DNA of 32,456 bases, taken from contig JASGVX010000139.1 in the NCBI GenBank assembly GCA_030054735.1, forward strand, positions 1-32,456, given 5' to 3'. Within the stretch, counting starts at the first letter, position 1, and the number at the start of each line of letters is the position of its first letter. Below, piece after piece: positions 1 to 32,456 of the stretch. The notes beneath the pieces are model-generated. The model did no database searches. It had not been told where the DNA came from and was given only the letters and a program-made list of their open reading frames with translations. The DNA is from Methanobacteriota archaeon (lineage in GTDB: Archaea > Halobacteriota > Methanosarcinia > Methanosarcinales > Methanosarcinaceae). Position numbers and translations under genes: made by a program.

Positions 1-219
1 TCTGTCAATTCTGATAATCTGTCAATTCTGATAATCTGTCAATTCTGATAATCTGTCAATTCTGATAATCTGTCAATTCTGATAATCTGTCAATTCTGAT
101 AATCTGTCAATTCTGATAATCTGTTAATTCTGATAATCTGTTAATTCTGATAATCTGTTAATTCTGATAATCTGTCAATTCTGATAATCTGTCAATTCTG
201 ATAATCTGTCAATTCTGAT
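1..219. repeat. 17-bp tandem repeat array (about 12.9 copies)
   Basis: The unit TCTGTCAATTCTGATAA repeats head to tail from the first base of the window to 219, where the last copy stops two bases short. Copies beginning at 120, 137 and 154 share one C-to-T change (TCTGTTAATT...); the rest are identical. The array is already running at base 1, so its true length is unknown. There are no spacers, so it is not CRISPR. It lies downstream of the aRF1 stop, with about 125 bases between. Near-identity and a shared variant block point to recent expansion by slippage or unequal exchange. Confidence 0.97.
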
Positions 220-343
220 CTATGGGCCTGAAATGGTGTAATAGTTTTGATTTAAAACTCCTGATCCACTGATCTAAAGAGCAATTTAATTAAAAAAGTA
301 TTGGGTAAAAAATACTGGGTAGGGACTTTGGCCCTGTATGTGA

Positions 344-1591
344 TCAGACTCCTGTACTGTACCTCAGAATCGCAGCTATGCCTCCAAAAGCGTTCATGAG
401 CTGTGAACCTTCATCAAAGTCTGTGGACACAAAAACTACCTTTGTATTACTCTTGTCGGCAAGCTCTGAGAATTCGTCAACAATGTCCTTAACCTCTATA
501 ACATCAAGAGAAGAGCCACATTTGGGGCAGTTTCCCGCTTCGGGAGCAGGCTCTCCGGGTTTCCAGCGCCGTGTCCATTTATTTTCATATCCGCAGACGC
601 TGCACATGGCAGTAACTCTTTCTGCGCGCAGGTCTTCGGAGAGCAGAAGCACGTCCACCGCATTGATCTCAAGATTTGCCCTGACCTGAGCTTCTCCATA
701 GGCTGCCTTACCAGAATCGGAAATCAGTTCCTTGAAAAAATCTCTGACAGCATTTTTCTCGCCCATGAGCTCAAGGTCCTGGAGTTTATCCCCTGCAGCA
801 TTAACAAGCTCGGTAAGCCCGGATTCATCAGTGTATGCCGTATCAAAAAGGCCCAGGATTTTCTTCATGAGCTCGTGGTGCAGGAAATCACCTGCGTAGA
901 ACTCTTCCTTTGTTGGAGAGGGCCCTCCTATAAGGATACCCTTGAGGTCTTTGTGGTCAACAGCCATGAAAATATCACTTGCAGCATCCCCTATCCTCTT
1001 GTAGAAGTCATGGATTGCAATAAGCCTGAGCTGCTGGAAACGGTGGGAACTCTGACCTCCTTTCCTCTGCTTGCCAGGAACTGTCGAAGTCAGGTTGCGG
1101 AAGGGATTAATTCTTTTTCCCACCAGAAGCCCTACAGTTGCTTCTCTGCGGTCAAGAACCAGAAGCCCGAAAGTATTCTTGTCCTTGAGCATATCCTCAA
1201 GAGGTTCCAGATAAAAAGATGAGTCGCAGTGGTACTTGTAAACAGTAATGGGCTCGGGAGGAATGATTACTTCACTTTCCATGCTCGTCTTGTTGGCTCC
1301 AATATCCACAGCACCTGTAAAGTATACTATACCATTCTCAGGTACTTTGTCCAGGTATCTGAGCCTTGAGAGCAGAGATTCAACTGCTCCCTGCACATTT
1401 GTCCTCGTAAGCTTGGACTTGATGTTGGCAGCCTGTCCATGCTCGTCTTTTAACTGGTTTGTAACATCGAAAATTTGCTTGTCAGAAGGGATATAAAGGG
1501 AAATAAGCTCAGTACTCCTTCCTTTCTTATCCCTGAGGCCCTCAAGCTTCTTTTTAAATTCGTACTTTTCGTGTGCGGATTGTTCAGTCAT
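344..1591 (-). CDS. prf1: Peptide chain release factor aRF1 (eRF1 family)
   Basis: This 415-residue protein ends translation in the ribosomal A site by recognising stop codons and triggering release of the peptide. Length and motifs fit archaeal aRF1. The decoding domain has NIKS at residues 56-59 and a YxCxxxF motif (YHCDSSF, 120-126). The catalytic GGQ is at 178-180. The C-terminal domain has a CxxC pair (CSVC, near 333) and a second (CPKC, near 354) typical of a zinc ribbon. The ATG start at 1591 has GGGGAAT upstream as a Shine-Dalgarno-like sequence, and the stop is TGA. Because NIKS and YxCxxxF are both intact, the factor should read UAA, UGA and UAG, and so compete with tRNA-Pyl at UAG. 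Some Methanosarcina carry two aRF1 homologues; whether this one is the main factor cannot be judged here. Confidence 0.96.
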   Translation of the reverse strand: MTEQSAHEKYEFKKKLEGLRDKKGRSTELISLYIPSDKQIFDVTNQLKDEHGQAANIKSKLTRTNVQGAVESLLSRLRYLDKVPENGIVYFTGAVDIGANKTSMESEVIIPPEPITVYKYHCDSSFYLEPLEDMLKDKNTFGLLVLDRREATVGLLVGKRINPFRNLTSTVPGKQRKGGQSSHRFQQLRLIAIHDFYKRIGDAASDIFMAVDHKDLKGILIGGPSPTKEEFYAGDFLHHELMKKILGLFDTAYTDESGLTELVNAAGDKLQDLELMGEKNAVRDFFKELISDSGKAAYGEAQVRANLEINAVDVLLLSEDLRAERVTAMCSVCGYENKWTRRWKPGEPAPEAGNCPKCGSSLDVIEVKDIVDEFSELADKSNTKVVFVSTDFDEGSQLMNAFGGIAAILRYSTGV

Positions 1592-2427
1592 TTTAAAAAT
1601 TCCCCGATGAATAAAGCAGTATGATTCGTGATTATCGTGAATTATTAATAAATTGAAGTTTTAAATTGATTTAAGAAATGTAAGTTAATCTTACAAATTA
1701 GTCTTCAAATTAGCAATTAAAGCGAATGAATCTGAATCTGCTTAATTTGAAAGGATCTGGAAAAAGTTTTTGATAATTGTTATTAAATCCGACATCATCG
1801 CAAACTTAGCCAGGTGAATCTGGGCACAGCAAACTTGGTCATGGAAAATTTGCTTATCCAGTAGCATATTTGTTTAGCATATCGGTTGCATACAACGGAC
1901 AACTGGAGGATTCGATAAGGATAAATCACACAGTGAGTTCCTGTCTCACCCGAAATCCGGGTATAAAACCGCCTGGAACGCGAAAAACCTGAGAGAGAAA
2001 TATATCTTTCAGGAGCCGGCACCTCAGCAAGCCGCCAAGCCAGTCGCTAAAGCTTGCATTTATGCTGCGCAAACCTGACAGGTTTCGCATTCTTTTGATT
2101 GCACTAGATATGAGACATAATCTTACTCAGACTGCATGTAATAGTTAAAAATTTATTTAATTTGGATTAAATTAACCCCTGACGGGATTATTATCCTAAT
2201 AGAAACTTAGGTTTATATTTGTTTCTATCCCCAACTTGATTTATCGATTCATATTGCTATAAAAGTTTTCCAGTGTGCTGGTTTTCAAAAACCGATTTTG
2301 TGAGAGATAGTAGAATCAGAAAAAGAGAAACAATCAGGTTAGAACCAGAAAAAGAGAAACAATCAGATACATAAGAATGGAAAAAAGAAAGGTAAAATCT
2401 AGAAGCCAGGGATTAAACAGTGAGGGT
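1592..2427. other. Intergenic region between prf1 and taw1
   Basis: No convincing protein gene is present. The outer parts are AT-rich, while about 1880-2097 is less AT-rich and full of short inverted repeats (listed separately as a possible RNA). Near the right end a 21-bp stretch (CAGAAAAAGAGAAACAATCAG) occurs twice, at about 2315 and 2348, 33 bases apart. A 75-codon open frame on the minus strand (1795-2022) has no recognisable motif and overlaps the hairpin region. Confidence 0.6.
1880..2097 (+). ncRNA. Candidate structured non-coding RNA
   Basis: A less AT-rich island in AT-rich intergenic DNA contains several consecutive hairpins on the plus strand. These are GTGAG/CTCAC (about 1934-1950), ACCCG/CGGGT (about 1949-1963), CCTGA/TCAGG with extra pairs (about 1988-2013), and a strong last hairpin at 2066-2089 (TGCG-c-AAACCT, loop GAC, AGGTTT-CGCA) followed by a T-rich stretch ending near 2097. 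The last element looks like an intrinsic terminator for a plus-strand transcript. I see no tRNA, SRP RNA or RNase P RNA signature. This is inferred from structure only, and the 5' end is a guess. Confidence 0.35.
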
Positions 2428-3456
2428 TTAACCCGGAGAAAAAGCTTTTTTAACAGGAGATTTTCTTCCATCCCTTGAAAGCAGGACGACCCGGCTTATT
2501 TCGGAATCATCTGCGATTTCATACCCAAGGTGCTTTGCAACTTCTTTTGAGAATAGAAGCACTTCTGCGTGTGCTGGCATGGCTGAGCGGTCCAGGCGAA
2601 GGCGTGAAAACCCCAGGTGCATGTAAGCTTTTATTTCAACAAAATCGGGTGAAGCTTTTTTAATCAGCTCGGCATAACCTTTCGGATTGTACATGTTTTC
2701 ACCCTTAACAAGGGTGGTCCGGATGACTGTTCTTGAGGATTTCTCTTTCATGATGTCCAGAGACTCATTAATCCGATCCCAGAGTGCAGGAGATTTTGGC
2801 TGGCAGACCCTTAGATAGGTTTCGAGGTCAGGAGCATCAATACTCATGTATAACTGGAAAGGATTGACCTTTTCAAGCATCGAAGGGACGGTTCCGTTTG
2901 TTACCATAAAAGTAGTAAAACCTCTTTTTTTGTATTCCTCAATAAGTTCTGGAAGATAAGGATAAAAAGTCGGCTCTCCGGACAGGGAGATTGCAACATT
3001 ATTCGGTTCATTGCCCTCAAGCCAGCGTTCCCGGAGTGCATTTGGGGAGCCGCCAAAACCTGTAATTAATTTGCGCTGGCAAGCAATGCTTTCCTCCACT
3101 ATCTTTTCAGGAGAGTCCCATTCTCCGGGCGCAGGGACGGACACTTCAGTAGGGCGCCAGCAGAAAAGGCAGCGCTGGTTGCACATAAGAGTTGGAGTCA
3201 TCTGAAGGCAGCGGTGGGACTGGACGCCATAAAATTTTGATTTGTAGCAAAAACCTTCGTCATTCATGGCTTTTCTGAGCCAGAGGCAGGTTTTTACTGC
3301 TGAATGGCGGCCTGCAAGTGCATAACTCTGCTTTTTAAGAAGGGTCTCAAAATCAGGGATATCAAAGGGCAGAGAGGTCTGCTTTTCATCTCTGTTTTCT
3401 TCCGGCAAACCTTCTCCGGGATTTTCCTCTTCTTCCTTTTTTTCTTCAAGCGGCAT
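2428..3456 (-). CDS. taw1: tRNA 4-demethylwyosine synthase (TYW1/Taw1), radical SAM
   Basis: The 342-residue protein condenses N1-methylguanosine-37 of tRNA-Phe with pyruvate to form 4-demethylwyosine, the second step of wyosine synthesis. The radical-SAM cluster motif CNQRCLFC uses Cys92, Cys96 and Cys99. Three more cysteines, 57, 70 and 83, have the 13-residue spacing of the second [4Fe-4S] cluster known in archaeal Taw1. The first 30 residues are Glu/Lys-rich and look like a dispensable extension. A TATA box (about 3480-3488) lies about 28 bases upstream of the ATG and there is no clear Shine-Dalgarno, so the mRNA may be nearly leaderless. The stop is TAA. Confidence 0.93.
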   Translation of the reverse strand: MPLEEKKEEEENPGEGLPEENRDEKQTSLPFDIPDFETLLKKQSYALAGRHSAVKTCLWLRKAMNDEGFCYKSKFYGVQSHRCLQMTPTLMCNQRCLFCWRPTEVSVPAPGEWDSPEKIVEESIACQRKLITGFGGSPNALRERWLEGNEPNNVAISLSGEPTFYPYLPELIEEYKKRGFTTFMVTNGTVPSMLEKVNPFQLYMSIDAPDLETYLRVCQPKSPALWDRINESLDIMKEKSSRTVIRTTLVKGENMYNPKGYAELIKKASPDFVEIKAYMHLGFSRLRLDRSAMPAHAEVLLFSKEVAKHLGYEIADDSEISRVVLLSRDGRKSPVKKAFSPG

Positions 3457-3479
3457 TTTCCGGATATTAATTCTTTGTG

Positions 3480-3488
3480 GTATATATA
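3480..3488 (-). promoter_or_regulatory. TATA box of taw1
   Basis: TTATATATA on the minus strand is centred about 28 bases before the taw1 ATG at 3456. This is the spacing expected if transcription begins at or a few bases before the start codon. Confidence 0.5.
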
Positions 3489-3519
3489 AGGATCGGAAAA
3501 TAATATTAGAGAACTGGAA

Positions 3520-5493
3520 TTAATCGAATGCCAGTATTTTCACGTCAAAGTCCGCAAGATCTACAATAGGGACTCGTGCCGGCATTGGCACCAGGTTTAC
3601 ACGTTTCTGAAACTCTGTCTGAGCTTGCCATGTCCCGGAATTAACCAGGAGAACATTTTTGTAGCGCTGGACTCCAAGGGTGTGGACATGTCCCGTGTGA
3701 ATAATATCCGGGACAGGATCAATTATAAAATAGTCTTTTTTCTCCGGGGATATAGAAACTCTGCTTCCGTATGTTGGAGCAAGATGCCTGCGCTTAAGCA
3801 TTTCAAGGACTGCCCCTGCAGGCTCCTGATATGAAACGCCTGGGACACTTGCCACAAGATCGTCAATCGACCTTCCGTGATAGATAAGGACTCTAACACC
3901 ATCAAGATCCACAAGAGCAGGATTGCCTACGAAGGTGACATTCTCAGGAAAATCTGCACGGATCCTCTCAGGAAGGGCAGGCTGCGGTTCTGCCTGGCGT
4001 ACAGCGTCGTGGTTTCCTGGACTTATGACCACGCGGATGCGTTCGGGAATTTCCCTTAAGTACTCCGCAGCTTTCCTGTACTGCTCATAGACATCAAGAA
4101 TATCAAGTTCCATTTCCTGGTCAGGATAAATTCCAATTCCATCTACCAGGTCTCCTGCAACAAGAAGATAACGGACCTGGGCAGCGACCTCTCGCATCTC
4201 TTCTGAATCAGATTCCCCCTTTAGAAAATCCAGAAAGTCCAGCCAGGAATCTTCCAGGAACTGAGAACTGCCAACATGAACATCCGAGATAAGTACGGCT
4301 TTGCCGTGGCTTCCTGTCCTGCGCTGGACGCTGTTAGGGACATCCGGCTGGAGAATCTTTGTGGCAAGCATAAGGTTTCCATCATTAGTGACCGAACCCG
4401 TTACTCCAATAACCTCGTCAAGAAGAAGCCGCGAAGCCAGTTCAAAGAGTTCTTTGTCGCTGTTCCGGATGAGAACTGAAAAAGAGCCTGTCGGGTCTTC
4501 AAGAGATAAGATTTTGTGCCCGTTATTTGTGCTGCTGATATCTGAAATCATCCCTATAATAGACAACTCCTCGTTGCCTCCATCTGATCCGCGGCGAAAA
4601 TTCCTCCTTTTCAAACTCTCTATAGGGCGTGTATTCATCCTGCCCCTTAGGATCTCAGAAAGCCTGCTGTACCTATCCCTGAAGTATTGCACAAACTGCA
4701 TGTACTCTCCTATACAGGTCGAATGTCCAGTGATATCGGAAAGCACGGTAACAGGATTAGGGCCTGGAATATGCCTGAGCTCTTCTGCCCTGGAGCTTGA
4801 ACTAAAAGCACTTTCATGGTTTGAGAGAAAGGGGGATGCCCTGGAAAGACGGTTAGGAGTAGAAAGAGAAACTTCCTGTCCGAAAAAAGAGGCGTCCTGT
4901 CTCTCTTTACCTCCTGAAGATACAGGTGGATTAACAGGAGAGGAAACGGAATTGATTACAGAATCGGTAAAAGGATCAGAAGTGGAATCGGCAACGGATT
5001 TAGCAACAGACTGAGAAACAAAGTCAAGAGTGTGCTCTTGAGAAGAAGGAATATCAGAATCTGTTTCTGAATTGTTGCTTGGAGTATCAAACCTGGAAAC
5101 TACTTCCGGCTCAACATTTGAAGTAAATTCCGCTTCCTTAAGAGCATTTGAAGAAAGATCAGGAGCTTTTACCATGTCAGAACTTAATGGTTCCAGGGAC
5201 GGAGAGGAAATGCTCTCTGAAGTCCTGCTCTCTAAAGACATAGTGCCGGCAGGTGTTTGGGAAAGTGTTAGGGGAGACGATCCTGAACTTGTACCTAAAA
5301 CCGTTTTCGAAGCTTCAAAGCCTTTCAGGTCGATATGTTCGGGTTCAATAACGAAAATACAGTTATCAATAGTTGAGAGGATATATTTTAGAAGGCTTTC
5401 AGGGGAGTTACTTGATTTGATTAACTCTACTGCTAATGGGCTTATTTGATACCCTTCTTCTGTAACTGCCCTTACAATATCAATTTCATTCAT
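3520..5493 (-). CDS. polB: DNA polymerase D (polymerase II) small subunit DP1
   Basis: This 657-residue protein is the proofreading and regulatory subunit of the archaeal replicative polymerase PolD; it partners the large subunit DP2, which is not in this window. The C-terminal half is a calcineurin-like phosphoesterase with all metal-binding motifs of an active Mre11-type 3'-5' exonuclease: D404-x-H406, GD-x2-D (447-451), GNHD (493-496), H539 and GHVH (601-604). An OB-fold region (about 305-385) precedes it. The N-terminal about 60 residues form a small helical domain, joined by an unusually Ser/Thr/Pro-rich linker of about 170 residues (about 62-235). The ATG at 5493 follows CAGGTCG, and the stop is TAA. 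A long plus-strand frame inside it (4301-5014) mirrors this low-complexity linker. Confidence 0.95.
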   Translation of the reverse strand: MNEIDIVRAVTEEGYQISPLAVELIKSSNSPESLLKYILSTIDNCIFVIEPEHIDLKGFEASKTVLGTSSGSSPLTLSQTPAGTMSLESRTSESISSPSLEPLSSDMVKAPDLSSNALKEAEFTSNVEPEVVSRFDTPSNNSETDSDIPSSQEHTLDFVSQSVAKSVADSTSDPFTDSVINSVSSPVNPPVSSGGKERQDASFFGQEVSLSTPNRLSRASPFLSNHESAFSSSSRAEELRHIPGPNPVTVLSDITGHSTCIGEYMQFVQYFRDRYSRLSEILRGRMNTRPIESLKRRNFRRGSDGGNEELSIIGMISDISSTNNGHKILSLEDPTGSFSVLIRNSDKELFELASRLLLDEVIGVTGSVTNDGNLMLATKILQPDVPNSVQRRTGSHGKAVLISDVHVGSSQFLEDSWLDFLDFLKGESDSEEMREVAAQVRYLLVAGDLVDGIGIYPDQEMELDILDVYEQYRKAAEYLREIPERIRVVISPGNHDAVRQAEPQPALPERIRADFPENVTFVGNPALVDLDGVRVLIYHGRSIDDLVASVPGVSYQEPAGAVLEMLKRRHLAPTYGSRVSISPEKKDYFIIDPVPDIIHTGHVHTLGVQRYKNVLLVNSGTWQAQTEFQKRVNLVPMPARVPIVDLADFDVKILAFD

Positions 5494-6201
5494 AATTTCG
5501 ACCTGATTTCTCGACGTGGTCTCCTGATTGCCATAATCTATTGAATCTGTATGATCTGACGTTTATCAACCTGAAGTCAAAAGATTAAGGCAAAGACCCA
5601 TTAAAATATAAAAACCAATCAAATACAAAACTAATTCGATACAAGTACAATAACATGGCATAGTTTTAGTAATTTTTTTATTCTCAAAATCATTTTTCAA
5701 AATAAATTGAAAACTCCTTTTGATCCTATAATGCATTATATATGCCAGTCTATTACAGCATAATCACCAGTATAAGCTGACAATGTTGATATAATCATTG
5801 ATAACGCTACAGTAATTATACAATCTACTTTTATAAATCTCATGATGATAATATAAGAGTCCATCTGCCAATAAACATTTGTACTTTAGAATGCACTTTA
5901 GAATATAGAATAAGTAGATCAGTGGCTTCCTTTAACCGCCTGTATCACTATGATATTAATTGAGGTTTTGCCATTTTCTATTAAATTCCTTATTTTTCAA
6001 TAGTATATAGTTATAATATTTATTTTGTAAAAAAATTTGTTTAAGATGATTTAAAGCCAATTTAATATAATATTACATCCTTAATTATAATTATGATCAT
6101 TTTTACTCTTATAATATAGAAAAAAAATTCTATTTAAATTTTTAATACATAATTAATATTTATAATTTTATAATATTTATTAAAAAAATTATACTAAATC
6201 A

Positions 6202-6263
6202 GGCTGTCTTAAAACTCAAACCATTTCTACAATTGGATAATGAGATACATTAACTTTAAAAAT
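6202..6263 (+). repeat. Solo left end of a GGCTGTCT-type transposon-like element
   Basis: This stretch begins GGCTGTCTTAAAACTCAAAC and matches 32301-32362 at most positions, including the shared CCATTTCTACAATTGG. The copy at 32301 also has a right inverted end at 32456. I find no matching right end near this copy, so it is a fragment. Confidence 0.8.
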
Positions 6264-6637
6264 TACGGGATTCCGTATTCAGCGGCATTTTATTGTTCAA
6301 CTTTAAAGGCACTAAATATAATTTTATGACAAAATAAGCAATTTTAGGTAATTTTTTTACATTTAAATTATTATTAACAATTTTGGCAAAGGCTCATTTG
6401 ATAAAAACTCCTGAATTAAAAACTTGCTCTGCCGGGTCTACATTTCAAAAATAAGTAAAAAATGAAAAGGTTTATATTACGAGATTGAAAGATCATAGCA
6501 TAAAAAATAAATCTTTAGTATTATTTTTAATTATTTATTAGCGAATATTAATAATATATATAAATAAATCCAAAAAAACAGCGTATTGAGGTTAGCATTA
6601 TCATTCTTACTCATATTTCACGTATTAATACATCCCA

Positions 6638-6657
6638 TCTCTGCTGATTAGCAGAGA
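6638..6657 (+). promoter_or_regulatory. Perfect 8-bp-arm palindrome in the ABC operon leader
   Basis: TCTCTGCT-GATT-AGCAGAGA forms an 8-bp stem with a 4-base loop. It lies about 80 bases downstream of the likely TATA box and about 107 bases before the first gene. It could be an operator for a dimeric regulator or a hairpin in the 5' leader; the sequence alone cannot decide. Confidence 0.5.
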
Positions 6658-6763
6658 ACCGAAGAAAAATGAGAAGAATAGAAGTCTTATTCAAAGTAAC
6701 TGAAACCTCTGGCGCTATTTGTGTAAATTCAGGAAAAAAAATGAAAAAGAAAGAGGCAGCAGA

Positions 6764-8530
6764 ATGAAACATAGAAAAAGTTTCACTGGACCGGAATTAA
6801 AAAAAGAGTTGAAACGGTGCTTCATTTATTCCGTACTCTTGATTATTTTTTGCTCAAATATATGCCTTGCAGAGGCGGTAGGGACAGAAGATTCGGACGA
6901 AAATCTTAAGGCCTCAAACGGCGGGTTCTTTGACAGGATTATAGCGTACATAAAAGGACTGCTGGGACTAGAGGAAAAAGTTCAGAGTTCCGAAGCAGAA
7001 ACCGCAGGTATGCAGCAATCAGCAGGTACTGAAGAAACAGTCCTGAAAATAGCGACTCCAAATGTCATAAAATCCGAATCTATGATGGGAGACTACTATA
7101 TGGGCATCTTTTCCCATCTTTCAAACCCGCCATTAATGAAAATGGATTCTGAAGGGCATCTTGTCGGGCAGCTTGCAGAAAGCTATGATGTCTCGGAAAA
7201 TAACACATGCTGGACCTTTTACATTAAGGACGACCTCTACTGGAGTGACGGAGAAAAAGTAACCCCGGAAGACGTTGAGTTTTCAATCCGTTACTACGGG
7301 GAAAAATCGCCCTCGGCTGGCTGGATAAATGAGACCCTGGAAAGCTCATCGGTTTCGGGAGACAACAATTCCGTGACCTTCAAATTTAACAAGCCTTACA
7401 CCCGCATTAACCTTGAATTTGCGACCTACATGATCATGCCCAAACACATATGGGGATCGATCGAAAAACCTTTGGAATACACAAGTAAAGGCCCATATGT
7501 GGGCTGCGGGCCCTATTACCTCAAACTGGTAGACCTTAATGCCGGAAAACTCGTTTATGAGAAAAACCCATACTGGAAAGGAAAATCTCCGGAACCCAAA
7601 ACTGTAGAGATCCACTTTTACTCAAGTGTGGACGTAGCCACCCTGGCTCTTGAAAACGGAGAGGCTGACACTTATTACAAATACGCAAGTTCATACCCGT
7701 ATACCGGCATTGAGCAGCTTGAAAAAACTGGAAATTTCGATTTCATTGAAAAGACAGATATAGGGCTTATATTCCTTGCTCCCAATTTGAAGAAAGCTCC
7801 TCTTACAGATAAGGAGTTCAGAGAAGCACTGGCTTATGCAATAAATTATGAAGAGCTTGTAAATCTTGAGACTCTGGGATATGGAAGAGTTCCGAACCGT
7901 GGTTTTGTGCCGCCAACAATGGAAAATTTCAAGGAAACCGAAAAACTTGAGTACAACCCAGAAAAAGCCAGAGAAATTCTTGAAAAAGCAGGATACTCGG
8001 ACAGTAACGGAAACGGAATCCTGGAAGGAAAAGACAGGAAAGACATCAAGCTTAAAATCCTTATCAGGCCGGATTATGCCCGTACAGGCGAGCTTCTTGA
8101 AGAATACCTTGAACAGGTAGGCCTTGACTCTGAACTGAGGTCTGTAGATGCAGATACCTGGTACACTCTCAAGGACAACTACGAGTATGACCTGACAGTA
8201 ACCCGCACCACGCCCTGGGGAATGCTCATGCACGCAAGCTGGGGAAGCGGCTATTTCGATTCCAGAAGGACAGGACAGGGAGTTATGCATAATCTGGATG
8301 ACCCCGAATTCCTGCAACTCTGCGATGATATCCTTGCAACCACGGACCCTGAAGAACTTGAAGGCTATTCATCAGAGCTTCAGGACTACTATGCAGAGAA
8401 TTTGCCTGGAATTCCTCTCTACTGGAACAAAGTTGTTACCCCATATAACAGGCAATTTGAGGGCTGGTATACCGATCCTCTTAAAGGGATATATAACATT
8501 GAGACCTTCCTCAATATACATAAGGTATGA
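6764..8530 (+). CDS. ABC transporter substrate-binding protein, family 5 (oligopeptide/nickel type)
   Basis: This 588-residue extracytoplasmic binding protein belongs to the DppA/OppA/NikA family and captures the substrate for the importer encoded downstream. A hydrophobic segment (about residues 21-37) ending CLAEA serves as signal peptide or membrane anchor. Features of the family follow, such as WTFYIKDDLYWSDG and a C-terminal PGIPLYW region. I chose the ATG at 6764, after AAAGAGGCAG, over an in-frame TTG at 6719. The stop is TGA, and the next gene follows within 75 bases. The ligand is not evident: di- or oligopeptides, Ni2+, or a metal chelate are all possible. Confidence 0.9.
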   Translation: MKHRKSFTGPELKKELKRCFIYSVLLIIFCSNICLAEAVGTEDSDENLKASNGGFFDRIIAYIKGLLGLEEKVQSSEAETAGMQQSAGTEETVLKIATPNVIKSESMMGDYYMGIFSHLSNPPLMKMDSEGHLVGQLAESYDVSENNTCWTFYIKDDLYWSDGEKVTPEDVEFSIRYYGEKSPSAGWINETLESSSVSGDNNSVTFKFNKPYTRINLEFATYMIMPKHIWGSIEKPLEYTSKGPYVGCGPYYLKLVDLNAGKLVYEKNPYWKGKSPEPKTVEIHFYSSVDVATLALENGEADTYYKYASSYPYTGIEQLEKTGNFDFIEKTDIGLIFLAPNLKKAPLTDKEFREALAYAINYEELVNLETLGYGRVPNRGFVPPTMENFKETEKLEYNPEKAREILEKAGYSDSNGNGILEGKDRKDIKLKILIRPDYARTGELLEEYLEQVGLDSELRSVDADTWYTLKDNYEYDLTVTRTTPWGMLMHASWGSGYFDSRRTGQGVMHNLDDPEFLQLCDDILATTDPEELEGYSSELQDYYAENLPGIPLYWNKVVTPYNRQFEGWYTDPLKGIYNIETFLNIHKV

Positions 8531-8605
8531 AAGGACCAGCCTTTGAGGAGATGCGAGGCAGGAGAAGCATTTGAGAACAATACTTTAAAAACATTAAGTG
8601 GTACG

Positions 8606-9556
8606 ATGCGTGAAGCAGTAAAAAAAACGTTCAGGTACGCAGCCTCCTTTCTCCTCATAGTTACCCTCAACTTTGCGATCCCGAGGCTCATGCCAGGGGA
8701 CCCCGTAAAGAATCTCATAGGAGAAGACGTCTACGTCTCAGAGGCCGCAATGGAGCAGTTGAGGGCTGAGATGGGGCTGAACAGGCCGCTTTATGAGCAG
8801 TTTACAGCTTACATCGGAGACCTCCTCCGGTTTGACCTGGGCTACTCATATCACCTTCACAGCCCCGTTGCCGAGGTTTTGAGGGATAGGATTGCCTGGA
8901 CCCTCCTTTTTGTGGGAGTTTCCGTGCTTCTGGGAGCAGTTCTTGGGACCCTGCTCGGAGCATACGCGGGCTGGAAACCTGAAACAAAGGCAAACCGCCT
9001 CATATGCTGTGGGTTTATTGCGCTCTCTTGCACACCTCCTTATTTCCTTGCCCTGCTTTGCCTGGATTTCTTTGCCTTTGAACTGGGGCTTTTTCCATTC
9101 AAGGGATATTATGACGTCCCAACCCCAGGAAGTGTTATTCACCACATGTTTTTACCGGTAACTGTGATGGCACTCTTTTCTGCCTCCAGGAACTTTCTTA
9201 TAATGCGGGGGAGTGTCATACAGGAAAAAGGACATCTTTATGCCATCTATGCCAGGGCAAAGGGCCTTTATGATATATCTATTCTTTTCAGGCACGTCAT
9301 AAAGAATGCCTCCCTTCCTATCATTACCCTGCTGGCACTTGATTTCGGATTTCTTTTCAGCGGAGCCCTTTTTACAGAGATCATTTTTTCCTTAAACGGC
9401 ATGGGAACCCTTATCTATGATGCAATAATAGGAAAAGATTACCCTGTCCTCCAGGGGTCTTTTCTGGTAATAGCCCTTGCAGTCTTGCTTGCGAACATGC
9501 TTGCGGACCTGCTGTATGCAGTTGCTGACCCAAGAGTCAGGAGGCCGACATCATGA
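8606..9556 (+). CDS. ABC transporter permease, DppB/NikB type
   Basis: This 316-residue integral membrane protein is one half of the translocation channel of the peptide/nickel-type importer. The N-terminus (TFRYAASFLLIVTLNFAIP, then RLMPGDP) is the classic DppB/OppB/NikB start with its PGDP motif. Further membrane segments follow. The coupling-loop region YARAKGL contacts the ATPases. The open frame extends upstream to a TTG at 8543, but family alignment favours the ATG at 8606. Its end overlaps the next permease by 4 bases (ATGA), indicating translational coupling. Confidence 0.9.
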   Translation: MREAVKKTFRYAASFLLIVTLNFAIPRLMPGDPVKNLIGEDVYVSEAAMEQLRAEMGLNRPLYEQFTAYIGDLLRFDLGYSYHLHSPVAEVLRDRIAWTLLFVGVSVLLGAVLGTLLGAYAGWKPETKANRLICCGFIALSCTPPYFLALLCLDFFAFELGLFPFKGYYDVPTPGSVIHHMFLPVTVMALFSASRNFLIMRGSVIQEKGHLYAIYARAKGLYDISILFRHVIKNASLPIITLLALDFGFLFSGALFTEIIFSLNGMGTLIYDAIIGKDYPVLQGSFLVIALAVLLANMLADLLYAVADPRVRRPTS

Positions 9557-10464
9557 AAAAGGGAATATGCATACAGAAAAGTCCCGGGCAGTGGAAAGAC
9601 TCTATAGCCCATTATTTAAACCTCGATATCCGAAAATACAAAAAAACCTTTAAAAAATTCAACAGGGGAGGACTTTTTCTCTTCTTCTTTTTCCTTATAC
9701 TTGCCCTGTTTCCCTCTCTTTTTGCCCCTTACCCCCCGACCGAGCGTTTCGTTTCCTATGAACCGCCATCTGCTGCCCACCTCCTTGGGACAAACGATAT
9801 AGGAAATGACATACTCTCGGAGCTGGTTTATGGAGCAAGAATCTCTATGATGGTGGGCTTTGCCACTGCCTGCATATCAACCTTTATAGGCCTCATGATA
9901 GGGCTTTGTTCAGGTTACTTCCGGGGGACGATAGACGAGCTGCTTATGGGCTTTACAGACGTTGTCCTGATAATCCCGAAGATCCCTCTGATCATAATCA
10001 TAGGTGCTTTCCTTCACCCAAGTATCTGGACTCTTATCCTTGTCCTGGGTCTTCTTTCCTGGGAGTCCATTGCAAGAGTCGTACGCTCAAAAACACTTCA
10101 GATAAGAGAAGCAGGTTATGTTAAAAGCGCCCGATGCATGGGATTTTCCTCATTTCACATAATGGTCTCGGACATTTTCCCAAACCTCATCCATGTCCTG
10201 ATGCCCAAGTTCATGCTAACAACGGCTTCGGCAATGATTTCCGAAGCCTCACTTTCCTTCCTGGGACTCGGTGACACAAGCATGAAAAGCTGGGGAATTA
10301 TGCTTTCCTTTGCCTTTTCCAGGGGTGGTTTTATCAGGGACATGTGGTGGTGGTATATACCTCCTGGGGTTTGCATTGCACTCTGTGTAATGTCTATTGC
10401 AATGATAGGATTTGGGTTCGAAGGAAGGGATGAAAAAGAAAGAAGAGGGATGGATGCGGAATGA
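9553..10464 (+). CDS. ABC transporter permease, DppC/NikC type
   Basis: The 303-residue second permease subunit has a cytoplasmic N-terminal stretch of about 40 residues, a first membrane helix (about 41-57), and the family motif LLGTNDIGNDILSELVYGAR. Several more helices follow, with the EAA-type coupling loop (VKSARCMGFSSFHIM). DppC-type features such as EASLSFLGLG near the C-terminus support the call. It overlaps the genes on both sides by 4 bases (ATGA), so the whole block is translationally coupled. Confidence 0.9.
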   Translation: MKKGICIQKSPGQWKDSIAHYLNLDIRKYKKTFKKFNRGGLFLFFFFLILALFPSLFAPYPPTERFVSYEPPSAAHLLGTNDIGNDILSELVYGARISMMVGFATACISTFIGLMIGLCSGYFRGTIDELLMGFTDVVLIIPKIPLIIIIGAFLHPSIWTLILVLGLLSWESIARVVRSKTLQIREAGYVKSARCMGFSSFHIMVSDIFPNLIHVLMPKFMLTTASAMISEASLSFLGLGDTSMKSWGIMLSFAFSRGGFIRDMWWWYIPPGVCIALCVMSIAMIGFGFEGRDEKERRGMDAE

Positions 10465-11504
10465 ACACCCTGCTGGAAGTAAAAGACCTCGTGGTTTCGT
10501 TCCATGGAAATGAAACAGAGAACAAAAACGAAGATAAAAACGAAAGCGTGACCGCAGTTTCCTGCCTTTCATTTTCGATAAGGGAAAAAGAAACACTGGC
10601 CCTTGTAGGAGAGAGCGGTTGCGGGAAATCTGTCGTTGCACATGCTATTATGCGTCTTCTGCCCCAGGAATCCAGAGTAAAAGGGGTAATTAAATTCAGA
10701 GGCAAAAACCTTCTGGAGATGAACGAAAAAGAGATGGCAAAGCTCAGGGGGAAAGAAATTTCAATCATTTTCCAGAACCCATCTCTTGCTTTAAATCCCG
10801 TATATTCCATAGGACACCAGCTTGCAGAACCCTTCAAAATTCATGGGCAGGAAAAAAGGAGAGCGGCAGAGGAAAGAAAGGAAGAAAAGAGGAAGGAAAA
10901 GAGGAAAGAAAAGGGAAAGAAAAAAGAAAAGGAGAATACCATCCTCTCAAAAATTGTAGAAGCACTTAAAAGAGTGGGTTTTTCAAATCCTCATGAATAC
11001 ATGGGTTACTACCCTTCCTGGTGTTCCGGAGGAATGAACCAGAGGTTTCTAATCACGGCTTCAACCATACTTGACCCCTTCCTCCTTATAGCAGACGAAC
11101 CTAGCAAAGGGCTTGACAGAGACCGCGTATCCGAACTTGAAAATGAACTGAAAAATCTGAAAGAGATGAATGAAAATGCCCTGCTTCTGATAAGCCACGA
11201 CCTTGGATTTGTGCGGCGGCTTGCAGACAGGGTTGCAGTAATGTATGCAGGAGAAATCATTGAGATTGCTGGCCCTTCAAGTTTATTTGAAAGCCCGCAC
11301 CACCCTTACACCCGGGGACTGCTTAACAGCCTGCCGGAAAATGGTTTTGTGCCCATACCCGGCTCGTCTCCGCCTCTTAGCAGCCTGCCTGCAGGCTGCA
11401 GGTTCCATCCGAGATGCCCCATTAAGGAAAAACGCTGTATGCAGGAACATCCCGAACTTAAAGAAAACAATGGAAGGGCAGTGAGGTGTTTTTTGTGGCC
11501 CTGA
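10461..11504 (+). CDS. ABC transporter ATPase, OppD/DppD type, with a charged insertion
   Basis: This 347-residue ATPase is one of two that power the importer. Walker A is GESGCGKS (50-57), the Q-loop is at about 105, the signature is CSGGM (188-192), and Walker B is FLLIADEP (207-214). The C-terminal oligopeptide-transporter domain has the usual cysteine-containing stretch (GCRFHPRCP...C...C), which in DppD relatives can bind an iron-sulfur cluster. Between Q-loop and signature (about 130-159) is an almost purely Lys/Glu/Arg insertion, encoded by a purine-only tract at about 10850-10937; this is not usual for the family. The signature reads CSGGMNQR rather than LSGGMxQR, so Cys replaces Leu. 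Confidence 0.92.
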   Translation: MNTLLEVKDLVVSFHGNETENKNEDKNESVTAVSCLSFSIREKETLALVGESGCGKSVVAHAIMRLLPQESRVKGVIKFRGKNLLEMNEKEMAKLRGKEISIIFQNPSLALNPVYSIGHQLAEPFKIHGQEKRRAAEERKEEKRKEKRKEKGKKKEKENTILSKIVEALKRVGFSNPHEYMGYYPSWCSGGMNQRFLITASTILDPFLLIADEPSKGLDRDRVSELENELKNLKEMNENALLLISHDLGFVRRLADRVAVMYAGEIIEIAGPSSLFESPHHPYTRGLLNSLPENGFVPIPGSSPPLSSLPAGCRFHPRCPIKEKRCMQEHPELKENNGRAVRCFLWP

Positions 11505-12187
11505 AAGCAGAAAACGTCTCAAAGACATACGGGTCAGGCCTGCTGGGCAGCAGAAAATGCATTTTCCGGGAAGTGTCGTTTGAACTTGAACCCGGGAAAA
11601 CCTTCGGGCTGATGGGGCCCTCAGGGGAAGGAAAAAGCACGCTCGGAAGAATTGTTGCAGGGCTTGAAAGCCCAACCAGCGGCACGATCCTTCTTAACGG
11701 GAACCCGCTTTTAGGGATGAAAAAAGCCGAATACACAGCTTTCCGCCGCAGGGTCCAGATGATGTTCCAGGATCCTACAGATTCTTTTAACCCCAGGAAA
11801 CGTATCGAGCAGTCTATCTCCGAAGTCCTGAAACTGCTCAATAGCCCGGAAAGCAAAAGACTTCAGAGCACAAAAGAAATGCTGAAGACAATAGGCCTTC
11901 CCAAAGAGGTGCTTGCACGCTACCCGTCCCAGCTCTCAGGCGGGCAGCTCCAGCGCCTTGCCCTCGGCAGGATTCTCCTTCTCGAGCCGGAATACATTGT
12001 GCTTGACGAACCAACCTCAGCACTTGACGTTTCGGTCCAGGCCCAGATCCTGCACCTTTTGAAAAAGGTCCAGGCCGAAGAGGGGATAGGCTACCTCCTG
12101 ATATCCCATGACGAAGCCGTCATCCGCTTCATGTCGGAGAGGATTGGAATGCTTAAAAAAGGGAAGCTGGACATGATTAGAACATAA
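11486..12187 (+). CDS. ABC transporter ATPase, OppF/DppF type
   Basis: This second, 233-residue ATPase is shorter than typical OppF proteins because it ends soon after the D- and H-loops (LLISHD) and lacks the C-terminal extension. Walker A is GPSGEGKS (44-51), the signature LSGGQ (150-154), and Walker B IVLDEP (171-176). The start is a GTG at 11486 (or GTG at 11495) within the 3' end of the preceding gene, giving a 19-base overlap. The stop is TAA. It is the last gene of the operon; a palindrome (GGAATATATTCC, 12192-12203) follows at once. Confidence 0.9.
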   Translation: MFFVALKAENVSKTYGSGLLGSRKCIFREVSFELEPGKTFGLMGPSGEGKSTLGRIVAGLESPTSGTILLNGNPLLGMKKAEYTAFRRRVQMMFQDPTDSFNPRKRIEQSISEVLKLLNSPESKRLQSTKEMLKTIGLPKEVLARYPSQLSGGQLQRLALGRILLLEPEYIVLDEPTSALDVSVQAQILHLLKKVQAEEGIGYLLISHDEAVIRFMSERIGMLKKGKLDMIRT

Positions 12188-12515
12188 TACTGGAATATAT
12201 TCCGGAACAGGCAGGTATAGAAAGATTTCCTCAGTCCCGTATAAAAAAAAATATCCTGCTCCATCGCGATCTCCACAATTTCCATGGAAAAATGAATACT
12301 CCACAAAATCCATTTTTTTATTTTCTTTATGAATAAAAGTTTCCTTACCAGAAGGTATGGAAAAGTTATCACATAAGGTGAAGTTTCACCCTGAGGTCTG
12401 CGTAACTTCCTAATAAAAAGAGAAGGAGAAAAGGAAGAAAAGAGAGGAAAAAAAGTACTGAAAAGAGAAGGAGAAAAGGAAGAAGAGAAGAAAAGAGGTG
12501 CTGAAAAGAGAAAAA
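12188..12515. other. Spacer after the ABC operon with palindromes and a purine-rich repeat
   Basis: No gene is seen. It holds GGAATATATTCC (12192-12203), GGTGAA-GT-TTCACC (12377-12390), and a nearly pure-purine tract (about 12415-12510) in which AAAAGAGAAGGAGAAAAGG occurs twice, 45 bases apart (12416 and 12461). The ABC operon and the broken flavoprotein gene converge here, so the palindromes may act in termination. Confidence 0.6.
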
Positions 12516-13234
12516 TCAGAAAAGCTCCAGAACGGTTTCAGGGTTTTCGAGTACAGTTATTCCTTGCAGCCCTTTTACAATCTCAACATTTCGCATATCC
12601 ACGTCCCCGACAAGGACTTCAACGGGCCCGCCCTTTACAGCATTGTAAGGACAGAGTTCTTTGCAGGCCCCGCAGCCTTTGCATTTAAGGAGGTCTATCT
12701 GGTCTGTGACACCGTTTTTTTCAGAAATTGCCCTGTTTGGGCATTTTTCCCGGGGAGGACAGAGCTCACAGTGCCTGCACTGTTTCCTATCAATGTTGTA
12801 GGGAATTTCGGATATTATAGAACCTTCAATGTCCACAGGTACGATATTGACCGGAACCCTTCCTTTAACGGCCTGGGCAGCGGCATTGCTTACAAGGGAA
12901 TCGGCAATCCGCTGGCGATTTTCGAGACCGTGTTTGAAGTTGCAGGCGTAATGAAGAGGGCATTATATCTGTCAAGGAGGAAACTCCCAATTTTGGGGGA
13001 ACTTAAACCCTGCTCACTTTCCTTGAAAATCTCTTCCAGGTAGTCTCCGCCTGAGATTTTCACAAGCTTCTGCTCAAGCCCGTAGATCCGGAGAACTTCT
13101 TCGGCTGCCCTTTAGACATATGTGTTTATGGAAAGTTCGGAGTTTCTGAGTTTTAGTTTTTTAAAGACCTGATAACTGCGATCCAGGAAATGCCCTGCTC
13201 CTGTAATACCCCATGCAATTCTCTGAAAGCTCAT
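12516..13234 (-). pseudogene. Broken archaeoflavoprotein (AfpA/DmrX-like) with C-terminal ferredoxin domain
   Basis: Reading from the ATG at 13234, the frame gives an FMN-flavoprotein start (SFQRIAWGITGAGHFLDRSY). It is stopped by TAA at 13114-13112, continues in frame (RAAEEVLRIYGLEQK..., then NALFITPATSNTVSKIASG), and loses one base near 12910. From there another frame carries on (IADSLVSNAAAQAVKGRVPV) into a 4Fe-4S ferredoxin module (CRHCELC...C, CKGCGACKELC) ending in TAA. The architecture resembles archaeal flavoproteins such as AfpA and dihydromethanopterin reductase DmrX. The nonsense codon is TAA, so pyrrolysine cannot rescue it. The ferredoxin part (12516-12836) stays open from a GTG, but I doubt it is expressed. 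Confidence 0.85.
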
Positions 13235-13403
13235 GGAAAGAAGTCATGCCTGAGGGGATAATATAATTTTCTAAAAAAAGAGTATTGTTTAGTCCTAAAT
13301 AATTTAGGGATAAAACACTGAGAAATAAGAACGGAAGTATAAATAATCGAATCTTTATTGTATCTGTTAGTAGATTACTAATTCACAATGGAATAATCAC
13401 ACT

Positions 13404-13487
13404 AATGTCGTGTCAGTCATCAAGGATTATACGATATTGAATCGTTGTAATCGATTATAGGCGACAACTTAGCGCTGACGCGACACT
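13404..13487. repeat. 84-bp palindromic element, copy 1
   Basis: It begins ATGTCGTGTCAGTCATCAAGG and ends GCGCTGACGCGACACT, so the ends are imperfect inverted repeats (TGTCGtGTCAG against TGTCGcGTCAG). It matches 32106-32190 along its length, including GTAATCGATTATA near the centre. Size, inverted ends and copies at unrelated sites suggest a miniature transposable element. It stops about 20 bases before the start of a broken gene. Confidence 0.8.
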
Positions 13488-13508
13488 AAAGATTTTCGGA
13501 GGAAAGCA

Positions 13509-13830
13509 ATGGGTAGAGAGCATACATATATGGATAAGATGTTTAGAAGACCAGATTATGATCCTGAAGACCAAGGAAGTTTTAAGTAAAATCTCGTTTT
13601 TGTTCCCACGCCATTTGGTGAAGATATCCAAGAGAAATATTCTGCTATTAAAGACGAATGTTCGAAGCTTGGGTTAAGTGCTGGAAGAGTAGACGAAAAC
13701 ATTGGAGCAGGTATAATCATTTGAGAAATAACCGTATCCTCTTCAAATTCGGTGGAAATCTCTGGCTTTCAACTCAATGAACTTTTTCTCTGATTAGTTG
13801 AGCCAGAGATGGCATCTCAAATTTATTGCT
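13509..13830 (+). pseudogene. Remnant of a TIR-like / nucleoside deoxyribosyltransferase-like protein
   Basis: An ATG at 13509 with a strong GGAGG (13498-13502) opens MGREHTYMDKMFRRPDYDP, interrupted by TAA after 26 codons. The same frame resumes with FVPTPFGEDIQEKYSAIKDE, then CSKLGLSAGRVDENIGAGII, and stops at TGA (13722). Homology is then lost. The MPFGEDIQEKY...GLSAGRVDE pattern is that of the small Rossmann-like domain related to nucleoside 2-deoxyribosyltransferases and TIR proteins, which in some systems acts in NAD or nucleotide signalling and phage defence. Only the first half remains. A stem-loop (ATCTCTGGCT..., arms 13758-13774 and 13796-13810) follows. Confidence 0.6.
13758..13810 (+). 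other. Long stem-loop
   Basis: ATCTCTGGCTttCAACT (13758-13774) pairs with AGTTGAGCCAGAGAT (13796-13810), giving a 15-bp stem with a 2-base bulge and a 21-base loop. No T-run follows, so it may be an element end or a relic rather than a terminator. Confidence 0.5.
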
Positions 13831-13846
13831 TACTCTATCACATATG

Positions 13847-14203
13847 TAGGACTTACGCAGTTGAATTGAAAACCACGAGCGGAAGTGACTTAGGAATGGT
13901 GAAAATTTAATTTCAAACACATATACCCCATATTATCATAACAGAAAAGGGAAGCCACTTTAGAGCTCAATACATTCCAAGAATTTATCATAAAATACTT
14001 GGAAAATTGTACAATATAAGAACCACTGTTGAAAGAAAAAACTCAAATGATGTAGTTGGATACAACAGGTCAAAAACAACAACAAGAGGGAGGGAATGGG
14101 CTAAAACATTTGTATCGATAAGCAATATTGCTACATTACTTACGGCACTTACGGCTTTTAAAGTTGGAAGACATGACCTGATAAGAGCACCAGGTAAATT
14201 ATA
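13847..14203 (+). mobile_element. Internally deleted insertion sequence with transposase C-terminal remnant
   Basis: The left end TAGGACTTACGCAGTTGAA (13847-13865) is the same terminus found on the short elements at 16371-16487 and 18705-18820. After about 50 bases the frame enters the C-terminal part of a DDE transposase (from about 13925: ITEKGSHFRAQYIPRIYHK, ... NSNDVVGYNRSKTTTRGRE), ending in TAA at 14203. The N-terminal and catalytic parts and the right inverted end are missing. This is the best local candidate for the relative that once mobilised the short elements. Assignment to the IS4/IS5 superfamily is tentative. Confidence 0.7.
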
Positions 14204-14226
14204 AAAAAGGAAAGCTAAAAATTGGA

Positions 14227-14243
14227 GCCGGCTTGAAGCCGGC
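14227..14243 (-). terminator. Hairpin terminator downstream of mtbA
   Basis: GCCGGC-TTCAA-GCCGGC on the minus strand, extendable to an 8-bp arm, is followed by TCCAATTTTTAG. It lies 66 bases past the mtbA stop and also just after the transposase remnant on the other strand, so it could serve both directions. Confidence 0.6.
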
Positions 14244-14290
14244 AGTTTAGTTTTAAAGTCTTTTAATACCTTCACTGGTCAAATGCACTG

Positions 14291-14324
14291 TTCAGTACTT
14301 GTGGTTCTTCAGTACTTGTGGTTC
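14291..14324. repeat. 17-bp tandem duplication of the mtbA 3' end
   Basis: TTCAGTACTTGTGGTTC occurs twice in direct succession (14291-14307 and 14308-14324). On the minus strand one unit encodes the last codons of mtbA (Lys-Asn-His-Lys-Tyr-stop), and the second unit lies just past the stop. The duplication is silent for the protein. Confidence 0.95.
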
Positions 14325-15328
14325 TTAGCGCACTCGATCATTTTCTGGAGGTTGGCAGTGGGGGTCATGCTGACAATTCCGCAGCCAACTGTGAGCAGCC
14401 CGACACCTGCGTCGAGTACCTTCTTTGAGGCTTCTTCGACTTCCTCAAGAGTTCCGTTCCAGAGTACAGCTACAGGGTCAAGGTTTCCGACAATTATCGC
14501 ATCTTTCACATTGCCTGTTGCAGTCTTGATGTCTACTCTCTGGTCTACACTAATGCTGTTTACGCCGGTTTTGTCCATAATTGAAAGGCCATCGGTTGTC
14601 TTTCCGCAGACGTGCAGGACTGTGGCGACATCGAGCTCCTTCATAGCATCAGCGATCTTTTTCTGGTAGGGAAGTGCATACTTCTCATAGTATTCTCCGC
14701 CGATAAGTTCGTAGCTTGCAGTCGGGTCAATTATGGCTATAGTGTCTGCCCCGTTTTCAACCATTGCTTTTGCGTATGCCACATTGAAGTCCGAGCAGAA
14801 GTCCAGAAGTGCAGGGACAAGCTCTTCACCTGTGAAAAGGTTTCCAAACCAGGCATCCCCGTTGATGTGCTGGGCCAGAGAGAAGGGGCCGATCATGGAC
14901 CCTATTATTGGGAGCTCCTTTCCGTATTTTTCAGAAAGAATCTTGACAGCTTCAAGGATTACTGCAATTCTGCCTTCTTTCAGTTTGTAATCCCTTAATT
15001 TGTCCAGGTCTTCAAGGTTCTTGACAACGGGCTTGATCACAGACGGCTGCTGCTTCAGGTCGCCAGCCTTTATTCCACAGCCAAAGAGTTCAGCCTCAGC
15101 CGTGATGTCAAAAGGAACTCTAACAGCTTCAAAGCCAACTACAGTGTGCGCAGCTTCTGCAAGTGTTGCCATTTTTTCTGCGTCCTCATGGGCTTCAGGC
15201 CAGTAGGCACCGCAGGCTTCCATCTGTTCGACAGTTCCGGTCTGTGTGAAACAAACAGCAGGCATTCTGTCTACTGGCTGTTTCCTCAATGCACGGTATA
15301 ATCTTTCTTTTGGTGTATATTTTGTCAT
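14309..15328 (-). CDS. mtbA: Methylcobamide:CoM methyltransferase MtbA (methylamine pathway)
   Basis: This 339-residue cytoplasmic enzyme transfers the methyl group from a methylated corrinoid protein to coenzyme M, giving methyl-CoM for methanogenesis. It has the uroporphyrinogen-decarboxylase fold. The zinc ligands that activate the CoM thiol are visible as His239-x-Cys241 (in [11 protein letters not shown]) and Cys316 (in VGCGIVS). Closely related paralogues serve methanol (MtaA) and methylsulfides; I call MtbA from its size and from the neighbouring ramA and pyl genes, since methylamine corrinoid proteins are its partners. The ATG at 15328 follows AGAGAGGGATTATAG, a good Shine-Dalgarno, and the stop is TGA. 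It is divergent from ramA, with a decayed methyltransferase gene between them. Confidence 0.93.
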
Positions 15329-15541
15329 CTATAATCCCTCTCTTAGTTCTTAGACAGACCTAGTTTCAAAAACCCATGCTATAAATAAATATGTACTATT
15401 ATTCATTAATTAAAGATTTTATTATATAAATTTATCAATTCAAACGTTAATACTAGCTGAAAATTCCCTCAACACAAGCAAATTTGTTTTATTTCTGCCT
15501 GTTGATGGAAAGTTTAAAATATCTGGTGATTCGCAGTTTTA

Positions 15542-15574
15542 ATAAGTGTTTTATAAGTGTTTTATAAGTGTTTT
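15542..15574. repeat. Three tandem copies of an 11-bp unit
   Basis: ATAAGTGTTTT is repeated three times without interruption in the spacer upstream of mtbA. It looks like a slippage product. Confidence 0.95.
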
Positions 15575-15643
15575 GTCGGTTTTCATAAGTCTAAAACAGG
15601 TTGACGATAACGAATCATTGAAGGCAGAAATCAGACCTTTTGC

Positions 15644-15752
15644 TGTTTTTGAGGTTCACTGGCAGACAGCCAACTACTGAGTTTTTTATTCCGCCCCCCT
15701 GCTTCCAGATAACTTGTTTTTGAGGTTCACTGGCAGACAGCCAACTACTGAG
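15644..15752. repeat. Perfect 38-bp direct repeat (two copies)
   Basis: A 38-base unit starting TGTTTTTGAGGTTCACTGGC and ending CCAACTACTGAG is at 15644-15681 and 15715-15752 (period 71). The second copy ends just before the methyltransferase remnant. Two copies only, so this is not a CRISPR array; it may mark a small duplication or element ends. Confidence 0.9.
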
Positions 15753-15754
15753 GA

Positions 15755-16316
15755 AATAGTAACGATTCGGTTCTTGAAATCCGGACTGGGACAGGAGAAT
15801 TAACACTCAATATTTCTGCTTATTATAAAGATGTTGTGGCGATTGACGTTTTAAAAGTGATGATAGACTTTGCAAGAATAAATGGAGAAAATCAGAACAA
15901 AACAATAATCCATTTCTATAATGCTGGGTTTCTAACCTATGAGAATAACGGTGACCCATTTAATCTTATTATCACACAGATAGCTTTACATCACCTGCCT
16001 GACTATTGGAAAATAATAGCTCTGAAAAGAATTTATAGAATGCTAGGAAGAGGGTAAATTCTATTTACGTGATGCTGTGTTCCCTTCAGAGATCACGGAT
16101 TAGTAGCTACTTTGCTAAAATTCTAACTGATCTGAAAAACTCTTCAGGGGACAAAACGCATATGAAATTCTTCGAATAACAGGCACAAAAAATGAAAGTA
16201 CCTGGAAGCACTTTCATGCTAAATACTGAAGAAACGGAAATCCACATAAGAGAAGAATTTTCAACACTTGACTGGATTATGGAAGGCCTACTTGAATACT
16301 CTGGGATCTCATATTG
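15755..16316 (+). pseudogene. Decayed class I SAM-dependent methyltransferase gene
   Basis: From about 15770 the frame gives motif I as VLEIRTGTGELTLNIS, with Arg where the conserved first Gly should be, then VVAIDVLKVMIDFARI and NLIITQIALHHLPDYW, typical of class I methyltransferases. A one-base loss near 16055 breaks the frame at RMLGRG-stop; the next frame continues GKFYLRDAVFPSEITD and then meets two TAG codons and a TAA. A final piece, HIREEFSTLDWIMEGLLEYS, ends at TGA (about 16316). The N-terminus is missing. Inside the remnant is a 74-bp stretch also found at 19695-19768. The damage is too extensive for pyrrolysine read-through to restore a protein. Confidence 0.8.
16151..16224 (+). 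repeat. 74-bp dispersed repeat, copy 1
   Basis: ACAAAACGCATATGAAATTC through CATGCTAAAT matches the reverse complement of 19695-19768 with one mismatch. It has an internal inverted repeat (ATGAAAGT / ACTTTCAT). The two copies are in opposite orientation and bracket ramA and ppa. Confidence 0.9.
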
Positions 16317-16370
16317 AAAATATTATATATGATGGAATTATAAGCAGTTATATGCAAAAAATAACTATAG

Positions 16371-16487
16371 TAGGACTTACGCAGTTGAACTGAAAACCAT
16401 AAACGTAAAAGACTTAACAGTATAAATCAGACTAATGTTGACGAGCCCGCATGTGCCTGGTTTTACACCCCAACTGCGTAAGTCCTA
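16371..16487. mobile_element. 117-bp MITE-like element A
   Basis: Perfect 17-bp terminal inverted repeats (TAGGACTTACGCAGTTG / CAACTGCGTAAGTCCTA) flank 83 bases with no coding capacity. TATAG is found on both outer sides (one base offset on the right), a likely target duplication. The left 30 bases resemble the deleted insertion sequence at 13847. The element sits about 50 bases upstream of the ramA TATA box. Confidence 0.88.
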
Positions 16488-16535
16488 TTATAGTTTAGTT
16501 ATTCCAGCAGGCGATATACAAACATATAGCAACAG

Positions 16536-16545
16536 TTTATATAAT
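16536..16545 (+). promoter_or_regulatory. Likely TATA box of ramA
   Basis: TTTATATAAT lies about 145 bases before the ramA ATG, predicting a leader of roughly 115 bases. A second, weaker AT-rich stretch (TTATAAAA) follows near 16553. Confidence 0.4.
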
Positions 16546-16686
16546 CCTTATGTTATAAAAACATTGAAATCTAATCGAATTATGTCCCGTGCCGGATTAG
16601 ACTTGAAACTCAATCTCATATTAATCTCATATTTTTGCGGGGCGTCAAGGGTGCCTGATGCCCCAAATACTTCTGGAGGAATGTAA

Positions 16687-18306
16687 ATGTATGGCATAGC
16701 ACTTGATCTGGGTACCAGCGGTTTTAGGACCCAGCTTGTTGATCTAGAAAAGAATGAGACCTTAAAAACAGTTATAACCATGGGTCACCCCCTTCCCGGA
16801 GGTAATGTCATGGACCACCTGGACTTTGCAATCACAACAGGTGAGGACGTGGCTCACGACGCAATTATAGAAACCATCAGGAGAATGTTCCAGAAATTTG
16901 ATGTCGACCTTTCACAAGTAGAAAGGATTGCAGTTTGTGGAAACCCTATCCAGCTTTCTCTTTTTCAGAAAATCGAAATAAGGGATCTTGCATACGCTGG
17001 TGAAAACAAGCAGAAAATGCTTGGAGTCCAGAATGTAAAAAGAGATGCCCGTGTATTTCCAGCATCAGAACTTTTCGGGGACGACTTTCCTGAATGTGAA
17101 GTTATTGTGCCTCCAGCAATTAAACACGAGATCGGGGCTGATGCCCTTGCCATGATGTTAGAAACCGATTTTCTTCACCAGACAGAACCTGCTCTTGTGA
17201 CTGATTATGGGACAAATGCAGAAATGGCTCTCAAAGTCGGCGACCGGATAATTACGGCAAGTGCTGCGGCAGGTCCTGCAATCGAAGGGCAGGGCATAAG
17301 TTCAGGTATGCTTGCAAGCCCTGGAGCAATCTGTGACGTAAAACCTGCGGGTGAATACTGGAAAGTTATAGTGCTCGATAAGGAGATGGAAAAACAGAAA
17401 GCCTACCTTATCAACCCTGTAACCGGTGAAATAAAAGAGCCCACCGGGTACGAGGCTGTGGGTATCACAGGTACAGGGGTTATCTCGGCTTTATCCCTTG
17501 CACTGAGAAGCGGTTTGGTTGAAAATCCTCCAAAACTCCCCAATGGAAAACTGATTCTGGGTCCTGGAATCGAAATCACTGAAAAGGATCTTGAGGAAGC
17601 CGGAAAAGCCATGGGCGCAATTCGAGCTGCTCACATGACTCTCATAGTGGAATCCGGGATTAAATATGAAGACCTTGAATACGCGTATATGTCAGGAGCT
17701 TCGGGAGCTTACGTAGATGCAGAGGATGCCCGCAGGCTCGGAGTCGCTCCGAGTTATGCTAAAAAAATAGTACAGTTTGGAAATACTTCCCTTGCCCTTG
17801 CACGGGAACTTGTGCTGAAAAGGTCCAGGCTTGATGACGTTATTGAAATTGCAAAAAAGATCACAGCCGACCACCTGATGATGGCAACAAGCAATACTTT
17901 CAACAATTTCTACCTTTGTGAACTCTCTTACTGGACTATGGGAATGCCCCTTGAAATGTATGATCAGATGCTTGAACTCTATGGTTTGCCCAAGCTCCCT
18001 AAAACCATAGAGCACGCCAGTATAGAAAAACGGGTCAGTAAGGATATAGAGCAGGTAGGAGTCGGTGGGCTTGCCATCCTTAAAGAAATAGGCTTAATTC
18101 TTGAAGTCCCTGTGGAGAAGTGTATTTACTGCCAGAAATGTGTAAAAGAATGCCCTGAAGACGCCCTGGAAATCGTCGAAACAGACGGCAAAAGGATCGC
18201 AAAATACGACAGCCAGAAATGCCTTGGCACAAGCTGCCACCGCTGTGTCAGCGTCTGCCCCGAAGAAGCCATTGACATCACAAAACTCAAAGTCAAAGCA
18301 AAATAA
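16687..18306 (+). CDS. ramA: Methylamine methyltransferase corrinoid protein reductive activase RamA
   Basis: This 539-residue iron-sulfur protein uses ATP to reduce inactive Co(II) corrinoid proteins of the methylamine pathways to the active Co(I) state. The N-terminal part shows an ASKHA-like nucleotide-binding start (GIALDLGTSGFRTQLVD) and later TDYGTNAEMAL. The C-terminus has two 4Fe-4S motifs: C479-x2-C482-x2-C485-x3-C489 and C512-x4-C517-x2-C520-x3-C524; the extra spacing in the second is as written. The ATG is preceded by GGAGG at 16676-16680, and the stop is TAA. Position between mtbA and the pyl genes supports RamA over paralogues for methanol or methylsulfide corrinoids. A hairpin terminator follows. 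Confidence 0.95.
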   Translation: MYGIALDLGTSGFRTQLVDLEKNETLKTVITMGHPLPGGNVMDHLDFAITTGEDVAHDAIIETIRRMFQKFDVDLSQVERIAVCGNPIQLSLFQKIEIRDLAYAGENKQKMLGVQNVKRDARVFPASELFGDDFPECEVIVPPAIKHEIGADALAMMLETDFLHQTEPALVTDYGTNAEMALKVGDRIITASAAAGPAIEGQGISSGMLASPGAICDVKPAGEYWKVIVLDKEMEKQKAYLINPVTGEIKEPTGYEAVGITGTGVISALSLALRSGLVENPPKLPNGKLILGPGIEITEKDLEEAGKAMGAIRAAHMTLIVESGIKYEDLEYAYMSGASGAYVDAEDARRLGVAPSYAKKIVQFGNTSLALARELVLKRSRLDDVIEIAKKITADHLMMATSNTFNNFYLCELSYWTMGMPLEMYDQMLELYGLPKLPKTIEHASIEKRVSKDIEQVGVGGLAILKEIGLILEVPVEKCIYCQKCVKECPEDALEIVETDGKRIAKYDSQKCLGTSCHRCVSVCPEEAIDITKLKVKAK

Positions 18307-18311
18307 AATTC

Positions 18312-18343
18312 GTGGGATTTATTTTCTCCCACTCTTTTCTTTT
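18312..18343 (+). terminator. ramA terminator
   Basis: GTGGGA ... TCCCAC (18312-18317 with 18327-18332), with a 9-base loop, is followed by TCTTTTCTTTT. It begins 6 bases after the ramA stop codon. Confidence 0.7.
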
Positions 18344-18704
18344 ACTCAGTATTAATTCCGCTCACCTTAGATAAGTATAATTTTTCGTAATCAATAGTCC
18401 TTCTGATCTCAGCTTATTGTTTAATCATCAATCATTCTGCTTGAGCGAGTGCAGCGAGTGAAAAGGACCGAGGGCTGTTGCGATTACATCACAACTCCCA
18501 GAAAAACTTCGATTTTCTATGATCCCGAATCGCAATTACGGTGCTGAAGCTAATATTATGTTGAAATTATAAATTAAAATCAAATCTTCCCATAAAATCA
18601 ATGTTTTTCAATGGGAATCTTGAGCATTATTTTTTTAACTGAATAATACACAGAAAGACCCTATTCACATAAGAAAACTACTGGAATTTTGTATATTACA
18701 ATAG

Positions 18705-18820
18705 TAGGACTTACGCGGTTGAATTTGGAAGCAACAGCCCTAAACCTCAACTGTCTTAATCTATGGCTACATAGAAAAGTTTATCGATGCTTATTTTGTT
18801 CCTCAAGTGCGTAAGTCCTA
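18705..18820. mobile_element. 116-bp MITE-like element B
   Basis: The ends TAGGACTTACGCGGTTGA and CAAGTGCGTAAGTCCTA are inverted repeats of the same family as element A, with a few differences. A perfect 5-bp duplication AATAG flanks the element on both sides, the clearest sign here of insertion by transposition. The interior is unlike that of element A, so the family is defined by its ends. Confidence 0.88.
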
Positions 18821-18908
18821 AATAGATTGCACCTGAAAAGATATTTTCCTTCACATGGGCTCCAAGTCAATAGTTTATATATTATGTCTATATCCGTATG
18901 GACAGTTA

Positions 18909-19018
18909 TTATCAGGAAATCTTGTGCCAGGAAATTATCAGGAAATCTTGTGCCAGGAAATCACCAGGCGATTTCTACAAATATTTACTAACACCTAATA
19001 TATTTACTAACACCTAAA
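18909..19018. repeat. Two consecutive short tandem duplications upstream of ppa
   Basis: A 26-bp unit (TTATCAGGAAATCTTGTGCC...) is present twice at 18909-18960. A 19-bp unit (ATATTTACTAACACCTAAT) is present twice at 18981-19018, the last base pair differing. Both lie between the likely ppa promoter and its start codon. Confidence 0.92.
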
Positions 19019-19085
19019 AGAAATTTGATGCCAATTATGAAATTAAATCAAGTTCGGATAAGTTCAATATGCAGGAAGTGTTAAT

Positions 19086-19583
19086 GTGACTGAACGACAA
19101 GTTGAAACTGTACTTATCGAAATTCCTAAAGGAAGTCGGAATAAGTACGAGTACGATAAAGAAACGAAAGCGCTTAAATACGACAGAATGCTTTTTTCTT
19201 CAATGGCATATCCCTCAGATTATGGCTTTTTCCCCGATACTCTGGCACTTGACGGTGACCCATTAGATGCTATGGTTTTGACCTGGGAACCTACCTTTCC
19301 AGGTTGTGTAATAGATGTACATCTTGTAGCATTGTTTGATATGGAAGATGATAAAGGAAGAGATCATAAAATACTATGCGTTCCAAAAAATGACCCTATG
19401 TGGAATTATATTACGACAGTTGAGCAGGTTCCGCCTCATCTATTTAAGGAAATTACTCACTTCTTCCAAACTTACAAGAATTTAGAGAAAAAACAAGTGA
19501 AGGTTATCGGTTGGAAAGATCTTGACACAGCAATAACTGTACTCCAGGAAGCTAAGGATCGATATATTGAGAAAAATAAATAA
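19086..19583 (+). CDS. ppa: Inorganic pyrophosphatase, family I
   Basis: This 165-residue soluble enzyme hydrolyses pyrophosphate to phosphate using Mg2+. The family I signature with three metal-binding aspartates is visible as DGDPLDAMV, and SSMAYPSDYGFFPDT and KILCVPKNDP are typical. Length matches archaeal and bacterial family I enzymes. The start is GTG at 19086 after CAGGAAGTGTTAAT; the ATG two bases earlier runs straight into a stop. It converges with the pyl operon. Pyrophosphate is a product of PylS, but the enzyme serves all anabolism, so a specific link is only a suggestion. The stop is TAA. Confidence 0.95.
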   Translation: MTERQVETVLIEIPKGSRNKYEYDKETKALKYDRMLFSSMAYPSDYGFFPDTLALDGDPLDAMVLTWEPTFPGCVIDVHLVALFDMEDDKGRDHKILCVPKNDPMWNYITTVEQVPPHLFKEITHFFQTYKNLEKKQVKVIGWKDLDTAITVLQEAKDRYIEKNK

Positions 19584-19655
19584 TGTAATCACTAACGATT
19601 TATTTTTTTGCTTTATGTCAGGCGTGGCGTTCTTTCACACAGCCGGTTGTTGACA

Positions 19656-19674
19656 AGGGGGGACTTGCCCCCCT
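19656..19674 (+). terminator. Candidate terminator hairpin after ppa
   Basis: AGGGGGG-ACTTG-CCCCCCT forms a 7-bp, nearly all-GC stem about 73 bases after the ppa stop. The following sequence is only loosely T-rich. Confidence 0.5.
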
Positions 19675-19694
19675 GCTCTATGTATTTTCTTTTC

Positions 19695-19768
19695 ATTTAG
19701 CATGAAAGTGCTTCTAGGTACTTTCATTTTTTGTGCCTGTTATTCGAAGAATTTCATATGCGTTTTGT
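19695..19768 (-). repeat. 74-bp dispersed repeat, copy 2 (inverted)
   Basis: This is the reverse complement of 16151-16224 with one mismatch. It lies in the convergent spacer between ppa and pylD. Confidence 0.9.
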
Positions 19769-19833
19769 TTACAATGCGGTCTCCACCCTAACATAATCGT
19801 TACAATCCCAGATGGTCTTTGATTAGCAATGAT

Positions 19834-20613
19834 TCAAAGTACAGAATACAGCATTGATGCCGTTCCTATCCCAAGAGGTTCCGTTATAAGTTTGACTCCG
19901 TACTTTTCTTGAATTTCCGTAGAAATTGCACATGGGATTCCGGGAGTAGAAATTACGCAATTATCCGAAATTACGGATTCAGGAATTGTATTCGCACTGG
20001 GCGTCGCCTCGAAAATAATGGAGAACTTTCTGGGTTTTTTAGGGTCAAAAAGAATAATCCCAAGGCTGGAAACGGTTTTTTCTAGAATGGCTCTGTCAGT
20101 ATCATATCCGTAAACCCTGAAACCTTTATTTACGAGGTGGGCTACTCCAGGGAAACCCACTTTTCCAAGGCCCACGGCAAGCACATCTTTTGAGTCCGCT
20201 TTCAGGTACCTGGAAGCTATCTCAGCATATATTATGCCTGTGCAGGGCTGGTTGTTGGCTATTTTTCCGTTTTTGAGGTTATGGGCAAGGTAAGTATGGT
20301 CGTCTGCCATGAGGATGATCTGAGCCCCGTTTTTTACTGCCTCGTAATACCCGCTGACATCGGGCATATCCGTAACGAAACTATCAAACCCGAAATACTT
20401 GGTAATTGCATGCAGGGAAGCAGAGAAATTCCTTATTATCCCGTTTCCTGAAGTTACAGGTACGATACCTACTTTTTCACAGCACGGTGTTGTGCCATAG
20501 AAATCTTTACAGATCCCTTTTATATCAAGCCCAGTAACTTTCCGGACAGCAGAATCAGCCTCTTGAAGCTGTCTGTTAATATTTTCCAGGTCTTCGGGGG
20601 TTAAAAGTGCCAT
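19834..20613 (-). CDS. pylD: Pyrrolysine biosynthesis dehydrogenase PylD
   Basis: This 259-residue NAD-dependent enzyme oxidises the terminal amine of 3-methylornithyl-lysine to a semialdehyde, which cyclises to the pyrroline ring of L-pyrrolysine. The Rossmann motif is visible as AVGLGKVGFPGVAHLV, followed by an acidic turn at YGYDTD. The ATG at 20613 has AGAGAGGT just upstream. It is the last pyl gene, 41 bases after pylC, and ends in TGA. No clear hairpin terminator is seen just downstream. Confidence 0.95.
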   Translation of the reverse strand: MALLTPEDLENINRQLQEADSAVRKVTGLDIKGICKDFYGTTPCCEKVGIVPVTSGNGIIRNFSASLHAITKYFGFDSFVTDMPDVSGYYEAVKNGAQIILMADDHTYLAHNLKNGKIANNQPCTGIIYAEIASRYLKADSKDVLAVGLGKVGFPGVAHLVNKGFRVYGYDTDRAILEKTVSSLGIILFDPKKPRKFSIIFEATPSANTIPESVISDNCVISTPGIPCAISTEIQEKYGVKLITEPLGIGTASMLYSVL

Positions 20614-20654
20614 TTTTTACCTCTCTTTTCAATTTTTAAAAAAATCTTCCTGCT

Positions 20655-21746
20655 TTACGCAGCAGCTCCGAAACGGTCTCTCAGGACCAAAATCCCTTTG
20701 CTCTTTTTAGCCTCGGCTTCTTCTCTATCCTTCCCCCAGAAAACCAGGGTGAACACAGGATTTTCGTCTTTACACAGGAAAATCTCGATGCCAGGCTCTT
20801 CGTAATATTTGCCGTAATCACTTCCCATGGACAGTAACTGTTCCCCAACAGGTATGAAAACTCCATTTTCTGCAAGCATGAGATGTTCGTAAATACAGTA
20901 CCCATCTTCAGGAAGAGTTTTGATTTCTTCTATACCCTCTGTAAAGGCGCGGAACAGAAGTTCTATGAGGTTAACTCCGGAAGAATAATAGACTGCAGTT
21001 GGGGTCTGACTTGGGAAACGGGCATCGATTTCAATTACTTTCAGCCCATCGGGGCCGGAAATTGCTTCCACGTCCATAATCCCTTTTAAGTGCAGGTTCG
21101 ATGCAAGGGAATAAGCTATCTCTCTAAATGAAGGGTCGAGAGGGAGAGGGGTTACCATATGGCAGCCATAGCTACCGTCGAAATGCACAAGGGTTTCTTT
21201 TACTACAGCAAAGTGATTCCCGTCTCCGATGACCTCAAGGGAGACCACTTCCCCTTCCACATATTCTTCAATCAGCATGCCAGGCTCAAGGCTTTCAAGC
21301 TCTTCCCTGTCATAGATAATTCTTGCTCCCACACTGCTGCTTTCACAGGGGGGCTTTACAAAATAAGGTGGTTCAGATGGTTTGTCCTGAGGGGTTGGGA
21401 TTCCTATGGACGCAAAGTATTCTTTTGATTTTCTTTTGTCCCTGCTAATCCAGTAAGCATCAAAATCAAAGAGTACCGGGCAGGAGAATTTATCTTTTAT
21501 GGTGCTCAGAAACTCTATGCACTCAAGGTTTTCGTTTACCGGCAATATGGCATCAACAATTTTTGAGACCTCAAGAAGTTTTTCCGGCTCCTTTATCACA
21601 TCAAAGCACTGGAACTCATCTGCATAGTTTCTTACAAGCGCCTGAGGATTTTTGTCTATCACAAGCACTTTCATTCCGGCTTTCTTAGAGAGATATGCAG
21701 CCTCAAAGCCCTGCAGTTTCCCTCCTATAAGACATATCGTTTTCAG
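20655..21746 (-). CDS. pylC: 3-methylornithine-lysine ligase PylC (likely CTG start)
   Basis: This ATP-grasp ligase joins 3-methyl-D-ornithine to the epsilon-amine of lysine. With a start at 21746 it is 363 residues, which matches the family, and opens KTICLIGGKLQGFEAAYLSK. ATP-grasp features include YFVKPPCESSSVGARI and EVIGDGNHF ... IEIDARFPSQTPTAVY. No ATG, GTG or TTG fits the family N-terminus: the codon at that position is CTG. It is preceded by GGGGTG (21757-21752) at good Shine-Dalgarno spacing, within the last codons of pylB. In-frame TTG codons upstream would add residues not seen in the family. The stop is TAA. Confidence 0.93.
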   Translation of the reverse strand: MKTICLIGGKLQGFEAAYLSKKAGMKVLVIDKNPQALVRNYADEFQCFDVIKEPEKLLEVSKIVDAILPVNENLECIEFLSTIKDKFSCPVLFDFDAYWISRDKRKSKEYFASIGIPTPQDKPSEPPYFVKPPCESSSVGARIIYDREELESLEPGMLIEEYVEGEVVSLEVIGDGNHFAVVKETLVHFDGSYGCHMVTPLPLDPSFREIAYSLASNLHLKGIMDVEAISGPDGLKVIEIDARFPSQTPTAVYYSSGVNLIELLFRAFTEGIEEIKTLPEDGYCIYEHLMLAENGVFIPVGEQLLSMGSDYGKYYEEPGIEIFLCKDENPVFTLVFWGKDREEAEAKKSKGILVLRDRFGAAA

Positions 21747-21747
21747 G

Positions 21748-22800
21748 CTAACACCCCAGGACTTTTTCAAAATCAGTCTGCGAGGCAGGTTCCATTCCCA
21801 TAATCTCCAGCCTTTTGACAACGCTTGTAATATCCCTGTCCCGCTCTTCCATGCCGCGGTCATAATTGGCAACACCCTCAAGCCTGGGATCTGAAGGGAA
21901 GATAGAGGTTACAATATTTGCCCCGGCGTTTAAGCGGTGCACCATGCCGTCGATACCTTCAAGGTCAAGGGAAGCAGGGATCAGGCATTTCGGGAACATG
22001 AGCCTGAGAACTGCTATAATTTTCAGTTCCGAAAGCTTTGAATTATCCCTGAAATCCTCAAGTGGAGTCCCTTCCTGGGGCAGGAAAGTCATAACTCTTA
22101 CCATGTTTGGATTGTTTGCTTTCATTCCCCTGATGGATATGACAGTCGATTCTATATCGTTTCCTATGCCTGTAAGGATCCCGTCTTCCACACAGTATCC
22201 ATCTTGTTTTGCAAAGCGTCGGGCATTGAGCCGTCTTTCGAAAGACTGTCCGACCCTGAGCTTTTCATAAAGTTCGAGGTCATAGGTTTCCTGGTAGAGG
22301 GCTAAGAAATTTGCCCCTTTCTCCCTGGCTTTAAGAAGAGTGTCTCTGTCCATCACTCCCGGAGAAATCATTATTGGAAGCCCAAGTTCTTCCTTTACTA
22401 TCCTGACAAGATCCACAAACCGGTCAGGGTCATCATAATAATAAGGGTCCTCTCCCATTGTCAGGTCAATCATGTGAAAGCCTTCCCCTTTCAGGGCTTT
22501 GCACATATCTTTTACCTCTTCTACGGTAAGACGGTAGCGGTTAATTTCATTTTTACAGTTATAGTAGCAAAAAGCGCACTGGTTTTTACAATAAGTTGAA
22601 AAATAGATGAAGCAGTTAAGAAATACCCTGTTGCCGAAATAATGGTTTCTGACTTTTTGAGCTACGTAGTAAAGTTTTTCAAGTTCTTCTTCGGATTCAA
22701 GGGAGAGAAGAGCTCTCAGATCATCGTCAGTTAATTCAAAACCTCCAATGATTTTTTCTCCGAAACTATCAGGTTCTTCAGTTACCATTTTTTGGATCAA
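21748..22800 (-). CDS. pylB: Methylornithine synthase PylB (radical SAM), ending in TAG
   Basis: This 350-residue radical-SAM lysine mutase converts L-lysine to 3-methyl-D-ornithine, the first step to pyrrolysine. The cluster motif is CKNQCAFC, and MIDLTMGEDPYYYDDP is characteristic. I take the TTG at 22800 as start because GAGGGTGAAG sits just upstream and the N-terminus MIQKM matches my recollection of M. barkeri PylB; an in-frame ATG 12 bases later is the alternative. The stop codon (21750-21748) is TAG, the codon read as pyrrolysine in this organism. Read-through would add pyrrolysine plus 14 residues before TGA at 21705-21703. It is the only apparently intact gene in the window ending in TAG. 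Confidence 0.95.
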   Translation of the reverse strand: MIQKMVTEEPDSFGEKIIGGFELTDDDLRALLSLESEEELEKLYYVAQKVRNHYFGNRVFLNCFIYFSTYCKNQCAFCYYNCKNEINRYRLTVEEVKDMCKALKGEGFHMIDLTMGEDPYYYDDPDRFVDLVRIVKEELGLPIMISPGVMDRDTLLKAREKGANFLALYQETYDLELYEKLRVGQSFERRLNARRFAKQDGYCVEDGILTGIGNDIESTVISIRGMKANNPNMVRVMTFLPQEGTPLEDFRDNSKLSELKIIAVLRLMFPKCLIPASLDLEGIDGMVHRLNAGANIVTSIFPSDPRLEGVANYDRGMEERDRDITSVVKRLEIMGMEPASQTDFEKVLGC

Positions 22801-23028
22801 AACTTCACCCTCTCAAAAATTTACAATCTTTCCCATCCTTCTAGCCTTCCTTCTACATTTTTCCGGCCAGACCTTCCGGATCTCTTCGCCATTTTAAGTT
22901 TCCGGATTTACGGTCTTTTAGTTTTATAGCCTTTTATTTTCTTTAGTTAATGTCGCCATTTTTGTGCTTCTTATATCTTTAGCTATTGCTTTAAGAAGTC
23001 TTTTGATGTGGTTTTATGACGGTCCAGC

Positions 23029-24390
<1,362 letters not shown>

Positions 24391-24596
24391 CTAAAACCCG
24401 GCTAATTTCCAAGAACAGTATTCAGAACCCCGGCTTACAGAAATAAGCATGTATCCAGCAATTACTGACAGCTACCCGGAAAAGAGATCTACATCCCAGA
24501 AGATAAAAACGGTTATAGACTCTGGAATTATTTTCCTGACTCTATAATAAACCTCAGTGGAATCTTATGCAAATGCCATTCCGGGATTCAGAAACG

Positions 24597-24668
24597 TGGC
24601 GGAAACCCCGGGAATCTAACCCGGCTGAACGGATTTAGAGTCCATTCGATCTACATGATCAGGTTTCC
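24597..24668 (-). tRNA. pylT: tRNA-Pyl (CUA anticodon)
   Basis: The 72-base minus-strand sequence runs GGAAACCTGATCATGTAGAT ... GGGGTTTCCGCCA and matches Methanosarcina tRNA-Pyl as I recall it. It has a 7-bp acceptor stem (GGAAACC/GGTTTCC), a small D-loop lacking the usual GG, and an anticodon arm with CTA (24638-24636) in TGGACTCTAAATCC. The variable loop is short, the T-arm is CCGGG/CCCGG without TTC, and the CCA end is encoded. It heads the operon pylT-S-B-C-D, 224 bases before pylS. Confidence 0.98.
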
Positions 24669-24679
24669 TCCTTGACAAA

Positions 24680-24697
24680 ATAGAATAAAAATTCTAT
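24680..24697 (-). promoter_or_regulatory. Palindrome overlapping the pylT TATA region
   Basis: On the minus strand ATAGAAT-TTTT-ATTCTAT has perfect 7-bp arms and spans -12 to -29 relative to the tRNA-Pyl 5' end. The TATA-like sequence (CTATAGAAT) is inside it, about -25 to -30. A second CTATAG lies at 24711-24716. An operator competing with TBP is a reasonable guess. It could also be chance in AT-rich DNA. Confidence 0.4.
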
Positions 24698-24936
24698 AGT
24701 TATTTTTTTTCTATAGCAATCTGATTGATATCATAAAATAATATTATTGAATATATATGTTTATTGGTGAAAACTGAACAGAATCTTATTCTGATTTCTA
24801 GTTTTTAGGTAAACAGCTTCACGTAGGTAGATAATGTAAAATATTTTAAACTAAAGAAGTTCTATATCAAAAACACAAAAATTGGATAAAATCCGGAATA
24901 TAAAGAAAAATTGTTAAAGAAATGAATCAAATTTTA

Positions 24937-25135
24937 ACCCAAATTTGACAGAAGCATAGAGTTTAGAATATCTAAATAAGCTTCATGCTTCTGTTTTCAT
25001 CATACAATTAAATGTTTTGTCTTGAATCTTATGATTTTTTGACATTTACCATATTACATAAATGTAATGTGTCAATGCGATGTGTTTTGTGTAATAAAAT
25101 ACTCTATTATTTTACAGAATCTGTCAAATTAGGGT
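24937..25135. repeat. 199-bp segment bounded by 16-bp inverted repeats
   Basis: ACCCAAATTTGACAGA (24937-24952) and TCTGTCAAATTAGGGT (25120-25135) are inverted repeats with one mismatch. The inside is AT-rich and non-coding. It is MITE-like in form, but no second copy or target duplication is visible here. Confidence 0.5.
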
Positions 25136-25171
25136 TTTAAATCAAGTTTTCTTTAAATCAAGCTTTCCTGA

Positions 25172-25888
25172 TTATGAATGGTCGTACATCCCGAGCGTGA
25201 TTAGAGTAAGGGCAGTTGCATTTATGTCGTCTTGTTTATTTCCCCAGGCTCCGCTTTCACGGGCTTTTCCGAGGAGCCAGCGAATGGAAACTTCAACTTC
25301 TTTTTTAAAGCCTGCAAGGAGCAATGCCTGAATTACCAGATTGCTTGTAGAAATATGCTCCCAGCCTCCGTCCTGCCCTCTCTTTGAAAGGACCCATTCA
25401 GCCCTATTGCGGATAAATTCTTCAAAATCCCTGCTTTCTGTCAATTTTTCCTGCTTTTTGAGGGCTGAGATTATGAGGGAAGTGGTACCTACCTGTTCCC
25501 AGGCGGGGCCGTAGTTTTCGTACAACCAGTCACAGCCTTCCCTGTCAGAAACTTCCATGTCAGCAAGAGCTCCGATACTATAAGCAGTATCATAGACGTC
25601 TTCGTTCCATGAGCCTCCATTTTTCCTGGAAAGTAGCCACTTTTCCGGTGCCTTCAATATGATTCCTTCAGCTGAAAGGGCTGAACATGCTCTTGCCGTA
25701 TCTCTTATCGAAGAATTCCAGCAGTCACCTTCCTTTTTACGGATCAGGCGGGTAATATAGGGGTTTTTGAGTCCCCAAAGAGCATGAGCCGATATTGTAT
25801 TTGCAAGTTCCTTTACTGACTCGATTTGCTGGGAGGAAAGCCATTCGAAGCCTCTTTTTACTATATCAAATTCCAGGTTGCTTGACAT
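25172..25888 (-). CDS. Prenyltransferase/squalene-cyclase-type repeat protein, function unknown
   Basis: This 238-residue protein is built of alpha-helical repeats with the spaced pattern D-T-A-x(6)-L and G-x-W seen in terpene-cyclase and prenyltransferase alpha/alpha-barrels. Examples are SIRDTARACSALSAEGI, NGGSWNEDVYDTAYSIGAL, QDGGWEHISTSNLVIQALLL and ESGAWGNKQDDINATALTLI. I do not see a DxDD or other cyclase catalytic motif, and the length is well short of a full cyclase, so it may be a binding or scaffold protein. The ATG at 25888 lacks a strong Shine-Dalgarno. It lies upstream of pylT on the same strand, 500 bases away, and is divergent from the DUF134 gene. The stop is TAA. Confidence 0.8.
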   Translation of the reverse strand: MSSNLEFDIVKRGFEWLSSQQIESVKELANTISAHALWGLKNPYITRLIRKKEGDCWNSSIRDTARACSALSAEGIILKAPEKWLLSRKNGGSWNEDVYDTAYSIGALADMEVSDREGCDWLYENYGPAWEQVGTTSLIISALKKQEKLTESRDFEEFIRNRAEWVLSKRGQDGGWEHISTSNLVIQALLLAGFKKEVEVSIRWLLGKARESGAWGNKQDDINATALTLITLGMYDHS

Positions 25889-25982
25889 CTTAGGAGCTTT
25901 TCAGGCTTCATGTATTAATACCTGACCTCACGATTTTTTTACATGTTCTTTAACCGTCTTTTTGGGAGAAAGCTTATAGTAA

Positions 25983-26014
25983 ATTATATATACGATGTTT
26001 TGCATATTAATGCA
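25983..26014 (+). promoter_or_regulatory. TATA box and initiator palindrome of the DUF134 gene
   Basis: AAATTATATATAC, centred about 27 bases before the ATG at 26017, predicts a leaderless transcript, in line with the absence of a Shine-Dalgarno. TGCAT-ATTA-ATGCA (26001-26014) covers the predicted start point and could be an autoregulatory operator for the HTH protein it precedes; that is inference. Confidence 0.45.
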
Positions 26015-26016
26015 TA

Positions 26017-26514
26017 ATGGTTCGCCCAAGGAAAAGAAAAATGGTGAATTTTAAACACCAGCTACGGCATTTCAGGCCGGAAAATTTCGAAGAAGGTTCT
26101 TCTGCTGGAGTAGTCCTGACAGTTGATGAACTTGAAGCCATGAGACTCAGTTTTCTGGAAAAACTGACCCAGACCGAAGCTGCTGCCTGTATGGATATTC
26201 ACCAGTCTACTTTTCAGAGGACGCTTAGAAGAGCACTTGAGAAAGTAACTGAAGCCTTTGTTTATGGAAAATCAGTAAAAATTGAAGGAGGAGATTACAG
26301 GATGCCAGGAAGAGACGGTAGCGGTCCTGAAGGTAAAGGACCTGGCGTGGCCGGCCGGGGAGGCCGAAGAAGGTACGGGAACAGGGGAGGAACATGTGAC
26401 CCGGAAACGACATGCATATGTCCTGAATGCGGGTACGAAGTACCTCACAGGGCAGGAGTGCCGTGTATTGAGATGAAATGTGAAAAGTGCGGGACTCAGA
26501 TGCTAAGGAAGTAA
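26017..26514 (+). CDS. DUF134 (UPF0251) HTH protein with zinc-ribbon-like tail
   Basis: This 165-residue predicted DNA-binding protein starts MVRPRKRKMVNFK, as usual for the family. A helix-turn-helix is at about residues 36-85 (TVDELEAMRLSFLEKLTQTE, then AAACMDIHQSTFQRTLRRAL). A Gly-rich stretch (GRDGSGPEGKGPGVAGRGG, about 100-118) and a C-terminal tail with eight cysteines, including CICPEC and CEKC, suggest a bound metal. Family genes often sit beside DUF5320 or NifX/NifB-like metallocofactor proteins, and a DUF5320 gene follows 41 bases later. The actual DNA target and signal are unknown. The stop is TAA. Confidence 0.85.
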   Translation: MVRPRKRKMVNFKHQLRHFRPENFEEGSSAGVVLTVDELEAMRLSFLEKLTQTEAAACMDIHQSTFQRTLRRALEKVTEAFVYGKSVKIEGGDYRMPGRDGSGPEGKGPGVAGRGGRRRYGNRGGTCDPETTCICPECGYEVPHRAGVPCIEMKCEKCGTQMLRK

Positions 26515-26555
26515 CTGATAACGCGACAAAAAGAGTGAATAAAAGGAGATTTTAT

Positions 26556-27026
26556 ATGTCAGATGAAAATAGGACAGGGACGCAGGGCCAGGGGCCAGAG
26601 ATGGGCAGGTATTACTGTACAGGTGATAACGCCCCTGTGTATATGAAGAGGCCTCCTGCCGATTTAGAAAGGAAATTCGAAAGTAATGCCGGCTACAGGC
26701 AAAGGATAGGTGGCGGGCAAAGGATAGGTGGCGGGCAAAGGATGGGACGCGGGCAAAGGATAGGTGGCGGGCAAAGGATAGGCTGCAGGCAAAGGGGCTG
26801 CATGTCGGGTCAGGGTTTCAGGCGCAAAAGAGCTTTTGAGTTCGAGAGTTCTCAAGTATCCGGTACCTCGCATACACCTGATGGATACTACCCGGCACCT
26901 TATCAGGAACAGTCTGAATCTGAAGCGGAGTCTTTTGAAAAAAGGATGAATCTCCTGAAACAGGAACTTGAAACCATTTGCAGGAAACTTAAAACTCTCA
27001 GACTGCCAGAAGGTGGCAGGCAGTAA
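26556..27026 (+). CDS. DUF5320-type protein with hexapeptide repeats
   Basis: This 156-residue protein of unknown function has an N-terminal GTQGQGPEMGRYYC stretch that resembles the GTGPxGxGPxTG motif of DUF5320 and echoes the Gly-rich part of the DUF134 protein before it. Five units of QR(I/M)G(G/R)G follow (an 18-bp DNA repeat at 26700-26789). A C-terminal helix, EKRMNLLKQELETICRKLKT, likely forms a coiled coil. I start at the ATG at 26556 after AAAAGGAGATTTTAT; the open frame runs further up into the preceding gene but lacks a ribosome site there. The stop is TAA. Confidence 0.78.
   Translation: MSDENRTGTQGQGPEMGRYYCTGDNAPVYMKRPPADLERKFESNAGYRQRIGGGQRIGGGQRMGRGQRIGGGQRIGCRQRGCMSGQGFRRKRAFEFESSQVSGTSHTPDGYYPAPYQEQSESEAESFEKRMNLLKQELETICRKLKTLRLPEGGRQ
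26700..26789 (+). repeat. 18-bp in-frame tandem repeat (five units)
   Basis: CAAAGGATAGGTGGCGGG is repeated five times with small changes (third unit ATGGGACGCGGG, fifth CTGCAGG). It encodes Gln-Arg-Ile-Gly-Gly-Gly-like hexapeptides in the DUF5320 protein. Near-identity at the DNA level implies recent expansion. Confidence 0.92.
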
Positions 27027-27165
27027 TTTTTTTTGTCTGGAAAATGGCCTTTTTTCTGCATTAATTCTAAAGAAGATCTTTTCCCTTGCAACTTTTTCTG
27101 TAACTTCCCTATCTCAGGTGTGATTCTCTTTATTTCGGGCCCTGGCTTTTCCTGTTCTTTCTTGC

Positions 27166-27486
27166 TCATGGCTGGTGCCAGGACTTCTTCATCTTTTGCC
27201 AATGACGGAAAAGCTCGACAAATTCATTAATATCGTGTACTAGAAGCACCGGGATTTTTGCATTCCTTAAGACTTTTGCATTTCTTAAGACTTTTGCAGA
27301 TACGCATCCAATCGAGAACTGTTCATATCCGCTTTATCCAGGCGAGCCCACAACAATCATGTCAACTTTTTGCTCTTATGCAAAGTCCACAATTTCTTCA
27401 GCCGGATTTCCTTTTATAGTACTATGGATTTGACTTCCATTTCGGAAGTCTTGCCTTTTCCTCAACATAAGAGGTTGCTTTATGCC
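27166..27486 (-). pseudogene. Broken universal stress protein (UspA family)
   Basis: The minus strand keeps recognisable UspA pieces paralogous to the intact gene at 27884-28342. These are ATSYVEEKARL; KGNPAEEIVDFA-stop-EQKVDMIVVGSPG-stop-SGYEQFSIGC; then VSAKVLRNAKVLRNAKIPVLL, VHDINEFVELF. Both in-frame stops are TAA. The KVLRNA hexapeptide is duplicated by an 18-bp tandem repeat. The N-terminal half is missing. Frame end is TGA at 27168-27166. Confidence 0.8.
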
Positions 27487-27883
27487 CTTATAAATCGTAT
27501 AAAACTATAAATATTAATTATGTGTTAAAAACTTAAACAGGGTTTTTTGTTTATTATAAGAGTGAAAATAACCCTAATTGTAATTAATAATATAATATCA
27601 TATTAAATTGGTTTAAAAACATTTTAAATGAGTTTTTTAGAAAATAAAAATTATAACCAAATATTATTGAAAAATAAGGAATTTGATGGGAAATGGTAAA
27701 ACCTCAATTACTCAAAAGATAAGACTCAAAAAATTTGATTTTTGGTATTGGCTCATCCATATTCCGGATTTTCGTACTTTTCACTATCCTTTCCCATACA
27801 CGATAAGTACGAAACCTTTGCATTCCTTACTAATCCGCTCAGAAAAATCATTCCTGTATCAACTTCTTCTCACTTTTGTGCCT
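27487..27883. other. Spacer between the broken and intact UspA genes
   Basis: AT-rich, with no gene that I can support. A plus-strand frame at 27683-27913 has no recognisable motif and overlaps the intact uspA 3' end. Confidence 0.6.
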
Positions 27884-28342
27884 TTACCGGAAAACCAGCA
27901 CAGGAATTTTTGAATACCTTATGATTTTATCAGACACGCTTCCAAGTACAGCCCGTTCATATCTACCTTTTCCAAGCGACCCCACTATGATCATATCGAT
28001 ATTATTATCCTCTGCAAAATTTATAATCTTTTCAGCCGGATGGCCTTTAAGCACCCTGGTTTCTACTTCCACACCGGCATCTTTTCCAATCCTCTCCACA
28101 TAAGAGGTTGCTTCATGCCCTACTCTCTCATGTTCATCAAGCACTTCTTTTGACCATATTTTATCCAGCGAAACTGAGCGATAAGGTGTTGTATCAATAA
28201 CATACAGGGCATATACTTTTGCCCCACTGCACCCAAGCATTTCTATACCGAAATTTGCGGCTTCGTTTGCGGTCTCTGAGCCATCGGTAGCGATCAGTAT
28301 CTGTCTTCGCGGTTTACATTTGATATCAGTGTTTTCTTCCAT
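27884..28342 (-). CDS. Universal stress protein, UspA family (ATP-binding type)
   Basis: This 152-residue cytoplasmic protein has the UspA fold. The N-terminal strand ILIATDGSETANEAANFGI carries the Asp of the nucleotide site, and the ATP-binding motif G-x2-G-x9-G-S is intact in GSLGKGRYERAVLGS. The C-terminus KIIRYSKIPVLVFR is typical. The exact role is unknown; relatives respond to stress or energy state. It lies beside a decayed paralogue, suggesting tandem duplication followed by loss. The stop is TAA. Confidence 0.92.
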   Translation of the reverse strand: MEENTDIKCKPRRQILIATDGSETANEAANFGIEMLGCSGAKVYALYVIDTTPYRSVSLDKIWSKEVLDEHERVGHEATSYVERIGKDAGVEVETRVLKGHPAEKIINFAEDNNIDMIIVGSLGKGRYERAVLGSVSDKIIRYSKIPVLVFR

Positions 28343-28630
28343 TCTTATCCCTCGTGTTCTTGATTTATTGTTTCTAAATTTGTGCTCCTGTATCCAGGGT
28401 TTTCATCCTCTTTACAGGCCTATGTTTTTTCCAGTACAGAGCCACAGGTCAAAATCAAAATTCTTCAAGCTTACTCTCTATGCTCTGACTACCGCATTTT
28501 ATTCTCTATCTAATTATTGATTTGCTCATATTAATAATTTCATCAATTTATTTCCCAAGAATAATAAAAATATCCCACAAGGTAAAAGTCATATACTTCA
28601 GAATACAATTAATAAAGAGGAGAATAGATC

Positions 28631-29593
28631 TTGGGAAAACAGAAAACCAAATTAATCCAGATATTATTTTTGATGTCCATTATACTCCTTTTTGCTTCTG
28701 GTAGCGGCTGCATCCGGAGTTTTGAGGAGGAAAGCTATTACAACATCAATGATATGGACATCTCGGCAGATCGTGTAGGGGCATCTTTTGTAGACCTTAA
28801 TGTTACGACATACATAGAAAAAAACCAGGGAGATAAAGAGAAAAACACCTCTCTTCTTCTGAAAGCTTATAGCAGGGAGAGCGGGCTGCTAGAAGCACAG
28901 GAAAAAGTAAATATCGGGAAGCTGAAAAAAGGGGAAACAAAAGCCGTAAGCCAGAGCCTTAGCCTTCCCAAGGCCGGAGGACATGATATACGCTCAGTCC
29001 TTTTTGAAGAGGAAATGCAGAAAGGCAGCGGAGAAATTAAAGTTTACAACCTGGATTTTCTTCCTGCCAATGTGCAGGATATAGGGATTGAAATTTCCGA
29101 AATGGATTTCCAGGTCAGAAAGGTGGAAGACGGAAAAGTCCTCGTTGAAAGTGATATTTACATAACAAACGAGGACAGGGAAACCAGCCCTAATTTCCGC
29201 ACGCTTGTTAAGATCCGGGAAATGGATGCAGGACTTCTTGCAGATAAGGCCTGGATCCAGACAGGGAAAATCAAGCCCGAAACAACTGTTATCCGGAGTG
29301 CTAACCTGACAATGCCTGACCAGTACAACTACGTTGTTGAAGTGTTGATCTGGAATAATGATACTATCGTAAAGCGTGGAGAAGGTTATATCCAGCTCCA
29401 TCCAGAAATAAAGGTCAAGGATAAGACTGAAACGGAGACCAAGAAGATTCAGACAAGTGATTTCGTAAATATTGACGAATATGAAATGGTTCCTGAAGAA
29501 GAGTACGCCAGAAAATCTACTCCAGGATTCAACCTGTTCCTGTCAGCAGTCCTGCTCTTTTCGGCGGCAGTTCTAAGGAGGCGATTTGGATGA
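28631..29593 (+). CDS. Secreted surface protein with PGF-CTERM-type anchor
   Basis: This 320-residue protein starts at TTG (28631), with GAGGAGAA 7-8 bases upstream. A signal segment (about residues 8-24) ends in GSGC with Cys27, which looks like a lipobox. The C-terminus is STPGFNLFLSAVLLFSAAVL then Arg-rich, the pattern of PGF-CTERM tails that archaeosortase A processes and links to a lipid. The middle is beta-rich, with several Asn-x-Ser/Thr sites. The function is unknown; a cell-envelope role is inferred from the sorting signals. It overlaps the next gene by 4 bases (ATGA). Confidence 0.82.
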   Translation: MGKQKTKLIQILFLMSIILLFASGSGCIRSFEEESYYNINDMDISADRVGASFVDLNVTTYIEKNQGDKEKNTSLLLKAYSRESGLLEAQEKVNIGKLKKGETKAVSQSLSLPKAGGHDIRSVLFEEEMQKGSGEIKVYNLDFLPANVQDIGIEISEMDFQVRKVEDGKVLVESDIYITNEDRETSPNFRTLVKIREMDAGLLADKAWIQTGKIKPETTVIRSANLTMPDQYNYVVEVLIWNNDTIVKRGEGYIQLHPEIKVKDKTETETKKIQTSDFVNIDEYEMVPEEEYARKSTPGFNLFLSAVLLFSAAVLRRRFG

Positions 29594-29865
29594 GTGAAAT
29601 CGAAAAATCAAGTAATAAAGAGGAGCTCAGGTCAGAAAAACAAAATACAATATTGTCAGACCTTGGGGGAGATTTTAAGAAAGGAGTTTTTGTGATTGCC
29701 ATGCTCTTCCTGCTTGTGGCAACAGTCCAGATTTATTCCTCCATAGAGCAAATAATCGGGATATGGTTCGAGTATCAATATATACCCATTTTCAGGGCTG
29801 TGTACAATTTCATTATCCTGCTCATATGCCTGTACATCATCAGGCTGTACATAATAAAACGCTGA
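29590..29865 (+). CDS. Small membrane protein, function unknown
   Basis: The 91-residue protein has a charged N-terminus (about 1-31) and two hydrophobic segments (GVFVIAMLFLLVATVQIY at about 32-49 and FIILLICLYIIRLYII at about 74-89), with a Lys-Arg end. It overlaps the PGF-CTERM protein gene by 4 bases (ATGA), so the two are translationally coupled and may work together at the cell surface. The stop is TGA. No family is recognised. Confidence 0.75.
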   Translation: MSEIEKSSNKEELRSEKQNTILSDLGGDFKKGVFVIAMLFLLVATVQIYSSIEQIIGIWFEYQYIPIFRAVYNFIILLICLYIIRLYIIKR

Positions 29866-29920
29866 AAAATGCTGAAAAACGCTGAGATCTGGAAAAACAA
29901 ACCGCTAATTTGAGGAGACT

Positions 29921-30586
29921 TTAAATTTCAGTCTCTTCAACCATCTTTTTTACGGTTTCAAGTACGAGAACCGCATCCTGCCTTTTTACGTCTATTTCAT
30001 TTTTAATGAAAAAATCAAGCACTTCATTCCTTTTTTCTTCAGAGATGAGACCTTTTTTAGCCCCTTCTTTCGTAAGCCCGAGATAGCTCCGGTCAGGGTA
30101 GTAAGAATTGATTGCAAGCTCCAGAAGATCCTCATATTCTTTTTCGCTTACAAGTCCGGCAGCCAGAGCTGCTTTAAGAGTCTCCCTTATGTTTACCAGC
30201 GGCACGGAAATGGGTTCAAAGGTATCAGGGTTTGTGCTTACGGCAACCTCGTCATCAGATTCAATTACACCGTCCCTGTACCACTCATAGACTTTTCCGA
30301 CGCCTATCATGCCGTGCGTGTCCAGTTCCGAAGCCCTGAGAGCTCCCATGCTGGCGCCACCTACAACTTTTACGCCTGCATTAAGAGCAGAGATGATCTC
30401 CCTGTGTCCGACCGCAGCCCTGTCAAAGAAGATTCCATCTATAATTCCCATGACATTATACCCCTGTTTGACAAATTTTTCAAGCTGAAACCTGCGTACA
30501 GGAGGCTGGTAGTCTGCCCTGAGGATTTTTTTTGCATCCTCATGGCTTATGCTGTTGCCGGTAAAGATTACTGCTTTTGCTTTCAT
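29921..30586 (-). CDS. tfuA: TfuA-like protein (MCR thioamidation)
   Basis: This 221-residue partner of YcaO is needed for thioamide formation at the conserved glycine of the McrA subunit of methyl-coenzyme M reductase in methanogens. The TfuA core is visible as GGASMGALRASELDTHGMIG, with KAVIFTGNSISHEDAKKIL at the N-terminus. I use the ATG at 30586, which forms a 4-base ATGA overlap with the ycaO stop; a GTG four codons earlier is also open. TfuA is thought to help supply or deliver sulfur to YcaO. The stop is TAA. Confidence 0.92.
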   Translation of the reverse strand: MKAKAVIFTGNSISHEDAKKILRADYQPPVRRFQLEKFVKQGYNVMGIIDGIFFDRAAVGHREIISALNAGVKVVGGASMGALRASELDTHGMIGVGKVYEWYRDGVIESDDEVAVSTNPDTFEPISVPLVNIRETLKAALAAGLVSEKEYEDLLELAINSYYPDRSYLGLTKEGAKKGLISEEKRNEVLDFFIKNEIDVKRQDAVLVLETVKKMVEETEI

Positions 30587-31857
30587 CTTCTTTTCCACGG
30601 CTTGTCGTTTTTATTCCTGGAAAACTCTCTCTTTTTCCCTGCGTTGATTCTTCTTCCTTTGCGGTCACGGTCTATCGTAAAGAGCTCAAAGCCCGGGATA
30701 ATTACTCTGACCACTGGCACTGCAACTTCTTCTCTTGAAAGGTCAACGACAAGTACCCTTTCGCTAAGGTCCTTCAGTTTTTCGAGTATCACGTCAATGT
30801 TTTCCGCAGGGCTTTTCCTGGAGAGATCCTGAACTTCGTAAAGGGAAATCTTTTCTCCTTCTTCGAACCAGAACCAGTTCAAGCGCTTCATACGGTCATA
30901 CCCTACACTCCGGATAAAACCCTCTCTATCCGTATCTTCCCTTGCGCCCTGGATCTGGACAACCCTCGACTGTGCAGCTTCGGTTATTGCTCTTGCAACC
31001 GCGATTTCGGGTTTCAGGTGGGAACCTGCCCCCATGACCAGAAGAGCCGGGTCTTTTAGTTTTACGTCATCAGTTGCCGCAATAATTGTAGGGATTCCTG
31101 TGTCAGTCGGGACAAGCCAGATTTTGAGGTCTATTCCTGCGTCTTTGAACTTTTGGGCAAGTTCATAGACGTACCCGTCTTCTTCAGTGAGAACGATCTC
31201 TTTTCCAAGTTCTCTGGTAAACTGGGCTGTGCTGATTGCATCTCTTTCTATGACCTCAAGCAGCCCGTGAAGGATAGCTTCCTCAAGCACGTTTCCTGAA
31301 GCCAGCCCATTGGTATTGCTCAGGAATAATTTCTGACACTGTCCGGGGCTGTCATATGGGTGATATACTGCATTTGCACTCACAAAGACTTCTTCTTTAT
31401 TCAGTAAATCGTATGCTTCGACCCACTCAAGAAGAGAGCTTGGGTTATAGGGCTGAGACAGGATAAGGGCATCCGGGTCAAGCACAGTGCAGTTTTCCCT
31501 GGCGTTCAGGTAAGATTCTACAAGAGCAGGAGCTGAAATGTCGCCTGCAATGTTTGCGTTCAGGCCAGGCCTTTCAGCCAGACAGCGTTCAAAACTCTCC
31601 ATTATTGCCGAAATCCTGGCTCTCTGTTCAGTTGAACCTTTGCCTGAGTAGATGCTGATTGCTCCCGGAGCGGCACTGGGGCGAATTGAAGAGAATATAG
31701 GAATTCCGAGTCTGTCCAGGTTTGTAATATCTGCAATTCGGGTAACTCCTATCTTTTTTATTTGATCTTTTGTGTTTTCAAGGGTTGTGGCTTCATCATA
31801 CACGCGCTGTGTGCCTTCGATGTATGAGAGAGATCTGTCAATTTTTATCTCGGGCAT
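30583..31857 (-). CDS. ycaO: YcaO enzyme for thioglycine formation in methyl-CoM reductase
   Basis: This 424-residue ATP-dependent enzyme activates a peptide amide for thioamidation; in methanogens the substrate is McrA. ATP- and Mg-binding YcaO motifs with glutamates are visible: RARISAIMESFERCLAE (first), EEAILHGLLEVIERDAIS (second), and a later VARAITEAAQSRVVQIQGAR. I choose the ATG at 31857 over the one at 31875. A TATA box (31882-31890) is only about 10 bases before the latter, but well placed for transcription starting at about 31857-31860. The pair ycaO-tfuA forms a two-gene operon. The stop is TGA. Confidence 0.94.
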   Translation of the reverse strand: MPEIKIDRSLSYIEGTQRVYDEATTLENTKDQIKKIGVTRIADITNLDRLGIPIFSSIRPSAAPGAISIYSGKGSTEQRARISAIMESFERCLAERPGLNANIAGDISAPALVESYLNARENCTVLDPDALILSQPYNPSSLLEWVEAYDLLNKEEVFVSANAVYHPYDSPGQCQKLFLSNTNGLASGNVLEEAILHGLLEVIERDAISTAQFTRELGKEIVLTEEDGYVYELAQKFKDAGIDLKIWLVPTDTGIPTIIAATDDVKLKDPALLVMGAGSHLKPEIAVARAITEAAQSRVVQIQGAREDTDREGFIRSVGYDRMKRLNWFWFEEGEKISLYEVQDLSRKSPAENIDVILEKLKDLSERVLVVDLSREEVAVPVVRVIIPGFELFTIDRDRKGRRINAGKKREFSRNKNDKPWKRR

Positions 31858-31881
31858 AGTTAGAAACCTTCTCATTTCCTG

Positions 31882-31890
31882 TTATATATT
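31882..31890 (-). promoter_or_regulatory. TATA box of ycaO-tfuA
   Basis: AATATATAA on the minus strand is centred about 28 bases before the ATG at 31857, indicating a near-leaderless transcript and deciding the start codon. Confidence 0.5.
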
Positions 31891-32105
31891 TTGTGATTTT
31901 TCGGGATTATGGATCTTTTTACAGAGAGTTTTCGTAGTTGTTATGAGAGAACTTATTTGACAAACAGAATAACAAGTGAAAATACATGGAATACATGGAA
32001 TACACAGAATAGCGCTATATATTGCAGGGTCTATAAGTATGTAAGAGGGTTTATAAGGGGGTTTTGTCCAATGAATCTTAAAAAATTGTTTCTGGAAGAA
32101 AAACT
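31891..32105. other. Spacer upstream of ycaO
   Basis: No gene is seen. It contains short repeats such as ATACATGGA-ATACATGGA (about 31982-31999). Plus-strand open frames here have no recognisable motif. Confidence 0.5.
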
Positions 32106-32190
32106 AGTGTCGTGTCAGTCATCAAGGATTATAAGATTTTGATTTGTTGTAATCGATTATATACGACATCTTAACGCTGATAATAACACT
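32106..32190. repeat. 85-bp palindromic element, copy 2
   Basis: It begins AGTGTCGTGTCAGTCATCAAGG and matches 13404-13487 closely at the left and centre (GTAATCGATTATA). The right end (CGCTGATAATAACACT) is more diverged but still an imperfect inverted repeat of the left. Confidence 0.8.
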
Positions 32191-32300
32191 GGAGGTTTTG
32201 GTCTCCTGAGTGAGATTCATAAAGAAAACTTAAAATGCAAGAAATATTAAAAGATTCCGTTGAAGTTCTCAGGTCTCGAAGTTGAAAAGAGGTCTCTTCA

Positions 32301-32456
32301 GGCAGTCTCAAAACTCAAACCATTTCTACAATTGGGTAATGAGAACCGTTTACTTTAAAAACATGACCACTTAAAACAGAGAAATTTAGATATGAATTAA
32401 CCTTATAGTAGAAAAAATTGACACAAATGTAGAATTAACTTTAGTTTTGAGACAGC
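32301..32456. mobile_element. Short transposon-like element with GGC(A/T)GTCTCAAAAC ends
   Basis: The left end GGCAGTCTCAAAACTCAAA and right end TTTAGTTTTGAGACAGC are inverted repeats about 155 bases apart with no coding frame between them. The right end coincides with the end of the window. The left half matches the solo end at 6202-6263, so at least two loci carry the family. Confidence 0.78.

Follow-up and report, generated by a model that had tools for sequence, protein, structure and literature searches.

A conserved amber stop codon at the pylB–pylC junction of Methanosarcinaceae, a candidate control point of pyrrolysine synthesis

Why does a gene for pyrrolysine synthesis end in the very codon that is read as pyrrolysine, one base ahead of the next gene of the pathway? 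That pylB can end in TAG is already known; Rother and Krzycki (2010) gave this stop for M. mazei, M. acetivorans and M. burtonii, and TAA for M. barkeri (PMC2933860). In the part of that article considered here, the pylB UAG is cited as an ordinary stop, and its one-base spacing to pylC, the depth of its conservation and a role in regulation are not mentioned. A partial literature search returned no published feedback role for the pylB stop and no earlier account of how deeply its TAG is conserved or of controls such as those reported here, which, with the conservation depth itself, are new.

Anatomy of the pylB–pylC junction

The window (the whole stretch of 32,456 nucleotides of Methanosarcinaceae DNA that was analysed) carries a pylB–pylC pair flanked by pylS and pylD:

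24597..24668, minus strand: pylT, tRNA-Pyl with a CUA anticodon
23029..24372, minus strand: pylS, pyrrolysyl-tRNA synthetase, 447 aa, stop TAA
21748..22800, minus strand: pylB, 3-methylornithine synthase, 350 aa, TTG start
20655..21746, minus strand: pylC, ATP-grasp ligase of pyrrolysine synthesis, 363 aa from CTG, stop TAA
19834..20613, minus strand: pylD, 259 aa, stop TGA; separated from pylC by 41 nt and preceded by a GAGAGGT of its own

On the minus strand the junction reads ...GTC CTG GGG TGT TAG C CTG AAA ACG ATA TGT..., in which the following elements can be recognized:

21757-21752, minus strand: GGGGTG, a Shine–Dalgarno (SD)-like site for pylC within the 3' end of pylB, judged with the 16S tails of three related genomes
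21750-21748, minus strand: TAG stop of pylB (the pyrrolysine codon), kept by 52 of the 54 genomes that share this spacing
21747, minus strand: single spacer base between the pylB stop and the pylC start, C here and A, G or T elsewhere
21746-21744, minus strand: CTG, the most likely pylC start codon, aligned with M1 of PylC 4FFL and with the start in relatives
21703..21747, minus strand: putative pylB read-through tail of 14 codons plus TGA, overlapping the first pylC codons in another frame

Alignment with the M. barkeri proteins shows that both ends of the junction are correctly placed: PylB residues 1-350 match the 350-residue PylB of PDB 3T7V over the full length, and residue 1 of the PylC in PDB 4FFL falls on the CTG. 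The initial annotation, made from the letters alone, had thus located the pylB TAG, the CTG one base past it and the GGGGTG inside pylB correctly. An upstream in-frame TTG, eight codons before the CTG, is not favoured as the pylC start: it has no SD site, and no conserved N-terminal extension was seen by eye. GGGGTG ends 5 nt before the CTG, i.e. in the upstream gene and at the usual distance, and is predicted to form six pairs with the 16S 3' end (-8.6 kcal/mol), as calculated with tails from the related genomes, the draft assembly holding no 16S rRNA of its own; one relative has GAGGTG instead.

The +1 nt spacing, in the window as in the 54 genomes, lies within the stop–start range of about -8 to +6 nt in which termination–reinitiation operates, and the UAG is in frame in an organism with both pylT and pylS, which makes it a possible site of pyrrolysine read-through. 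Read as pyrrolysine, it would add O followed by PENDMSYRRETAGL to PylB before a TGA at 21705-21703, exactly the 14-residue extension first described. The accompanying claim that this is the only amber stop among 23 genes holds if 12498-13043 is not a gene and fails if it is; this second TAG-ended open reading frame (plus strand, 181 aa, no Pfam match) could be an undescribed small gene or spurious. One TAG stop in about 23 genes is, on its own, expected; what exceeds chance is its conservation.

Conservation of the amber stop against its background

A search for PylB covered 112 genomes of the family, and the pylB–pylC junction was read in most of them as well as in named loci. Among the junctions with one-base spacing, 52 of 54 have TAG, the other two having TAA (L019 and L129). 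Of 26 Methanosarcina genomes, 25 have the arrangement of TAG, exactly one base and NTG, as do all six genomes of two sister genera, those of Methanococcoides (11/11) and Methanohalophilus (8/8) and two further lineages, while over the same genomes the last pylB codon before the TAG varies freely (TGC, TAC, TTA, CAT, GCC, CGA, CAA, AGG and others). The initial annotation had held that its reading would fall if most close relatives carried TAA or TGA at this place, which is not so: TAG is kept in nearly all Methanosarcina, and in Methanococcoides and Methanohalophilus. The non-AUG pylC start, the second feature it had proposed to compare across relatives, proved not to be general. CTG occurs in five genomes that group together in the tree; the relatives have TTG, ATG or GTG, so the CTG is a feature of one clade outside the conserved design. 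Pyrrolysine users can moreover dispense with the TAG, since pylB of Methanolobus and several other genera stops with the TGA of an ATGA overlap and that of one Methanosarcina (L019) with TAA. The latter presumably corresponds to M. barkeri, the TAA exception named in the literature (PMC2933860).

Some loci have other geometries. In the Methanosarcinaceae MAG SBSPR1A (L095/L054), pylB ends in TAG and the pylC ATG lies inside pylB, the aligned start preceding the last base of the stop codon by 13 nt. In L100 (G066), an apparent small duplication has left the TAG 10 nt before the pylC ATG, its congeners having the ATGA overlap, and in L128 (G030) pylB ends in a TAA in frame with pylC three bases on, where read-through would yield a PylB–PylC fusion. 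In two draft Methanosarcina genomes (G076 and G100), pylB is seemingly split over frames, through sequencing errors or because the genes are broken. L201 (G131), from another family of the order, has a pylBCD set like that of g14 (TGA, ATGA overlap), which would reflect transfer or contamination.

The conservation could be mere inertia, i.e. an ancestral TAG without function that has been slow to change, and there is something to be said for this: some stops are kept by chance, and 52 of 54 represents far fewer than 52 independent events because the genomes are related. The neighbouring genes provide a control on the same phylogeny. On a PylB+PylC tree of 51 genomes, the stop changed once in pylB (twice when L129 is added), nine times in pylS and eight times in pylC, and the stops of pylS, pylC and pylD are never TAG at the same loci; the Poisson estimate of seeing one change or none when 8.5 are expected is approximately 0.002. 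Third bases of invariant Lys, Glu and Gln codons in pylB and pylC, counted over the 51 genomes, underwent 3.8 changes on average, and only 1 of 12 such twofold positions is as conserved as the pylB stop, none of them holding G as TAG does. This last comparison loses force within Methanosarcina alone, where 7 of the 21 twofold positions equal the stop in conservation, which is a point in favour of inertia.

The genomic background points the same way as the neighbouring stops. TAG is avoided as a stop in these organisms (2–8% of stops in eight genomes), and in 314 ortholog groups drawn from genome stretches (400 kb of two genomes and 100–200 kb of five others) TAG is common to the two members in 28 of 28 pylB pairs vs 3 of 27 other pairs. 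One of these three looks like the start of a transposase, and transposases with an in-frame amber codon are mentioned in PMC2933860. The N-terminal piece of mtmB, in which TAG is the pyrrolysine codon, served as a positive control and shares it in six of six pairs; pylB is the only true terminator among the 314 groups to be TAG in more than two genomes. The pylB TAG is thus kept above the background of both its genome and its neighbours. Comparisons of this kind make chance a less likely explanation, and inertia is on balance a rather doubtful account of the pattern. A conserved signal is probable.

Constraints on the bases before the pylC start

Selection could act on the nucleotides themselves, TAG being kept for pylC initiation, through the bases just before the start, and not for pyrrolysine decoding. 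The stop indeed sits at -4 to -2 of the pylC initiation region, at a spacing fixed at one base, and in Methanosarcina the SD site can pair with pylC codons 10-13 around a loop that contains the stop. That a one-base spacing forces TAG was rejected: in the genome stretches sampled, 11 other gene pairs with this spacing and an ATG start end in TAA (eight) or TGA (three) and never in TAG, all three TAG cases being pylB, which argues that spacing is not the cause. Nor is there support for the idea that the G of TAG is needed for the SD interaction. In Methanosarcina the duplex with the 16S tail stops before the pylB stop codon, the predicted pairing is mostly weaker in Methanococcoides and Methanohalophilus, and across all genera the site varies. 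Neither spacing nor 16S pairing requires TAG.

A possible 8-bp helix between the pylC SD (21752-21760) and pylC codons 10-13 could hide the SD; its cells are paired in 97% of cases in Methanosarcina and in 67% in other genera with one-base spacing, where it breaks down. It is dictated by coding and displays no compensatory change, and its fold energy is not unusual (z-scores near zero). The 90 nt 3' of the stop contain no conserved read-through-promoting or PYLIS-like RNA element (mean z 0.15), and a PYLIS-like element has been described as not essential for pyrrolysine insertion (PMC2933860). On balance, an initiation constraint is an unlikely reason for the conservation of TAG.

A putative leaky stop as a possible sensor of pyrrolysine

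The reading preferred here is that selection has retained a leaky UAG as the pylB stop. At low Pyl-tRNA(Pyl), the release factor would terminate at this codon, yielding the normal 350-aa PylB, and the ribosome, for which the pylC start is a single base away and which has an SD-like site beneath it, would reinitiate on pylC. At high Pyl-tRNA(Pyl), some of the ribosomes would insert pyrrolysine, pass the pylC start in another frame and stop 14-42 codons inside pylC, which would reduce pylC translation and give PylB a tail that might spoil its activity. The net outcome would be a mild negative feedback on pyrrolysine synthesis. The sign of the proposed effect, more Pyl-tRNA and therefore lower pylC translation, comes from the anatomy of the junction. 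We infer that read-through takes place at this stop and reduces PylC or PylB, and that TAG has been retained for this reason. The mechanism is plausible, and as stated it is given a probability of about 45%. That the UAG acts as a sensor of Pyl-tRNA, pyrrolysine synthesis being controlled through its own codon by diversion of ribosomes past the pylC start, is put forward more tentatively still.

The same anatomy would also suit a slow terminator, at which competition between the release factor and Pyl-tRNA, both of which recognize UAG (PMC2933860), holds ribosomes up at the pylC start and thereby promotes reinitiation instead of lowering it. Part of the ribosomes would still be removed by read-through, and this variant appears quite improbable.

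Another possibility concerns the tail itself. In every one-base-spaced TAG genome it would cross the pylC start, and it never ends in TAG. There is no sign of a conserved tail peptide of the sort that follows the UAG of mtmB: the tail is 14, 20, 23, 39 or 42 residues long depending on the genome and its sequence is another frame of pylC, and for these reasons a functional tail is unlikely. A tailed, pyrrolysine-containing PylB acting as a functional isoform, which read-through would produce in every TAG genome and in favour of which the electrophilic nature of pyrrolysine (PMC2933860) can be cited, is hence very improbable, all the more so as residue 350 is the last one of the M. barkeri enzyme that was crystallised.

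The special property that TAG retains after these comparisons is that it can be read as pyrrolysine. Selection tied to pyrrolysine decoding is the likeliest reason for its conservation, ahead of inertia and of an initiation constraint.

Related autoregulatory loops are known from bacteria. Release factor 2 (prfB) is autoregulated at an in-frame UGA by a +1 frameshift that senses the release factor, and E. coli selAB is autoregulated through a SECIS-like RNA element bound by SelB. As in prfB, a gene that serves decoding would contain a stop codon that reports how abundant its own reading factor is, although pylB would use suppression by Pyl-tRNA, acting on the next gene, instead of a frameshift. 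As in selAB, the machinery of a recoding amino acid would feed back on its own synthesis genes; unlike in selAB, no such RNA element was seen at pylB–pylC. An archaeal parallel is termination–reinitiation in Haloferax, where the stop and start similarly lie within a window of -8 to +6 nt with an SD-like site in the upstream gene (PMC6728339, PMC10666635). There, however, the identity of the stop carries no signal, whereas here the stop can be decoded by the product of the pathway.

The feedback loop had already been suggested in the initial annotation, whose interpretation is partly borne out; it is consistent with archaeal termination–reinitiation and with the read-through known from M. acetivorans. 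In Haloferax, a native +1 nt pair is coupled in this way, and moving its stop by 13 nt lowered the effect by 60%, while a shift of 22 nt abolished it (PMC10666635). A reporter UAG in M. acetivorans directs pyrrolysine insertion at 20–30% and termination otherwise (PMC2933860). At such a level the effect on pylC would be modest, unless read-through is higher here, and it would be further dampened if pylC initiation were not coupled, which it need not be, an SD-like site being available to pylC itself. In E. coli, M. acetivorans pylB is functional when its TAG is replaced by TAA (PMC2933860), a result that does not bear on regulation.

Archaea that use UAG both as a stop and for pyrrolysine have to balance the supply of this amino acid, whose insertion takes no special signal. 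Although TAG is generally avoided, several genera have kept a UAG stop within the pyrrolysine operon, which is a candidate control point. The retention of this stop, despite TAG stops being rare and seldom kept elsewhere in these genomes, suggests that the cell may sense its pyrrolysine level through the codon. If true, this would be an amino-acid feedback loop built from competition at a stop codon and common to much of the Methanosarcinaceae.
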